Below, one piece after another: positions 1-64,000 of a DNA stretch of 64,000 bases. The position numbers and the translations under genes are program-made. The stretch comes from an uncultured Cyclobacteriaceae bacterium (GTDB taxonomy: Bacteria; Bacteroidota; Bacteroidia; Cytophagales; Cyclobacteriaceae), in contig CALGOB010000040.1 of assembly GCA_937958005.1 (NCBI GenBank), positions 1 to 64,000 of the forward strand. Reading direction: 5' to 3'. Positions within the stretch are counted from its first letter, which is position 1. Each line of letters opens with the position of its first letter. The notes beneath the pieces were generated by a model. It did no database searches. It saw only the letters and a list, made by a program, of their open reading frames with translations, and was not told the DNA's origin.

Positions 1-14
1 TTATTTGCCATGCG

Positions 15-199
15 TTAAACCCGAATAATGCATTAGACTTTTAAGAGAAAATGATAAATAGCTGTTAGATAGCTGCTTAAATTCTGATTTGCAACGCAGA
101 CATAGTCTCCATTATGGTGAGTAGGAAATTAGGATTTAAGTGGCTAAATGACTGTTAGTTATGGTTTGCATCAAATTTCTATTGCATCATTCGGGTTAA
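15..199 (-). mobile_element. 185-bp MITE-like element, copy 1
   Basis: A 185-bp element that is repeated in the opposite orientation, at the same length, at 60934-61118. Its ends are inverted repeats: TTAACCCGAATGATGCA in the better preserved copy and TGCATCATTCGGGTTAA at the other end. In this copy the left end has one extra A and an A for G change. The interior has no long open frame, as expected of a non-autonomous element. The ends begin and finish with TTAA, which could be part of the target, but no clear longer target duplication is seen. The short open frame that crosses it is not credible as a gene. Confidence 0.75.
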
Positions 200-452
200 A
201 AATACTCACCATAGCGATGCTATGCTTGCATTTTTTGTGCCTGCGGGAAACCGCTTTGTCAAAATCAAATTCACTAAAATATCTTATACGCCTCGATAAA
301 CATAAATTGGCATTAATGTTCTTTTTGGATTAAAGTTTCTTAAAAAATGTTAAGAGATACAACCATTTGAGTTGTTTTAGTGTCTAGTAGTTATAGATTT
401 AGTATTCATGTGCATGAATATTAATACAAGAATTTTTGTTAAATAGGTGATT
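200..452. other. Intergenic stretch without a recognisable gene
   Basis: No gene is supported here. Small palindromes are visible: CATAGC-GAT-GCTATG around 210-224 and ATTCATG-TG-CATGAAT at 404-419. Neither is followed by a T-run. They could be protein-binding sites or chance structures. Confidence 0.4.
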
Positions 453-486
453 AAAAAAGGGGTGATTTTCACTCCTTTTTTATTTT
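453..486 (+). terminator. Probable intrinsic terminator upstream of the yihY-like gene
   Basis: A short stem GGGGTGA/TCACTCC (with one G-U pair) and a TTT loop is followed by a run of T. No gene precedes it on this strand in the window, so it may end a transcript that starts in the MITE or an unseen small RNA. It lies about 45 nt before the start of the next gene. Confidence 0.45.
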
Positions 487-532
487 AACTAATTTATGTC
501 CAACTTTAGCGTAAATTTATAATGGGTTTTAA

Positions 533-1873
533 ATGCTAAAAAAGATATTCGTCTCACTTGTAAGGCTAAAACAATTTATTGAAGTAGATATATGGCGGAT
601 TGCTCTTAAAAAGTACTCGAAACCTAAATATCTATTATACAAGAACTTCAAGGTTTTATTAATTGCTGTTAAATCCTTCATTATTGATGACTGTGCAATT
701 AAATCTTCTGCATTAACTTATTTCTCATTACTCTCGATCGTGCCCGTTTTGGCTATCGCTTTTGCTATCGCTAAAGGATTTAGGCTAGAGAGTTACTTAG
801 AAAGTCAGTTGCAACAGCTTTTCGCAGGGCAAGGGGAGATATTACAAACTTCTACGGAATTTGCCCAAAAAATGTTAGATACGGCAAATGGTGGTTTGAT
901 TGCTGTAATAAGTACTGTATTCCTTTTATATACAGTGATTAACTTGTTAACTAATGTTGAATCCATATTCAATGATGTTTGGGAAGTAAAGAAAGGGAGA
1001 AGTATAGAAAGGAAATTAACAGATTACCTTTCTATCATGATTGCTGGCCCTATATTGATTATCTTATCAAGTAGTTTAAATGTTTTTATTACCACTCAAT
1101 TGCAATATTATGCTCAAGAGTTGGGCATATTGGGATATGCAAAACCGGTTATTCGTTTCTTGATAGGGCTAATACCATTCTTTTTATTTTGGCTCCTATT
1201 TACGTTAATGTATGTAATCATGCCCAATACTAATGTAAGAGTTAAACCAGCCATTAAATCAGCAGCTTTCGCGGCAATTGCCTATACAATTACGCAGTGG
1301 GGATATTTTGAATTTCAAATAGGTGTATCTAGATACAATGCAATCTATGGTAGTTTGGCAGCACTGCCACTTTTTCTTATTTGGTTACAAATAAGCTGGA
1401 TGGTAGTACTTTTTGGAGCGGAATTGACTTTTGCACAACAGAATGTAAATACGTGGGAATATAACCCGGAGAAGCTTAAAATGAGCCAATCATTTAAGAA
1501 AAAAATGGCTTTGATCATTACTAGTATATTAGTAAAGAGGTTTGAAGAAGTGAAAACCCCTCTTACTGCGCTACAAATTTCTGAGTCCATTGAGTCACCA
1601 TTAAGATATGTGAATCAGGTTTTAAGGGAGCTAGTGGATGCTAAAGTTTTGTCAGAAGTTCTCAGTAAGGGAAAAGATGAAATTGGCTATCAACCCGCTA
1701 TAGATACCAACAAATTGACCATCCAATATGTAATTAATCGAATATCAGATTTGGGATTGAATAATGTGCATATGATGGATTCTGCTGATCGAAGGAGATT
1801 GGAAAGTTCCTTAAGTTTGATCAATGACGATAAGTTGATTTCCAAAGGCAACCTATTGTTGAAAGATTTATAA
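533..1873 (+). CDS. YihY/BrkB (UPF0761) family inner-membrane protein
   Basis: 446-residue integral membrane protein of the YihY/BrkB family, once misnamed ribonuclease BN. The family signature ALTYFSLLSIVP lies near residue 60 and is followed by about six hydrophobic segments up to residue 310. The remaining 130 or so residues are soluble and look like a winged-helix extension (segments such as ALQISESIESPLRYVNQVL), which is present in longer family members and absent in the roughly 290-residue ones. The molecular function of the family is not settled; transport or envelope roles have been suggested. The ATG at 533 is the first good start and gives a basic N-terminus. It converges on the next gene with a 50-nt gap. 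Confidence 0.85.
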   Translation: MLKKIFVSLVRLKQFIEVDIWRIALKKYSKPKYLLYKNFKVLLIAVKSFIIDDCAIKSSALTYFSLLSIVPVLAIAFAIAKGFRLESYLESQLQQLFAGQGEILQTSTEFAQKMLDTANGGLIAVISTVFLLYTVINLLTNVESIFNDVWEVKKGRSIERKLTDYLSIMIAGPILIILSSSLNVFITTQLQYYAQELGILGYAKPVIRFLIGLIPFFLFWLLFTLMYVIMPNTNVRVKPAIKSAAFAAIAYTITQWGYFEFQIGVSRYNAIYGSLAALPLFLIWLQISWMVVLFGAELTFAQQNVNTWEYNPEKLKMSQSFKKKMALIITSILVKRFEEVKTPLTALQISESIESPLRYVNQVLRELVDAKVLSEVLSKGKDEIGYQPAIDTNKLTIQYVINRISDLGLNNVHMMDSADRRRLESSLSLINDDKLISKGNLLLKDL

Positions 1874-1923
1874 AAACATAGCCTTTATCAAATAGAGAAT
1901 TTTTGTTGAATTACTTCTCTGTT

Positions 1924-2427
1924 TTACTTTGAACGTTGCTTGAACGACCAAGTAAAATAAAATTCAGAGACAATGGTTCCATCACTTAATCTTCCTACTG
2001 TTTTCATTTTTGCGACAGCAGGTTCTCTTGTGTGAATACATTTTCCTATTGCCTCAAAAGCATCTTTGACATTTTCACAAGTGAAAGTTACTTTACTGGT
2101 CGCCTTTTTGGGAAACTTTGCCTCTAAATCAACAATGATGAAGGCTATAGAAGGTTTTATGCCTTGGATAGCCAAAAGAGCAGGAGCAGCTGTGGATAAT
2201 TCTGCAGCCATACTTTGCACAGCAAAATAAATAGATTTAAAAGGATTTTTATTTAAAAATTTGAATGGGAGAGTTGTTTGACAACTTTCTATATCTAATT
2301 TTCTTAACCTCATTCCCGCAATCCAACCAGCGGGAACTTGAGTAAAAGTGAAGAAACGAAAGAAGATGGGTCTAAGCATCTTCTTTCTAAATTTTTCTTG
2401 TGATTTGTTTAACTGATATTCTTTCAT
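1924..2427 (-). CDS. DUF4442 hotdog-fold protein
   Basis: 167 residues, matching the DUF4442 family of single-domain hotdog-fold proteins related to PaaI-type acyl-CoA thioesterases. The central part (AVQSMAAELSTAAPALLAI, about residues 68-86) is the long hotdog helix, followed by strands with the F-x-C-x-x-V pattern. A clear catalytic acid in the usual PaaI position was not identified, so enzymatic activity is inference only. The gene is transcribed toward the yihY-like gene and stands alone. Confidence 0.75.
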   Translation of the reverse strand: MKEYQLNKSQEKFRKKMLRPIFFRFFTFTQVPAGWIAGMRLRKLDIESCQTTLPFKFLNKNPFKSIYFAVQSMAAELSTAAPALLAIQGIKPSIAFIIVDLEAKFPKKATSKVTFTCENVKDAFEAIGKCIHTREPAVAKMKTVGRLSDGTIVSEFYFTWSFKQRSK

Positions 2428-2545
2428 ATAATGCTAACAAAAGAGATTCGATTCAAGACAATAGATACCATAAAATAATTGTAATTCTCAATCACACCTA
2501 TTATTTTATTTAAGAAATAGAATTCTCAATTTAAAAAAAAATCAT

Positions 2546-4417
2546 TTACCAGCCTATTGCGTAAATAATTACCAATAATGCGATCACAATGATAGACATC
2601 ATATTAAATACTTTATCAGATTTATAATGCTTTTTACTTATTTCAACCGCATTGTCATCATAATCTATGTTATACGTCAAGAATAATGCTAAGACAATAA
2701 ATAAAGCACTCATGATATGAATTAAAGTTTTACCCACATGTGTACTGATGCTTAAAATTGTGTCATGGAACATTTCTTTATTACCACCTTCCATTATTAT
2801 GAAAAGGAATAAACAGGCAATGATCAACATGAAATTCTGATCCTTCCATTTAAAATCTGCCTTGTCCTTCATAGTAAAAATGATCATTAGGAAAGATAGA
2901 ATTATAAACATGAAACCCATTCTATCTAAAAATGGAGCATCTACAAATGATACAAAAATATTAGTGAATAAATTGTCTTGAAGACTCGCATATAAATCAG
3001 GGTTAGTCTTGCCAATTACGATAACCGTAAGCTGTACTGCTGCGGAAATAAAAGTTGCGACTACAACTGCCAACGCCCCACTAGAACTGGCTTTCTTCCA
3101 GAATAGACCAAATAAGAATATGACAGTTACTCCCGGTGTTATAAATCCTGAAAATTCCTGAATAAAACCAAAAATCTGATCGAAATTCTGTAAGACTGGC
3201 GTTACTACGCAAGCAATAGCAATCGAAATAACTCCTACAATTCTACCAATGGTAACTAAATTTTTTTCTGAAGCTTTTTGATTGATATAATTTCTGTAAA
3301 TATCCATCGTGAAGATCGTTGAAGTACTATTCATCATAGAACTTAAAGAGGATACAATAGCCCCAATCAAAGCAGCGAAAGTAATTCCTTTTAGCCCCAT
3401 AGGAACGAAAGACAGCATGGTAGGGTATGACCTATCATTGGTTAAAACACCCTCTTCGTTTTTCATCAAGTCAATAACAGAAGTATCACCCTGTTGAACT
3501 AAATAAAGTGCTGCAATTCCCGGAATAACTACTATAATGGGCATGATAACTTTCAAGAATGCAGCAAACGCCATTCCTTTTCTTGCTTCAGATAAGTTTT
3601 TGCCCGCGAGAGCTCTCTGGGTAATATATTGATTACAGCCCCAATAAGATAAGTTGGCAATCCACATTCCACCTATTAAGATGGTTATACCTGGTAAATC
3701 TTTATAATTAGATCCTCCAGCATCAAAAATCATATCAAATCTATCCGGCACTTCTTTAATTAAAGTTCCCATACCTGAAAAGAAACCGTCCCCACCACTT
3801 ACCAAGTTTAAAGCAACATAAGTGGTCATGATTCCTCCAATTATGAGGAAAATTACTTGAACAATGTCAGTATAGGCCACTGCTTTTAAACCGCCATAGA
3901 TAGAGTATAATACTGAGAATACAGCTAAGCCAATTACACCCCAAACCAAATCTATGCCAAGAACCGTTTGTAATGCTAAAGCACCTAGAAATAAGACTGC
4001 AGAAAGATTTACGAAGACATATAAGAGCAACCAAAATATAGCCATGGCAGTTTTTATCCTACTATCATATCTCATTTCCAAAAACTGAGGCATGGAATAG
4101 ATGTTTTTCTCCAAATAGATTGGTAGAAAATACTTAGCAATTAATATTAAGGTAGCTGCAGCCATTAACTCATAGGCCGCTATTGCCATTCCCATTACGT
4201 ATCCTGACCCAGACATTCCTATGATTTGCTCAGCGGAAATATTACTGGCAATTAATGAAGCACCAATAGCATACCAAGGTAAGGTTTTACCAGCCAAAAA
4301 GTAATCTTCTGAGGTTTGTTCTTCACCTGGTTTTTTTCGTGAAACCCAAATGCCTAGACCAATGATAAATAATGCATAAATACTAAAGACAATAATGTCT
4401 ACAGTCGAGAATCCCAT
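2546..4417 (-). CDS. Sodium/sugar symporter, SSS (SGLT) family
   Basis: 623-residue sodium:solute symporter with about 14 hydrophobic segments. It carries the SGLT signatures also found in Vibrio SglT: an SLIASNISAEQIIGMSGSG segment near residue 55-73 (sugar and sodium site region), GCNQYITQRALAGK near 260 and SSLSSMMNSTSTIF near 352. This points to Na+-driven uptake of a hexose such as galactose or glucose; the exact sugar cannot be read from sequence. No sugar-catabolic genes are adjacent, and a repeat remnant lies upstream of its start. The start codon places the first membrane helix directly at the N-terminus, as usual. Confidence 0.88.
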   Translation of the reverse strand: MGFSTVDIIVFSIYALFIIGLGIWVSRKKPGEEQTSEDYFLAGKTLPWYAIGASLIASNISAEQIIGMSGSGYVMGMAIAAYELMAAATLILIAKYFLPIYLEKNIYSMPQFLEMRYDSRIKTAMAIFWLLLYVFVNLSAVLFLGALALQTVLGIDLVWGVIGLAVFSVLYSIYGGLKAVAYTDIVQVIFLIIGGIMTTYVALNLVSGGDGFFSGMGTLIKEVPDRFDMIFDAGGSNYKDLPGITILIGGMWIANLSYWGCNQYITQRALAGKNLSEARKGMAFAAFLKVIMPIIVVIPGIAALYLVQQGDTSVIDLMKNEEGVLTNDRSYPTMLSFVPMGLKGITFAALIGAIVSSLSSMMNSTSTIFTMDIYRNYINQKASEKNLVTIGRIVGVISIAIACVVTPVLQNFDQIFGFIQEFSGFITPGVTVIFLFGLFWKKASSSGALAVVVATFISAAVQLTVIVIGKTNPDLYASLQDNLFTNIFVSFVDAPFLDRMGFMFIILSFLMIIFTMKDKADFKWKDQNFMLIIACLFLFIIMEGGNKEMFHDTILSISTHVGKTLIHIMSALFIVLALFLTYNIDYDDNAVEISKKHYKSDKVFNMMSIIVIALLVIIYAIGW

Positions 4418-4576
4418 AGTTTGTTTCGTTTAGAAAGTAATTTAGATCGCATAATACTACTTATCATAGTTTTTTCCAATAACAATATGCATTAACTATT
4501 TTTTTTACCAAATATATACCCCTTAAACGATCTATTTACAACCCATGCTGTTGGAAGAACCCTCGTAATTAATCGC

Positions 4577-4644
4577 TTTAATCCCTAAGGATATTAATTA
4601 TTGCCCATAGATACACCGCACCCTTGGGTCGGGGTTGGTTCATT
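4577..4644 (+). repeat. Hairpin repeat, copy A (internally deleted, 68 bp)
   Basis: Begins TTTAATCCCTAAGG and ends GGTTGGTTCATT like the full copies but lacks the middle hairpin (GACTC..GAGTC). The right hairpin around ACCCTTGGGT is kept. It lies between the start of the symporter gene and the end of the M14 peptidase gene, on the promoter side of the symporter. Confidence 0.85.
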
Positions 4645-4673
4645 ATAGATCATGAGTATACTTTCTTCAGTTA

Positions 4674-7211
4674 TTATTCGAAAAAGAAAGAGTTAAAGAT
4701 TAATTTGTAAGTGTTGTGGGACTGCCCTCTATATTGGGGGCGAAAACCAAAAAGAATGGCATCCCCTTTTCCTTTTGGAACCTTGAGTACAGCTATTTTT
4801 CCACCAATATACTTTTCAGCATTTAAAGCATAGCCACTTTTTAAAATATTCCTTTTGGCATACCTAGCAATGACTTTATGGATAGGCGTAGAAGATTTAG
4901 TAACTGTAAGCTCATTTCCACCTTCTCCTTTCTGAATTTTTTTAATAATACTAAACGCACTACTTCTAGAAAAGGAAGCAATAGCTTCATCTGCCATCCC
5001 ATAAGTCAAACTACATTGATATACATCAATCCCTAAGAGCGAACCAGGAATGAAAAAATCATTCTTTGATATGTCTTTAGTGATATTCCTGACAGGTAGA
5101 TCTAGTTGATTGATTAAATAATTGGTGGCATTATCAAATGCAAGAACCCTACCGCCAAGTTCCACAAAACGATCAAGTGCAATGGTTCCTTTAAGACCTA
5201 AACCACCTACAAACTCATCGGGCATGAATCCACGTAAGTGGCCTTTAATCATCTCATATTCATTTTGATCGGGAAGTATAATTGCATCGTACTTGGCTAG
5301 TTTTTTATGAGTAAAATCATCATTGTGTAACGTATCCCAATCAAAGCCATATTCAGATAGTATCCACCTTGTCCAGCCTTCATCCATATTAGCAACCCAA
5401 GATTTGTAAAGGCCAATTTTGGGCTTTTTGAGAAGTGTTACATTTTCAGGGATTTGATTAGTTCTTTCAGCAAAAACCATAATGGGTTCATCTACCGTAG
5501 ATTTTATAAAATCTTTTGCATAGAACATCTCCTGGTTATTATCATAAAACACCTCAACTTTATTTCTCTGCAGGTAATTGACCAACTTATAACTTTCATT
5601 AGACAATGGAAACATCAGGTGTTTGCCTTTTCCTTTGATATCCATTACTGGTTTTTCAGGAGACGTTAACTCGGTTAAGTTTAGGGCAATTTTGCTTTTT
5701 ATTTTTATAAAATTAACTCCCATTTGCATAGGCAATGTCCAACCTGCTAGATCATAAGGAGTTTTAAGTGGCCCACCTTTGAATTTTCGTTGAATAGGGT
5801 AAGACTGTTTTTCCATTAGGTCTTTCACATAAGGAAAGAATGCTTGGGCAGCAGGGATAAAATAACTGCCAGTTTGATAAACCTTTCCATTAATTTTACT
5901 CATACTTCTGGTCTTCTCAACCTGAATCCCACCAGCCATCAGTATATTGATCAATTGTATGGCTTCATATTCATCCCGTTGAATTTTTGGTATAAGGTAA
6001 CCGAATAAATTATCTGTATTTTCAATATTTTTTTTCCCAAGGGAAAAGATGTCCATTAAATACTTTTCTCTTCTATCTGCAGCTAAACTTAATACCGCTA
6101 AACTAGATTGATAAGTATAGTTGATTGCATCTTTAAACCTTGATTCCCCACCCTTCCAAGGATCAGAATAGAATATGGCGGAACCATCGGAAGGGATTTC
6201 ACTTCCTATATATTTAGGCAATGATCTTTTTGGGTATTTTCTAGGGGTTGGAGTGGCATGCGCTGTTTCTGTTAAAATTCCGATCATATTATGAAAATAA
6301 GGGACTGTGCGCATTCCACCATTCCACCACATACTGAATCTATAATTAGAAACAACTCCAGGCATATTTTTTAGCGATAACCTATTGGCAATGGCAGTAC
6401 CAACTAAATTAGTCCCTGAAACGATAGCAGGATCTATATTGGGGTTTACAGGACTTGCAAATGGAGGAACAAATATCCTGGCCCAAGAAGGAGAGGTTTG
6501 ATGATGATTATACACGATTTGGGGAAACCATTTTTCATAAAGAATGCGGTTAACTGCTTTCGTTTCAGGCATATTTCCCATAAACCAATCACGGTTGTTA
6601 TCATGCCCCACATAATGATGATACAAATAAGGAGGATTAGTTGTTTCATAAGGTGTACCTAAGTTTTTGTTATACCAGTCTGCAATAATATCTAAACCAT
6701 CAGGATTCATATTGGGCATAATCAATGTAATTACCTCCTCACGAATTTTTTGAATCTCACGGTCGGTGCTTGTCGCTAAGTCGTAGGTTAATAGTGGAAG
6801 CATTTGAGCACAAGCACGCTCATTCGCGTGTAAACCACCATCAATCCAAATAACTGCTTTCCCATTGATACTATTCTCTACTGCTTTTTTAAAAGGGATA
6901 GTCGCTTTTGCTTGCTCTCTTGATATCTTTTGGTATTTATCTAACTGTTTAATGTTTTGCTTGCTACTGATCGCCAATAAAACAAGTGGTTTTCCTAGAA
7001 CAGACTTGCCTATTTCCTGGTAGGATACACGATCGGATGAGCTTGCAAGCTGTTGGTAATAAGATAGCATGAGATCATACTTTGCTAGTTTAAAATCATC
7101 ACCGGGCTCAAAACCAAACATTTCTGAAGGTTTTTTTTGTCCTAGAGCAGCATTGAAAGTAAAGATTACTAAGAATAAGGAGGTAATTAAACCAGCAAGT
7201 TTGTCATTCAT
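4674..7211 (-). CDS. Secreted M14-family zinc carboxypeptidase-like protein
   Basis: 845 residues with a signal peptide (about residues 1-24, ending ALGQ). The M14 domain spans roughly 40-380. The zinc ligands H128 and E131 are in GGLHANERA, the third ligand is H236 or H237 in YNHHQTS, and the catalytic Glu is probably E315 in GILTETAHA. NPDG (173-176) and NNRDW (205-209) are typical of the metallocarboxypeptidase substrate pocket. The C-terminal 400 residues hold a Rossmann-like region found in long Bacteroidota M14 proteins. Expected to act in the periplasm or outside the cell on peptides; the true substrate is unknown. It is divergent from the broken MuiA gene. Confidence 0.85.
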   Translation of the reverse strand: MNDKLAGLITSLFLVIFTFNAALGQKKPSEMFGFEPGDDFKLAKYDLMLSYYQQLASSSDRVSYQEIGKSVLGKPLVLLAISSKQNIKQLDKYQKISREQAKATIPFKKAVENSINGKAVIWIDGGLHANERACAQMLPLLTYDLATSTDREIQKIREEVITLIMPNMNPDGLDIIADWYNKNLGTPYETTNPPYLYHHYVGHDNNRDWFMGNMPETKAVNRILYEKWFPQIVYNHHQTSPSWARIFVPPFASPVNPNIDPAIVSGTNLVGTAIANRLSLKNMPGVVSNYRFSMWWNGGMRTVPYFHNMIGILTETAHATPTPRKYPKRSLPKYIGSEIPSDGSAIFYSDPWKGGESRFKDAINYTYQSSLAVLSLAADRREKYLMDIFSLGKKNIENTDNLFGYLIPKIQRDEYEAIQLINILMAGGIQVEKTRSMSKINGKVYQTGSYFIPAAQAFFPYVKDLMEKQSYPIQRKFKGGPLKTPYDLAGWTLPMQMGVNFIKIKSKIALNLTELTSPEKPVMDIKGKGKHLMFPLSNESYKLVNYLQRNKVEVFYDNNQEMFYAKDFIKSTVDEPIMVFAERTNQIPENVTLLKKPKIGLYKSWVANMDEGWTRWILSEYGFDWDTLHNDDFTHKKLAKYDAIILPDQNEYEMIKGHLRGFMPDEFVGGLGLKGTIALDRFVELGGRVLAFDNATNYLINQLDLPVRNITKDISKNDFFIPGSLLGIDVYQCSLTYGMADEAIASFSRSSAFSIIKKIQKGEGGNELTVTKSSTPIHKVIARYAKRNILKSGYALNAEKYIGGKIAVLKVPKGKGDAILFGFRPQYRGQSHNTYKLIFNSFFFE

Positions 7212-7266
7212 AGTTGGGGGGTAGATTAATAAGAACTGTCAATATAATAAAATCTAGATCATTAAG

Positions 7267-9355
7267 ATGAAGTATCTAACATTAATAATTGTATTGGGAT
7301 TTTGGTTTTCTACAACCAATTGTCAAGAAATAGTTTCAAAGTCAACTATCCATAAAGTAACTGTATTTACAAGCGGCGCTCAGGTTAATAGAGAAGCTTC
7401 TGTGAATTTAAAGAAAGGAAGGAATAGAGTAATTTTAAAAGGTTTACCTAAATCGGTTAATGTAAACACGTTGGTAGTCAAATCAACCCATAGCAAAGTT
7501 AGGTCATTTTTATTCAAGATTGATTATCTAAAAAAAGCCAACAATCATAACCAAAGGGAAAAAGATCTATTGAATGAAAAGTCAGAAATAGAAAATTTGA
7601 TAGAAGAACTATCGGTCAAAGTGGAAATTGGTAAGCAAGAAGAGGAGTTTATAACTTCAAATAGGATACTCACTAAAACAGAGGCCTTAATTAGTTATGA
7701 GGAAATGAACCAACCCCGACCCAAGGGTACGGGGTATCTATGGGCAATAATTTAATGATCGACTCAGCGCCTCCGCAGAGAAAGCTATAGCGCTCGCAGA
7801 AGAGTCGGGGCGCCCGGCCAGGGGAATTAATATCCCTTAGAGATTAAAAAACATTAATCAATATTACACATACAGGTTAAAAGAGATATATGCTTTGAGA
7901 AGTCAAGCCAAACAGGAGGTATCAAAATACAAATTAAAAATCAGATCAATAGAAGATCAATTAGATTATAAAAAGGAAGTAATTAGTCCCGAAGCTGGGT
8001 TTTTGGTACTTGAAATAGATGTAGAAAGAGACATCCTTGAAAAACTAGAAGTTTCTTATTTTTCCAAAAATGCTAGTTGGTGGCCTTCTTACGATTTTAG
8101 AATTACAAAAATTGACCAACCTTTAGAAATGACCTACATGGCCAATGTTAGTCAACAAACAGGTGAAGATTGGAAGGATGTTTCCTTAGTTGTTTCATCT
8201 GCTAACCCCTTACAAACCAATAGGCCTCCAGAAATGCAAGTTTGGGATTTGAGCAGTTTTCAAAAAGCACCTTTTGATAAAGAAAAAAATCAAACTCCTA
8301 CAAATGGAAATACAATAAACGGCAGGGTAACCAGTGCTGAAGATGGAGAAGGGATGCCAGGGGTTAGCGTTTTAGTAAGTGGTACAACTATTGGGACATC
8401 AACAGATATTAATGGAGACTATCAAATTGAGGCTCCAGATAGAAATGTTGAGTTGACCTATTCATTTATTGGTTTAAAAACTCAAAATATCAAAGTAAGG
8501 AACAGGTCAGAAATTAATGTTTCATTACATCCAAATGTACAGAAACTTGAAGAAGTTGTAGTAGTGGGTTATGCTACCCAGAGTGTAAGTGCTGATTATT
8601 TGAAGGGAACTGCTAATGGAGTCGAAGTGAGAAAAAGAAAAGAACCCAGGTATGAATTAAAAACCATCGAATCACATATAGAAGTTAAAAGTAAACAAGT
8701 AGATGTTGAATTTGAAGTAAAATGAAAACATGATGTTTACTCAAAACCTGATAAGAAAACTGTTGATTTGATTACCTATCAACCCGAAGTTTCTTATCAA
8801 TATGTATGTGCACCTAGATATGATCCAAATGTTTTTTTGTTTGCTTATTTGAATAATTGGGATGAAATGAAACTATTATCAGGACAGGTAAATATATTTT
8901 ATGAAGGGGTTTATAAAGGTAAAACACTGATAGATGTTACCTCAATTTCAGATACACTGAAAATTTCAGTTGGGATAGACCAATCAGTGAAAGTGGAGTA
9001 TGAGGATTTATCTAAGCAGCATTCTAAAATCAATAGTTCAAAGAAAAAGCGACTGGTTGATTTAACATATAGGATTAAAAACAATAAAGCAGAGAAAATC
9101 AATATTTTGTTAAATGATCAAATACCAATCTCCTATATGAAACAACTGGAAGTAGAAGTATTAGATAAAGGTTCTGCTAGCATAGAAAAGAAGACTGGTT
9201 TTGTTTCATGGAATTTACATTTAAATGGAAGGGAAATAGCAAATAAAAATTTGTCTTATATGATTAAATATCCTGAAAAAATAAGAGTTGAAATAGATTG
9301 CTTAGAATCAAATTTTTGTAAATTCATTGCCCATTATTCTATTGGCTATAAGTAG
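7267..9355 (+). pseudogene. Broken MuiA-family (DUF4140/DUF4139) gene
   Basis: Three open pieces together match one mucoidy-inhibitor MuiA-family protein. Piece 1 (7267 to about 7704) has a signal peptide and the DUF4140 domain with a coiled coil. Piece 2 (readable in frame from about 7850, stop at 8723-8725) has the YYTYRLKEI helix, the start of DUF4139 and an inserted CarboxypepD_reg-like domain ending EEVVVVGYATQ. Piece 3 (to 9355) has the rest of DUF4139. The first break is a reverse copy of the intergenic repeat (7704-7849) inserted between residues that would be EEM and NINQYY. The second is a single in-frame TGA at 8723, with the frame continuing after it. Both lesions argue that the gene is dead. 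If read through, the protein would be about 640 residues. Confidence 0.85.
7704..7849 (-). repeat. Hairpin repeat, copy B, long form, inside the MuiA gene
   Basis: Reverse-orientation copy starting AATGAACCAACCCCG and ending CCCTTAGAGATTAAA. It has the 14-bp GC-rich insertion and an expanded first hairpin (module GCGAGCGCTATAGCTTTC and so on), while the second hairpin is the short ACCCTTGGGT form. Flanking sequence on both sides is recognisable as one protein-coding gene, so this copy arrived by insertion. Confidence 0.9.
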
Positions 9356-9663
9356 AAAATTTGGTCAAGGTGAAAAGTGATTTTTTTAAATTTTAGGAAT
9401 AATTGCGGTTAAATTCACCTTAAGGAGGATAAATTCTATGTTAGTATTAAATTAATTTGTTATTAATTAATAATTATCTGATAAACTCTTAACTAATTTA
9501 AATTGAATTGTTTAAATGCAATTAATTTCCTTTAAAATGCGTTGAATGGCATTTAAAAGCTTTTTTTAAATAAAAAGTTCATATTTTTTCATTTTGAAAG
9601 AAATCATATTTTTTAAAAAAGAAAGTTACTTGAATTAGATTTTAAGTACGAAAACGTATCACA
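9356..9663. other. AT-rich intergenic stretch
   Basis: About 300 bp before the cold-shock gene promoter, very AT-rich, without a credible gene. An 8-bp inverted repeat AAGGTGAA/TTCACCTT (around 9367 and 9414) and a purine-rich AAGGAGGATAAATT stretch just after it are visible, but only a five-codon open frame follows. Confidence 0.4.
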
Positions 9664-9664
9664 T

Positions 9665-9697
9665 TTTGAAATTTCTTATAATATAGTCTTATATTTG
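9665..9697 (+). promoter_or_regulatory. Bacteroidota-type promoter of the cold-shock gene
   Basis: TTTG at 9665-9668 and TATATTTG (TAnnTTTG) at 9690-9697 are 21 bp apart, matching the -33/-7 pattern of the primary sigma factor of this phylum. Transcription would start near 9703, giving a leader of only about 15 nt. Confidence 0.6.
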
Positions 9698-9718
9698 TGC
9701 TTTATACAAATTATTACA

Positions 9719-9910
9719 ATGAATAACGGTACAGTAAAGTTTTTTAACGATTCCAAAGGTTACGGATTTATTACTCCAGATGATGGAGGAAAAGATATAT
9801 TTGTCCATGTCAAGGGATTAAACGATGAGATAGCTGAAGGTGACAAAGTAAGCTATGACGTTGAAGAAGGTAGAAAAGGATTAAATGCAATTAACGTAAA
9901 GTTAAGTTAG
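9719..9910 (+). CDS. CspA-family cold-shock protein
   Basis: 63-residue single cold-shock domain. RNP1-like KGYGFIT and RNP2-like DIFVHV motifs are both present, as needed for single-stranded nucleic-acid binding by the small beta barrel. The start was set at the ATG at 9719 (MNNGTVKFFN), the usual N-terminus of the family, rather than the upstream TTG frame opening at 9695. A good promoter lies just upstream and a strong terminator just downstream, so it is a single-gene transcript. Likely role: RNA chaperone. Confidence 0.95.
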   Translation: MNNGTVKFFNDSKGYGFITPDDGGKDIFVHVKGLNDEIAEGDKVSYDVEEGRKGLNAINVKLS

Positions 9911-9935
9911 TCGAATTCTAACCATACGAAATAGA

Positions 9936-9967
9936 AGAGCTATTGTATTACAATAGCTCTTTTTTTA
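9936..9967 (+). terminator. Intrinsic terminator of the cold-shock gene
   Basis: A 10-bp perfect stem AGAGCTATTG/CAATAGCTCT with a five-nucleotide loop followed by seven T. Confidence 0.9.
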
Positions 9968-9982
9968 TGTCTTTTTTTGTAT

Positions 9983-10137
9983 TTTAATCCCTAAGGGATC
10001 TTAATTTTCTAGTTGGACACCTTCGACTCTTCCGTGAGAGCCATAGCTTCTCAGCGGAGGCACTGAGTCGATCCTTAAATTGTTGTCATAGATACCTATA
10101 CCCTTCTGGGGAGGGACTGGGCCAAGATTGTTTCATT
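9983..10137 (+). repeat. Hairpin repeat, copy C (diverged long form)
   Basis: Starts TTTAATCCCTAAGGGAT and ends TTTCATT, with an expanded first hairpin (CGACTCTTCCGTGAG to CACTGAGTCG). The right part has drifted: CCCTTCTGGGGAGGG in place of ACCCTTGGGTCGGGG. It sits between the convergent cold-shock and dehalogenase genes. Confidence 0.8.
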
Positions 10138-10223
10138 ATGCAAAACTGAAAGTTCTTTACTTTCGATCACCTGATTATTGTTTTAAGATTAATCATTCCT
10201 ATATAGATACTAATTGAAAGACA

Positions 10224-10886
10224 TCAAACACTAAACTCTACCAAGCTTTTGATGATAGTTTGTGGTGTTGGTCCTAATTTCTCAAAAACTTGATCATTTC
10301 TATTGACCCATACGGTATTAAAACCGAAACTAGATGCACCACAAATATCCCATGCGTTAGAAGAAAAAAAAGTGACTTCCCTGGCACTACAATGAAAGGA
10401 ACTCAAAACCATTTGATAAACAGAAGGTGAAGGTTTGTATTTTTTCACGTCACTTGCAGAAAGATATTCTTGAAGGAACTGATCAATACCAGTTAAAGAG
10501 GCACTTGATTCTAATTGTTTTTTGACTCCATTAGAAAGAATTGCGGTTGATATGTTTTTTGATTTTGCTAAAGAAAGAAAAGGTTTGACATCGTCAAATA
10601 CAGTAGGTGATTGATAAATTCCTAGTAATCTTTCTCTTAAATTTTGATTGTTAATTTGATAATGCGCTAAAGCATAGTCTAATGCAGCAGTTGTTAACTC
10701 GCTAAAGTTTCTCCACTTTCCCATCAGAGAAGTAAGCCAAGTGTATTCCAATTGTTTGATACGCCATATTTCTTGGACTTTGTTTGCAATAAGTTGCTGT
10801 TCTTCAGATAATTCTAGGTTAGTTGAATTAACCTTGAACAAGGTGCCATATGCATCAAAAACGTATATTCTTTTGAGATTGCTCAT
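10224..10886 (-). CDS. Haloacid dehalogenase, type II (HAD superfamily)
   Basis: 220 residues with every motif of L-2-haloacid dehalogenases: FDAYGTLF near the N-terminus (nucleophile Asp), the substrate-binding stretch KQLEYTWL, motif II LSNG, motif III KPSPSVYQ and the closing FFSSNAWDICGA with SSN and Asp followed by FGFNTVWVNR. This set is much more specific than the general HAD fold and suggests hydrolytic removal of halogen from 2-haloacids to give 2-hydroxyacids in the cytoplasm. Many genomic members have untested substrates. The gene is single, divergent from the molybdenum hydroxylase locus. Confidence 0.88.
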   Translation of the reverse strand: MSNLKRIYVFDAYGTLFKVNSTNLELSEEQQLIANKVQEIWRIKQLEYTWLTSLMGKWRNFSELTTAALDYALAHYQINNQNLRERLLGIYQSPTVFDDVKPFLSLAKSKNISTAILSNGVKKQLESSASLTGIDQFLQEYLSASDVKKYKPSPSVYQMVLSSFHCSAREVTFFSSNAWDICGASSFGFNTVWVNRNDQVFEKLGPTPQTIIKSLVEFSV

Positions 10887-11032
10887 ATTTTAAAAATAAA
10901 GATTAATTGATTATGTCAGTTACATAGCATCAATTATTTAATTTCAGTAAATAAAGGAATTAAATATTGAGATATTTCCCAAATAACGACTAATTTAATA
11001 GCTGTTATTAAAATTATTTAAAATGATATAGA

Positions 11033-11491
11033 ATGAAAGTTTCTGTGAATGTGAATGGTCGACAAGTAGACCGAGATATTGAAGATCGTACCTTGCTTGT
11101 TCATTTCCTGCGAGAAGACCTTAATTTGACTGGTACTCATGTTGGCTGTGATACAAGTGGTTGTGGTGCGTGCACTGTGTTACTGAATGGTAATGCTGTA
11201 AAATCTTGTACGCTGTTAGCGGCTCAAGTTGATGGTGAAAAAATTACTACTATTGAAGGATTAAGTAATGGTGAATTACATCCATTGCAAGAAGGATTCA
11301 AGGAAGAACATGGTTTACAGTGTGGCTTCTGCACTCCGGGAATGATCATGACTTCTGCCGATTTATTGTCAAGGAATAAACAACCTAATGAACAAGAGAT
11401 TAGGGAAGCACTTGAAGGTAATTTTTGCCGGTGTACTGGATATCATAACATAGTAAGAGCTGTAAAGTATGCAGCTGAAAAAATGACCTAA
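11033..11491 (+). CDS. Molybdenum hydroxylase small subunit, 2x[2Fe-2S] (CoxS-like)
   Basis: 152 residues, the usual size. The plant-type [2Fe-2S] ligands are C39, C44, C47 and C59; the second cluster ligands are C97, C100, C132 and C134 (CGFC and CRC). It passes electrons from the molybdenum centre to FAD in the xanthine oxidase/CO dehydrogenase family. It is the first gene of a locus with large and medium subunits, 18 nt before the large-subunit start. Confidence 0.93.
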
Positions 11492-11509
11492 TCTAAACAA
11501 ACTATTAAA

Positions 11510-13885
11510 ATGAGTTACATTGGAAAATCAATAAAAAGGGTAGAAGATAAACGGTTTATAACAGGTAAGGGTAAATATACAGATGATATAAAATTACCTT
11601 ATATGACTTATGGTTGTTTTGTAAGAAGCCCATACGCACATGCTAAAATAAACAGTGTTGATATATCTGACGCTGAAAATTCATCTGGTATAGTTAAAAT
11701 ATTTACGGGTGAAGATATAGCTGAATCAGGAATTAATGGAGTGCCCTGTGGGTGGCAAGTTAATTTTAAGAATGGGGATATTATGAAGGAGCCTCCACAT
11801 CCTTTATTAGTAAAAGATAAAGTACTTCATATGGGAGATGCTGTAGCATTTGTTATTGCGGAGTCTTATTCTCAAGCAAAAGATGCTGCTGAAATGGTAA
11901 GGGTAGATTATGAAATGTTACCAGCAGTAACCAACCCACAAGAAGCAGTAAAGAAAGGGGCTCCACAGGTTCATCCAGATGCCCCCAATAATACCTGTTT
12001 TGATTGGGAGTTAGGAGATTCAAAAGCTGAAGTAGAGGCAGCACTAAAAGGAGCGCACCATGTGACAACTTTAGATATCGAAAACCAACGGGTAGTGCCC
12101 AATGCCATAGAGCCAAGATCAGCTATTGGAGATTATAATGAAGCTCATGAAAAGTATACCTTACATACTACTTCTCAGAACCCACATTTAACGAGACTTT
12201 TACTTTCGGCATTTGTATTGGGGATACCAGAACATAAAGTACATGTGATCGCACCAGATGTAGGTGGGGGCTTTGGTAGTAAAATCTTTCATTACACTGA
12301 AGAAGCAATGGTGGTTTGGGGCTCTAAACAAATAGGAAGACCTATCAAATGGACAGCTGAAAGATCTGAGAGTTTTCTTACTGATGCACATGGAAGAGAT
12401 CATAAAACGCATTTAGCGATGGGTTTTGATAAAGATGGTAAGGTGTTAGCTCTCAAATCAGAAACTTTTGCTAACCTAGGTGCTTACCTTAGTACATTTG
12501 CTCCAGCAGTACCAACTTATTTACATGGGACTTTAATGCAGGGTTTGTATACCACTCCTAAGATTAATGTAGATGTTACAGGTGTTTTTACACATACTAA
12601 TTCTGTAGATGCTTATAGGGGAGCAGGTAGGCCTGAAGCTACCTATCAATTGGAAAGAATTATGGACCTTGCTGCTTTGGAAATGGATATGGATCCTGCT
12701 GAACTAAGAAGAATTAATTTTATTCCGGCTTTTGATGGTGTGGAACAAGAAGGCTATGCAACTAGAGTTGCTTTGCAATATGACAGTGGAAACTATGAGC
12801 CAGTTCTGGATAGGGCACTTGAAATGGTTGGTTATGATGATTTTAGAAAAAAACAAGAAGCAGCTAAAGATAGCGGTAAGTTACTAGGGATCGGTTTTTC
12901 CACTTATGTAGAAGCTTGTGGTATTGCTCCATCTGCAGTGGTGGGAGCATTAGGTGCTAGGGCAGGACTATTTGAGTCTTCCCAAGTTAGAGTGCAACCA
13001 ACTGGAAAGGTAAGTGTTTATTCGGGCTCACATAGTCATGGACAAGGACATGAAACTACTTTTGCGCAAATAGTAGCAGATAGGTTAGGAATTCCATTGG
13101 AAGATGTAGAAATCGTACATGGAGATTCTGAAGCAGTTGCTTTTGGAATGGGTACTTATGGATCTAGGTCATTGGCAGTAGGAGGTTCTTCTATTGTTAA
13201 AAGTTTAGAAAAAGTAATAGATAAAGGGGCGAAAATAGCGGCTCATAAGTTAGAATCAAGAGTTGAGGATTTAGATTTTGCAGAAGGGAAGTGGACAGTA
13301 AAAGGGACAGATAAATCTATTTCATTTGGAGATGTTTCTTTGACAGCTTATGTTCCGCATGATTATCCCGCGGATTTAGAACCAGGTCTGGATTTTTCAA
13401 GTTTTTATGATCCGACCAATTTTACTTACCCATTTGGCTGTCATGTTGCTATTGTAGAGGTTGACAAAGAAACGGGTCATGTCAGGTTGAAGCGTTTTAT
13501 TGCAGTTGATGATGTAGGCAATGTGATTAACCCGATGATCGTAGATGGTCAGATTCATGGTGGTTTGGCACAAGGAATAGGACAAGCATTATTTGAAGGG
13601 ACTGTGTATGATTCCTCTGGAACTTTATTGAATGCTTCCTTTATGGATTATTCAATCCCAAGAGCAGATGACTTACCCAATTTTGAAATTGATAGGACAG
13701 TTACTCCTTGCCCTCATAACCCCTTGGGTGTAAAAGGTGCTGGAGAAGCTGGGTGTATTGGCTCAACTCCCGCAGTAGTAAACGCGGTAATAGATGCATT
13801 ATGGAAAGGTGGCCATAAAGTAAAAGACATACCTATGCCACTAATCAGTGAAAGAGTTTGGAAAGCCATGCAAAATGGTCATTAA
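11510..13885 (+). CDS. Molybdenum hydroxylase large subunit, form II CoxL-like
   Basis: 791 residues carrying the molybdopterin-cytosine-dinucleotide domains of the xanthine oxidase family: GGGFGSK near 252-258, the active-site loop AYRGAGR at 368-374, and the catalytic Glu at position 746 in GVKGAGEAG. True aerobic CO dehydrogenase (form I) has AYRCSFR with the copper-binding Cys; here that Cys is absent, so this is a form II enzyme and oxidation of CO should not be assumed. Likely substrates are aldehydes, purines or other N-heterocycles. Translation is probably coupled with the neighbouring subunit genes. Confidence 0.9.
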   Translation: MSYIGKSIKRVEDKRFITGKGKYTDDIKLPYMTYGCFVRSPYAHAKINSVDISDAENSSGIVKIFTGEDIAESGINGVPCGWQVNFKNGDIMKEPPHPLLVKDKVLHMGDAVAFVIAESYSQAKDAAEMVRVDYEMLPAVTNPQEAVKKGAPQVHPDAPNNTCFDWELGDSKAEVEAALKGAHHVTTLDIENQRVVPNAIEPRSAIGDYNEAHEKYTLHTTSQNPHLTRLLLSAFVLGIPEHKVHVIAPDVGGGFGSKIFHYTEEAMVVWGSKQIGRPIKWTAERSESFLTDAHGRDHKTHLAMGFDKDGKVLALKSETFANLGAYLSTFAPAVPTYLHGTLMQGLYTTPKINVDVTGVFTHTNSVDAYRGAGRPEATYQLERIMDLAALEMDMDPAELRRINFIPAFDGVEQEGYATRVALQYDSGNYEPVLDRALEMVGYDDFRKKQEAAKDSGKLLGIGFSTYVEACGIAPSAVVGALGARAGLFESSQVRVQPTGKVSVYSGSHSHGQGHETTFAQIVADRLGIPLEDVEIVHGDSEAVAFGMGTYGSRSLAVGGSSIVKSLEKVIDKGAKIAAHKLESRVEDLDFAEGKWTVKGTDKSISFGDVSLTAYVPHDYPADLEPGLDFSSFYDPTNFTYPFGCHVAIVEVDKETGHVRLKRFIAVDDVGNVINPMIVDGQIHGGLAQGIGQALFEGTVYDSSGTLLNASFMDYSIPRADDLPNFEIDRTVTPCPHNPLGVKGAGEAGCIGSTPAVVNAVIDALWKGGHKVKDIPMPLISERVWKAMQNGH

Positions 13886-13905
13886 TTTTCATAAAATAAT
13901 TGACA

Positions 13906-14754
13906 ATGATACCTTCAAATTTAACATATAAAAGAGCCAGTTCGATAGATGATGCACTTGCATTATTGAAAGAATATGGTGATGATGCAAGATTGCTTGC
14001 AGGGGGGCATAGCTTAATCCCTGCTTTAAAACTGAGACTTAATGAGTATGACTACTTAATTGATATCTCAAAAATCCCAGAATTAAAGTCCATTTCGGAA
14101 GAACAAGGACATATAGTTATAGGGGCTGGAGTAACCCATGGAGAAATTGTGAATTCTAGTTTATTAAAAGATAAACTAAGTTTTTTTCCAGAAGCAGCTG
14201 ATTTAATAGGAGATGTTCAGGTAAGGAATATGGGAACCATAGGAGGAAGTGTGGTACATGCGGATCCTGCTGCTGACTGGCCAGCATTGTTATTAGCAGC
14301 TGAAGCCGTTATAACTATAAAAGGAGAGAGTGGGAGTAGAGACGTAAGTGCAGAAGATTTCTTTTTAGGATTATTTCAAACAGCTGTTGAGGATGGTGAA
14401 ATGCTTACTTCTATAAAGATCCCTATTAGTGCCAATACCAAAAGTAAATACCAAAAGTTCATGCAGCCAGCTTCTAGGTTTGCTATTGTAGGTTGTGCGG
14501 CATTGCTAACAATTGAAAACGGTACTTGCTCCAAAGCAAGAATAGCTTATGCAGGTGTATCAGCTAAACCATTTAGAGATAAAAAGGTAGAGGCAGCCTT
14601 AGAAGGGAAGGCTTTTAATGCAGATCAAATTGCTAGTGCAGCAAGTTTGGCGGCAGAGGGTGTTTCTATCATGTCGGATCATTTTGCTTCTGAGGCGTAT
14701 AGGTTACAAATGACTAAAGTATTCACTAAAAGGACATTGGAAGCAATTCTATAA
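13906..14754 (+). CDS. Molybdenum hydroxylase medium subunit, FAD-binding (CoxM-like)
   Basis: 282 residues with the two FAD-binding motifs of CoxM-type proteins, AGGHSL (about 33-38) and TIGGSVVHADPAADWP (about 112-127). The start was set at the ATG at 13906 (MIPSNLTYKRA), six nucleotides into the open frame, which otherwise opens with TTG. It completes the S-L-M heterotrimer; order here is S-L-M, whereas the classical cox operon is M-S-L. The FAD passes electrons to the quinone pool or another acceptor. Confidence 0.92.
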   Translation: MIPSNLTYKRASSIDDALALLKEYGDDARLLAGGHSLIPALKLRLNEYDYLIDISKIPELKSISEEQGHIVIGAGVTHGEIVNSSLLKDKLSFFPEAADLIGDVQVRNMGTIGGSVVHADPAADWPALLLAAEAVITIKGESGSRDVSAEDFFLGLFQTAVEDGEMLTSIKIPISANTKSKYQKFMQPASRFAIVGCAALLTIENGTCSKARIAYAGVSAKPFRDKKVEAALEGKAFNADQIASAASLAAEGVSIMSDHFASEAYRLQMTKVFTKRTLEAIL

Positions 14755-14847
14755 TTAGATTGAATGACAGTATGCATTTAGGAAAAGTCAACAATGCTTT
14801 ATTTGGAAGGATTTCCATACATTTGATATTTCTATTGATAGACTTTT

Positions 14848-14930
14848 AACCTGCGTTTTGTATTAGAATTTAAGTATCTATAAACCCTTTATATGGGTGT
14901 GATTGCTATTTCTAGTACAAAATGCAGGTT
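14848..14930. promoter_or_regulatory. Long inverted repeat between the medium-subunit and CoxD-like genes
   Basis: Arms AACCTGCGTTTTGTATTAGAA and its near-complement ending AAAATGCAGGTT pair over about 21 bp with two mismatches. The roughly 40-nt loop holds a smaller ACCC/GGGT stem. No T-run follows. It could be an RNA structure setting expression of the downstream maturation genes, a binding site, or the remnant of a small element. Confidence 0.5.
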
Positions 14931-14947
14931 TTATTTTAACATGAATA

Positions 14948-15838
14948 ATGAACGAATACATTAAGGAGATTGCTGATAAATTAGTAGAGTTTGGTTATAT
15001 ACCTGATGAATCTATTTGTATGTCAATCAAACTATCACAACAACTACAAAAACCGTTACTTATAGAAGGCCCTGCTGGGGTTGGGAAGACAGCTATTGCC
15101 AAAGTTATGGCAGATGTATTACAATCAAGCCTTATTAGGTTGCAGTGCTACGAGGGTCTAGATGCTTATCAGGCTATTTATGAATGGAATTACCCTCATC
15201 AATTGCTACATATAAAGATGCTGGAAAATGAAGGGAATACTATTGAGGAAAAAGAAAAAGAATTGTTTTCTGCAAAATTCTTAATGGAAAGACCCTTGTT
15301 GAAAGCTATAAAATCTGAAAAGAAAAGCGTATTATTAATAGATGAAATAGATAGGGCTGATGAAGAATTTGAGAGTTTTTTATTAGAACTCTTATCAGAG
15401 TGGCAAATTACCATTCCCGAAATAGGTACTATAAAAGCAAATAGTATTCCCCAAGTCATCCTTACAGGTAATAGAACAAGAGAATTGTCTGAAGCATTAA
15501 GAAGAAGGTGTTTATACGTCTATATAGATTATCCTTCTTTCGAAAAGGAATTGACCATTGTTAAGAGTAAGATTCCATTTATTAATGAGAATTTAGCAAG
15601 GTCAATTTGTGTGTTTATGGCTGAAGTAAGGCAAATGAATCTAGAGAAAGCACCTGGAGTAGCCGAAACGCTAGATTGGGCTAAAGCACTAGCAGAAATG
15701 CATTATGATTATTTGGACAAACATATTATAGAATCTACTCTAGGAGTAGTCTTGAAAGACTGGGAAGATATGCGAGTTACACGGGACTCTCTTTCTGAGT
15801 TGTTGGATAAAGTAAATGTACGTCTTAAATTAGATTGA
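14948..15838 (+). CDS. MoxR-type AAA+ ATPase (CoxD-like)
   Basis: 296 residues. Walker A GPAGVGKTA near residue 40, Walker B VLLIDEIDRAD near 120-130, sensor 1 LTGNRTREL and the R-finger region RRRCLYVYIDYP fit the MoxR/CoxD group. In carboxydotrophs CoxD is a chaperone that helps to mature the molybdenum active site. Its position after the three subunit genes and before a VWA protein, overlapping it at TTGA, supports the same role. Since the large subunit is form II, its task here would be sulfuration or assembly of the Mo centre, not copper insertion; that is inference. Confidence 0.85.
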   Translation: MNEYIKEIADKLVEFGYIPDESICMSIKLSQQLQKPLLIEGPAGVGKTAIAKVMADVLQSSLIRLQCYEGLDAYQAIYEWNYPHQLLHIKMLENEGNTIEEKEKELFSAKFLMERPLLKAIKSEKKSVLLIDEIDRADEEFESFLLELLSEWQITIPEIGTIKANSIPQVILTGNRTRELSEALRRRCLYVYIDYPSFEKELTIVKSKIPFINENLARSICVFMAEVRQMNLEKAPGVAETLDWAKALAEMHYDYLDKHIIESTLGVVLKDWEDMRVTRDSLSELLDKVNVRLKLD

Positions 15839-16965
15839 TCTTGAATCGTCAAACATCTCTTACCGCTCATATTGTTCAGTTTTCCTCTTTCCTGAGGAGG
15901 CATGGTTTCTCAATTACAGTATTGGAAGAAGAAGAAATTCTTTCTTCTTTATTATATATTGATTGGAACAAGTCACAAAATTTTAAACTTTTACTTAAAT
16001 CTATTTGCTGTAAGAACTTTAGGCAATATCAGAGATTTGATGATCTATATAGCCAATATTGGAGTGAATTACATAAAGCAGTAGATTCTAAAACTAAAGA
16101 AAAGGAAGATCAGCAAAAAAATAAACCTAAGCAAAATGCGCCTTCTATAGAATCAATAAAAAATTGGCTCCATGGAAATAAAGAATTGGATGAAACAGAA
16201 ATTGCAAAAGCGAGTGAATTAGCAACAGAAGGTCAAGTCAGTTTGTCAATTGAAAAAAATGATAATCATAAAGCTTGGCATGAAGCCATAAAGCTTCTAC
16301 AAAAGCAGATAGCAAATCAACCAAGTAGAAGGTATAATGTAACTAATAAGACTGGAATGCTTAATTTCAGAGAGACTTTGACCAATAACATGAGGTTTGG
16401 GGGTGAATTGGTTCTTTTGAAATTTAAAAAGAAAAAGATTAGGAAAACCCAGATCGTTTTAATGTGCGATGTAAGTAAATCCATGGATTTATACAGTAAG
16501 TTTATCATTCAAATGATGTATTCGCTTCAGAATAGCAAGTTGAAATTAAATACGTTTGTTTTTAGCACCAAGCTTGTAAACTTGTCACCCATACTTAAAG
16601 GAAATGATCTTGATAAAACGATGAGCAAAATAAACGCTCAAGTTGATACATGGTCTAGTGGGACTAACATCGGAGATTGTTTTCAAGAATTGATCAATGA
16701 AGCTGGTAGAAAAATATTAACTAAAAGAACTTTTTTATTTATTGTAAGTGATGGTTGGGATGGGGGAGATCCAAAGGTATTGAAGCAAGTGATGACCCAG
16801 ATAAAGAAAAAATGCAATAAAATTATTTGGGTAAACCCTTTAGCAAGAAATAGTGAGTTTGTCCCTGAAGTTGTCGGGATGAAAACTGCAATGCCTTTTA
16901 TAGATTATTTAATCCCTGCATTGGATGTAGAAGGGTTTAAAAGATACTTGGGTAAACTGTCCTAG
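15835..16965 (+). CDS. VWA-domain protein (CoxE-like)
   Basis: 376 residues. The C-terminal half is a von Willebrand A domain with a complete MIDAS site: MCDVSKSM (DxSxS, about residue 207), SGTNIG (Thr) and VSDGWDGGD. The N-terminal half is charged and helical, as in CoxE. MoxR-type ATPases usually work with a VWA partner, and this gene overlaps the CoxD-like gene. The start is either TTG at 15835 (overlapping the previous stop) or TTG at 15841; no ATG is available nearby. There is no CoxF/XdhC-like or CoxG gene in the window. Confidence 0.83.
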   Translation: MILNRQTSLTAHIVQFSSFLRRHGFSITVLEEEEILSSLLYIDWNKSQNFKLLLKSICCKNFRQYQRFDDLYSQYWSELHKAVDSKTKEKEDQQKNKPKQNAPSIESIKNWLHGNKELDETEIAKASELATEGQVSLSIEKNDNHKAWHEAIKLLQKQIANQPSRRYNVTNKTGMLNFRETLTNNMRFGGELVLLKFKKKKIRKTQIVLMCDVSKSMDLYSKFIIQMMYSLQNSKLKLNTFVFSTKLVNLSPILKGNDLDKTMSKINAQVDTWSSGTNIGDCFQELINEAGRKILTKRTFLFIVSDGWDGGDPKVLKQVMTQIKKKCNKIIWVNPLARNSEFVPEVVGMKTAMPFIDYLIPALDVEGFKRYLGKLS

Positions 16966-17014
16966 TTTGACTTGTAACAAGTAGAAAGTCTATTAAAACC
17001 ATTGCTATAGGTAA

Positions 17015-17530
17015 TTATGTATTCTCTTTAACAATGATTTTTCCATAATCATCCCTAATAATCTTATCTTTTTCCCTGTTTAAGAAGTACTCTTCTAATT
17101 TACCTTCTAAAAGTTTAGCAATAATTGCAGTAGCAACTTTTATCCCAATACTGATATAATCAGATCCTGAGAACTGATCTAGTAAAGGATCTATGAAGTA
17201 TTCTTCAAAGATTAATAAGGCAATCGTAATAATGAATAAAATAGTAGAAGCCTTTTTACCGACTTTAGCCTTTACCAATTGATTGATAGCAGATTCAAGT
17301 TCATCATTTTTATCTGTGATCTCTTGATTCTGATCTCTAATTTGGGTATTTGCCGTATCTAACTTTTTCTGGAGTCTATCACTTACACGTGTAATTACCT
17401 TAGCTTGAGCTATTAGCTCTTCATATTGCTCAGAAAAAAACTCAAGATCTTCCTTAAAAATGGTTCTTGAGTCTATTTTTTTTCTGAATTTATCAAGATT
17501 ACTTACTTCGTCGTGGTATAGCTCCTTCAT
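17015..17530 (-). CDS. Coiled-coil membrane protein, last gene of the Sia-type operon
   Basis: 171 residues, no family recognised. The N-terminal 40 residues are charged, residues about 45-92 form a long coiled coil (RVSDRLQKKLDTANTQIRDQ region), and about 95-115 is a membrane helix (ILFIITIALLIFEEYFI) with a weaker second one near 130-145. The tail is charged. It is 29 nt after the SiaC-type gene on the same strand. In Pseudomonas the fourth gene of the set is the diguanylate cyclase SiaD, which SiaC activates through SiaD's N-terminal helical region; the coiled coil here may be a SiaC-binding target without a cyclase domain. That proposal is inference. Confidence 0.7.
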   Translation of the reverse strand: MKELYHDEVSNLDKFRKKIDSRTIFKEDLEFFSEQYEELIAQAKVITRVSDRLQKKLDTANTQIRDQNQEITDKNDELESAINQLVKAKVGKKASTILFIITIALLIFEEYFIDPLLDQFSGSDYISIGIKVATAIIAKLLEGKLEEYFLNREKDKIIRDDYGKIIVKENT

Positions 17531-17559
17531 TATCTGGGATAAAGAGTTTTAGAGGAAAA

Positions 17560-17943
17560 CTAGTCTTCCTCTATCTCCATAAAATTAAAATCAAGGCCAA
17601 GAAGGTCGCTATAATCTTCCCCAGCCTCCATCATATCATCGTCATCCTCTTCATAGTACCAGTTGATGGTAAGATCTTTACCACTGGCATCTATTTTGCT
17701 AAGTCTTTTGAAAACATCAAATAGACATTTAGAGGAACTTGTATTAAAATATTCAAATGCAAAATTTGCAATGAATTCATCACCTCCTTGATTTATGAAT
17801 TCTTCAAGTCCTTCAATGATTTTAGCATAAAATTGAATTGAATTCTCAGGACTAGAACGTCCTTTCAATTCTAATAAGCCCTCATTTGGATCAAAGTTAA
17901 CTAAGGGTGTGACTTTAGTAGGTTCTATAAAAATCTTTTCCAT
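17560..17943 (-). CDS. SiaC-family regulatory phosphoprotein (DUF1987)
   Basis: 127 residues of the DUF1987 family. The segment EYFNTSSSKCL places a threonine at position 68, the same number as the phosphorylated Thr of Pseudomonas aeruginosa SiaC. The protein is expected to switch between a phosphorylated, inactive form and a free form that binds its target. The neighbours are the kinase and phosphatase that would control it. The C-terminus is strongly acidic (EEDDDD). Confidence 0.88.
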   Translation of the reverse strand: MEKIFIEPTKVTPLVNFDPNEGLLELKGRSSPENSIQFYAKIIEGLEEFINQGGDEFIANFAFEYFNTSSSKCLFDVFKRLSKIDASGKDLTINWYYEEDDDDMMEAGEDYSDLLGLDFNFMEIEED

Positions 17944-17958
17944 AAAATTAATAACACC

Positions 17959-18522
17959 TTAATTTAAATCTCTGGGTAATCTTACTTGTAATGTAAAGTA
18001 AGTAACATTTTCATTAACTGGCTGGAATTTATACCTCAACTTCTGCCCGCCTGTCTTTCTCGCGATATCTATAAAACCCAAACCTCCTGTTCCTTTGTCC
18101 GAAAACTCTTGAAGATTAAGTGCTTCTTTATACATTGCTCTTAAACCATCTGAGTCAACAGAGTTGATATCATCCAGTCTTTTCTGAATCTCCTTAGTCT
18201 TGTTGGAAGGAACATAATTTCCAGTTTGTAAACTGTAAAACCTCTTCCTAGCGGCGATTAACACCAGCGCAGATTTAGAATCATAACTGCTTATAGGTGT
18301 GCCTTCCGCATTTACTTCATCTAAATGGTAATACAAATTCTGAATACATTCAGTTGCTACATTGTAGAACTTCTTCTTTACCCTTCTATTTTCTTCTAAC
18401 TCTTCAAGTCTTTCTTCAAGAGTAGATATCATGGATGTTACCAGGTCGAAAGTTAATTCACCCTTGTATAACAGTATGATATTTTGATCGTAAATATTTT
18501 TATAACTTCTTAAATAATCCAT
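17959..18522 (-). CDS. SiaB-family protein kinase (DUF6272)
   Basis: 187 residues. The N-box-like TECIQNLYYHLDE (about 57-69) and a glycine-rich GTGGLGFIDIARK segment near 143-155 mark a GHKL-type ATP-binding fold as in anti-sigma-factor kinases. This is the predicted Thr/Ser kinase of the SiaC protein encoded 15 nt downstream. Cytoplasmic, no membrane segment. Confidence 0.85.
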   Translation of the reverse strand: MDYLRSYKNIYDQNIILLYKGELTFDLVTSMISTLEERLEELEENRRVKKKFYNVATECIQNLYYHLDEVNAEGTPISSYDSKSALVLIAARKRFYSLQTGNYVPSNKTKEIQKRLDDINSVDSDGLRAMYKEALNLQEFSDKGTGGLGFIDIARKTGGQKLRYKFQPVNENVTYFTLQVRLPRDLN

Positions 18523-18637
18523 AATAAGATTTAGTCATGAACTAATTTCATGAAAATTAAATATTATTTTTAACTTAATCCAAGATTATAAATAATTAAT
18601 TTTCAATTGTTTGGAATGTGACTATTAGATTAAAAGT

Positions 18638-19789
18638 TTAAATCCTGAAACCCAGTACCATAACGTCATCTGTTTGATCTGAGTCTTTTTTCCAATCTTC
18701 GAATCTTTGAGAGATTAATTCTTTTTGTTCTTTAAGTGGAAGCTCACTAGCTTCCTTGAAAAGTTCCCTCAATCTCTTAGCCATAAATTTTTTATCTTGC
18801 GGCCCTCCAAATTGATCTTGAAATCCATCGGAACACATATAGATAGTATCTTTTTTCTGTAATTGTATATTGTGAACACTTAAACTATTGTCATCTTCCG
18901 TTTTACCAACCATCCCACCTAGCATTACTTTATCTGCCTTATGGACGATTAGTTCCCCTTCTCTCATAATATATAACGGAATTCCTCCACCTGCATAACC
19001 TAGTTCGTTTGTATCAAGATCAACCACACAAAGTGCCATCTCCATTCCGTCTTTGCTATCTTCTGGATTTTCTCCTTGCTTTAGCTCATATTTTATCTCT
19101 TGATCCATCCTAGCCAAAATTTTATTTGGATCTAGGTAATTTTGATAATAAACAATATTAGTTAATAAATTATTTCCCATCATGGACATAATAGCGCCAG
19201 GAACCCCATGTCCAGTGCAATCAGCAGCAGCTATTACCATATACTCTTTTCCAGCTCTATTGATTTTTTCGAACCAATAAAAATCGCCACTTACCACGTC
19301 TTTTGGCCTGTAGAAAATAAAGCTTTCTTTAAAAATACCCTTTAACATCTTTTCATCAGGTAACATTGATCGCTGTATTCTTTCCGCATAATTAATACTG
19401 GCAGTCAATTGTTTGTTGACGTAATGAATCTCTTCTGTGGTCGATTCTAATTCTTTCCTTTGTTCTTCAATTCTCTGATTAAAGGTTCTTTCATTTTCAA
19501 TATTGTTAATTAACAAGGAAGCAGTTTTATCTAATTGCTCTGCGACTAAACCAAATTCATGTGACTTATTGATATTGGTTTCTATATTGAAATTTCCTTT
19601 AGCAATTTCCTCTGATATTTCTTTAATTGTATCAATTGGCTTAAGAATAGTGATAATTCCTAAAAGCCCTAAGATTAGGCCTACTAAAGCAGATATGATT
19701 TCTATGTAAGGAATATCAGGAACTAATATTGGGATTCCTACAGTTAAAATTATTACTACGACAGTAAGTAAAATTAATTTTACTTTCAT
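18638..19789 (-). CDS. SpoIIE/PP2C-type phosphatase with membrane anchor (SiaA-like)
   Basis: 383 residues. Two hydrophobic helices at the N-terminus (about 1-47) are followed by a HAMP-like segment, a coiled coil (about 100-135) and a PP2C domain. All metal-binding motifs are intact: VSGDFYWF, AAADCTGHGVPGA, MCSDGFQDQ and QTDDVMVL. It heads the operon phosphatase-kinase-phosphoprotein-coiled-coil protein and probably dephosphorylates the SiaC-type protein in response to a membrane signal. Unlike Pseudomonas SiaA there is no large periplasmic sensor domain between the two helices. Confidence 0.88.
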   Translation of the reverse strand: MKVKLILLTVVVIILTVGIPILVPDIPYIEIISALVGLILGLLGIITILKPIDTIKEISEEIAKGNFNIETNINKSHEFGLVAEQLDKTASLLINNIENERTFNQRIEEQRKELESTTEEIHYVNKQLTASINYAERIQRSMLPDEKMLKGIFKESFIFYRPKDVVSGDFYWFEKINRAGKEYMVIAAADCTGHGVPGAIMSMMGNNLLTNIVYYQNYLDPNKILARMDQEIKYELKQGENPEDSKDGMEMALCVVDLDTNELGYAGGGIPLYIMREGELIVHKADKVMLGGMVGKTEDDNSLSVHNIQLQKKDTIYMCSDGFQDQFGGPQDKKFMAKRLRELFKEASELPLKEQKELISQRFEDWKKDSDQTDDVMVLGFRI

Positions 19790-20017
19790 AATGGATATTT
19801 TTAAAAAACAATCAATGCAAAGAATAGAAAGAAATAATAAGAATGTTATAAAAAAACATAATTATTACCTAATTAGGAGTCTTTTTATAGCATTACAACG
19901 TTTGTATTTTTCATGCATTTAACAATAAGTGAGCAAATTTATGATAATTCATCCATAAAATTGTACTTAATGTCCAAAGATTACATTTAGATTAAAAATC
20001 AATTCTCGTTATTTTTA

Positions 20018-20025
20018 TAGATTTG
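20018..20025 (+). promoter_or_regulatory. Possible -7 promoter element of the DUF302 gene
   Basis: TAGATTTG matches TAnnTTTG and lies 20 nt before the ATG. A clear TTTG at -33 is missing, so this is only a candidate. Confidence 0.35.
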
Positions 20026-20045
20026 CAACTTTAAAAGAAAACCCC

Positions 20046-20483
20046 ATGAAATTAATTGTTACATTTTCTCTATTGATAATCTGGAGTTCAACGGTTTTAG
20101 GCCAAGATGCCACTATTTATAGAAGTTCACATGATTTCGAAACTACTATTTTTAGATTGGATTCTATAATCAAATCTAAAAAATTAATTTATCATAAGAT
20201 AGTTAATTATGATGATGACATGAAAGAGGAAATTAATTTTCGCAATAGACTTTTTATTTTTGAGGATGAAGGATTGTCCAAACAAGTTCTTGAGTGCAAT
20301 GCAATGGCGTCTTTAGACTTACCTTTGAAAATACTGGTTTGGAATGATGGGGATGAGGTCTTCTTGAGTTATGTAGACCCGCATTTTATGAAGAGGAGGT
20401 TTCAATTGAAGGAATGCAATGAAAAACTTCACGCTCTGACTAAATTGTTGGTAAGAGTCACCAATGAGTGTATAAAAACATAG
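20046..20483 (+). CDS. Secreted DUF302-domain protein
   Basis: 145 residues with a signal peptide (about 1-19, ending VLGQ). The rest fits DUF302: a helix-rich ETTIFRLDSIIKSK start and the typical LPLKILVWNDGDEVFLSYVDP stretch around residues 90-110. DUF302 proteins are small alpha/beta proteins of unknown function, some periplasmic. A single gene, converging on a DUF2911 gene across two tandem repeats. Confidence 0.8.
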   Translation: MKLIVTFSLLIIWSSTVLGQDATIYRSSHDFETTIFRLDSIIKSKKLIYHKIVNYDDDMKEEINFRNRLFIFEDEGLSKQVLECNAMASLDLPLKILVWNDGDEVFLSYVDPHFMKRRFQLKECNEKLHALTKLLVRVTNECIKT

Positions 20484-20486
20484 CAT

Positions 20487-20597
20487 TTTAATCCCTAAGG
20501 GATATTAATTCCCCTGGCCGGGCGCCCCGACTCTTGAGTCGATCATTAAATTATTGCCCATAGATACCCCGTACCCTTGGGTCGGGGTTGGTTCATT
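20487..20597 (+). repeat. Hairpin repeat, copy D (111-bp form)
   Basis: A complete copy with the 14-bp GC-rich insertion TGGCCGGGCGCCCC, short first hairpin GACTC-TT-GAGTC and short second hairpin ACCC-TT-GGGT. Directly followed by copy E. Confidence 0.93.
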
Positions 20598-20766
20598 CCC
20601 CAGGGATATTAACTTCACGAGTCTGACACCCTGACTCTTTCGCGGGTGTTGAAGCTTCTTTGCGGAGGTGCAGAGTCGATCTTAAATGATTGCTCATAGA
20701 TCCCCATACCCTTCAGCGAGCGCCTTAGCTTTCCCAGCAGAGGCACTGGAGTGGGGTTGGTTCATT
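20598..20766 (+). repeat. Hairpin repeat, copy E (169-bp form with both hairpins expanded)
   Basis: In tandem with copy D. The first hairpin holds CTCTTTCGCGGGTGTTGAAG up to GCAGAGTC; the second holds CCCTTCAGCGAGCGCCTTAG up to GGCACTGGAGTGGGG. The two inserted modules resemble each other. Its last bases (TTCATT) include the stop codon of the DUF2911 gene. Confidence 0.88.
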
Positions 20767-21352
20767 TGGCAACTGCCTCTGCAAGTATATTAAAACCAAC
20801 TTTTTCCCACATAAACTTGATATGATCATCAACTATAGAAAAAGTCATGTTTTCGACAGTTTGAGATAATTTTACTGAATTAACCTTAATGGATAAAACG
20901 TTTTTCTTTTCATCATAATCATAACTACCCCATAAGTCCCATTCTTTGTTAATCAGGATCGTCCAACTGTCCTCTGCAGGGATTGTAAAAAGCGAATACT
21001 TTCCTTTTGGAAGGAACTGACCTTCAAGCATTAGATCACCTGATACACTAATTATAGTAGCCTCATTGGCCCCTGTACGCCATAAGTTATGATAAGGTAC
21101 TAACTCTCCCCAAATTTCTCTGCCTCTAACTCTAGGCGAACTGTATTCTATTTTTATGTTCACACTGCCAATATTCCCCTGTGTCATGACTGGTGGCGAA
21201 GGCCTATCACTTTTATTTTTGGAGAAAACTGACTCTCCATTTTTACAGCTTGTAAAAGCTATAAAAGCCATAAATAAGTATAATTTGCTCAATTTGAAGT
21301 AATTAATTTTGAATGTATAATATAGTTCGATTTTGAAAAAAAAATGTTCCAA
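20762..21352 (-). CDS. DUF2911 lipoprotein
   Basis: Up to 196 residues. A lipobox (FIAFTSC) shows export and lipid attachment; the true start is probably one of the later Met codons shortly before that helix, so the first 20 or so residues may not be translated. The DUF2911 domain is marked by IKIEYSSPRVRGREIWG, WRTGANEATII and PKGKYSLFTIP. Function unknown. The stop codon TGA lies inside the end of repeat copy E, so the final residues (EAVAK) abut the repeat. Confidence 0.82.
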   Translation of the reverse strand: MEHFFFKIELYYTFKINYFKLSKLYLFMAFIAFTSCKNGESVFSKNKSDRPSPPVMTQGNIGSVNIKIEYSSPRVRGREIWGELVPYHNLWRTGANEATIISVSGDLMLEGQFLPKGKYSLFTIPAEDSWTILINKEWDLWGSYDYDEKKNVLSIKVNSVKLSQTVENMTFSIVDDHIKFMWEKVGFNILAEAVAK

Positions 21353-21453
21353 AATGGGCTATTTATTTTTCTTAAAATATAGCAAGTAGCTGACAGATAG
21401 TTATTTAATTTAATGGGTATGCTTTTTGTTAAACAAATTGTAAAGAAGATATT

Positions 21454-21714
21454 ATGAGCTATATAGGTATTGAAATCCCAAGTTTACAAGAGAAGCAGGA
21501 TGTAGAAGTAGAAGTAAGAATTAATGGTGAAAAGCAACATTATAATTACCGAGTGGAAATATTTTACTGGGATGATTGTAGAGATGTTGAAAAAGATAGG
21601 GTGGAGTGTATCCGTACCTGGGTGAATGAATATGATGCTGATTGGGCTTTGGCAAATATAGGAGTCCCTACTGATGAGTACATTGCAATAACTTTTAGAA
21701 AGAAGAGGGGATAG
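21454..21714 (+). CDS. Hypothetical protein, 86 residues
   Basis: Not recognised. A small acidic protein without signal or membrane segment; it is rich in aromatic residues (YNYRVEIFYWDD) and reads as a regular soluble domain. Codon use is like its neighbours. It lies between a divergent DUF2911 gene and an FKBP gene 55 nt downstream on the same strand, with which it may be co-transcribed. Confidence 0.6.
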   Translation: MSYIGIEIPSLQEKQDVEVEVRINGEKQHYNYRVEIFYWDDCRDVEKDRVECIRTWVNEYDADWALANIGVPTDEYIAITFRKKRG

Positions 21715-21769
21715 TACTTTGTAAATTTAATCACATTTTGCGATTATTGCTGAAAAAGCTAAGTGTGAT

Positions 21770-22441
21770 ATGAGTAAAGTGATTTTATTGATTTGTTTTG
21801 TTTTTTTGAACGCAACAAATCTACTTGGTCAATGCGAACAGTGTAAAATGTTCGATGACGATAAAAGCGATTTTTGTTATACCAATGAGCAGTTTGATAA
21901 TTACTGTGCTCAATTTGGGGAAAATACTGAGACATTCAAATTTCGAGGAGATGGAAAAATTAAAAGTATTCCCATGGGGAGAGTTGAAGATTTTGATTAT
22001 TTAAAAACCATTGCTACCAATAAAAAATTAAAAATTTCTAAGTGGGAGTTTTTATTCATTCTAGAAGGACTTAAAGTCTGGGAGGTAGAAAAGCGTAAAT
22101 TTGGTTATGAGTATGAAGAAAGTGGACTTGGTATAAAGATCATTTCTGAAGGTGATGGGGAATTGCCAAAAAGTGGAGAGAAGGTGGAGGTACATTATAC
22201 AGGGTATCTAGAAGACGGGACAAAATTTGATAGTTCCTTAGATAGAGGTAAAACTTTTTCATTTCCATTAGGACAAAAAAGAGTAATAGCAGGTTGGGAT
22301 GAAGGGGTTTCAAAACTAAAAAAAGGAAGTGTTGCTTGGTTAAGGATACCTCCAGATTTAGGGTATGGAAGTAGAGGAGCAGGAGGTGGTCAAATTCCTC
22401 CAAATGCCACTTTAATTTTTAGAATTGAAGTGTTAAAATAG
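21770..22441 (+). CDS. Exported FKBP-type peptidyl-prolyl isomerase
   Basis: 223 residues with a signal peptide (about 1-21, ending LLGQ). The FKBP domain covers about 125-223: VEVHYTGYLEDGTKFDSS, FPLGQKRVIAGWDEG, GYGSRGAGGGQIPPNA and a final IFRIEVLK. The active-site residues of FKBPs (Y, F, D, W) are in place. The 100 residues before it are a family-specific N-terminal region with CEQCKMF. Likely a periplasmic folding catalyst. A clear terminator follows. Confidence 0.9.
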   Translation: MSKVILLICFVFLNATNLLGQCEQCKMFDDDKSDFCYTNEQFDNYCAQFGENTETFKFRGDGKIKSIPMGRVEDFDYLKTIATNKKLKISKWEFLFILEGLKVWEVEKRKFGYEYEESGLGIKIISEGDGELPKSGEKVEVHYTGYLEDGTKFDSSLDRGKTFSFPLGQKRVIAGWDEGVSKLKKGSVAWLRIPPDLGYGSRGAGGGQIPPNATLIFRIEVLK

Positions 22442-22443
22442 AA

Positions 22444-22471
22444 AAAAGGCTGGATAATTCCAGCCCTTTTC
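22444..22471 (+). terminator. Intrinsic terminator of the FKBP gene
   Basis: Stem GGCTGG/CCAGCC with a six-nucleotide loop, preceded by A-run and followed by TTTT. Confidence 0.8.
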
Positions 22472-22604
22472 ACTTTGAGTTATTATAAAGAAATTCTACT
22501 ATTAGTTTATACGAAGCTCTTTTGAGAATGTTGTCTGAAATTGGTTTTTTAATAAATTTTAACTAATCAATTGAAACCAGTGTTAAGCATACGTAAAAAG
22601 TATT

Positions 22605-22699
22605 TTTAATCCCTAAGAGATATTAATTCCCCTAGGTAGGGAACCCTGACTCTTCCGCGGCCGCTGAAACTTCTTTGCAGAGGCACTGGACCGGTTCAT
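22605..22699 (+). repeat. Hairpin repeat, copy F (deletion derivative)
   Basis: The left part is standard (TTTAATCCCTAAGAGAT, then CTGACTCTTCCGCGG). The expanded-hairpin module then runs directly into the right-hand end (GGCACTGGACCGGTTCAT). This fits loss of the middle by recombination between the two similar hairpin modules of a copy such as E. Between convergent FKBP and kinase genes. Confidence 0.75.
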
Positions 22700-22740
22700 C
22701 AAAAGAAAATAGATGATTATTTATCTCACACAAAGATTAA

Positions 22741-23379
22741 TCAAGAATCACTAAATAAACCATTTAATTCACGATCTATTCTTTGAACAATTTGCGAATA
22801 GTCTTCTCTACTTTCTACAAAGTCCAAACTGTTGACATTTATCACAAGTAATTTACCATGTTCATAGGTGTTTATCCAATCTTCATAATGTCTATTAAGA
22901 TTTTTTAAATAATCCAAACGGATGGCGTTTTCATAAACACGTCCTCTTTTTTCAATGTTTTCTACTAATTTTGGAATGTCGGCTTTTAAGTAAATAAGTA
23001 GGTCAGGAGGAGCTACAAATTCAATCATAGACTCATAAAGGCTAATGTAGGTTTGATAATCTTTTTCAGAGAACTTTCCAGAACCATATAAACTTTTGGC
23101 AAAAATATGAGCGTCTTCATAGATAGTCCTGTCTTGAATTACAATTCTTTCGCCATTTCTCACTTTTTTAATCTGTTGAAAACGACTATTTAAAAAATAC
23201 ACTTGAAGGTGAAATGACCATTTCTCCATATCTTCATAGAACTCTCTTAAGTAGGGGTTTTCATCTACTGATTCTAATTCCTGTTGCCATCCATAGTGTT
23301 TGGATAGCATGGTAGTAAGTGTAGTCTTACCAGCCCCAATGTTGCCTGATATGGCAATGTGTTTAAGGTTTTTGATCAT
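22741..23379 (-). CDS. Deoxynucleoside kinase
   Basis: 212 residues. P-loop ISGNIGAGKTTL at the N-terminus, the substrate-recognition pair in QDRTIYEDAHIFA (DRT/ERS motif, near residue 80) and the lid region EKRGRVYE fit the deoxyadenosine/deoxyguanosine/deoxycytidine kinase family, which phosphorylates salvaged deoxynucleosides. The base preference cannot be told. The gene starts 2 nt after the TonB receptor gene ends, so the two are probably translated together. Confidence 0.88.
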   Translation of the reverse strand: MIKNLKHIAISGNIGAGKTTLTTMLSKHYGWQQELESVDENPYLREFYEDMEKWSFHLQVYFLNSRFQQIKKVRNGERIVIQDRTIYEDAHIFAKSLYGSGKFSEKDYQTYISLYESMIEFVAPPDLLIYLKADIPKLVENIEKRGRVYENAIRLDYLKNLNRHYEDWINTYEHGKLLVINVNSLDFVESREDYSQIVQRIDRELNGLFSDS

Positions 23380-23381
23380 CT

Positions 23382-25802
23382 CTAAAATTTAGCGGATAAT
23401 GAAATTATAAAATTTCTTCCTGGAGCGCTAATACCTGAGGAATATGTTCTGTAGTGAGTGTCCAATAAATTTTCCACGCCACCATTTAAAAGAAGGATGC
23501 GATTCAACTGATAACTCCCTTTCAAATTTAATGTGTACCAAGCTAAACTGCCATCAGCGGTATATAAATCAACTTTTCCCACTTCTGAGGGAGCTAGGTC
23601 TTCAAATTTCCTAGGGCCACTAAATTCTGTATATCCCTCTAATTTTAATCTGTCTTTCCTATAAACAGCACTAAATCGGCCGAAAGTTGGGGGTACGTGC
23701 CTTAATGGACTGTTTGTTTCAGTTTCTTTGCCCCGTGTAACAGTTACATTACTTTTAAAAGCTAAATATTGGTTTAGTTGGTAAGTGATTTTAGAAGAGA
23801 ATCCATAAATTCTAGCATTAGAAAAATTGCGTTGTGCAAAAACTTGGAATGTTTCGCCGTTAATATCTAAGGTTGGGCTTCCGTTTATCTCAAATTGTCC
23901 TCTTGTGATGGCGTTCACTAACCAAGAATGGTAAGCAACAAAATCTATAGTTAATTTCTCATAAAGCCTTTTTTGAAATGAAAGCTCAGCATTATAAGAA
24001 AATTCAGGTTTTAAATTGGCATTTGGTACTACAATTTCATCACCGTCTAATTCAAATACTTTTCCTACATCATCTATATTAGGTGATCTAAAACCGCTAG
24101 ATATCAAACCGCTAAAGGTAGAGGTTTCGTTTTGCTTCCATACAATTCCTAGTGTTCCATTCACTGCTCCATTTCGTAAATCAATTGTATTGTTTTCTAA
24201 AAAAAAAGCATCTGGATCTGATGTCTCAGCATCTAGTGATACTGAACTAAACCTAAGACCAGAATTTAATATCCATTTCTCAGAAAACTTGTATTTATAA
24301 CTGCCATAGGCAGAAACAGACTGGTAGCTACTTCCTAAGTCAGGATACCTGGTACTGGTAGGTGTTGTGATATTGGTTTCAATATCAGTCCTGGTGGCTG
24401 TTGAGTTAACTTTATTGAATACCCATTCAGCCCCATAAAACAAACTTCCTTTTCCTATTTTTTTATCAAAATCGAAATTGATACTAAAAATATCAACTTG
24501 TTCTGTTTGGTTTCTTAGGCTGGTATTTCCAAATCTTCTATCATTTCTACTTTCTGTATAATCTTGAAAAGCAGCAGTAACTTTCAATTGATCGTATAGA
24601 CTACTTTGACCATAACTATTGAGACTCAGACGATGCATTTCCCATCGTTGCGGCCCATAATACCATTCCGCATTTCTTAGGCTGCCATCAGTGTTTGTTT
24701 GTATTAACCGGTCATACCGAGGAATGTCACTAGTGTTTGATAGGTAAAAAGCGTATTCTAAATCTAAGTTTTTAGTAGGTCTTAGTCTTACTTTATTAAT
24801 GAAATTATATAAAGTGTACCCACTGTCTACTTGTAAGTTTTCATTTTCATTGGCAACCAACTGATCTTCTCCATTTATCCTTCTGATAAAAAAAGGTCTA
24901 GTGCCAAAATCAGGAAACTCATCAGTTCTGTTGCTTCCTGTCTTCAAATCATCAAAATCAGTATAAGTAACTGATGAAAATAAGGAAATGTTTTTCTTGC
25001 CAAATTCAAAGTGAAAATGGCCAGTCTTTTCATTGGCTGCAGATGAATATCGTGTGAAGGCCGAACCTCTAATGTATCTCTTTTTTGATGAAGATAACTT
25101 AGGTTGAATTGTATGAAAATCCATTACACCGCCTAATGCATCACTACCATAAATCACGGACCCAGGGCCAAAAAGCACTTCAGTACTTTCTAGCGCATTT
25201 GGATCTATATTTATGATGTTTTGAAGATTACCGCTTCTATAGATTGCATTATTTAGTCTTACACCATCTACTACTAAAAGAACCGAATTTGCCGCAAAAC
25301 CTCGTAGTAAAGGACTTCCGCCACCTAACTGACTTTTTTGAACAAATATTTCACCACTCCCTGCTAATAAGTCTGCACTGGTAGGTGGATTGCCAAAACT
25401 TACATTTTTACTGGTGAGTGTAAGTATTTCGCTTGCAACTTCTGTTTTGTCTTGTTCCCATTTGCTTGCAGAAACCGTTAATTCACCTATTGGAATGATT
25501 CTCTCTGTTAAGAAAATAGTAAAATTATTTTTGGCAAGTTCGGTAAAAGTATAAGTAGCGTTTTCATAAGCTGCATGTTGAAAATTAAATAAGTCGCTGC
25601 TGCTGAAATTTTCAAGAGGGGCAATCCCCTTTTCATTGGTCTGAATAGATACTATTTCCTCAGCAGAATTAAATATAAGGACATTGAAGATTGGTAGTCT
25701 CGTTAGCTTATCATTAACGGTAATAATATTTTGTGCTTTGACAAACGGTAAATTAATGATGGTGAAAATGAATGTAACGTATATATATTTGCTGATCTTC
25801 AT
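23382..25802 (-). CDS. TonB-dependent outer-membrane receptor
   Basis: 806 residues. Signal peptide (1-23), a short beta-sandwich region (about 24-105) of the type that precedes many Bacteroidota receptors, a plug domain (about 110-225, with PLLRGFAANSVLLVVDGVR and GSDALGGVMDF) and a 22-strand barrel ending in an aromatic residue (SLSAKF). No SusD partner is adjacent. Sequence style is near the siderophore/heme/cobalamin-type receptors, not SusC, but the ligand is unknown. It is coupled to a deoxynucleoside kinase gene. Confidence 0.87.
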   Translation of the reverse strand: MKISKYIYVTFIFTIINLPFVKAQNIITVNDKLTRLPIFNVLIFNSAEEIVSIQTNEKGIAPLENFSSSDLFNFQHAAYENATYTFTELAKNNFTIFLTERIIPIGELTVSASKWEQDKTEVASEILTLTSKNVSFGNPPTSADLLAGSGEIFVQKSQLGGGSPLLRGFAANSVLLVVDGVRLNNAIYRSGNLQNIINIDPNALESTEVLFGPGSVIYGSDALGGVMDFHTIQPKLSSSKKRYIRGSAFTRYSSAANEKTGHFHFEFGKKNISLFSSVTYTDFDDLKTGSNRTDEFPDFGTRPFFIRRINGEDQLVANENENLQVDSGYTLYNFINKVRLRPTKNLDLEYAFYLSNTSDIPRYDRLIQTNTDGSLRNAEWYYGPQRWEMHRLSLNSYGQSSLYDQLKVTAAFQDYTESRNDRRFGNTSLRNQTEQVDIFSINFDFDKKIGKGSLFYGAEWVFNKVNSTATRTDIETNITTPTSTRYPDLGSSYQSVSAYGSYKYKFSEKWILNSGLRFSSVSLDAETSDPDAFFLENNTIDLRNGAVNGTLGIVWKQNETSTFSGLISSGFRSPNIDDVGKVFELDGDEIVVPNANLKPEFSYNAELSFQKRLYEKLTIDFVAYHSWLVNAITRGQFEINGSPTLDINGETFQVFAQRNFSNARIYGFSSKITYQLNQYLAFKSNVTVTRGKETETNSPLRHVPPTFGRFSAVYRKDRLKLEGYTEFSGPRKFEDLAPSEVGKVDLYTADGSLAWYTLNLKGSYQLNRILLLNGGVENLLDTHYRTYSSGISAPGRNFIISLSAKF

Positions 25803-25900
25803 TCAACGTTTGGAGTTAATTTATATATTCAAGCAAAAATTTTGCCTGAATGCTTATTTTACTAGAATAATTGACAAAATACTTCTTATAAAGTACTCAA

Positions 25901-26866
25901 ATGCCCTTATTTCATAATTCAAGCTACAAAAGAAAGCCATTTTACTTAATTAACGAACATTTTGAAACAATATATCCAAGTGTGTTCAGGAGAGTACAAA
26001 TGCCTGAATATGTCAGGGAAAGAATGGAATTGGATGATGGAGATTTTTTAGATGTAGATTGGCTTCAAAATCATCAAAAAAGATGTGTGATAGTATCTCA
26101 TGGATTGGAAGGAAATTCTCAGCGCCCTTATGTAAAAGGAATGGCCAAGATTTTCTTTGAAAATGACTGGGATGTAGCTGCTTGGAATTATAGGAGTTGT
26201 AGTGATGAAATGAACCGTTTGAAAAGATTATATCATCATGGAGTTACAGATGACCTAGAGCGGATTGTTAAGTTCGTAGTAAGCAAAGGGTATTCACAAA
26301 TAGCATTGGTAGGTGTTTCAATGGGAGGAAGTACTACATTAAAATATTTAGGAGAACAAGGACCAAATGCTCAGAAAGAAATTATAGGGGCTGCTGTATT
26401 TTCTGTTCCATGTAATTTACATGATAGTGGTGAGCAATTAAAAAAGAGAGGAAACAAAATTTACAGAGAAAGATTTTTAAAGAAATTGATAGACAAAGTA
26501 AAAAGGAAAGCAGCACAATATCCAGAAATGGATATCAAAGGAATAGATAATATCCAGACTTTTGATGAATTTGATGAGAGATTCACCGCACCATTGCATG
26601 GGTTTAAGAATGCTTTGGACTTTTACCAATCATCTACTTCAGATCAATATTACCCATCAATCAGAAAACCTGTTTTAATAGCAAATGCTTTGAACGATCC
26701 AATGCTTGGGGAGAAGTGTTATCCTTATCAATTAGCAGAAGAAAGCGAGTTTATTCTCTTAGAAACCCCCAAAATAGGAGGGCATGTTGGGTTTACAGTT
26801 AGTGGAGATGACCAGACTTGGGCAGAAAGAAGAGCTCTTGAATATATCAGTCAATTTGTGAAATAA
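25901..26866 (+). CDS. YheT-family alpha/beta hydrolase
   Basis: 321 residues. SHGLEGNSQRPY (oxyanion region), nucleophile elbow GVSMGGSTTLKYLG (Ser about 145), acid in NALNDPMLG and a late His in GGHVGF complete a catalytic triad. This pattern is that of the YheT/ABHD1-3 group, which includes lipid and ester hydrolases. Cytoplasmic, substrate unknown. It is divergent from the TonB receptor and followed by a hairpin terminator. Confidence 0.85.
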   Translation: MPLFHNSSYKRKPFYLINEHFETIYPSVFRRVQMPEYVRERMELDDGDFLDVDWLQNHQKRCVIVSHGLEGNSQRPYVKGMAKIFFENDWDVAAWNYRSCSDEMNRLKRLYHHGVTDDLERIVKFVVSKGYSQIALVGVSMGGSTTLKYLGEQGPNAQKEIIGAAVFSVPCNLHDSGEQLKKRGNKIYRERFLKKLIDKVKRKAAQYPEMDIKGIDNIQTFDEFDERFTAPLHGFKNALDFYQSSTSDQYYPSIRKPVLIANALNDPMLGEKCYPYQLAEESEFILLETPKIGGHVGFTVSGDDQTWAERRALEYISQFVK

Positions 26867-26867
26867 C

Positions 26868-26912
26868 TAAGATGATTACATGACTATTCAATTTTGTCAT
26901 GTAATCATTTTT
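26868..26912 (+). terminator. Intrinsic terminator between hydrolase and rhodanese genes
   Basis: A 13-bp perfect stem ATGATTACATGAC/GTCATGTAATCAT with an 11-nt loop, then T-run. A partly A-rich left flank may let it work in both directions for the convergent genes. Confidence 0.75.
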
Positions 26913-26925
26913 GAAATGTTAAGAA

Positions 26926-27231
26926 CTATGAATTCTGCCAAGCCAAGATTCCACCTTCCAGGTTGTACAGATTTTCTAAATCATGATTTGACTGAAGGTA
27001 AGAAATAGCATTGGCACTTCTTTTTCCACTTCTACAATGTATCACTACTGGTTTGTCAGAAGATATCTTGTCTATATTTTCAGGAATGCTTCCTAAGGGA
27101 ATTAATAAACCGTCCATATGCGCTTCATCATACTCGTTTTGTTCCCTTACATCTATTAGCTGAAAATCCTTGCCACTAGCTTGCCACTCTCTTAATTCTG
27201 CTACATTAATTTCTTTAATTGTACTTGCCAT
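26926..27231 (-). CDS. Single-domain rhodanese-like protein
   Basis: 101 residues, one rhodanese domain. The active-site loop is HCRSGKRS with the catalytic Cys near residue 66, and the IDVREQNEY motif is near 27. It would carry sulfur as a persulfide; partners are unknown. It lies 60 nt downstream of the lhgO gene on the same strand and may share its transcript. Confidence 0.9.
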   Translation of the reverse strand: MASTIKEINVAELREWQASGKDFQLIDVREQNEYDEAHMDGLLIPLGSIPENIDKISSDKPVVIHCRSGKRSANAISYLQSNHDLENLYNLEGGILAWQNS

Positions 27232-27292
27232 CTTTAAAGTATATTATAAATCGGTATTTGATAAATGTTAACGTTGATTTTATAAAATTAAA

Positions 27293-28492
27293 TCAAAATC
27301 TTTTCAGTATTAATTTCGAAACTGTATCACCTATAGACAAGGAAGAGGTAGCAGCAGGTGAAGGAGCATTACAAACGTTTACATAATTCTCTCCTTCGGA
27401 GATAAGAAAATCATCTATCAAACCGCCATTTCTATCACATGCCTGTGCCCTTACGCCTGCACCACCAGGAACTAAATCATCTTTGGTGATTTCTGGCATT
27501 AGTTTTTGTAATGCTTTTGTAAATGCTGCTTTTGAGAAAGACCTGTACATTTCACCGAAACCAGTTTTCCAGTATTTAGAAGCAACTTTTTGAAATCCAG
27601 GCCAAGCTAAAGTTTCACCTAATTCTGCTAGGTTAATATTGGTTCTTTTATACCCCTCTCTTTTGAAGGCCAAGACTGCATTAGGGCCAGCTTCTATACC
27701 TCCATTGATCATTCTCGTAAAATGAACCCCTAAAAATGGGAAGGCCGGATCTGGAACAGGGTATATTAAGTTTTTAACTAACCGTTGTTTCTCTTCCTTA
27801 AGTTTATAGTATTCTCCTCTGAATGGGACTATTTTATAATCTACTTTGTCGCCCATCATTTTAGCGATTTTATCAGAAAACAACCCACTACAGTTAACTA
27901 CCAAACGAGTAGTAAAGCTCTGATTATTAGTAACGACTGTCAAAAGGCCATTATTCTTGTTCTTTTTTATATCAAGAACTTTATTCCCTAAGAATATTTC
28001 CCCACCGAAATGTTTAAAAATCTCTGCGTATTTATTAGTGACACTTACATAGTCAATAATACCAGTTTGCGGAACGTAAATGCCTTTTAAGCCATTTACA
28101 TGAGGCTCTATTTCTTTGAGTTCTCCTTCAGAAATATTTTTTAGATCAGCCAAACCATTTTGTTTACCGCGTTCCATGATTGTATCCAATGCGGGGAATT
28201 CTTTTGGGTCTGTTGCTACAATCACTTTTCCACACAATTCGTATGGAATCTCTTCTTGTTCACAAAAAGACAATAATTGATTATACCCGTTGATACAATT
28301 TTTTGCTTTCATACTTCCAGGTTTATAATAAACACCAGAGTGAATGACTCCAGAATTATGACCTGTCTGATGAGCTGCTAAAGAATCTTCTTTTTCAAGA
28401 ATTGCCATCTTAATAGCAGGATTAGCTTGCTTAATTTTTAAAGCGGTAGCAAGGCCTACAATTCCGCCACCTACAATTAACACACTATACAT
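27293..28492 (-). CDS. lhgO: L-2-hydroxyglutarate oxidase/dehydrogenase
   Basis: 399 residues. N-terminal FAD-binding fingerprint VGGGIVGLATALKI, then TGHNSGVIHSGVYYKPGS, which is distinctive for LhgO/L2HGDH, and a C-terminal GPNAVLAFKREGY and GAGVRAQACDRNG. It oxidises L-2-hydroxyglutarate to 2-oxoglutarate, feeding electrons to the quinone pool. A strong inverted repeat lies 21 nt before the start and may regulate it. Confidence 0.9.
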   Translation of the reverse strand: MYSVLIVGGGIVGLATALKIKQANPAIKMAILEKEDSLAAHQTGHNSGVIHSGVYYKPGSMKAKNCINGYNQLLSFCEQEEIPYELCGKVIVATDPKEFPALDTIMERGKQNGLADLKNISEGELKEIEPHVNGLKGIYVPQTGIIDYVSVTNKYAEIFKHFGGEIFLGNKVLDIKKNKNNGLLTVVTNNQSFTTRLVVNCSGLFSDKIAKMMGDKVDYKIVPFRGEYYKLKEEKQRLVKNLIYPVPDPAFPFLGVHFTRMINGGIEAGPNAVLAFKREGYKRTNINLAELGETLAWPGFQKVASKYWKTGFGEMYRSFSKAAFTKALQKLMPEITKDDLVPGGAGVRAQACDRNGGLIDDFLISEGENYVNVCNAPSPAATSSLSIGDTVSKLILKRF

Positions 28493-28513
28493 TTTGCGAA
28501 TGTAATGTTTATC

Positions 28514-28552
28514 CTAGATTAATCAATGAAAGTTGTTCAATGATTAATCTAG
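28514..28552 (-). promoter_or_regulatory. Inverted repeat just upstream of lhgO
   Basis: CTAGATTAATCAATGAA and TTCAATGATTAATCTAG pair with one mismatch around a 5-nt loop. There is no T-run on the lhgO strand. The position, ending 21 nt before the start codon, suits an operator or an RNA hairpin in the leader. Confidence 0.5.
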
Positions 28553-28639
28553 AATTTACTTTAGAACTAGTGTTTACTTATGAGTTTTTAGAGCAAGCAA
28601 ATGATTATTAGTAAGTTATATAGGAGTTTTTGGGTATTA

Positions 28640-29032
28640 CTATTCTTTATTAAAATCTAAACTGACAGAATTCATGCAATACCTTTCTCCTGAAGGATTT
28701 GGCCCATCATTGAAAACATGCCCTAAGTGACTATCACATTTGGCACAAGTAGCTTCTGTTCTAACCATCCCATGTGACTTATCCAATACTAATTTGATAC
28801 TGTCTTTTGTTAAAGGCTGAAAAAAACTTGGCCAACCTGATCCAGAATCATATTTAGTTTCAGATTTGAACAATGGATTACCACAGGCTGCACATTTATA
28901 AATTCCTTCTTCTTTGTTATCTAGTAACTTACCTGTCCACGCTCGTTCTGTTCCTTTGAGTCTTAAGATTTTGAACTGTTCATCATCTAATTCTTGTTTC
29001 CATTCTTCTTCTGATTTCTCTATTCTATCCAT
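28640..29032 (-). CDS. msrB: Peptide-methionine (R)-S-oxide reductase
   Basis: 130 residues, full-length MsrB. Two CxxC pairs (CAAC and CAKC) bind the structural zinc, SGSGWPSF lines the active site and the catalytic Cys is in [11 protein letters not shown]. It reduces methionine-R-sulfoxide in damaged proteins. No signal peptide, so cytoplasmic. Confidence 0.95.
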
Positions 29033-29074
29033 TGTGTCCGTTTTCGTGCAATGTAATTAAAAAAAAGTGTTCAT

Positions 29075-29185
29075 TTTAATCCCTAAGGGATATTAATTCC
29101 CCTGGTCGGGCACCCCGACTCTTGAGTCGATCATTAAATTATTGCCCATAGATACCCCGTACCTTTGGGTCGGGGTTGGTTCATT
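29075..29185 (+). repeat. Hairpin repeat, copy G (111-bp form)
   Basis: A complete copy with GC-rich insertion (TGGTCGGGCACCCC, two changes) and both hairpins short. It lies upstream of msrB. Confidence 0.92.
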
Positions 29186-29585
29186 AAACAATTAAAAAAG
29201 GAAAATCGTTTTAAAAATTCCATTGATTCCACAAATAATTATTTTAAATAAGCATTTGCGCGATTATCAACTTAATATTGTCTTTTGTAACATTAATTCA
29301 TTTTCCATATAGATGTTAAATATTAGGTGATTGATATTTTCCAATGAATTTTATCCGCAGTTGCAGCTGTTGTTATAATTATAGGGATGCTTATTTTTGT
29401 TGAACGGGGGTGTCCTTAAAGAAAGAAGATGAAGAGCCAGTAATTTCACCCAAAAGATATGAAAAAAACTGTTTACGTAAAATATAAAGAGAGGTGTACT
29501 GAAATAGATGCTTTTGTATGAGCCCATTTCATACAAGCTCTAGATTTGAAATCCGAAATTTCTGGTAGGGTGTTGCAAGGGAATG
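29186..29585. other. Intergenic stretch, no supported gene
   Basis: 400 bp between two repeat copies without a credible gene. A hydrophobic 23-codon open stretch at about 29347-29419 has no start codon. Confidence 0.4.
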
Positions 29586-29682
29586 TTTAATCCCTAAGGG
29601 ATATTAATTCCCCGACTCTAGAGTCGATCATTAAATTATTGCCCATAGATACCCCGTACCCTTGGGTCGGGGTTGGTTCATT
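29586..29682 (+). repeat. Hairpin repeat, copy H (97-bp form)
   Basis: A complete copy of the compact form: no GC-rich insertion, hairpins GACTC-TA-GAGTC and ACCC-TT-GGGT. Confidence 0.92.
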
Positions 29683-29870
29683 TTGAGCTTAGAAAAGCAT
29701 TTTTGGATATTAATCAAAAAAGAAATCATTCAAAAGAACTCGACTATGAATATTTACTTTTCTCTGCAGCGGTTACAGACAATTTGTGATTAGATAGATT
29801 CTAAAGTTACCTTACTGAGGCTACTGGCGGACTACTGAGAGCTTATGGACAATAACCACCTGATAAATCA

Positions 29871-31187
29871 TTAGTAATTATCTCTGATAAACTCTAATAA
29901 GTACTGCATAGATTCTTTGATATCATTGTTGGTTCTTACGTAGTTGTTATTCATAAAGCTGAAAGCCAATAATTTGCCTGAGTTCGTTTTAATGAAACCA
30001 CTTAAACTATGATTATTGCTTAATGTACCAGTTTTAGCAAAAACATAAGGAGTATCTGCTGAATACCATTTTTTAATGGTCCCGGAGATACCACCAACTG
30101 GAAATAACTGTTCTATTTTTTCAAATCCGATTTCACTTTCAATTTTTTTCAGTAGTGTGACCATGCTTATAGGGGTAACTAGATTATATCTACTAAGACC
30201 TGATCCATCTTTCCATTTTAAGGGCTGTGGAAGATCTTTTAGGTATTTATTAATAATATAGTTTCTGTAGATGTCTGTCCGCCAACCAAAACCTTTCATT
30301 TGACTTCCCAGTAATAATAATTGTTCGGCATAAAAATTATCACTTCTTTTTAGCATAATGGCATAAAGGTGATTACTGGATACACTAAAGAGCGTATTGT
30401 TTTGATTCAGTTTAATTGAATCATTTAATAAGACTTTTCTGTTAAGTGTATCGCTCAAAAGGTGGGTAAATAGTAAGGGAGAGGTTATAAAAGGAATTTG
30501 TTTTTTTGAATAGGCTGTTTCTTTTTTCATCAAAAAGTAATTGAAATTTTTCTCTCTTGGAAATTCGGCCTTGTCATTAAATTCTATAGATTCTTTAAAC
30601 AATGGAGGGTCAATATTTATTGAATCTGATAAAGAATTGATAGTTGCTATATTGCCATATATTGGGAATGCTGATAGTTCAGGTTGGAAATCATAAATAT
30701 AATCATCCCAAGCCCATCCAGAACCAAATTTCTTAGGCTCTTCACAACTTACATAAACAATAATTGTACTGTCATTTTGATTGTTTAAAAAATCAAAAGT
30801 AGGTTGATTTTGAAAATCTGGATGTAGGAAAGTTGGATCACCCATGCCTGAGAAAAGCAAAGTATCGTTCTTTAACTGATATTTTATACTAGGAATTTTT
30901 TCTCCTAAAACTTTTAAAGAAGCAAAAAGTGTAATCAACTTTGTGTTTGAAGCTGGGGTAAAATACTTACTTGCATTTTTTTGATAAATCCAACTATCAG
31001 TTGAAAGATCAAAAATGGCAATTCCCGTAAAGTGTTCTGAAAAGATTCCCTGTTTGGTTACTTGTTTATCTATTTTTCTTGTTCCTAAAAAACTCTTCGT
31101 GGTAGCACAGCTATTTACAATGATTAAAATTGAAAGTAGGATGAAGGAGTGAGGTGTTATAAATGATCGATTCATTAATTCAAACAA
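29871..31187 (-). CDS. D-alanyl-D-alanine carboxypeptidase/endopeptidase (PBP4, S13 family), lipoprotein
   Basis: 438 residues. A lipobox-type N-terminus (LIIVNSC, Cys about 27) anchors it. The penicillin-binding motifs are in order: SxxK in TPASNTKLITL, a SxN-like GSGLSRYNLV and KTG in FAKTGTLSNNHSLSGF. The S13/DacB family trims or cleaves peptidoglycan cross-links. At least two start codons are possible (MFELMNRS or MNRS). The roughly 190 bp between repeat H and the end of this gene show nothing recognisable. Confidence 0.85.
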   Translation of the reverse strand: MFELMNRSFITPHSFILLSILIIVNSCATTKSFLGTRKIDKQVTKQGIFSEHFTGIAIFDLSTDSWIYQKNASKYFTPASNTKLITLFASLKVLGEKIPSIKYQLKNDTLLFSGMGDPTFLHPDFQNQPTFDFLNNQNDSTIIVYVSCEEPKKFGSGWAWDDYIYDFQPELSAFPIYGNIATINSLSDSINIDPPLFKESIEFNDKAEFPREKNFNYFLMKKETAYSKKQIPFITSPLLFTHLLSDTLNRKVLLNDSIKLNQNNTLFSVSSNHLYAIMLKRSDNFYAEQLLLLGSQMKGFGWRTDIYRNYIINKYLKDLPQPLKWKDGSGLSRYNLVTPISMVTLLKKIESEIGFEKIEQLFPVGGISGTIKKWYSADTPYVFAKTGTLSNNHSLSGFIKTNSGKLLAFSFMNNNYVRTNNDIKESMQYLLEFIRDNY

Positions 31188-31270
31188 TAATTTTATTTAT
31201 ACGTTTTTTGTACTTATTTTGGGCTTATTTTGTGTAAGAAATTTTCGTCTTTTACAGACATAAAGATATC

Positions 31271-32554
31271 ATGGGAATACTAGAACTCATTACTTTGCTG
31301 ATATTTATTGCAGCAGTGTTCACGTTGATCAATATAACAGTCTTAAAATTACCATCTACTATTGGCCTCATGGCGATAGCCTTGGTAATGTCTATGACTA
31401 TTCTATTGCTTGGCCTGATTTTTCCAAGCTTTACTGAAGGTGCCTCAGAAATTATGGGTTCCTTCAATTTCAAAGAAGTACTGCTTGATGTGATGCTTAA
31501 TTTTCTGCTATTTGCAGGAGCATTATCAATTAACCTCAATAAACTATTAGAAGAAAAGATACCGGTTATTATCTTGGCTACTGTAGGCACATTACTATCT
31601 ACCGGTATAGTAGGAGGGCTTATGTATTTTGTGTTTCAACAATTTGGTTTTGAGGTAGATATTATTTTATGTTTACTTTTCGGAGCTTTGATATCTCCTA
31701 CAGATCCAATAGCTGTGCTTTCACTAGTCAAAAAGGTAGGGATTTCCAAGAATCTTGAAATCAAAATAGCAGGGGAATCACTTTTTAATGATGGGGTAGG
31801 GGTAGTTGTGTTTTTAACAATTCTAAATATTGCCGCTGCCCAAGCTGGTGTAGAAAGCGATCACGGACATGGTGGTGGAGAGGTAACTGTATGGAGTGTT
31901 GCTATGCTATTTGGCAAGGAAGTAATAGGAGGCCTTGGATTAGGTGCAGCATTTGGTTTTATCGGATTTAAGATTTTGGATTATATAGAAAATGATCATG
32001 TAGAGCTAGAGGTATTGGTAACTATTTCTCTTGTAATGGTAGGGGGTAGATTGGCAGAATTAATAGGTTTTTCTGCACCGCTTGCAATGGTAGTGATGGG
32101 ACTTTTTATAGGTAATCAAGGCAGAGATGACAAGCTGGCCAATGCTACGGGAGAATATGTTTTTAAATTTTGGCACTTGGTAGATGAGGCCATGAATGCT
32201 ATTCTTTTTATTCTTATTGGTTTGGAGATGATCGTGATCAAGGATACGTTTTCTTTAGAACATTTTGCTTTAGGTGGAGTAGGGATCGTTGTGGTATTGT
32301 TTGCTCGGTTATTAGGTGTTAGCATACCAATAGGACTCATGTCATTTACCAGATCATTTGAGCCAAGAACAATTGCAATTCTAACTTGGGGTGGTTTGCG
32401 TGGAGGAATATCAGTTGCTTTAGCACTTTCATTATCAGAACAAGAATTTATTGGAGAAGAAATAAGAGAGATAATTATATTGACTACTTATTGTGTTGTA
32501 GTATTTAGTATCTTAGTGCAGGGGCTTACTATCGGCAAGCTTTTGAAAAAATAA
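31271..32554 (+). CDS. Na+/H+ antiporter, CPA1/NhaP type
   Basis: 427 residues with about 12 membrane segments. SPTDPIAVLSLVKK and GESLFNDGVGVVVF are the ion-binding and fold signatures of CPA1 exchangers, and LTWGGLRGGISVALALSL closes the core. It would export Na+ in exchange for H+ and so support growth in salt water. There is no long cytoplasmic tail. It is the first of several genes in this region with osmotic or ionic roles. Confidence 0.88.
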   Translation: MGILELITLLIFIAAVFTLINITVLKLPSTIGLMAIALVMSMTILLLGLIFPSFTEGASEIMGSFNFKEVLLDVMLNFLLFAGALSINLNKLLEEKIPVIILATVGTLLSTGIVGGLMYFVFQQFGFEVDIILCLLFGALISPTDPIAVLSLVKKVGISKNLEIKIAGESLFNDGVGVVVFLTILNIAAAQAGVESDHGHGGGEVTVWSVAMLFGKEVIGGLGLGAAFGFIGFKILDYIENDHVELEVLVTISLVMVGGRLAELIGFSAPLAMVVMGLFIGNQGRDDKLANATGEYVFKFWHLVDEAMNAILFILIGLEMIVIKDTFSLEHFALGGVGIVVVLFARLLGVSIPIGLMSFTRSFEPRTIAILTWGGLRGGISVALALSLSEQEFIGEEIREIIILTTYCVVVFSILVQGLTIGKLLKK

Positions 32555-32626
32555 TCGATATATGCTTATAAGTTGATTATTTTTAAGAAATTCGCAGTGA
32601 AATTTTATCTATTTGAAGCATAAACA

Positions 32627-33268
32627 ATGAAATTAAGTTTAGCAGAGGGTTTATATCTAATTGCTCTTGATGATGAAGAAGGCAGACTTTTATCGGCTGC
32701 TGAAAGAACTATTGTCCCAGGTGTGATCAGTGCCTGTATTATGGAATTGTCAATTCTAAAGAAAATAACTTTTGAGAATTCAAAAATTGTGCTTTTAGAC
32801 TCACAGGGCACAGGAAATAAAATATTAGATGATGTACTCAATGTCTTAAAAGAAGGGGTTGATGTCGTTGATACAGTAAAAAAATTGATACCAGCATTCA
32901 AAGATGTGCAGACAGACTTGAATCAACTATTAGTTCATAGAGGGATTCTTAAAAAAGAGGCAACTAAACTACTTTGGATTCCTTTATCTGAGCGATTGGA
33001 TAATGCAAATTATGCTTTTGAAAGTGAGATTAGAAAGGCATTGAAAAGTATTGTTTTGAAAGGAACTAGACCTAGTCCCCCCTTTGTAATACTTACCTCC
33101 ATTATTTATGATTGCCAATTGATGGATGAAGTGTTTTCTGACAAAGATGAGTTGATAGATGCTATTAAGGTTAGTAAAGACATTGTTAAAGCTGGAATAC
33201 TAGATCCGGAAAAAGAACAAGTATTACAAGATCTTAAATCTTATTTTGATGCAATGAAAAAAGGTTAG
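32627..33268 (+). CDS. GOLPH3/VPS74 (GPP34) family protein
   Basis: 213 residues. The opening LSLAEGLYLIALDDEEG and the following GVISACIMELSILKKITF are characteristic of the GPP34 domain, known from the eukaryotic Golgi phosphoprotein GOLPH3, which binds phosphatidylinositol 4-phosphate. Bacterial homologues exist and their role is unknown; membrane-lipid binding is a guess. It follows the antiporter gene by 72 nt on the same strand and ends in a terminator. Confidence 0.82.
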   Translation: MKLSLAEGLYLIALDDEEGRLLSAAERTIVPGVISACIMELSILKKITFENSKIVLLDSQGTGNKILDDVLNVLKEGVDVVDTVKKLIPAFKDVQTDLNQLLVHRGILKKEATKLLWIPLSERLDNANYAFESEIRKALKSIVLKGTRPSPPFVILTSIIYDCQLMDEVFSDKDELIDAIKVSKDIVKAGILDPEKEQVLQDLKSYFDAMKKG

Positions 33269-33304
33269 ATTTTAACTTCTAACCTTGTAAAATAATATAA
33301 CATG

Positions 33305-33336
33305 AAGCTGAATTGATATCAATTCAGCTTTTTTAT
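33305..33336 (+). terminator. Intrinsic terminator after the GOLPH3-like gene
   Basis: A 13-bp perfect stem AAGCTGAATTGAT/ATCAATTCAGCTT that can fold fully, followed by TTTTTT. Confidence 0.85.
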
Positions 33337-33707
33337 TTCTGAAGAAAATCTTCTAACCTTGAATTGATTTCAAAACTGACATCCTCATTTGGAAGCCTCT
33401 CTAATCTAGAAATGATTCTAACCTGGTTTTCTAATATCAACTTTTGATAGGCTATTATAGAATCTTGTTTTTCTATAAATTGTTTTCCCGAAAGAGCCAT
33501 AAAACCAAAACCTTCGTGAGGATTGTTCCTATCTCTCTCCATAATTAAATAATCGACACCATTAACAGAGATCGTGTCAAAATCATCACTCTTGATTGAT
33601 TCGTGCATTTCCCTTGTAGATAAATCTACAGGATTTACATCACTGTTGGAACAACTTCCTAATATTAAGATTAGTGAAATTGTAAAAGAAAAGGTTAGTT
33701 GACGCAT
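33333..33707 (-). CDS. Hypothetical lipoprotein, 124 residues
   Basis: Not recognised. Start set at the ATG at 33707, giving MRQLTFSFTISLILILGSC with a clear lipobox; the longer open frame runs into the upstream channel gene and lacks sense there. The mature part is acidic, with a short coiled coil near 75-110. It starts 7 nt after the K+ channel gene stops, so it is probably co-transcribed with it. Confidence 0.7.
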   Translation of the reverse strand: MRQLTFSFTISLILILGSCSNSDVNPVDLSTREMHESIKSDDFDTISVNGVDYLIMERDRNNPHEGFGFMALSGKQFIEKQDSIIAYQKLILENQVRIISRLERLPNEDVSFEINSRLEDFLQK

Positions 33708-33714
33708 AGTGTTA

Positions 33715-34803
33715 TTAATTGATACGTTCCCTGAAATAGCCCTCATCCACATTAAATACCTTTTTAAGGAGCTTAAATGCTTTTCCATTGAGAATGATGA
33801 TCATGTAATCCCCAAGGCCAATTTTTACTTCGCCCATAGGATTTTTAATTAGTTTTCTTTTCCCAAATTTATCCCTTTTAGTTACACCAATTAAAATGGT
33901 GTTATACCTCTTCTTAAGGTCAAAGAAAACTTCTTGATAAGATTTATTTACATAAGGATTAGTATTACTTACAATGAATTGTTTGACATCATAATCACTA
34001 TCAGATTTAGCAAATGACATGATAGCCTCACTATATGCTGCTACATCTCTTTCGAACATATAACTTGCTAGTAATTTAGAAGAAATTTCATAGCTCGATA
34101 ATGCATTGGATACACCTGCAGAAATAAAAGTATTTTTAAGGTCAGGATTTTCTAAAGTAACAACAAATTCAAGATCATTGTAGTACTTTTTTAGATTAAG
34201 CACATAAACCAGTTTCTCTGTATCATCTTCCAAATTGATGAATACTGTAGAAGATTCTTGAATGTTTACCTTTTTAAGTAAATCAAAATTATCAAAATCC
34301 GTAAATAGGGTAAAGATATTTTTAGATTTATACTTTTCGTTTATGTTGTCTACATCATCTTTTTTGTTGGTGATGATTGCCACTTCCTTTCCAACTCCTA
34401 CTAATTGGTCAGTTACTAGTTTACTGAATTCATTCCAGCCTATTATTACAGCGTGGTTGTTAAAACTTGTGCCTGAATACCCAAGCCGTTTATTTTCTTT
34501 CAAAGTTGCCATTAAGTTTGTGATTTGACCAATTAATAATCCATAGAGTCCTAAGCTGAGTAAGACCCAGATAAAACCGATTACTCTACCATATACCGTT
34601 ACAGGATAATAATCTCCATAACCTACAGTAGTAAGTGTGACAATAGAATACCAGATGGCATTTTGAAAAGTAGTGATATTGGCTTGTGTACTATCTTTTT
34701 CAAAATAGACCAAAAGCACAACCATGATCACATAAATGATCAAACCTGCCATTATTTCAGCGACTAGCTTCCACTGTTTGTGTTTGTTGAGAATTTTAAA
34801 CAT
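33715..34803 (-). CDS. Potassium channel with RCK (TrkA-N) domain
   Basis: 362 residues. Two membrane helices (about 13-35 and 72-93) flank a pore loop with the selectivity filter TVGYGD at 59-64. A Rossmann RCK domain (VIIGWNEFSKLV, about 115 on) and a C-terminal TrkA_C-like region follow, the MthK layout. It would let K+ pass under ligand control from the cytoplasm. Located within a group of osmotic-adaptation genes. Confidence 0.9.
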   Translation of the reverse strand: MFKILNKHKQWKLVAEIMAGLIIYVIMVVLLVYFEKDSTQANITTFQNAIWYSIVTLTTVGYGDYYPVTVYGRVIGFIWVLLSLGLYGLLIGQITNLMATLKENKRLGYSGTSFNNHAVIIGWNEFSKLVTDQLVGVGKEVAIITNKKDDVDNINEKYKSKNIFTLFTDFDNFDLLKKVNIQESSTVFINLEDDTEKLVYVLNLKKYYNDLEFVVTLENPDLKNTFISAGVSNALSSYEISSKLLASYMFERDVAAYSEAIMSFAKSDSDYDVKQFIVSNTNPYVNKSYQEVFFDLKKRYNTILIGVTKRDKFGKRKLIKNPMGEVKIGLGDYMIIILNGKAFKLLKKVFNVDEGYFRERIN

Positions 34804-34861
34804 AAATACTGTTCCGTATTAAATCAAATATAAGTAAAAGAAAGAATTTGAGATCTAATAA

Positions 34862-36418
34862 TTAATTTTTAAGATAATTTGATAGATCGCTAATTGATTT
34901 TATGTTCAATCTTTCAGCTTGTTCTTTTCTCATCATAATGGCAAATGTATTGTTAAATCCTAATTGATCTAGCCAAGTAATGCCATATTTTTTTCTAAAT
35001 TCATTAAATAAGTAGTTGTTTAATCGTTTTTTATCTCTTAATAACTCTTTGACTAATGTTTTTTCCGGTTTTAGGATTACTAAGAAGCCTGTTCCTGTAT
35101 ATTCTGGGTAAATATGTACTTCTCCATTGTCCAAAGCATCAAATAACAATTTAGTCCCTCCAAATCCAGTTTTAAGTCCAACTTTAAGTCCAGTCTCAGC
35201 TTCTATCAACTGCCCAAAGATATGAGCCAGTATATAGCTTTCTGTGAAATTTTTACTGCCAATAATAATTTGAGGATTACTCGCTCCTTCTATTTTCTTT
35301 GTCTTAATTTGAAGAGAAGTCAGAAAATCAATAGCTACATCAGCTGGACTGACCTTATTTTGATCAACCTCAAAATTCATCTGTGCCATTTGTACGTTAT
35401 TAATCTTACCTGATATTTTATTAAATGCCCTTTCTATTTGTGGAAATTTCCTGAGTGTTTCTGTTTTGATGATTGGGGCGGCAAAATATGGAGGGAAATA
35501 GTTTTTATCATCTTCTAAAAGCGTCAGGTCATACGCTTCAATCTTTCCATCTGTACTAAACCCATCAATAAAATCTACCTTTTTACTATCTAACGCCCTG
35601 TAAAGTAGTCCTATTTCAAGTTCTTTGATTTCGACAGGTAAATCATATAATGTATCTAAACCTACAAAACCATCCTCTCTATTGATGAATTCAGAATTGA
35701 AACCTGCAACTAACCTGCTATCTGGTCTCTTAGGAATGAACCCTATTAGATTAATGAAAACTAGCAGGCCAAAAAGTGTAATGGATAGTTTGATGTGTTT
35801 ACCACTTATTTTCTGCATGAGGCCAAACATCCCATCAAAGCATAAAGCCATTAATGAGGCAGGAATAGCTCCTGCTAGAATCATCTGAGTATTATTAAGT
35901 GAGATACCTCCAAAAATGGATTCTCCCAGCCCGCCTGCTGCAATTAATGAACACAAAGTTGCCACTCCTACATTGATGACAGATGCCGTTCGGATGCCCG
36001 CTAGGATTAAAGGAATTGCTAAAGGCAATTCTAGTTTTATCAGTAATTGAAAATTAGTCATGCCCAGCCCTTTGCCAGCTTCTATGATAGAGGAATCTAT
36101 TTCACTTATTCCTGTATAGGTATTTCGTACGATAGGAAGTAATGCATAAATAAATAAAGCTAATACGGCTGGAAAAGTACCAATACCAATAAGGGGGATC
36201 AAAAAACCTAGTAAAGCTAAACTAGGTATAGTTTGAAGAATATTGATGAAACTAAGAAATAAATTGGCAAGATTTCTTTTTGAACTAATAAGAGCACCTA
36301 TACAAATGCCAATAATTGAGGCAATAGAAATAGATAATAAGGTCAACTGAAAATGTTCTAATACCTGACTCCATATTTCTATATGATTCTCAGAAAAATA
36401 TTTGAACAGTTGCTTCAT
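34862..36418 (-). CDS. Osmolyte (betaine/choline-type) ABC transporter, permease fused to substrate-binding domain
   Basis: 518 residues. Residues 1-230 are the permease (six or so helices, with the EAA-type loop EAGKGLGMTNFQLLIKLELP). A binding domain of the OpuC/ProX/OsmF family follows. Its order looks rotated: the part usually in the second half (FIDGFSTDGKIEAYDLTLLED, FPPYFAAPII; about 236-371) comes first and the usual N-terminal part (IIIGSKNFTES at 384-394, GEVHIYPEYTGTG, WLDQLGFNNTFA) comes last. Related fusions (OpuF, EgtU) transport betaine, choline or ergothioneine. The start overlaps the stop of the ATPase gene (ATGA). Confidence 0.87.
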   Translation of the reverse strand: MKQLFKYFSENHIEIWSQVLEHFQLTLLSISIASIIGICIGALISSKRNLANLFLSFINILQTIPSLALLGFLIPLIGIGTFPAVLALFIYALLPIVRNTYTGISEIDSSIIEAGKGLGMTNFQLLIKLELPLAIPLILAGIRTASVINVGVATLCSLIAAGGLGESIFGGISLNNTQMILAGAIPASLMALCFDGMFGLMQKISGKHIKLSITLFGLLVFINLIGFIPKRPDSRLVAGFNSEFINREDGFVGLDTLYDLPVEIKELEIGLLYRALDSKKVDFIDGFSTDGKIEAYDLTLLEDDKNYFPPYFAAPIIKTETLRKFPQIERAFNKISGKINNVQMAQMNFEVDQNKVSPADVAIDFLTSLQIKTKKIEGASNPQIIIGSKNFTESYILAHIFGQLIEAETGLKVGLKTGFGGTKLLFDALDNGEVHIYPEYTGTGFLVILKPEKTLVKELLRDKKRLNNYLFNEFRKKYGITWLDQLGFNNTFAIMMRKEQAERLNIKSISDLSNYLKN

Positions 36419-37347
36419 AGTACTTTACCTAAGTGAGTGATGAAATGATCTTTGATTGATTTAATGGAGTAAAAGTTGCCATTGGAGGTATTTTTTACAT
36501 ATGCATTATTACTGTTAAAGACTTGAATAATGTTAGTTTGATCATTTACTTCCTCATAAGTATCAGGAATATAATTAAGTTTTTCCTGATCACCCATTTG
36601 ACTCATTGGTGTATGTTTGATCTTTAATATATTACTTTCTTCCCCTAGGAAGTTAATTACGTTTTGATTTTCGGATGAAAGAAATTCTTGAGGTGTTCCT
36701 ATAAATGTAATTTCTCCATTTTCAAGTAAGCAAATTCTATTTCCTAGTTTCAATGCTTCGTCTATGTCATGAGTTACGATGACCTTTGTCGTGTTTTTTA
36801 AAGCAGTCATATTTATGAAATCATTCTGCATTTGCTCTCTTAAAATAGGATCTAAGGCACTGAATGGCTCATCCATCAAGATCATACTGGGATTGTTAGC
36901 AATAGCCCTTGCAATTCCAATTCGTTGTTGCTGTCCACCTGATAAGGTAATTGGATGCCTATCAAGGTAATTTTCGTCTAATCCTATTTGAACAATCAAT
37001 TCCTTTACTCGATGGTTAATTTGATCTTTACTTTTTCCATCTAGCTTAAGTGAGATTGCGATATTATCTCGTATTTTTAGATGTGGAAAGAGTCCTCCAG
37101 ATTGAATAATGTAGCCAATATTTCTTCTTAAGGAAATATCATTGATGCTTTTAGCATCTTTACCTTCAATAAACACACTACCATTATCAGGATAGATCAG
37201 CTTGTTGATCATTTTCAATAAAGTAGTTTTTCCACTCCCACTTTTTCCAAGTAAACAGAATGCTTCGCCTTGATTAATTTCAAAATTAATGTTTTTAAGC
37301 ACTTGATGTGATGCGAAACTCTTATTTACGTTTTTAAACGTAATCAT
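36415..37347 (-). CDS. Osmolyte ABC transporter ATP-binding protein (ProV/OpuCA-like)
   Basis: 310 residues. Walker A LGKSGSGKTTLLKM, signature LSGGQQQRIGIARA, Walker B MILMDEPFSALDP and H-loop VTHDIDEA are all present. The roughly 75-residue C-terminal extension resembles one half of the CBS region of osmolyte transporters, so a full CBS pair for ionic-strength sensing is missing or degenerate. Co-transcribed with the permease-binding protein gene by a 4-nt overlap. Confidence 0.9.
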   Translation of the reverse strand: MITFKNVNKSFASHQVLKNINFEINQGEAFCLLGKSGSGKTTLLKMINKLIYPDNGSVFIEGKDAKSINDISLRRNIGYIIQSGGLFPHLKIRDNIAISLKLDGKSKDQINHRVKELIVQIGLDENYLDRHPITLSGGQQQRIGIARAIANNPSMILMDEPFSALDPILREQMQNDFINMTALKNTTKVIVTHDIDEALKLGNRICLLENGEITFIGTPQEFLSSENQNVINFLGEESNILKIKHTPMSQMGDQEKLNYIPDTYEEVNDQTNIIQVFNSNNAYVKNTSNGNFYSIKSIKDHFITHLGKVL

Positions 37348-37453
37348 ATACTTAATTATGAAATTTTTATTAAAATAGATACTATTATTAGTTGCTTTCT
37401 TGAAAAAAAACTGATTTATTACAGTTTTTATAATTCTATAAAGTTAATCATAA

Positions 37454-39235
37454 ATGAGTAGACATACCTATGATTATGGGGTAATTGGTAATTGTGCCTT
37501 TTTGGCATTTGTACATAAGAACACAAATATTGATTGGATGTGTTGGCCAAGGTTTGATTCATCTTTCATTTTTGGAGGAATGTTGGATGATGATAAAGGC
37601 GGTGAATTCTCCATTAAGCCGGAGGACGAAGGTTTTGAAACCAATCAATATTATGTAGAAAATACGAATGTGATTTGTACTGAGGTGACTTGTCAGTCAG
37701 GACTTTACAAAATAACCGATTTTGCTCCTAGGTTTCATCAGCACGATAGGTACTACAGACCACTGATGATGATCAGGAAAGTAGAACCAATCAAAGGGCA
37801 ACCGAGAGTGAAAGCAATCTGTCATCCTGTTAAAAATTATGGAGAAGAAAAATTGGAACGAAGTATGGGAAGTAGTCATATTCGTTTTTTAGGAGCAGAT
37901 AAACAAATGAGATTGACCACAAATGTCTCTCTGAATTATTTGATCAATGATGAATATTTTGTGCTCAATGAAACTAAATATCTCGTTTTAACCTATGGGC
38001 CTCCGTTGGAAGCTCCTTTGGAAGAAACATGTGAGACATTTTACAAAAAGACAATCAACTATTGGAGAAGCTGGGTTAAGTCTACAAGCATTAGTAATTT
38101 TCACCAAGATGCTATGATAAGATCTGCTTTAATCCTTAAAATTCATCAATACGAAGATACAGGAGCTATTATAGCTGCGGCCACTACTAGTTTGCCTGAG
38201 TCACCAGGAAGTACTAGAAACTGGGATTATCGATTTTGTTGGATGAGAGATACCTATTACACTTTAAATGCTTTTAATAATATTGGCCACTTTGAGGAGC
38301 TTGAAAGATACTTTCATTATATCTCAAATATAGTTTATGCTGAAAGGGATCGTTATCAGCCTTTGTATGGGATCAGTCCAAGTAGTAAAATGGTAGAGAT
38401 TGAGCTGCCTTTAAAGGGATATCTTGGAAATCAACCTGTACGCATAGGGAATGATGCCTATACACATATTCAAAATGATGTGTATGGTCAAGTTTTGGTT
38501 TCTTTACTGCCTCTTTTTACTGATAAAAGATTGATATTTAACGAACGTTTTGAAACAAAGAATTTAATTAACCATTCTTTATCCATGATCGAAAAAACCA
38601 TGGAAGAGACCGATGCAGGACTTTGGGAATTTAGAAACTTGGCTCAATACCATAGTTATACTTATTTGTTTCATTGGGCTGGAGCATCTGCCGCAATTAA
38701 GATGGCTATTGAATTAAAAGATAACGAAATAGGAGCAAAAGCTACTAAATTGAGGGATATAGCGGCTGAAAAATTGGAGAAGTGTTATGTCCCAGCCAAA
38801 AAAGGCTATGCCCAAGCTATGGGGGTCGAGCGAATGGATGCAAGTACCTTACAGATAATTATGATGAGTTATGTGAATGGTGATTCGCAAAAAGCAAAGG
38901 ATCACTTAAAGGCATTAGAAACAGAGCTATCAGCCTCCAATGGATTGTTTTATAGATACAAACATCAAGATGATTTTGGTGAACCTGAAACTACTTTCTT
39001 AATTTGTGCTTTTTGGTATGTGGAAGCTTTAGCTTGTGTTGGAAGAATAGATGAAGCTATTAAGTATTTCGAAAACTTGCTGTCCTATGCAAATCATGTA
39101 GGGTTATTAAGCGAGGATGTAGATGATAAAACGGGCAGTATGTGGGGTAATTTTCCGCAAGCTTATAGTCATGTAGGACTGATAAATGCTGGGAATAGAA
39201 TTGCGGGAAAGCTAGATCAACCTAATTTTTTATAA
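37454..39235 (+). CDS. Glycoside hydrolase family 15 protein (glucoamylase or trehalase type)
   Basis: 593 residues. An N-terminal beta-sandwich region (DYGVIGNCAFLAFV) precedes an (alpha/alpha)6 barrel with RNWDYRFCWMRDTYYTL (about 254-270), PVRIGNDAYTHIQNDVYG and GLLSEDVDDKTGSMWGNFPQ. The Glu in the last stretch is the likely catalytic base. GH15 includes glucoamylases and trehalases; proximity to the trehalose synthesis gene (otsAB) makes trehalose a plausible substrate, but this is inference. No signal peptide, so it acts inside the cell. Confidence 0.88.
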   Translation: MSRHTYDYGVIGNCAFLAFVHKNTNIDWMCWPRFDSSFIFGGMLDDDKGGEFSIKPEDEGFETNQYYVENTNVICTEVTCQSGLYKITDFAPRFHQHDRYYRPLMMIRKVEPIKGQPRVKAICHPVKNYGEEKLERSMGSSHIRFLGADKQMRLTTNVSLNYLINDEYFVLNETKYLVLTYGPPLEAPLEETCETFYKKTINYWRSWVKSTSISNFHQDAMIRSALILKIHQYEDTGAIIAAATTSLPESPGSTRNWDYRFCWMRDTYYTLNAFNNIGHFEELERYFHYISNIVYAERDRYQPLYGISPSSKMVEIELPLKGYLGNQPVRIGNDAYTHIQNDVYGQVLVSLLPLFTDKRLIFNERFETKNLINHSLSMIEKTMEETDAGLWEFRNLAQYHSYTYLFHWAGASAAIKMAIELKDNEIGAKATKLRDIAAEKLEKCYVPAKKGYAQAMGVERMDASTLQIIMMSYVNGDSQKAKDHLKALETELSASNGLFYRYKHQDDFGEPETTFLICAFWYVEALACVGRIDEAIKYFENLLSYANHVGLLSEDVDDKTGSMWGNFPQAYSHVGLINAGNRIAGKLDQPNFL

Positions 39236-39243
39236 TGCTTAAT

Positions 39244-39281
39244 AAAAAAACACCGATGAAATGAATCATCGGTGTTTTTTT
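39244..39281 (+). terminator. Intrinsic terminator of the GH15 gene
   Basis: Stem AACACCGATGA/TCATCGGTGTT with a 6-nt loop followed by T8. Its T-run merges with the first bases of repeat copy I. Confidence 0.9.
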
Positions 39282-39389
39282 AATCCCTAAGGGATATTAA
39301 TTCCCCTGGCCGGGCGCCCCGACTCTTGAGTCGATCATTAAATTATTGCCCATAGATACTCCGTACCTTTGTGTAGGTGTTGATTCATT
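39279..39389 (+). repeat. Hairpin repeat, copy I (111-bp form)
   Basis: A complete copy with GC-rich insertion. The right hairpin has several changes (CTCCGTACCTTTGTGTAGGTG). It abuts the GH15 terminator, between convergent genes. Confidence 0.9.
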
Positions 39390-39402
39390 TTCATAGAATC
39401 AC

Positions 39403-40131
39403 TTATTCGTCGCCACTAGCCATTTGATTGATTGACCAGTCATAATCATAATAACTGATTGCAGTATTATTTGAAAATTTGATATCACTATACCTATTAA
39501 TGTAATCCAAAATATTTTCACCACTAACTTTCTTAAAGTCTTCGTAATACCATTCGAAAATTTTAGATAGAGAAATCTTGGTGTTATCGTTATTCGTGAT
39601 TAAGAAATCTCTATCATTCAAAATTTCTCTTACTTGAGAATCCAATTGCTTGTTGAGATTTTCTGGACGATATGCGTTTTTGCTGAGTTTGGGGCATCCT
39701 TTAGCACCACAAACTAAAACCAAATGAACTCGCGGATCAGGAAAGGTTTCCAAAAGATACTCTTTTTCTAGCCGTTCAAGAGTATAGTATTGGCCGCCAA
39801 TTGTGTGAGTAATATTATCAAAAAAACCACTAATATCTTTAGGCGTTTTGATAGGATAAAAAACCTGTTCTTGTTTAATAACAATAACATTATAAGCGTT
39901 AATTAAAACTGCTTTGATGTAATCGTCAGATTTACCTTCCAATTCTATGGTAGCCAGTTGATTGTACACATCGTTAAGTAGTTTTGGTTCATTCTTTAAC
40001 CTATTAAAGTCAAGATTACCATCATGCGTATATTTTTTTAAAAATAGATCATACTTATCAAAAAATGAGTTCTGACCGAAGGATTGAAAGAGGATGAATA
40101 GAAGTATCCCCGTGATAGCAATTTTTTTCAT
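39403..40131 (-). CDS. Secreted DUF547 protein
   Basis: 242 residues with a signal peptide (1-19, ending QSFGQ). DUF547 hallmarks: VLINAYNVIVIKQ (about 90-102) and LVLVCGAKGCPKLSKNAY with two Cys. The function of DUF547 is unknown, though the fold has been likened to transglutaminase-like enzymes. Single gene between the GH15 and otsAB genes. Confidence 0.83.
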   Translation of the reverse strand: MKKIAITGILLFILFQSFGQNSFFDKYDLFLKKYTHDGNLDFNRLKNEPKLLNDVYNQLATIELEGKSDDYIKAVLINAYNVIVIKQEQVFYPIKTPKDISGFFDNITHTIGGQYYTLERLEKEYLLETFPDPRVHLVLVCGAKGCPKLSKNAYRPENLNKQLDSQVREILNDRDFLITNNDNTKISLSKIFEWYYEDFKKVSGENILDYINRYSDIKFSNNTAISYYDYDWSINQMASGDE

Positions 40132-40349
40132 ATCTTAATATGTAACATAATTAAAATTACTCAGTTACCGTTATGACAACTAAATTACTTAAGATTGATA
40201 GAATAAGAAATAATTTTCGACCAATTGTACATAACTACCGATGTAACGACTTGTTGTTGTTTAATCAAATGATAATATTAAATAAGAAAATTTATTTGAA
40301 TAAATTATCCTAAATAACTAATCAATTGATAACGCTAGTAGTAACGGAA

Positions 40350-42527
40350 TTATTGCTCAATAAGTTTCCATAATAATTTTCTTACCTCTAAGTAAGAGGG
40401 GACATTATATTTAGCGGCGGAGGCAGAATTACCTACTTTTACAGTGATACTTTCCTCAGGCATTGCTAGAAAAGTATCTTCATCAGTCCAATCATCACCT
40501 AATGCCATCGTAAAATCAGCATTGTACTGCTTAAGAAGAACCTTGGCTGCTTTTCCTTTATTAATTTCAGAGTTTTTAATTTCAACTACTTTGTCGCCTT
40601 CCAACACTTGTAAGTTCTTATTGCTGGTTATGTATTTTAAATGGCTTGTTAATTCTCTGGTTCTTATTTCACCCAACCCAGTTTCTACTTTTCTGTAATG
40701 CCAGACTAAACTGTAATCTTTTTGTTCTATGAAAGACCCAGGGGTTCTATCTACATATCTGTCTAAGATTTTTTGAATATCATCTTTCCAATCTCCATTC
40801 AACTCAGCAGCAGTACTCCATTCTTTCTTTTTACTCATAAACCAAACACCATGTTCAGCGATGATTTCTAAATCATAACTACTGACCCATTTATTTAGAG
40901 TGCTTTTGTCTCTTCCACTGATGATGACAATTTTGTTTTTGCCATCTTTTATGAGGCCAGTTAACAAATCCATAAGCTCTTCATCAGGTTTAGAATCTAA
41001 AGGATTACCGTGAAATCCAGTTAAAGTACCATCATAGTCTAAAAAGATTATTCTTTCATTGGCGAGGTTATATTGTTTTTTAATATTTTCCGAAAGATCT
41101 TTGTCTATTATTTTCGTTTCTAAAGATCTTTGCTCATCCTTAATGAAGTTTAGCCTTTCCATGAATAGGTTCACCCAGTGGTGGATGTTATAGCGCTTGA
41201 GTGATTTTTGCATAACATCCATATGTTTAACTTGATCATCTAGGGGCATAGATAATGCAGAAGTGATGGCATCTACTTGTTGTTCAATGTCATTTGGATT
41301 AATCAAAATCGCATCAGAAAGTTCTTTGGAAGCCCCTGCCATTTCACTGAGAATTAGGACTCCTTTTTTGTCTAATTTACTGGCAATAAATTCTTTGCAT
41401 ACCAAATTCATGCCATCTCTCATAGGAGTTACTAAGGCGACATGGGCCATTCTATAAAAAGCTGAGAGAGCATTGAGTGGAAATGATCTATAGAAATAGT
41501 GGATAGGAGTCCAGTTTAACCTTCCATATTTTCCATTAATACGTCCTACTAAAAGATCAATTTCTTCCTTTAGTTGCTTATACATTGGGACTTGATCTCT
41601 GGAGGGTACTACCACCATTAATAATGATACATTGCCAATATAGTCTTCATTACGTTCCAAGAACAATTCAAAGGCTCTTAATCTCTGCGGGATTCCTTTG
41701 GAATAATCTAATCGGTCAATAGATAAAATCAGCTTCTGATCACCAATAGAAGTCCTGTACCTTACCTCTCTATCTAATGTCTCTGGGGCAGCAGCTACAT
41801 TTGCATATTTATCATAATCTATACCCATTGGTAAAGCATCTACTAATACCTTTCTGTCTGGCAAACTGATTTGTCCATTGGAATTGCCAAGTCCCGCTAG
41901 TCTATTGACAGAAGATAAGAAATGCCTCATATCATCATAGGTATGAAAGCCAAGGAAATCCGCACCTAACATCCCTTGTAATATTTCCCTTCTCCAAGGT
42001 AGCAACCTAAACGATTCATAAGAAGGGAAGGGGATGTGTAAAAAGAAACCAATGGTCAGTTTATGAAATACTTTTCTAATTAATTGAGGAACTAAAAGTA
42101 GCTGGTAATCATGTATCCACAAAGTATCGCCTTCCTCTACAATTTCTTCAATTGCCTTAGAAAATTTGGCATTCACTTTGCAATATGCGTCCCAAAAATT
42201 TTGATTGTAAACTGCATATTGATTGAAGTAATGAAAGTTTGGCCAAAGTGTTTCATTGCTAAAACCTTCATAATATTCTTCTATTTCCTTAGGTGTTAAA
42301 AAAACAGGTCGCATATTTTCATCAGCAAGTTGCTCAGTGATTTCTGTTTTTTCGCTCTCAGAAGAAACCGCTAGGCCAGGCCATCCTATCCATACATTGT
42401 CTCCTTCTTTGTAAATTGACCCTAGTCCAGTAGCTAGGCCACCTTCACTTGGTTTAGTAACAAGAGTTCCATCCTCCTTTGATATTTTTACAGGGAGTCT
42501 GTTCGATACAATGATAGTCTTTGGCAT
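40350..42527 (-). CDS. otsAB: Bifunctional trehalose-6-phosphate synthase/phosphatase
   Basis: 725 residues. The GT20 synthase domain (about 1-460) has SEGGLATGLGSI, HDYQLLLVPQLIRK, FFLHIPFPSYE and SIDRLDYSKGIPQRLRAFE. A HAD-type trehalose phosphatase (about 490-725) begins with IIFLDYDGTLTGF and ends with GDDWTDEDTFLAM. It makes trehalose from UDP-glucose and glucose-6-phosphate by way of the phosphate ester. Trehalose is a common compatible solute, which fits the nearby Na+/H+ antiporter, K+ channel and osmolyte importer. Confidence 0.93.
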   Translation of the reverse strand: MPKTIIVSNRLPVKISKEDGTLVTKPSEGGLATGLGSIYKEGDNVWIGWPGLAVSSESEKTEITEQLADENMRPVFLTPKEIEEYYEGFSNETLWPNFHYFNQYAVYNQNFWDAYCKVNAKFSKAIEEIVEEGDTLWIHDYQLLLVPQLIRKVFHKLTIGFFLHIPFPSYESFRLLPWRREILQGMLGADFLGFHTYDDMRHFLSSVNRLAGLGNSNGQISLPDRKVLVDALPMGIDYDKYANVAAAPETLDREVRYRTSIGDQKLILSIDRLDYSKGIPQRLRAFELFLERNEDYIGNVSLLMVVVPSRDQVPMYKQLKEEIDLLVGRINGKYGRLNWTPIHYFYRSFPLNALSAFYRMAHVALVTPMRDGMNLVCKEFIASKLDKKGVLILSEMAGASKELSDAILINPNDIEQQVDAITSALSMPLDDQVKHMDVMQKSLKRYNIHHWVNLFMERLNFIKDEQRSLETKIIDKDLSENIKKQYNLANERIIFLDYDGTLTGFHGNPLDSKPDEELMDLLTGLIKDGKNKIVIISGRDKSTLNKWVSSYDLEIIAEHGVWFMSKKKEWSTAAELNGDWKDDIQKILDRYVDRTPGSFIEQKDYSLVWHYRKVETGLGEIRTRELTSHLKYITSNKNLQVLEGDKVVEIKNSEINKGKAAKVLLKQYNADFTMALGDDWTDEDTFLAMPEESITVKVGNSASAAKYNVPSYLEVRKLLWKLIEQ

Positions 42528-42567
42528 ATGAGTTTTTCAGGTATAAGCAGTGAATAGGAATTTCCTT

Positions 42568-43374
42568 TTATTTATTGTTAAAGCCTCTCAACTTTATTTC
42601 TGTTAGTTTTCTTTTAGTATCTAATGGGAAATCACCTTTCATCATCCAATCATAAAAACCCGATTCTCTTTTAAGTATATCGGAAACTAATTTACCTTTA
42701 TTTTTCCCAAAATTAAATACTTCTTCTCCTTTATCGTTAAAGACCATTCGGCCAGCAAGATCAACCATCTTAGAGTTGGTTAACTCGTGTAGTTTGGCCA
42801 TATCATTTTCTATAGTCCCAATCGGTTTGCCCATGAGATCAGTAACTTCTTGGCCATTGTATTTATTAATCTGAGATTCTAATACCTCATAAGTTGCCAA
42901 GGTATCTGCTTCAGCGCTATGAGCCCCTACTAAATTCTTGTTGCAATAAAACTTATAAGCTGAAGATAGGTTTCTTTTCTCCATCATAAAGAAGATTTTT
43001 TGAGCATCAATTAATTTCCTTTTGCTAACATCAAAATTTATATCAGCCCTCAGAAACTCTTCTACTAATAGTGGAACATCAAATTTTAGAATATTATACC
43101 CAGAAAGATCACAGCCTTCTAAAAAGTCAACAAGCGATTTTCCTATTTGTTTAAACGTTGGAGAATCCTTGACATCTTCATCATAAACACCATGAATTAA
43201 ACTCGTTTCATGCGGAATTGGAATCGTCGGGTTTATTTTTCTGGTCTTGATTTCTTTTTCTCCTTTTACAGAAATTTTCACAATCGATATTTCTACTATT
43301 CGATCATTGGCGATATTAGTTCCAGTGGTTTCTAAATCGAAAAAAGCTAAAGGGTTTTTTAAATTTAATTTCAT
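42568..43374 (-). CDS. DnaQ-like 3'-5' exonuclease (DEDDh)
   Basis: 268 residues. The exonuclease core has FFDLETTGT (D and E), SGYNILKFDVPLL (D) and GAHSAEADTLAT (H and D), the DEDDh set. The C-terminal 60 residues (FNFGKNKGKLVSDIL) form a small extra domain seen in related proteins. It may act in DNA repair or proofreading. Its start overlaps the stop of the upstream gene by 4 nt (ATGA), indicating coupling. Confidence 0.88.
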   Translation of the reverse strand: MKLNLKNPLAFFDLETTGTNIANDRIVEISIVKISVKGEKEIKTRKINPTIPIPHETSLIHGVYDEDVKDSPTFKQIGKSLVDFLEGCDLSGYNILKFDVPLLVEEFLRADINFDVSKRKLIDAQKIFFMMEKRNLSSAYKFYCNKNLVGAHSAEADTLATYEVLESQINKYNGQEVTDLMGKPIGTIENDMAKLHELTNSKMVDLAGRMVFNDKGEEVFNFGKNKGKLVSDILKRESGFYDWMMKGDFPLDTKRKLTEIKLRGFNNK

Positions 43375-43937
43375 TTCTCTATAATATTAATAAAGTCTTT
43401 TTCACTTACTCCCAATCTTTTTAGGAGTGTATAGGAAGCTTTAATATAGAAAGCTTCTAGGTCGCTACAATTTTTTAATATGGCTTCCATTTTATCCAGC
43501 TCTATGATGATTTCATCTCCTTTGTGCTTAACAGCAGGGGCACTGAATTTAATGCTTTGTATGTCAGGCCTCTCTTTTTCTCCTATTATCAGTAGGATAT
43601 TGTCGTCTTCATTGAAAATGATGGTGCCAGCTTTAGGTAATGCATCAACCATTTTTTCATAATGACGAACAGTCGCATCTACATCTTTATTGTCATTATC
43701 TAAAATAGTAGTGATTAGAGCAATATGTGCGTCATAGTTTAGCAAGTCATTTTCCTTGCATAAAATGATAGCAATAGGCGCTTCATTGATTAGTTCTTCC
43801 TTTTCATCACCAGATCTAAAAGAAGTGAATGGTTTATTAAGACCTTCTAATACTTTATTGACTATATCGAATACTTCTTCTTTTCCTTTGGAACCGGAAA
43901 TTATAATTCGTTGCTTATCGAGTAGTTTCCCTAACAT
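43371..43937 (-). CDS. Uncharacterised protein coupled to the exonuclease
   Basis: 188 residues, not securely recognised. The N-terminal IIISGSKGKEEVFDIVNKVL has the look of a nucleotide-binding loop of Mur-ligase type (GTHGKT) that has lost the Thr; this resemblance is weak. The C-terminal part is helical with SDLEAFYIKASYTLLKRLG. No signal or membrane helix. Translationally coupled to the DnaQ-like gene. Confidence 0.7.
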   Translation of the reverse strand: MLGKLLDKQRIIISGSKGKEEVFDIVNKVLEGLNKPFTSFRSGDEKEELINEAPIAIILCKENDLLNYDAHIALITTILDNDNKDVDATVRHYEKMVDALPKAGTIIFNEDDNILLIIGEKERPDIQSIKFSAPAVKHKGDEIIIELDKMEAILKNCSDLEAFYIKASYTLLKRLGVSEKDFINIIEK

Positions 43938-44026
43938 ATAATGATACTTCTGTAAGATTTCAAAATTAAACTAAATAATAGCCGTGTCAAATATTAAATG
44001 CTTTATTTCAGTAGTAAATAGTATTA

Positions 44027-44057
44027 TGTGGATAAATTGATGACATCTTGTGGATAG
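44027..44057. promoter_or_regulatory. Two DnaA-box-like sites upstream of dnaB
   Basis: TGTGGATAA at 44027-44035 is the exact complement of the DnaA box TTATCCACA, and TGTGGATAG at 44049-44057 differs at one base. They are in the same orientation 22 bp apart, two helical turns. Confidence 0.5.
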
Positions 44058-44085
44058 GAGGTAAACCTTTCTCATAATGAAGTGA

Positions 44086-44093
44086 TACTTTTG
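44086..44093 (+). promoter_or_regulatory. Possible -7 promoter element of dnaB
   Basis: TACTTTTG fits TAnnTTTG and lies 35 nt before the ATG; a good -33 TTTG was not found. Confidence 0.4.
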
Positions 44094-44128
44094 TAGTTAT
44101 TGATATTAAAAAACGTTGAACATTATAG

Positions 44129-45673
44129 ATGGATAATAAATCACCTATTAAATCTACAGCAAAACCAAGGAGAATGAATGTTCCTGATCTTTCAGGGCAA
44201 TTGGGAAAAGTGCCTCCCCAGGCATTGGAGTTAGAAGAAGCTGTATTAGGGGCTTTGATGTTGGAGAGAGATGCGTTGACAGCGGTAATAGATATTCTAA
44301 AACCGGAGAGTTTTTATAGGGATGCACATAGACATATTTATGAAGCTATTGTACAACTTTTTAATAATTCAGAACCAGTTGATCTACTGACGGTTACCAA
44401 CCAACTGAGAAAAAGTGGTAATTTGGAAATAGTGGGAGGTACTTATGTAGTGACTGAACTGACTACCAAAGTAAATTCTGCCGCTAATATAGAGTTTCAT
44501 GCAAGAATTATTGCTGAAAACTCAATCAAAAGAGAATTGATAAGGATTTCTTCTTTGATTACGCAAGAAGCCTACGAAGATACCACTGATGTATTTCAGT
44601 TATTAGACAAAACTGAAGCCTCACTTTTTGAAGTATCAGAATCCCATATTAGAAAAAACTATTCTAGTATGAGAACGTTGATGAGCGAGGCTATAAGAGA
44701 ATTGGAGGAGAAAAAACATCATAAAGATGGTTTAACTGGAGTCCCTTCCGGTTTTACCGCTTTAGATCGGGTAACCTCCGGCTGGCAACCTTCTGATATG
44801 ATCATTATAGCAGCTCGTCCAGGTATGGGTAAAACTGCATTTGTAGTTTCTGCTATGCGTAATGCAGCAGTTGATTTTAACCAAGGTGTAGCAATATTCT
44901 CACTGGAGATGTCCTCTGTACAACTTGTGAATAGGTTGATTTCTGCTGAAGCTGAGCTGGATAGTGAGAAAATTAAAAAGGGTACCTTGGCTGATTATGA
45001 GTGGGAACAGTTAGTTCATAAAACGGCTAAACTCACCGAAGCACCTATTTTTATAGATGATACCCCTGGCTTGAGTATTTTGGAATTACGTGCCAAATGT
45101 AGAAGACTTAAAGCCCAACATGATATCCAACTGATTGTCATAGATTATTTGCAATTAATGAGTGGTGACTCTTCAAAAGGTGGAGGAAACAGAGAACAAG
45201 AAATTGCTTCTATATCTAGAGCTCTTAAAGGGATTGCAAAAGAATTAAATGTACCAGTTATTGCACTTTCCCAGCTAAGTAGGGCTGTGGAAACAAGGGG
45301 TGGGGATAAACGTCCTCAACTTTCGGATTTGAGGGAATCAGGATCTATTGAACAAGATGCAGATATGGTTATGTTCTTGTATCGACCTGAATATTATGGT
45401 ATTACTGAAGATGAAAACGGTATGCCTACTGTAGGTACTGGTGAAGTGATTATTGCTAAACATAGAAATGGATCTTTGGAAAACGTACAGCTTAAGTTTA
45501 TCGGAAGATTTACAAGATTTACAGATTTAGATAGCACTGGATCTGGAATGGATGGTGGATTTCCTTCAGTAGGACTGCCTTCTGAATTTAGCAATACGAT
45601 AACCATGCCTAGTAAGGCAAATACTGATTCTGGTGAAGCTACACCAGATAATGATGGAAGTGCCCCATTTTAA
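44129..45673 (+). CDS. dnaB: Replicative DNA helicase
   Basis: 514 residues. N-terminal helical domain (PQALELEEAVLGALML), linker, then the RecA-like C-terminal domain with Walker A ARPGMGKTAFVV, Walker B LIVIDYLQLM and the R-finger region SDLRESGSIEQDADMVMFLYRPEYY. The last 60 residues are a low-complexity tail. It unwinds DNA at the replication fork as a hexamer. Two DnaA-box-like sites sit 70-100 nt upstream. Confidence 0.96.
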   Translation: MDNKSPIKSTAKPRRMNVPDLSGQLGKVPPQALELEEAVLGALMLERDALTAVIDILKPESFYRDAHRHIYEAIVQLFNNSEPVDLLTVTNQLRKSGNLEIVGGTYVVTELTTKVNSAANIEFHARIIAENSIKRELIRISSLITQEAYEDTTDVFQLLDKTEASLFEVSESHIRKNYSSMRTLMSEAIRELEEKKHHKDGLTGVPSGFTALDRVTSGWQPSDMIIIAARPGMGKTAFVVSAMRNAAVDFNQGVAIFSLEMSSVQLVNRLISAEAELDSEKIKKGTLADYEWEQLVHKTAKLTEAPIFIDDTPGLSILELRAKCRRLKAQHDIQLIVIDYLQLMSGDSSKGGGNREQEIASISRALKGIAKELNVPVIALSQLSRAVETRGGDKRPQLSDLRESGSIEQDADMVMFLYRPEYYGITEDENGMPTVGTGEVIIAKHRNGSLENVQLKFIGRFTRFTDLDSTGSGMDGGFPSVGLPSEFSNTITMPSKANTDSGEATPDNDGSAPF

Positions 45674-45688
45674 CTTTTTTGATATCCC

Positions 45689-46690
45689 ATGAAAGCATTA
45701 CAATTAACAGATCAAGGGGATGATACCATCATCCTAAATGAAATTGATAAACCAGAACCAAATGCTAATGAAGTTTTGGTTCAAGTAAAAGCTGCTGCCC
45801 TAAACCATAGAGATCAATGGTGCAGGGAAGGAAAATACCCTGCTTTAAAAGTAGGGGTTACATTAGGATCAGATGGTGCTGGAATAGTAGTAGGACTGGG
45901 AAAGAACGTATCAAATAATTGGTTGAATCAAGAAGTAATTATTAATCCAAATATTGATTGGGGAGATAATCCATTGGTGCAAAGTGCTAATTACCATATT
46001 TTAGGGATGCCCTCTGATGGTACTTTTGCAGAATACTTAGTGATAAATGAAAACAGATTAGCTTTAAAACCAAAACACCTAACTTTTGAACAGGCTGCGG
46101 CTATCCCTTTGGCTGGAATGACGGCTTACCGTGCCTTAATGATAAAAGGAGGTTATCAAGACAGTTTTAAAGTGCTTGTTACTGGAATTGGTGGAGGAGT
46201 AAGTCAATCTGCTGCGATGATTTTGAGTGCTTTGGGTGGCAACTACTATGTGACATCAGGTTCTGAAGAGAAAATTGAAAAAGCAAAGACTTTAGGAGCT
46301 AAAGGGGGTTTCAATTATAAAGATAAGGGCTGGTGGAAAGATGCATTAAAAGTTACAGGAGGTTTTGATTTAATCATAGATAGTGCTGGAGGGAATCATG
46401 TAAATACCTATTTAAAAGTGATTAAATCTGCAGGTAAAATCGTTTTTTATGGCTCTACTGCTGGTGCTCCGGAGTCAGTGGATATGTTTCGTTTATTTTG
46501 GTCACAAGCATCTTTGATAGGATCTACGATGGCAAATGATGATGAATTTACTGCAATGATAAAACTAGTCACAGAAAATAAAATAAACCCTATTGTAGAT
46601 TCAATCAGACCTTTTGATGAGATTGTCAATGCTTTTAATGACATGAGAGATGCTAAACAATTTGGGAAACTCGTAATTAAGATGGATTAA
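45689..46690 (+). CDS. MDR-family NAD(P)-dependent oxidoreductase
   Basis: 333 residues of the medium-chain dehydrogenase/reductase superfamily. N-terminal GroES-like domain (AALNHRDQWCREG, GSDGAGIVVGLG) and a Rossmann domain (VLVTGIGGGVSQSAAMIL, GGFDLIIDSAGG). The zinc-binding Cys quartet of classical alcohol dehydrogenases is not seen, so a quinone oxidoreductase or enoyl reductase type is more likely. Starts 15 nt after dnaB. Confidence 0.82.
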   Translation: MKALQLTDQGDDTIILNEIDKPEPNANEVLVQVKAAALNHRDQWCREGKYPALKVGVTLGSDGAGIVVGLGKNVSNNWLNQEVIINPNIDWGDNPLVQSANYHILGMPSDGTFAEYLVINENRLALKPKHLTFEQAAAIPLAGMTAYRALMIKGGYQDSFKVLVTGIGGGVSQSAAMILSALGGNYYVTSGSEEKIEKAKTLGAKGGFNYKDKGWWKDALKVTGGFDLIIDSAGGNHVNTYLKVIKSAGKIVFYGSTAGAPESVDMFRLFWSQASLIGSTMANDDEFTAMIKLVTENKINPIVDSIRPFDEIVNAFNDMRDAKQFGKLVIKMD

Positions 46691-46718
46691 CTTTTTGATC
46701 CGCATGATGTATTAACCC

Positions 46719-46892
46719 TTTAATCCCTAGGGGAATTAATTCCCAAGTCAGGCATCGCCAACTTTTCCGCGAGCGCTGAAGCTTTGCGGAGACACCGAGT
46801 CACCCATTAAATTATTGCCCATAGATACCTTGTGCCTTTCTGCGAGTGCCGTAGCATTCTTAGCAAAGGTACTGAGTTGGGGCTGGTTCATT
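46719..46892 (+). repeat. Hairpin repeat, copy J (174-bp form with both hairpins expanded)
   Basis: First hairpin expanded with TTTTCCGCGAGCGCTGAAGC to GGAGACACCGAGTC, second with CCTTTCTGCGAGTGCCGTAGC to GGTACTGAGTTGGGG. The two modules share the GCGAG-GC-AGC layout. The end contains the stop codon of the following gene. Between convergent genes. Confidence 0.87.
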
Positions 46893-47211
46893 CATATTCG
46901 AATAGGAAATTCTGAAAAGCATTCTTGAGTTCTTTTAATGCATGAGAGTCTTTTGTCTTTTCAATTATAAGGATACCTGATTCAAAAGTGGACTTTGCCT
47001 TTTCTATTTGATCAGTTTCTATATATAGCTCTGCTAAATGATAATAAAGGGCTATATATTCAGGGTTTTTTGAACGAATTGACTCGAGATATTGAATTGA
47101 AGTAAGAGGATCTTCAAGTTTATGTTCTAAAGCAAGTGCATAGATAGAAAAGTAGTCATTTTCGTCTTCTTTTATAAACTGTTTTAACTGTAATATCCTT
47201 CCTTCGTTCAT
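46888..47211 (-). CDS. Small TPR-like protein
   Basis: 107 residues, entirely helical, with two or three tetratricopeptide-like units: SIYALALEHKLEDPLTSIQYL, YIALYYHLAELYIETDQIEKA, and a third partial one. Likely a protein-binding adaptor, partners unknown. Its stop codon TGA lies in the end of repeat copy J, so the C-terminus (FLFEYE) may have been set by the repeat. Confidence 0.72.
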   Translation of the reverse strand: MNEGRILQLKQFIKEDENDYFSIYALALEHKLEDPLTSIQYLESIRSKNPEYIALYYHLAELYIETDQIEKAKSTFESGILIIEKTKDSHALKELKNAFQNFLFEYE

Positions 47212-47289
47212 TAAGTTTCTAAATTCTTTATTTTAGGCAATTGATTAACTAACTTCACACAAATTTATATAACAAAAGTTAATTTGAAT

Positions 47290-48027
47290 ATGAATATATT
47301 AGTGTGTATCACCCACGTACCTGATACTACATCAAAGATCAGTTTTACTGATGACAATAAAAAATTTGATACAAATGGTGTTCAGTTCATTATTGGGCCA
47401 TATGACGATTATGCGCTTGCTAGAGCTGTTGAATTGAAAGAACAAAATGGTGGCAAAATTACCGTTTTGAATGTAGGGGAGGCTGAGACAGAACCAACTA
47501 TTAGAAAAGCATTGGCTATAGGAGCTGACGAAGCAGTAAGAATAAATGCTTTCCCTAAAGATTCTTTTTTTGTGGCGAATCAAATAGCTAAAGTTGCGAA
47601 AGAAGGAAATTATGATTTGATATTAATGGGTAGAGAATCTATTGATTTCAACGGTGGACAAGTTCATGGAATGGTTGGAGAGATGTTGGGGATGCCTTCA
47701 TTATCACCAGTTATGAAATTGGATATAGAAGGAAATACGGCAAAAGTAGCAAGGGAAATAGAAGGAGGTAAAGAGTATTTAGAAGTAACACTTCCTTTTG
47801 TAGCAGGTTGTCAAGAACCAATTGCTGAATGGAAGATCCCAAATATGAGAGGGATAATGGGAGCAAGGTCTAAACCTTTGAATGTGATAGAACCTGATAA
47901 TGATGAGGTGAAGACTACATTGGAAAACTTTGAATTGCCACCTGCAAAAGGTGCTGTTAAGATGATAGATGCAGATAATGTCTCTGAATTAGTAGATTTG
48001 TTAAAAAACGAAGCGAAAGTAATTTAA
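47290..48027 (+). CDS. etfB: Electron transfer flavoprotein beta subunit
   Basis: 245 residues starting at the ATG at 47290 (MNILVCITHVPDT); an earlier TTG opens the frame but the ATG is the family N-terminus. Typical segments are IGPYDDYALARAVELK and LILMGRESIDFNGGQVHGMVGEMLGMP. With EtfA it binds FAD and AMP and carries electrons from acyl-CoA and other dehydrogenases to ETF:quinone oxidoreductase. The etfA gene follows after 26 nt. Confidence 0.95.
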   Translation: MNILVCITHVPDTTSKISFTDDNKKFDTNGVQFIIGPYDDYALARAVELKEQNGGKITVLNVGEAETEPTIRKALAIGADEAVRINAFPKDSFFVANQIAKVAKEGNYDLILMGRESIDFNGGQVHGMVGEMLGMPSLSPVMKLDIEGNTAKVAREIEGGKEYLEVTLPFVAGCQEPIAEWKIPNMRGIMGARSKPLNVIEPDNDEVKTTLENFELPPAKGAVKMIDADNVSELVDLLKNEAKVI

Positions 48028-48053
48028 TAGCCACTCTAAAATTTAATAATTAA

Positions 48054-49010
48054 ATGTCAATATTAGTTTTTATAGAAACAGACGAAGGGGCGGTTAAAAA
48101 GTCTTCTTTAGAAGCAGTGAGCTACGCCGCTGCAATGAATAGCGGTGATGTAATAGCACTCGCATTTGGTGAAATTGATCAGTCAGAATTGGCTGCGACT
48201 GGTAAAAGCGGAGCAAGTAAAGTATTGCATGCATCAGATTCCCAGTTGAAAGAAGGAAATATTCAAGCTTATGCCACAGGTGTAGCAGCAGCAATGAATG
48301 CGCAGGGAAGTGATTTATTAGTTTTAGCAAAATCTTCTTTGGGTGATGCAGTAGCAGCTAGAGTTGCTATCAAAACCAATGCAAGCCTTGCGTCTAATGT
48401 TACTTCTTTACCTGATTTATCGAGTGGATTTCATGTAACTAGAAGTATTTACACTGGTAAAGCATTTGCAAAAGTAGCTTTAACGGGGGATAAAAAAATA
48501 ATAGCAATTAAAAAGAATGCTGTTGAAATTAAATTAGATGGTGATGAAGCTAGTGTTGAAGCTTTTAACCCAGAAATTCCTTCTTCTGATTTTAGTGTAA
48601 ATAAATTGTCGCAAGAAAAAGCGACCGGTGATGTCTTATTGCCAGAGGCTGATATTGTAGTTTCTGGGGGAAGAGGTTTGAAAGGACCAGAAAACTGGAA
48701 TATGATTGAGGATTTAGCCAAGACACTAGGAGCTGCAACAGGTTGTAGTAAACCGGTTTCAGACATTGGATGGAGACCTCATCATGAACATGTTGGCCAG
48801 ACAGGTGTTAAAGTAAGCCCTACTTTGTACGTTGCTGTTGGTATTTCAGGAGCTATCCAACATTTAGCAGGTGTTAATTCATCTAAGTTTATTGTAGTTA
48901 TTAATAAAGACGAAGATGCACCATTCTTTAAGGCTGCTGACTATGGAATAGTAGGTGATGCATTTGAAGTTGTGCCAAAACTAACTGAGGCACTTAAAAG
49001 CGCTAAATAG
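48054..49010 (+). CDS. etfA: Electron transfer flavoprotein alpha subunit
   Basis: 318 residues. The C-terminal FAD-binding domain is clear: VVSGGRGLKGPENWNMIEDLA, GCSKPVSDIGWRPHHEHVGQTG, and ISGAIQHLAGVNSSKFIVVIN. Partner of EtfB; same operon. Confidence 0.96.
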   Translation: MSILVFIETDEGAVKKSSLEAVSYAAAMNSGDVIALAFGEIDQSELAATGKSGASKVLHASDSQLKEGNIQAYATGVAAAMNAQGSDLLVLAKSSLGDAVAARVAIKTNASLASNVTSLPDLSSGFHVTRSIYTGKAFAKVALTGDKKIIAIKKNAVEIKLDGDEASVEAFNPEIPSSDFSVNKLSQEKATGDVLLPEADIVVSGGRGLKGPENWNMIEDLAKTLGAATGCSKPVSDIGWRPHHEHVGQTGVKVSPTLYVAVGISGAIQHLAGVNSSKFIVVINKDEDAPFFKAADYGIVGDAFEVVPKLTEALKSAK

Positions 49011-49014
49011 ATAA

Positions 49015-49614
49015 GTGGACAAAATTAAACTAGAAATATTGGGACTGTCTTCAAGTCAGACACAAAATGGATCTTTTGCATTAGTTTTAGGGGAATCTAA
49101 AGGTAATAGAAGGCTTCCAATTATTATTGGAATGTTTGAAGCGCAAGCCATTGCGATCGAGATTGAAAAAATAGTACCTAATAGGCCAATGACGCACGAC
49201 CTTTTCAAATCATTTGCTTATAGCATAGGTTTCGATTTGAAAGAGATACTGATTTCTGACCTTAAAGAAGGGGTTTTCTTTGCTAAAATTTTGTGTAAAG
49301 GTGATAATGGTGAGTTTACCATAGACGCTAGGCCGTCAGATGCTATTGCTATTGGTCTTAGGTTTGATGTACCTATTTTTACAAATGAATCTATTTTGAC
49401 AGAAGCAGGGATTGTACTTGCAGATGATGCTGATGATGAAATAGCTAAAATTAGAAAAACTGATGATAAGCCTGAAGAGACAAAAGAATCTTCAAATGAG
49501 CAATTGGACGAAACATCTCTTGATAAACTTGAAATTTTGCTTAAGGAAGCATTAGAAAAAGAAGATTATGAGAGGGCAGCCAAAATTAGAGATGAATTAA
49601 ATAAAAGAAGTTAA
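49015..49614 (+). CDS. Bifunctional nuclease family protein (DUF151) with UvrB/C motif
   Basis: 199 residues. The BFN/DUF151 domain spans 1-130 (LPIIIGMFEAQAIAIEIE, RPMTHDLFKSF, DARPSDAIAIGLR). A C-terminal UvrB/UvrC-type motif is at about 165-199 (EILLKEALEKEDYERAAKIRDEL). The start is GTG at 49015, 4 nt after the etfA stop, implying coupling. Plant homologues have RNase and DNase activity; the bacterial role is uncertain. A terminator follows. Confidence 0.88.
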   Translation: MDKIKLEILGLSSSQTQNGSFALVLGESKGNRRLPIIIGMFEAQAIAIEIEKIVPNRPMTHDLFKSFAYSIGFDLKEILISDLKEGVFFAKILCKGDNGEFTIDARPSDAIAIGLRFDVPIFTNESILTEAGIVLADDADDEIAKIRKTDDKPEETKESSNEQLDETSLDKLEILLKEALEKEDYERAAKIRDELNKRS

Positions 49615-49643
49615 TATCATTGTAACCTATATTTCTAGTAGCC

Positions 49644-49681
49644 AAAAAAACCAGTACTCTAATGATAGTACTGGTTTTTTA
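49644..49681 (+). terminator. Intrinsic terminator of the etfBA-nuclease operon
   Basis: Stem AAAACCAGTACT/AGTACTGGTTTT with a short loop and T-run. Confidence 0.9.
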
Positions 49682-49732
49682 TTGTTAATATTGCTGTCAT
49701 CCGTGAAAAAGAGATGCCCTGTTTTATTCTAC

Positions 49733-49760
49733 ATTATGCAATAGAAATTTGATGTAAACC
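49733..49760 (+). mobile_element. Fragment of the 185-bp MITE-like element
   Basis: The stretch ATGCAATAGAAATTTGATGTAAACC matches the end region of the MITE (ATGCAATAGAAATTTGATGCAAACC) with one difference over 25 bases; the outer TTAACCCGAAT end is degraded and similarity fades after 49760. Confidence 0.65.
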
Positions 49761-50215
49761 AGATCTAAATTGTTATAAAAGCCATCTGACTGGAGCTCGA
49801 TTAATCATTTTTTCCATTTTTTAGTTCTTAATTGGTACTATTAGATTTTGTCTGGGTGCATATTCAATTAATCAGTATAGAATAATATTTCATTTTTGTG
49901 TTTTTCAATGCTTCACCACTACTTCAGGAGTCTTTACTTAGGTGTAGTAGAACTATATAATGATTGATGAGATTAAAAAAACAAAACTAATAACCCTCCG
50001 CAAATGCGAGTATAGGTACAACCGTCTGTTAAGTGGTTGTAATGAAGAGACTTACAATAAGGATAAATTTTCTAATACATAATTCAGATTAAAAAAGACA
50101 TCTATTCTGATATTTATCGAGTGCAATTGTATGTCTATCGAAAAAAGAAATAAGAAACGATTGAAAAGACTAGTTTTATAACTGATTTAAACTACTAGAT
50201 ACACAATTTATTTTA
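49761..50215. other. Intergenic stretch before the sensor kinase gene
   Basis: 455 bp without a credible gene. A small stem ACAACC/GGTTGT around 50018-50040 is the only structure seen. Confidence 0.4.
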
Positions 50216-52897
50216 ATGGTAATCAAAAGGATGTTTTTTAAAATAGGTCTAATAGCAATGATGTTGTTACCTTTTCATGTTTTCGCACAGCAAGGGGCTA
50301 CTTATCAGAGTGCAAGTAGCCTATTGGAAGTTTCTTATGGTAAATTTGAAACTTCAAATTTTGATAAAGCCATTGAGTACGGATTAAAAGGATTAGCTGA
50401 GGCTGAAGAGATTCAAGATGATGGACTTAGTTTGCAGTTTAAAAGTATTTTAGGAAATTCTTACCTAGAAAATAAAGAGTATAAGATAGCTTCTAATTAT
50501 TTCCTTCAAATAGCTTTACTAGCTAAACAAGAAAAGAATGATGTGATAGCAGCAAATGGTTACATGGCTTTAGCTAAGGTTTATGTAGAAATGCAAGCTT
50601 TTAAGAAGTCAGCAGAAACTTACGATGCTGCAGCAGGATTTTTTGCCAAAACTGATGATAGCGAAAGTTATGTTAATGCAAAAACAGCAGTTGCTTTTAA
50701 TTATTTATTTGCTAAAGAATACAATTTAGCAGAGAACACCTTTAAACAATTAATTGATCGATTAAAAAATGATGAGTTTTATGTATCATCATTTAATGAG
50801 CAGTTAGGTATTATATATGAAGATCAGAAACAATATAATAAAGCAATTAATGCCTTGCAAGTGGTCTATAAGTTTTCCCAATCTGAAGGTGATCGGTCTA
50901 AGGAAGTTCAGGTAGCTAGGAAAATTGCAGAACTTTATACAAAGACTGGGAATGGAAGTAAATCCTTAGAGTTTGCAAAACTAGCATTAGCTAAATCCCC
51001 AAATAACATAGAAAGCAATAGATTACTGGGCGAAGCCTATATTGCTAATAAAAATTATGATCAGGCAATTACATCATTGGTTCAAACAGTAAATTTGGTA
51101 AGAGCTTCACCTAATGCTATACAAAAACCAATTGTATATAAATGGTTAGCTAAAGCATATCAATTATCAGAGAAACCGCAAAATGCTTTAGATGCTATCA
51201 AACAGGCAGAAAATGCAGTAGCGGGTCAACAACTCTTAGATGAAAAGGAAGAAATCTATAGCTTGGGGGCTGAGATAGCCGTTGCAGTAGGGGATATCCC
51301 TGATAGTAAGAGGTATAAAGCATTATACAACTCAGCTGTAGCAGCAAATAAGAAATCAAAACAACAAGAATTAGCTACCCTGATTCGTTATGATAACAGA
51401 GCTCGTGCTAATGAGAGTGAATTAACTTTGTCAATTGCTCAAAAATTCAGTAGTGATTTTGTGAATAAAAGTAGAGAGCTTACCGATGAGCGTGGTAGGC
51501 AAGCAAAAGAATTACGTTCAAAGAGTTTTGAATTAGCTGATACTCGAGAAGCAAATGCAGAGCTAAAACGTCTTCAACAGTATCAGGATTCGGTAATAGC
51601 TGCTAATCAAAAAACGGTGGCCGAAATTTCTAAAGACAATGAAGAGCTGTCCTCAAATATCAAAGAAATAGATAAGGAAAGGATAGATGCGATGAATGAA
51701 GTAGAGGCTAAAACTTACCTGATTACCCAGCAAGAAAAAATCTCGAAACAAGAAAGAGAAAAGGCGGCACAGGATAGGATATTTTTCTGGTCAGCTATAG
51801 TGGGAATTGTTTTGATATTAATGGTGATCTTATATGCTTATTTTAAAACTAATCAATCCAGAAAAATAATAACGCAACAAAATGTGAATCTTGAGTCACA
51901 GCAAAATGTGATCAAGAAGAGAAATTCCCAGTTGAAGAAAAGCTCTGATCATTTGTTGAAATCTAATAATAAACTTAAAAGGACTCAATTAAGTCTGAAG
52001 TCCTCGCTTTCTAAGGAACAGCAGATGAGAACCGAGTTAGAGTCAATTAATTCAGAGTTGAAGAATACACAAGTTCAGTTGATTCATGCTGAGAAAATGT
52101 CTTCACTTGGTCAATTGACAGCAGGTATAGCTCATGAAATTAACAACCCTATCAACTTTGTATTGAATAGTGCCAATATTATAGGGATGAACTTTGGGGA
52201 ACTTAAAGAAATTTTTGAACATTTTCTTGTAGTAAAAGAAGGTGATAAAATAGTTGAGTACAGTAAGACGTTAGACAAAGAAGAAATAAAAGATTCAATA
52301 GAAATAATAGAGGAAATGTTAGGGAACCTGAAATACGGTGCAGATCGAGTTACCGAGATTGTTAAGGGACTTAGGACCTTCTCAAGGTTTGACGAAGCGG
52401 AAATAAAAACAGTTGATATTCATGAAAATCTAGAATCCTCACTATTGATCTTGCACAATAAATATTCAGACCATAATATTGCAATTGTTAAAGAGTTTGA
52501 TGAAAAACTACCAGAGATAGAATGTTATCCAGGTCAATTAAATCAAGTTTTTGTGAATATAATAAACAACGCTATTGATGTGATTGCAAATAAAGAATCG
52601 CCTGAAATTACAATAGGCACCTATTTTGAAGAGGATAAGGTCATGATTTTTATTAAAGACAATGGGCCGGGAATCCCTGAAGACGTGCAATCTAAGATAT
52701 TTGACCCATTCTTCACGACAAAAGAAGTGGGAGAGGGTACTGGTTTAGGCCTTTCTATATCACATAGCATAGTTCAGCAACATAAGGGATTGATAACAGT
52801 CGACAGTAGATTGGGAGAAGGTACTAAATTCACTATAGCGCTACCAAAAAATTTATATAATAGCACCAATAAACAGCAAGCTGTTGCTGCAAATTAA
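50216..52897 (+). CDS. Sensor histidine kinase with N-terminal TPR array
   Basis: 893 residues. Signal peptide (about 1-25, ending VFAQQ), TPR repeats in the periplasm (about 30-380), a helical coiled-coil stretch, one membrane helix (FFWSAIVGIVLILMVILYAY, about 520-540), a second coiled coil and the kinase core. The phosphorylated His is H640 in GIAHEINNPINF, the N-box is QVFVNIINNAIDV and the G-boxes are DNGPGIPE and GTGLGLSIS. A signal sensed by or through the TPR array would pass to the two response regulators encoded directly after. No output domain is fused. Confidence 0.92.
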   Translation: MVIKRMFFKIGLIAMMLLPFHVFAQQGATYQSASSLLEVSYGKFETSNFDKAIEYGLKGLAEAEEIQDDGLSLQFKSILGNSYLENKEYKIASNYFLQIALLAKQEKNDVIAANGYMALAKVYVEMQAFKKSAETYDAAAGFFAKTDDSESYVNAKTAVAFNYLFAKEYNLAENTFKQLIDRLKNDEFYVSSFNEQLGIIYEDQKQYNKAINALQVVYKFSQSEGDRSKEVQVARKIAELYTKTGNGSKSLEFAKLALAKSPNNIESNRLLGEAYIANKNYDQAITSLVQTVNLVRASPNAIQKPIVYKWLAKAYQLSEKPQNALDAIKQAENAVAGQQLLDEKEEIYSLGAEIAVAVGDIPDSKRYKALYNSAVAANKKSKQQELATLIRYDNRARANESELTLSIAQKFSSDFVNKSRELTDERGRQAKELRSKSFELADTREANAELKRLQQYQDSVIAANQKTVAEISKDNEELSSNIKEIDKERIDAMNEVEAKTYLITQQEKISKQEREKAAQDRIFFWSAIVGIVLILMVILYAYFKTNQSRKIITQQNVNLESQQNVIKKRNSQLKKSSDHLLKSNNKLKRTQLSLKSSLSKEQQMRTELESINSELKNTQVQLIHAEKMSSLGQLTAGIAHEINNPINFVLNSANIIGMNFGELKEIFEHFLVVKEGDKIVEYSKTLDKEEIKDSIEIIEEMLGNLKYGADRVTEIVKGLRTFSRFDEAEIKTVDIHENLESSLLILHNKYSDHNIAIVKEFDEKLPEIECYPGQLNQVFVNIINNAIDVIANKESPEITIGTYFEEDKVMIFIKDNGPGIPEDVQSKIFDPFFTTKEVGEGTGLGLSISHSIVQQHKGLITVDSRLGEGTKFTIALPKNLYNSTNKQQAVAAN

Positions 52898-52903
52898 CTG
52901 GGA

Positions 52904-54079
52904 ATGAGATTAGATAATGATAGGCTTGATATTCGTGCAGTCAATAAGCACAATATTTTATATGTAGATGATGAAATTATCAATTTAAAAGTTTTTAAGG
53001 AAACTTTTAAAAGGTATTATAACGTATTCTTGGCTCAATCAGGAAAAGAAGGGTTGAAAATTTTAGACGAAGTTAAAATAGATCTGGTAATTACCGATCA
53101 AAGAATGCCTGAAATGTCAGGAACTAAGTTTTTGGAAAAAGTAGTTCATAAATACCCAGAAGTATTAAGGATGATTATGACTGGTCACTCTGATCTGGAA
53201 GTTATTATTGAATCTATCAATGACTTTGGTGTTCATCAATACATTACCAAACCATGGAATTCTGAATCATTAAAAAATACTTTTGATACTTTTCTAAATA
53301 AACAGAATAAAGAACTTTCCAAGAAGCAGGATATAGAAGCTGTAAATGCAAGTGATGAAGACAAGTTAAGCGCTTATGCCAAGTCCTTAATTGGATTTAA
53401 GAAGCTGAGAACGGATGTTATTAGAGAGCATTTTGATAATCCGATCATTATTAATTATTCTAAAGAGTGTGAAGGAAAGGAAAACATATTTATCCATGAA
53501 TTCAAAAATCAAGATAGTTTTCTTTTTTTAATGGTTAACTGCTCTGTGAATCATGTAGAAGGCAGTTTAATTAAGTCATTTATTCTCGAATATGCAAAAG
53601 ACTATGTAATTGGTAACAAAGTTTTTAACCCAATTGATTTTTTTAATTATTTATCAAAAATTAATGACCAAGTAGTTAAGCAGCATTTTTATGATGACAT
53701 TAATATTGGAATGACGGTGTTTTTCAGTCATAAAGAGAAGCCAAACGACTGGGTAATTACCAATTCCGATATGATATTTGGCTATAAAGAAGGTCAAATA
53801 GTTAATTTTGAAGAAAGTGAAACAAATGGAGTGCAACTCTCTAGTAATGAGGCTAAAATATATAAATTGAACGCTGAGGCATGTGATAAAATTTATGTTT
53901 ATACGATAGATACCATAACTGATAAAGATGTTTTTGAAGGAAACTTATTACATCTTTTAGATAGTAATTTAGCGGTCTCTTATGGGGAGAAATTAATCGC
54001 TTTGCAATCATTTCTAAACTCGTCTATATCTGAAAGTGGGGTTGACAAGTTTTGCATGGTAGGCTTAGATTACGCCTAA
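52904..54079 (+). CDS. Response regulator with degenerate PP2C-like output domain (first copy)
   Basis: 391 residues. Receiver domain (15-130): acidic pair D22 D23, phosphoacceptor D65 (VITDQRMPEM), T93 and K116. The C-terminal domain (about 195-391) follows the strand and helix pattern of SpoIIE/PP2C phosphatases but lacks metal ligands: the Asp of ADCTGHG is N212 (VNCSVNHVEG) and the final DD is DK (VDKF, 380-383). It should therefore not be an active phosphatase; E. coli RssB has this layout of receiver plus pseudo-PP2C and works as an adaptor. Starts 6 nt after the kinase gene. Confidence 0.83.
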   Translation: MRLDNDRLDIRAVNKHNILYVDDEIINLKVFKETFKRYYNVFLAQSGKEGLKILDEVKIDLVITDQRMPEMSGTKFLEKVVHKYPEVLRMIMTGHSDLEVIIESINDFGVHQYITKPWNSESLKNTFDTFLNKQNKELSKKQDIEAVNASDEDKLSAYAKSLIGFKKLRTDVIREHFDNPIIINYSKECEGKENIFIHEFKNQDSFLFLMVNCSVNHVEGSLIKSFILEYAKDYVIGNKVFNPIDFFNYLSKINDQVVKQHFYDDINIGMTVFFSHKEKPNDWVITNSDMIFGYKEGQIVNFEESETNGVQLSSNEAKIYKLNAEACDKIYVYTIDTITDKDVFEGNLLHLLDSNLAVSYGEKLIALQSFLNSSISESGVDKFCMVGLDYA

Positions 54080-54167
54080 CTTTACTATATTTACCTATCA
54101 GCTATATGGAAAAATAGTTAGTCAATCTTTAAGTTAAGAATGACGTTAATATTAGAAATTTTCCATA

Positions 54168-55322
54168 ATGACAAGTCAAAATACAATTAAGAGCAAAGAA
54201 GCTTTAATCAAGCCTAATATTTTATATGTAGATGATGAAGAGATCAATTTAAAGGTTTTTAAATCAACTTTTAAAAGACATTATAATGTATTTGTAAGTA
54301 CTTCAGCTTATGAAGCAATAGACCTATTGAAGGAGCAAGATATTCAATTGATCGTTACTGATCAAAGGATGCCTGAAATGAATGGGACGGAACTTCTCTC
54401 TAAAGTAATTCCGAATCACCCTGATATTTTGAGAATGATTATGACTGGTTTTAGTGATCTTGAGGTGATTATTAGAGCAGTAAATGAATTTGGAATACAT
54501 CAGTACATTACTAAACCTTGGGATTTTGATTCCTTAAAAGCAGTTTTTGATGATTTTTTAATCAAACCAAAAGTAGAAGGGAGTAGGGAAAAAGCTATTT
54601 CCTATGACAGCACGCATATCACTAAGTATGCCGAAGTAATAGTCAACAAAAGAAATACTGAAGATTTTGATTTAATCAAAAAATACTTTAAAAATACAAC
54701 TCTGATGAATCATTCTACGAGTTGCAACGGCGAGAAGAATTATTTTATACATGAGTTTAAAAAAGGAGATGCAGTTTTAGCATTTATTGCAAGTAGTAGT
54801 GTAGTTGGAATAAGGGGTAGCATGATCAAATCTTTTGTTGGTGATATGGCCAAAGATTTATTACTATCTAAGAATGCATTTAACCCTGTTAATTTCTTTA
54901 GAAGTCTTTGTAAATCCACTAACAGTTTTCTCAAAGATATAGAAGTAGAGGACGAAGAGATTAATATTCAAATGATCTATAAGCATACCATTAAGCCTAG
55001 TACTTGGGTGCTGACTAATAAATCCAAGATACTGACGTTGAAGGACGATAAGTTTGTAGAATTGCCAGTGCATTCAACTAAGCCGGACGAAAAATTAGTG
55101 ATCTATAGATTAGATCCAAGTGTTTGCGATAAATTTTATTTGTATTACATAGATGGTCAAAATAAAGGGGTAGCAATTGAATCAGAATTAGGACAAAGAA
55201 TCCTTGATTTAAATACTGGGCAACAAGACGATTTATCAAATATAGAATTACAATCTTATATGGATCACTTATCAGCCAATGCAGATATTGATAAGTTCTC
55301 AATATTATCAGTTGAATTATAA
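54168..55322 (+). CDS. Response regulator with degenerate PP2C-like output domain (second copy)
   Basis: 384 residues, a paralogue of the preceding gene with the same layout. Receiver: D22 D23, D65, T93, K116 all present. In the PP2C-like region the first metal Asp is S209 (ASSSVVGIRG) and the last DD is again DK (IDKF); the YTDG motif reads YYIDG with a possible one-residue shift. The two copies have diverged widely outside the receiver, which suggests distinct partners. It is preceded by an 88-bp gap and followed immediately by a reverse repeat copy. Confidence 0.83.
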   Translation: MTSQNTIKSKEALIKPNILYVDDEEINLKVFKSTFKRHYNVFVSTSAYEAIDLLKEQDIQLIVTDQRMPEMNGTELLSKVIPNHPDILRMIMTGFSDLEVIIRAVNEFGIHQYITKPWDFDSLKAVFDDFLIKPKVEGSREKAISYDSTHITKYAEVIVNKRNTEDFDLIKKYFKNTTLMNHSTSCNGEKNYFIHEFKKGDAVLAFIASSSVVGIRGSMIKSFVGDMAKDLLLSKNAFNPVNFFRSLCKSTNSFLKDIEVEDEEINIQMIYKHTIKPSTWVLTNKSKILTLKDDKFVELPVHSTKPDEKLVIYRLDPSVCDKFYLYYIDGQNKGVAIESELGQRILDLNTGQQDDLSNIELQSYMDHLSANADIDKFSILSVEL

Positions 55323-55326
55323 TCCT

Positions 55327-55423
55327 AATGAACCAACCCCGACCCAAGGGTACGGGGTATCTATGGGCAATAATTTAATGATCGACTCAAGAGTCGGGGA
55401 ATTAATATCCCTTAGGGATTAAA
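55327..55423 (-). repeat. Hairpin repeat, copy K (97-bp form, reverse)
   Basis: A complete compact copy in reverse orientation, beginning AATGAACCAACCCCGACCC and ending CCCTTAGGGATTAAA, 4 nt after the stop of the second response regulator and 67 bp before the nupC-type gene. Confidence 0.93.
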
Positions 55424-55489
55424 ATATTTTTCAATACTTGCCTTTGCTTTGAACTCTAATTGCTTATTTTCGGACTTAAATTAAACAAT

Positions 55490-56839
55490 ATGAGTTTTTT
55501 AAGACTGTTAATGGGTATAGTTTTCTTTATTGCGATAGCTTATTTTTTCTCAAATAACAGGAAGAAAATTGATTGGAGACTTGTAAGTGTGGGACTAGGT
55601 CTACAGTTAATATTGGGACTTGTATTGATAGGAGGTGCTAGGGCAAAAGTAGAGACGGAATGGATAAAATTCGTATTGAATTTTGTCCCAAATATTTTTG
55701 CCTCTCTTAGTGAAAAATTTGTGACTTTGTTAGGATATACCGAACAAGGGACTGCCTTTTTATTTGGTAATCTGCTGAATGATAATGGGAATATTGGATT
55801 CATATTCGCCATAAAAGTACTACCTACAGTTATATTTTTTTCTACCGTTACTGCAGGACTATATTATCTAGGAGTCTTACAGATAATTGTTAAATCAATT
55901 GCTTGGGTGATGGCAAAGACCATGAGGCTTTCTGGTGCAGAATCACTTTCTGCGGCAGGTAATATCTTCCTTGGTCAAACTGAAGCTCCTTTATTGGTGA
56001 AGCCATTTGTGGCTAAAATGACTAATTCAGAATTGATGTGTTTGATGACCGGAGGAATGGCCACCATTGCTGGTGGAGTGTTGGCTGGTTATGTGTTTTT
56101 GCTTGGAGGAGATAGTGCAGAAGAACAGGTGAAATTTGCTTCTTATTTGTTGAGCGCATCCATTATGAATGCACCCGCAGCGATTGTTATTTCTAAAATA
56201 TTAACCCCTGAACTTAATAAGGAAGCAATTAATACCAGTTTAACAGTAAGTAGTGAATCATTGGGTGTTAATTTAGTAGATGCATTAGCAAATGGAGCTT
56301 CAGAGGGCTTAAAATTAGCTCTTAATATTGGGGGAATGTTGTTGGCCTTTATTGCGGTGATAGCGGCATTAAATGGAATTTTGGAGTGGCTTGGTGATAT
56401 TCATTGGTTTGGTGCTCAATATAACTTGAATGATTGGATAACGGGAATAACTGATGGGCAATTTGATGCCTTATCTCTTCAGTACCTACTAGGGCAAGTT
56501 TTTAGGTTTTTTGCTTTTTTTATGGGAGTAGACTGGAATGAATCCTCGTTAGTTGGTTCATTATTAGGTACTAAGTTAGCAGTTAATGAGTTTATAGCCT
56601 ATCAAGGCCTGAAAGACTTTATGAAAGTAGAGAACTTATTGAGTGAAAAATCAATTGTAATTTCTACTTATGCTTTGTGCGGTTTTGCTAATTTTAGCTC
56701 AATTGCCATTCAGATTGGGGGAATAGGGGGGATGGCACCTACCCAACAAGGTAATATATCAAAATTAGGTTTTAAGGCACTTTTTGCAGCCACTATCGCT
56801 ACTATGTTGACAGCTACTATTGCTGGTGTTTTCTTTTAA
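55490..56839 (+). CDS. NupC-type concentrative nucleoside transporter
   Basis: 449 residues when started at the ATG at 55490 (MSFLRLLMGI), which the membrane topology supports; the open frame extends 30 nt upstream from a TTG. CNT signatures are GNIFLGQTEAPLLVKPF, MTGGMATIAGGVLAGYV and CGFANFSSIAIQIGGIGG. It imports nucleosides with H+ or Na+ across the inner membrane. Elsewhere in this window a deoxynucleoside kinase could use its products. Confidence 0.9.
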   Translation: MSFLRLLMGIVFFIAIAYFFSNNRKKIDWRLVSVGLGLQLILGLVLIGGARAKVETEWIKFVLNFVPNIFASLSEKFVTLLGYTEQGTAFLFGNLLNDNGNIGFIFAIKVLPTVIFFSTVTAGLYYLGVLQIIVKSIAWVMAKTMRLSGAESLSAAGNIFLGQTEAPLLVKPFVAKMTNSELMCLMTGGMATIAGGVLAGYVFLLGGDSAEEQVKFASYLLSASIMNAPAAIVISKILTPELNKEAINTSLTVSSESLGVNLVDALANGASEGLKLALNIGGMLLAFIAVIAALNGILEWLGDIHWFGAQYNLNDWITGITDGQFDALSLQYLLGQVFRFFAFFMGVDWNESSLVGSLLGTKLAVNEFIAYQGLKDFMKVENLLSEKSIVISTYALCGFANFSSIAIQIGGIGGMAPTQQGNISKLGFKALFAATIATMLTATIAGVFF

Positions 56840-56888
56840 CAGAAGTGGATTTAACTATCTATTAAAATGAATGATTGCGAAAATCAAA

Positions 56889-56999
56889 TTTAATCCCTAA
56901 GGGATATTAATTCCCCTGGCCGGGCGCCCCGACTCTTGAGTCGATCATTAAATTATTGCCCATAGATACCCCGTACCCTTGGGTCGGGGTTGGTTCATT
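56889..56999 (+). repeat. Hairpin repeat, copy L (111-bp form)
   Basis: A complete copy, apparently identical to copy D by eye, between convergent nupC-type and mgsA genes. Confidence 0.94.
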
Positions 57000-57056
57000 T
57001 AAAAGCTCTTTTCAATTAGCTAGAAGATTCTTTACAAATAATTGGAAAAAGTGTAG

Positions 57057-57425
57057 TTAACCTTCAGCAACAATTCCATTAATCAACAATTCAGCAGTAG
57101 CTTGATTGGTAGCCAAAGGGATATTATGTACATCACAAATTCTCATTAGCATTTGTACATCAGGTTCATGTGGATGCTTGTCAAGAGGATCTCTGAAAAA
57201 AACAACCATATCTAGTTTTTTTTCAGCAGCTAAAGCAGCTATTTGAGCGTCACCGCCTAGTGGACCACTTAGAAACTTGTGAACTTCCAAACCAGCCTTT
57301 TCTACATGAGTTCCAGTAGTCCCTGTGGATACTAAATCCACACCTTCTAAAAACTTTTTGTTGCCGAGTAAAAAAGAAACCATTTCTGCTTTTTTACCAT
57401 TATGAGCTATAACTGCTATTTTCAT
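57057..57425 (-). CDS. mgsA: Methylglyoxal synthase
   Basis: 122 residues. STGTTGTHVEKAGLEV, SGPLGGDAQIAA with the catalytic Asp, and FFRDPLDKHPHEPDVQMLMR are family hallmarks. It converts dihydroxyacetone phosphate into methylglyoxal and phosphate. It is about 30 residues shorter than the E. coli enzyme at the ends but the core is complete. Downstream of pckA on the same strand but separated by a terminator. Confidence 0.93.
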   Translation of the reverse strand: MKIAVIAHNGKKAEMVSFLLGNKKFLEGVDLVSTGTTGTHVEKAGLEVHKFLSGPLGGDAQIAALAAEKKLDMVVFFRDPLDKHPHEPDVQMLMRICDVHNIPLATNQATAELLINGIVAEG

Positions 57426-57436
57426 TTGCTATATTC

Positions 57437-57497
57437 AAAAAAAGGGTTGTATTGTCGCTCAAATCTATATAAGTCATTGAACTGATACAACCCTTTT
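57437..57497 (-). terminator. Intrinsic terminator after pckA
   Basis: Arms AAAAGGGTTGTAT and ATACAACCCTTTT pair perfectly around a loop of about 30 nt; on the pckA strand the structure is followed by a T-run. Confidence 0.75.
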
Positions 57498-57512
57498 AAA
57501 TTATTTACTGAT

Positions 57513-59132
57513 TTACTTGAAGCTGTGGTTCTCTTTGGGTGAACCACTTAAAATCTCTTCATTCGCGAAATCTTTAAATTTCTCAAAGTTTTTGTTGAAA
57601 GCAATAGCCAACTCATTCGCTTTTGCATAGAATGCCTTGTCATTTTTCCAAGTCTCTCTCGGGCTTAAAATTTCAGAAGGAACATCAGGGCAGGTCATCG
57701 GTATTTCAGTACCGAAAATTGAATGAGTTCTATATCCTACATTGTTTAATGTACCATCTAATGCAGCAGTGATCATCGCTCTCGTATATCCTAGCTTTAT
57801 TCTACTCCCAACACCATAAGGACCACCTGTCCATCCAGTATTTACTAACCAGATAGTTACATCGTTTTCTTCCATTTTCTTCCCAAGCATTTCTGCATAT
57901 TTAGTAGGATGTAAAGGAAGGAAAGGAGAACCAAAGCAAGCACTGAATGTAGTTTGTGGTTCTGTTATTCCAGCTTCTGTACCAGCAACCTTAGCCGTAT
58001 AGCCTGAAATAAAATGGAACATAGCCTGAGACTTGCTCAATTTTTGAATAGGGGGAATTACTCCAAATGCATCACATGTCAGGAAGAAAATATTTTTAGG
58101 AATCCCACCTACTGATGGAGATACGGCATTTGATATATGATGAATAGGGTAGGCAGTTCTCGTATTTTCTGTTACTTCTTTATTCTCATAATCAACAGAC
58201 CTGGAACCTTCTTGGAAGCGTGTATTCTCTACAATAGCACCAAACTTAATGGCATCATATATTTCAGGTTCTTTTTCTCTGGTGAGATCTATCACTTTAG
58301 CATAGCACCCACCTTCAAAATTAAACACATTTGTATTCGTCCATCCATGTTCATCGTCACCTATCAGCCCTCTTTTAGGATCAGCAGAAAGAGTAGTTTT
58401 TCCAGTGCCAGATAGTCCAAAGAAAATGGCTGTGTCATGATTTTCTAAACCAATATTGGCAGAGCAATGCATTGATAAAATTCCTTTTTCTTCTGGTAAG
58501 AGATAGTTAAGGACAGAAAAAATTCCTTTTTTCATCTCGCCAGCATACCCAGTACCCCCTATAAGAATAATCTTTTTAGTCAGATTAATCATCGCAAAGT
58601 TAGATTGACGAGTACCGTCTACAGCAGGATCTGCTTCAAATTCAGGGATACAAATAATTGTGAAGTTAGGATTGAAACCCTTTAACTTATATTTGTCAGG
58701 CCTTAAAAACATGTTGTAACAAAATAAGTTTTGCCACGCTTTTGTATTGATTACTCTTAGATTTAGCCTGTGAGTTTTATCAGCGCCTGCATAAGCATCT
58801 CTTACATAGACTTTTTTATCAGCAAGAAACTGGATCATTTTTTGATGCAGTCCATCAAATTGGGCTTCTGAAATAGGGATATTTACATCCCCCCACCAGA
58901 CAGTGTTTTCTGTTGTGCCGTCTTTAACAATGAACCTATCCTTCGGGGATCTCCCTGTGAACTTTCCGGTATCGCACATTAAAGCACCAGTATCTGTTAC
59001 AGTTCCTTCATTGTTTTTGATCGCTTCTTCTACTAATTCTGCAGGGGTAAGATTCCAATAAGCTTGGGCAACCTTATTGATTCCTACCTTGTCTAAGCCG
59101 TTTTCGGACGGTTTTAATCCGATTTCTTGCAT
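57513..59132 (-). CDS. pckA: Phosphoenolpyruvate carboxykinase (ATP)
   Basis: 539 residues, full length. The ATP-binding loop GLSGTGKTTLSADP and metal-binding GDDEHGW lie near 245-265, the R-rich FTGRSPKDRFIV near 58-69, and GTRQSNFAMINLT near 188. It converts oxaloacetate and ATP to PEP in gluconeogenesis. A TAAGTTTG element on its strand at 59172-59179 could be the -7 promoter box. Confidence 0.96.
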   Translation of the reverse strand: MQEIGLKPSENGLDKVGINKVAQAYWNLTPAELVEEAIKNNEGTVTDTGALMCDTGKFTGRSPKDRFIVKDGTTENTVWWGDVNIPISEAQFDGLHQKMIQFLADKKVYVRDAYAGADKTHRLNLRVINTKAWQNLFCYNMFLRPDKYKLKGFNPNFTIICIPEFEADPAVDGTRQSNFAMINLTKKIILIGGTGYAGEMKKGIFSVLNYLLPEEKGILSMHCSANIGLENHDTAIFFGLSGTGKTTLSADPKRGLIGDDEHGWTNTNVFNFEGGCYAKVIDLTREKEPEIYDAIKFGAIVENTRFQEGSRSVDYENKEVTENTRTAYPIHHISNAVSPSVGGIPKNIFFLTCDAFGVIPPIQKLSKSQAMFHFISGYTAKVAGTEAGITEPQTTFSACFGSPFLPLHPTKYAEMLGKKMEENDVTIWLVNTGWTGGPYGVGSRIKLGYTRAMITAALDGTLNNVGYRTHSIFGTEIPMTCPDVPSEILSPRETWKNDKAFYAKANELAIAFNKNFEKFKDFANEEILSGSPKENHSFK

Positions 59133-59270
59133 AGTTAAAGTTATTTGCGTTATACTTGTTTATTTAAGTTGCAAACTTAATGTAAAATATATGCTTGACT
59201 GGTTGGTTGTGTGTAATTTATTTGCTGCTTAGAACACTTTTGAATTAATAAACAAACGTTTTCATAAAAT

Positions 59271-60824
59271 ATGAGTGACTTACAAAGCCAAAAGACATTT
59301 TTTGGCCACCCCAGGGGACTTGCTACCCTATTTTTTACAGAGATGTTCGAGAGGTTTAGCTATTATGGAATGCGGGCGCTGTTGTTATTGTTTATTACGG
59401 CTGCCATTGCTGAAGGTGGCCTTGGTATAGATGAAAAAACAGGAGGTGCAATATATGGTTTATACACTATGGGTGTATATATTTTTGCATTGCCTGGAGG
59501 ATGGGTTGCTGATAGGCTTTTGGGATTGAAAAAATCTGTTTGGTATGGTGGTATCATTATTGCTTTGGGGCATTTTACTATGGCTATTCCTGGAATCATC
59601 AATGTTGTTAATGGCGTTGAGAATAAAGGAGTCTTAACTGACATTGATATTATACCTTTTTTCTTAGGATTGATTTTTATTGCAATTGGTACAGGCTTGT
59701 TGAAGCCTAATATTAGTTCTATGGTTGGTTCTCTTTACCCTAAGTCTGAAAGTGCTAGAAGAGATGCTGGTTTTTCAATTTTTTATGCAGGAATTAACCT
59801 TGGAGCATTTCTAGCTCCTATTATTACAGCATATTTAGGGCAAAAGGTTAATTGGCACCTTGGTTTTGGAGCTGCTGGTATTTTTATGGTTCTTGGTTTA
59901 ATTCAATATAAGTTTACCTTAGGCTATCTTGATGGAATTGGTGATGAACCAATGCCTACGAACGAAAAAGAACAGAAACAGAAAAAAAGCACAGGTCGTA
60001 TTTTACAGGTTGTAGCGGTTGTTACTGCTTTATTTTTAACACTTGCATTTACTGGTATTATACCTGTAAATGCTATTTCAATAGCCAACCTCTCTGGTGT
60101 TGTTATATTATTAACAGTATTTTGCTTTTTGATTTATGTGATGTTTTTTGGAGGGGTAACACCTGATGAACGTAATAAAACGATTGTAATTGCCATAGTT
60201 TTTGTGTTTTCAGCACTGTTTTGGTCAGGGTTTGAACAGGCTGGTTCTACTCTTAACTTGTTTGCTGAAAACTTTACAGATCTTAATGTATTTGGGGTTG
60301 ATATTGCTTCGGGAACCTTACAGTCAGTAAATCCTATGTTCCTCATTATATTTGCCCCAATATTTGGTGCTATGTGGATTAGGTTGGCACTTAAAAATTT
60401 AGAACCTTCTAGTCCTATTAAATTCGCTTTAGGACTGATTCTACTTGGTGTTGGTTTCCTTATAATGTATTTCGCTTCCCTAATAGCTGCTTCTGGTGAA
60501 TTGGCAGCTCCTACATGGCTCATTTTTACGTACATGTTTCATACATTTGGTGAATTAAGCTTAAGTCCTGTTGGTCTTAGTTTGATCACAAAGCTTGCTC
60601 CTAAGAAGTTCTATGGGCAAATGATGGGAATATGGTTTATGTCAGTATCTTTTGGGAATCTCATTGCTGGTTTGCTGGCTGGAGAGATCTCAGGAGAGAG
60701 CGATCAAGCGCTGAAACAAATGCCAGATCAATACTTGCTAATTGTTTATATTACGATAGGTTCAGGTCTTGTGTTAGCATTGTTTAGCAAACCTATTAGA
60801 AAACTAATGGGAGATGTTCATTAA
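59271..60824 (+). CDS. Proton-dependent peptide transporter, POT/PTR family
   Basis: 517 residues with about 14 membrane segments. FFGHPRGLATLFFTEMFERF with the ExxER motif and SYYGMRALLLLF are the POT signature; GTGLLKPNISSMVG and FSIFYAGINLGAF follow. It takes up di- and tripeptides with protons. It is divergent from pckA and followed by a terminator. Confidence 0.92.
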   Translation: MSDLQSQKTFFGHPRGLATLFFTEMFERFSYYGMRALLLLFITAAIAEGGLGIDEKTGGAIYGLYTMGVYIFALPGGWVADRLLGLKKSVWYGGIIIALGHFTMAIPGIINVVNGVENKGVLTDIDIIPFFLGLIFIAIGTGLLKPNISSMVGSLYPKSESARRDAGFSIFYAGINLGAFLAPIITAYLGQKVNWHLGFGAAGIFMVLGLIQYKFTLGYLDGIGDEPMPTNEKEQKQKKSTGRILQVVAVVTALFLTLAFTGIIPVNAISIANLSGVVILLTVFCFLIYVMFFGGVTPDERNKTIVIAIVFVFSALFWSGFEQAGSTLNLFAENFTDLNVFGVDIASGTLQSVNPMFLIIFAPIFGAMWIRLALKNLEPSSPIKFALGLILLGVGFLIMYFASLIAASGELAAPTWLIFTYMFHTFGELSLSPVGLSLITKLAPKKFYGQMMGIWFMSVSFGNLIAGLLAGEISGESDQALKQMPDQYLLIVYITIGSGLVLALFSKPIRKLMGDVH

Positions 60825-60848
60825 TTGAAATGACTGAAAAAAATATTT

Positions 60849-60884
60849 TAAAACTCTTTGACCACTTGGTTGAAGAGTTTTTTT
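60849..60884 (+). terminator. Intrinsic terminator of the peptide transporter gene
   Basis: Stem AAACTCTT/AAGAGTTT with a loop that can pair further (ACC/GGT) and T-run. Confidence 0.75.
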
Positions 60885-60933
60885 GTTTAACAGGTTTATG
60901 GTTTTATTTGTCTCATTGTTTAGCCACCAAAAT

Positions 60934-61118
60934 TTAACCCGAATGATGCAATAGAAATTTGATGCAAACCGTAACTAACAGTCATCTAGCCACTTAAATC
61001 CTAATTTCCTACTCACCATAATGAAGACTATGTCTGCGTTGCAAATCAGAATTTAGGCAGCTATCTAACAGTCATTTATGATTTTCTCTTAAAAGCCTAA
61101 TGCATCATTCGGGTTAAA
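60934..61118 (+). mobile_element. 185-bp MITE-like element, copy 2
   Basis: The better preserved copy. Terminal inverted repeats TTAACCCGAATGATGCA and TGCATCATTCGGGTTAA match exactly over 17 bp. No transposase is encoded. It borders a truncated MutS-family sequence on its right side. Confidence 0.8.
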
Positions 61119-61407
61119 GGGACAAATACCATTGAAAGAATAGTTGCAGGAAAATCTGTGCTATCTTATCTAAATGAGAATGATAATTTTGTGTTTGCAT
61201 CCACACATGATCTGGAATTAACAGAGTATCCTTTTGAATCTTATAATTATGATCATTTTCCTGAAATGATAATCGATGAAGAACTTTCATTTGACTATTT
61301 GTTGAAGGACGGAAAGTTGACCCATACAAATACGATCAAAATTTTAGAATCGAACGATTAGCCTAAAGAAATTACAAATGAGGCAGGGCATTGTCAGCAG
61401 AATTAGC
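61117..61407 (+). pseudogene. Relic of a MutS-family gene (C-terminal end only)
   Basis: Directly after the MITE the frame reads KGTNTIERIVAGKSVLSYL, then FVFASTHDLELTEYPF, then FDYLLKDGKLTHTNTIKIL: the last part of the ATPase domain of MutS-related proteins, including the STHD motif. The Walker A part and all upstream domains are missing from the window. A TAG at 61359 interrupts the end, yet the same frame continues PKEITNEA, as in intact homologues. So it is a decayed remnant: cut off at the MITE boundary and carrying a nonsense change. Confidence 0.8.
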
Positions 61408-61440
61408 TCGATGAAGGAATAAAGATTCGTAGGTAAAAGA

Positions 61441-61477
61441 AAAGCCTTGATATTATCACAATATCAAGGCTTTTGAT
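61441..61477 (-). terminator. Intrinsic terminator of the groESL operon
   Basis: Stem AAAGCCTTGATATT/AATATCAAGGCTTT with a short loop and T-run on the groEL strand; it could also work on the other strand. Confidence 0.85.
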
Positions 61478-61497
61478 TAATTATTTTGCAGATGTTA

Positions 61498-63174
<1,677 letters not shown>

Positions 63175-63181
63175 TTATTAA

Positions 63182-63460
63182 TTATATGATACCGTAGATA
63201 TCAGATTCTTTCATGATTAGGTATTCGCTTCCGTCAAGAGTTATCTCCGTACCTGAATACTTACCATAAAGTACTGTGTCACCTACTTTTACTGTGATAG
63301 GCTCATCTTTTTTACCAGTACCAATAGCTACGATTTCACCTCTTTGTGGTTTTTCTTTAGCAGAATCTGGAATGATAATTCCTGAAGCTGTTTTTTCTTC
63401 CGCAGCAGCAGGTTCTACTAGAACCCTATCCGCCAAAGGTTTGAAATTCACTTTTGACAT
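63182..63460 (-). CDS. groS: Co-chaperonin GroES (10 kDa)
   Basis: 92 residues when started at the ATG at 63460 ([15 protein letters not shown]). The open frame extends 26 codons further upstream, but that part lies in the promoter and leader and is not homologous. The mobile loop [19 protein letters not shown] and the EIVAIGTG segment are typical. Lid of the GroEL chamber. Confidence 0.96.
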
Positions 63461-63533
63461 TTTTATTCTTTTTTTGTTTGTTAATCGATTAATTAATTCA
63501 ATAATTGTCACATCGTCTGACATATCCATAGCT

Positions 63534-63549
63534 AACATTTGTCGTGCCA
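63534..63549 (-). promoter_or_regulatory. Candidate sigma-54-like promoter of groES
   Basis: On the gene strand the sequence reads TGGCACGACAAATGTT: a perfect -24 half (TGGCACG) and, 10 bp after GG, GT where the consensus has GC. TSS would be some 60 nt before the groES ATG. CTGACA is repeated upstream at 63570-63575 and 63602-63607, 32 bp apart. No CIRCE element was seen. Confidence 0.35.
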
Positions 63550-63623
63550 GATATGCTTTTAAGGCAAATTGTCAGTATTTCTTTAGAATTCTGTGAAATT
63601 ATGTCAGACTTACTGGATAGCCT

Positions 63624-63660
63624 ATAAAAAAAGCCCATCAACTGAATTGATGGGCTTTTT
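63624..63660 (-). terminator. Intrinsic terminator downstream of secG
   Basis: Stem AAAGCCCATCAA/TTGATGGGCTTT with a 5-nt loop and T/A runs on both sides. On the secG strand it lies beyond repeat copy M, so the repeat is within the 3' untranslated part of the secG transcript. Confidence 0.8.
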
Positions 63661-63754
63661 AATCCCTAAGGGATATTAATTCCCCGACTCTTGAGTCGAT
63701 CATTAAATTATTGCCCATAGATACCCCGTACCCTTGGGTCGGGGTTGGTTCATT
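63658..63754 (+). repeat. Hairpin repeat, copy M (97-bp form)
   Basis: A complete compact copy that begins within the T-run of the adjacent terminator and ends 15 bp before the secG stop. Confidence 0.93.
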
Positions 63755-63768
63755 ATTTTTAATCCGTC

Positions 63769-64000
63769 TTAGTTTCCTCCAGTAGAGTCAGGGGTTGTAA
63801 AATCTGTTTGTGTACCCTCTCCACCAATACTAGGCGCTATTGGTGCTGCTTCATTTTGTACCTTGTCTATAATAGGATTTGATGAATCAGTACTAGAGCC
63901 GCCAATAAAAAACTTTGTAGAGATAGTAAGCACCATAATGGCAATCACAAAACCCCAAGTTAATTTTTCTAGTAGGTCACTTGTCTTTTTAACACCCATT
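63769..64000 (-). CDS. secG: Preprotein translocase subunit SecG (partial)
   Basis: The C-terminal 76 or so residues are in the window; the gene continues past its end. MGVKKTSDLLEKLTWGFVIAIMV is the segment around the second membrane helix of SecG in this phylum, where it follows a conserved GG..Q region, so the Met at 63999 is probably internal and not the start. The hydrophilic tail is rich in Ser, Thr and Gly. SecG is a membrane part of the SecYEG export channel. Confidence 0.85.
   Translation of the reverse strand, partial: MGVKKTSDLLEKLTWGFVIAIMVLTISTKFFIGGSSTDSSNPIIDKVQNEAAPIAPSIGGEGTQTDFTTPDSTGGN

Follow-up and report, generated by a model that had tools for sequence, protein, structure and literature searches.

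A TPR histidine kinase operon in a Cyclobacteriaceae bacterium with two receiver–PP2C regulators that have lost phosphatase metal ligands

Introduction

The well-known example of a phosphatase fold recruited as a response-regulator adaptor is RssB of E. coli. Two reports describe an E. coli protein (EcRssB) whose PP2C domain is without its C-terminal part and a P. aeruginosa counterpart (PaRssB) that is catalytically active (PMC12143880, PMC7226468); the latter is reported to combine catalysis with an adaptor role (PMC12143880), so a protein cannot be recognised as an adaptor by its inactivity. A second point of comparison is offered by the SiaABC and RsbU-V-W systems, with the SiaA/SpoIIE-type PP2C phosphatases.

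Here, a histidine kinase gene followed by two response regulator genes (W1 and W2) is described from an uncultured Cyclobacteriaceae bacterium (contig CALGOB010000040.1; the window analysed comprises 64,000 nucleotides, positions 1 to 64,000). Like RssB of both species, W1 and W2 combine a receiver with a predicted PP2C-fold output domain (W1 model fair, W2 model weak) and, like EcRssB, they are devoid of the catalytic residues; the EcRssB output domain is C-terminally truncated, however, whereas those of W1 and W2 are full length and ligand-less. Homologues of both SiaABC and RsbU-V-W occur in the same genome, tied to the operon through kin alone and with no SiaC, STAS or switch-kinase match at the locus. 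The nearest intact kin of W1 and W2 are SiaA/SpoIIE-type PP2Cs, including receiver–PP2C regulators from the family to which this bacterium belongs, which keep the metal ligands that W1 and W2 lack and in which the linker is at least 20 residues longer (KPW to motif 1, 97–114 residues versus 74–77 in W1 and W2). A search of one literature collection found no report of response regulators with an inactive PP2C output; what appears, from sequence, to be new is ligand loss in much of the receiver–PP2C family, and the pairing of kinase and ligand-less regulator in a second genus.

Organisation of the locus

The initial annotation, a TPR kinase with two tandem regulators carrying complete receivers, is borne out by the open reading frames, by Pfam matches for TPR, HisKA and HATPase_c in the kinase, all above cut-offs, and by PF00072 in both regulators (Table 1). 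By eye, the kinase has a signal-peptide-like N-terminus, a TPR sensor part, one transmembrane segment at about 522–545 and a coiled coil; its catalytic part carries an H box (HEINNP), plus N and G boxes, within HisKA and HATPase_c. Only 6 bp separate the kinase and W1 genes, and the locus has a two-component make-up, with a kinase bearing H, N and G boxes adjoining receivers that bear an acceptor Asp. The W1 receiver residues listed in Table 1 are invariant columns in the alignment of four orthologues (W1, W2 and two genes of a sister genome).

Table 1. Features of the locus and of the reference module, in window coordinates
Feature	Position	Strand	Basis
Terminator-like hairpin, 14 pairs and T run	49645..49680	+	Between preceding gene and kinase
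TPR histidine kinase	50216..52897	+	ORF, 893 aa
W1 response regulator	52904-54079	+	ORF, 391 aa
W1 receiver domain	52904..53296	+	PF00072 1.5e-21; D22, D23, D65, T93, K116 present
W1 short linker and predicted PP2C-fold output domain, apparently no usable metal site	53297..54079	+	E193, N212, I335, D381-K382
W2 response regulator	54168-55322	+	ORF, 384 aa
W2 receiver domain	54168..54560	+	PF00072 6.1e-21
W2 short linker and putative PP2C-type output domain, apparently no usable metal site	54561..55322	+	S209, final DK; low-confidence model
Reference module: intact SpoIIE-type PP2C, DUF6272 (SiaB-like), SiaC	17560..19789	-	Same window, outside operon

The hairpin upstream of the kinase suggests that the kinase begins its own transcript; terminator-like sites number three in 49600–55600 against 2.0 expected by shuffling, a count of no statistical weight. 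A Bacteroidota-type promoter pattern matched twice in the window (3.9 expected) and nowhere in the region, sigma-70-type sites were no commoner than in shuffled sequence, and Rfam at gathering threshold gave no match in 49000–57000. Beside the operon no SiaC, STAS or RsbW-like switch-kinase match was found, the genome's PF09345, PF01740 and PF13581 matches lying elsewhere; the operon itself encodes no partner, and the nearest SiaC gene found on the contig is 33 kb off. The active SiaA-like phosphatase that had been named as an internal reference corresponds to an intact SpoIIE-type PP2C at 18638-19789 (-), beside a SiaC gene and a DUF6272 gene called SiaB-like from position and likeness.

Loss of metal ligands

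Alignment with intact PP2Cs from the same genome, taken as the reference for ligand positions, agrees with the residues first claimed: the DCxGHG Asp is N212 in W1 and S209 in W2, and each protein has DK in place of the final DD, the first Asp being retained (D381 in W1). PP2C motifs 1 and 8 are likewise altered in both regulators. At motif 1, the Asp of GDFYW has given way to E193 in W1 and to Lys in W2; the SDG Asp is replaced by Ile with Asp as the next residue (D336 in W1). One of the four ligand Asp positions is kept in W1 and W2, or two of four in the hhalign register, where a one-residue shift sets D336 on the SDG Asp. Outside the receiver no Pfam match to W1 or W2 was over cut-off, and none at E<=1 was a phosphatase, PF07228 included.

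D336 and D381 are invariant across the four orthologues and could retain a partial metal site; taken with the hhalign register, this is the evidence for an unusual catalysis kept with altered ligands (E193, D336, D381), a reading rendered very improbable by the loss of the DCxGHG Asp and the GHG motif in all four orthologues and by the Lys at motif 1 of W2.

Fold and family placement

The comparison with RssB proposed at annotation gave RssB structures as the top Foldseek matches for both regulators: PaRssB and EcRssB followed by the PP2C tPphA for W1 (pLDDT 69.9, fair), and likewise RssB for the poor W2 model (57.7). LvrC of Leptospira (9qih), also a response regulator, ranked 7 for W1 and 12 for W2; in a second structure comparison, with VIA-align, the match list was occupied by receiver domains and gave no information about the output half. 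In the W1 model, helices 341–354 and 360–378 sit between the last two strands; two helices absent from EcRssB are described for PaRssB in the same place (PMC7226468). A PP2C fold of the W1 output domain is thus supported by prediction.

RssB orthology was rejected, as scores fell below the NCBIfam family cut-offs: W1 reached 42.6 of 329 bits for NF007969 and 41.3 of 700 bits for NF045505, and W2 37.7 of 329 bits for NF007969, with the receiver alone matched in each case. The label 'RssB-like' holds for the fold and the lost catalytic residues and fails for the full-length output domain, for the family models and for the intact kin, which are of SiaA/SpoIIE type. A profile of intact PP2C regulators had as its best solved-structure match 6k4e, the SiaA PP2C. 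The output profile of the four orthologues matched intact PP2Cs beyond the genus (8.9e-7, 4.9e-4) and aligned with intact PP2Cs end to end over 231 columns (hhalign E 1.9e-4), at a probability of only 48%, so the ancestry of W1 and W2 is less sure from their sequences alone than from the fold together with the profile of ligand-less domains from a second genus (g89), which strongly matches PP2Cs. Against the PDB, the four-sequence profile returned six matches at E<=10, weak and unrelated (best 0.057).

The shared two-part layout and the top fold matches would suit RssB-type adaptors that, once phosphorylated, deliver a non-RpoS sigma factor to ClpXP. This explanation is improbable, given how far the RssB family cut-offs are from being reached and the reported adaptor activity of catalytically competent PaRssB, which leaves inactivity no mark of an adaptor. 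The RssB client RpoS was absent at cut-off, as the initial annotation had stated for the phylum and as found here for this genome (96% complete): none of three TIGR02394 matches passed, the top two scoring 260 and 252 bits against a cut-off of 378.7 and being presumably other sigma-70 factors.

Origin and distribution of ligand loss

Separate losses in W1 and W2, from which a retained role had been argued, were rejected, as the trees do not support them. Ligand loss is probably, and most simply, older than the W1/W2 duplication, because W1 groups with one sister-genome gene and W2 with another, and the loss is common to all four orthologues. Across the wider trees the intact/ligand-poor label changes three times, at least two changes being forced by well-supported branches; read as losses, which presumes that intact is ancestral, these changes indicate that related bacteria seem to have lost catalytic residues in like proteins more than once.

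Among the receiver–PP2C proteins collected, a non-random set, 27 of 37 are ligand-poor, whereas all 18 distinct receiver-less PP2Cs (from 21 rows, three of which are fragments of others) keep their ligands. A SiaC gene lay in the stretch read beside 3/10 intact and 1/27 ligand-poor regulators. The kinase sensor part was matched in 11 of 390 genomes of the family at E<=1e-25, its own and the sister genome included. In g89, eight genomes were found with a full-length like kinase, all eight with one ligand-less PP2C regulator directly next and then an ORF of 249–272 aa; four of these ORFs were scanned and gave no Pfam match over cut-off.

Elsewhere in the order, outside this family, matches to the TPR sensor part turned up in four genomes besides its own, of 390 (E<=1e-25), and all four proteins carry an intact PP2C in place of the kinase, a SiaC gene being near three; little weight is given to these matches because TPR likeness is generic. 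Receiver–PP2C genes from such families were intact in 9/9 cases, these being the top matches of the g89 profile in two genera (seven and two), counted outside the 37 and implying no rate.

Constraint and proposed function

Full-length open reading frames encode all 12 ligand-less domains (4 + 8) of the kinase–regulator arrangement. For W1, codon positions 1, 2 and 3 differ at 0.44, 0.29 and 0.60, the first two below the third; in g89, dN/dS is roughly 0.14–0.48 in the 11 of 28 pairs with computable dS, which is high in all 11. Output domains diverge much faster than receivers, with identities of 44% versus 68% in W1, 40% versus 74% in W2 and 26–79% versus 83–100% in g89; the only intact pair compared shows a smaller gap (63% versus 71%), and the ligand-poor pair L007/L093 (76% versus 84%) is similar to that intact pair. 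On sequence grounds, fast-evolving output halves would also fit a domain of little importance.

That divergence in g89 speaks for the main rival, in which the receiver is the working part (a CheY/Spo0F-like output or a phosphate sink for the kinase) and the PP2C half a remnant under relaxed constraint that persists because it aids solubility or shapes the dimer. So do the lack of a partner gene in the operon and the case of G081, where the gene after one related kinase encodes a receiver with no output domain. The full length of the 12 domains, the codon-level constraint and the conserved positions count against it, and it is rather unlikely.

Somewhat favoured is a binding switch that is gated by the kinase and lacks phosphatase activity. 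The TPR kinase would phosphorylate the W1 and W2 receivers; the output halves, putatively former PP2C phosphatases, would no longer hold catalytic metals and would be inactive, so that phosphorylation would alter binding in place of dephosphorylation, and each regulator would sequester or deliver a partner accordingly gated. This partner may be a phosphoprotein resembling SiaC or STAS proteins, a guess prompted by the SiaC genes that adjoin some intact relatives. Gene order, domains, ligand loss and its sharing by four orthologues, the g89 arrangement and frequent loss in the family are, for their part, readings of sequence.

Significance

Rather unlikely, as a broader proposal, is that the family has repeatedly made receiver–PP2C regulators into kinase-controlled decoys, which on signal would bind the SiaC/STAS phosphoproteins on which their active paralogues act and so shield them from dephosphorylation; if true, such decoys would place partner switching under two-component control with no need for enzyme activity. 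Frequent ligand loss near intact paralogues, across sister species, may allow the conversion of an enzyme into a binding protein to be compared and tested within one lineage, where linker shortening and a possible change of partner would likewise be open to comparison.

Operon organisation and degenerate output domains

The kinase, W1 (391 aa) and W2 (384 aa) genes are arranged head to tail on one strand (Table), and given the terminator-like hairpin upstream may be transcribed together as a separate unit. The two regulators share 40% identity, and the same trio occurs in the sister genome, of the same genus, in the same gene context: electron-transfer flavoprotein genes, a nuclease, the kinase, two regulators and a NupC-like transporter (locus L011; neighbours named by likeness). 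Identity to the sister genome's kinase is only 32% over the sensor part, against 66% over the kinase part.

Table. Coordinates of the features discussed
Feature	Source	Position	Strand	Details
SiaA/SiaB/SiaC-like module	window	17560-19789	-	intact SpoIIE-type PP2C, DUF6272 protein, SiaC with FNTSS
Terminator-like hairpin	window	49645-49680		upstream of the kinase-W1-W2 genes
Histidine kinase	window	50216-52897	+	TPRs, HisKA, HATPase_c
Kinase sensor part	window	50216-51890
W1 regulator	window	52904-54079	+
W2 regulator	window	54168-55322	+
Tandem receiver-PP2C pair	L097, sister genome	2324-4692		behind a kinase
Receiver-only protein	L136, eleventh genome with a sensor match	3172-3561		129 aa

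Pfam searches of W1 and W2 returned nothing over the cut-off outside the receiver. In alignment with intact PP2Cs, which keep all four metal-binding Asp ligands (GDFYW, DCxGHG, SDG and the final DD), the corresponding positions read E193, N212, I335 and D381-K382 in W1, and K, S209, I and D-K in W2, bearing out the initial annotation of N212 and S209 in place of a metal Asp and of DK for the final DD. hhalign instead lines up the SDG Asp with D336, which is invariant, so that one or two of the four ligands are left; the DCxGHG Asp is absent from all four orthologues (W1, W2 and their sister-genome counterparts). AlphaFold2, with four sequences as input, gave models of W1 (pLDDT 69.9, pTM 0.54) and W2 (pLDDT 57.7, pTM 0.41) for which Foldseek ranked Pseudomonas aeruginosa RssB first in the PDB, followed by Escherichia coli RssB structures, with the PP2C tPphA also among the best matches of the W1 model. 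Whole-chain TM-scores against RssB are low (0.3–0.4, rmsd 12–25), probably owing to a different placement of the two halves. A kinase with dead-PP2C regulators is a real observation, and the likeness to RssB first proposed is retained in these top matches; the system varies the RssB-like theme and is not itself an RssB.

Ligand loss among receiver-PP2C proteins

At E<=0.001 a profile of the four output domains had matches in 4 of the 390 family genomes: both members of the genus, and two others in which the matched proteins are intact PP2Cs, one of these being a receiver-PP2C regulator directly behind a kinase. The wider receiver-PP2C collection (78 family genomes searched with a threshold of E<=1e-50 and no more than 23 candidates scored per genome) holds at least 30 proteins with the window's own and sister genome counted (28 listed, 2 from the stretches read), 10 intact and 20 ligand-poor. 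Seven proteins of g89, a second genus of the family, reached via their kinase, bring the ligand-poor share to 27 of 37 (39 rows less two cut copies, of W1 and its orthologue), many of the 27 being orthologues of each other. PP2Cs without a receiver at the same loci keep four ligands in 18 of 18 distinct proteins (21 rows); the samples with and without a receiver are non-random, drawn from E-value lists, a query itself containing ligand-poor proteins and a kinase-based search. The window's genome has seven receiver-PP2C proteins among its matches, L004 and L005 intact and W1, W2, L003, L006 and L007 short of ligands.

A second ligand-poor clade (L069-L074 and L096; seven genomes) carries the motifs FSEEF, mostly EFDGKG, SNG or TNG, and DD; at 6 of 7 loci the regulator gene and an intact PP2C gene are convergent. 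The L097 pair, retaining two and three of four ligands, is perhaps loss in progress.

The arrangement in a second genus

Among the 390 family genomes, 11 have a match to the kinase sensor part at E<=1e-25; two of them belong to the genus, eight to g89 (the number with a match, with no share of g89 implied) and one to neither. All eight g89 genomes encode a full-length kinase (34% identity over 846 residues between the window and G090 kinases) followed directly by a single regulator of 377–381 aa, whose receiver is complete and whose PP2C-derived domain is devoid of ligands, save a lone Asp at one column in one protein. Across the order, the g89 output-domain profile had matches at E<=1e-6 in 136 of 390 genomes, the best matches among those examined being intact PP2Cs, and found L003 in the window's genome at 6.1e-22. 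An ORF of 249–272 aa lies downstream of the regulator at all eight g89 loci (L127-L134); Pfam searches of four returned nothing over the cut-off.

In the kinase tree the W and g89 kinases fall on one side of a 100/99 branch, opposite 13 kinases of other regulators, without being closely joined, and the W–g89 union in receiver trees is weak (28/23); common descent of the arrangement is suggested more by the sensor part and the order of the genes than by the trees. The g89 genomes also contain two more matches to the sensor, both partial and neither adjoining a regulator. In the eleventh genome, one related kinase has a receiver-only protein behind it, with no PP2C remnant seen by eye in 0.95 kb translated from the start of that protein, and after another kinase the stretch read contains no regulator. 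Elsewhere in the order, outside the family, the TPR sensor part matched proteins with an intact PP2C replacing the kinase (L167-L170, 4 of 4), three with a SiaC gene nearby.

History of the loss

In a tree of 30 proteins, W1 and W2 are each joined to a different protein of the sister genome, and all four group at 100/100 (99/95 in the receiver-only tree), which most simply places ligand loss before the W1/W2 duplication, contrary to the suggestion that two paralogues had lost the same ligands separately. Both trees call for three changes between the intact and the ligand-poor state, of which well-supported branches force two or more; because neither tree is rooted, naming these changes losses presupposes an intact ancestor. 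W-group proteins have a short linker between KPW and motif 1 (74–77 residues), as do L003/L094 (75), L006 (72) and g89 (66–67); it is long in intact proteins (97–114) and the second ligand-poor clade (97), the exception being ligand-poor L100 at 121 (L097 pair left out). In a published model, this linker is a coiled coil switching PP2C dimers on (PMC12143880); shortening would be consistent with loss of such control.

Constraint on the dead domains

All 12 dead domains of the kinase and regulator arrangement are open frames. Differences at codon positions 1, 2 and 3 are 0.44, 0.29 and 0.60 in the W1 output domain and 0.47, 0.33 and 0.63 in that of W2; in g89, dN/dS is 0.14–0.48 in the 11 of 28 pairs with computable dS, a rough estimate as dS always exceeds 1.6, the other pairs being saturated. 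The dead domain is under constraint, yet changes much faster than its own receiver, with g89 identities of 26–79% against 83–100%. Output and receiver identities are 63% and 71% in the one intact pair measured, and 76% and 84% (L007/L093) and 61% and 85% (L003/L094) in ligand-poor pairs. Rapid change fits equally well a system in which the receiver alone is the working part, and is the strongest result against a kinase-gated binding switch without phosphatase activity.

Candidate partners and significance

For such a binding switch, SiaC and STAS proteins are fair candidate partners, as suggested by SiaC genes beside intact regulators, the SiaC motif and the best solved match of the intact-PP2C profile, the SiaA PP2C (6k4e, 7.1e-61). 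Within the stretches read around the 37 proteins, some of which extend less than 1 kb to one side, SiaC genes lie near three of the intact regulators (L004, L065, L095) and near one that is ligand-poor (L100, with its kinase between). P. aeruginosa SiaA is reported to dephosphorylate SiaC at T68 in LNTSS (PMC7647112), and the window SiaC has its FNTSS at a like place. Three SiaC proteins exceed the cut-off in the window's genome (one in the window, one adjoining L004, one on contig C96), and an Rsb-like set of PP2C, STAS and RsbW-like ATPase sits together on contig C14; the operon itself contains nothing pointing to a SiaC or STAS partner.

The novelty lies not in the W1/W2 pair alone, but in the frequency of ligand loss among receiver-PP2C proteins of the family and in a kinase and dead-regulator arrangement common to two genera.
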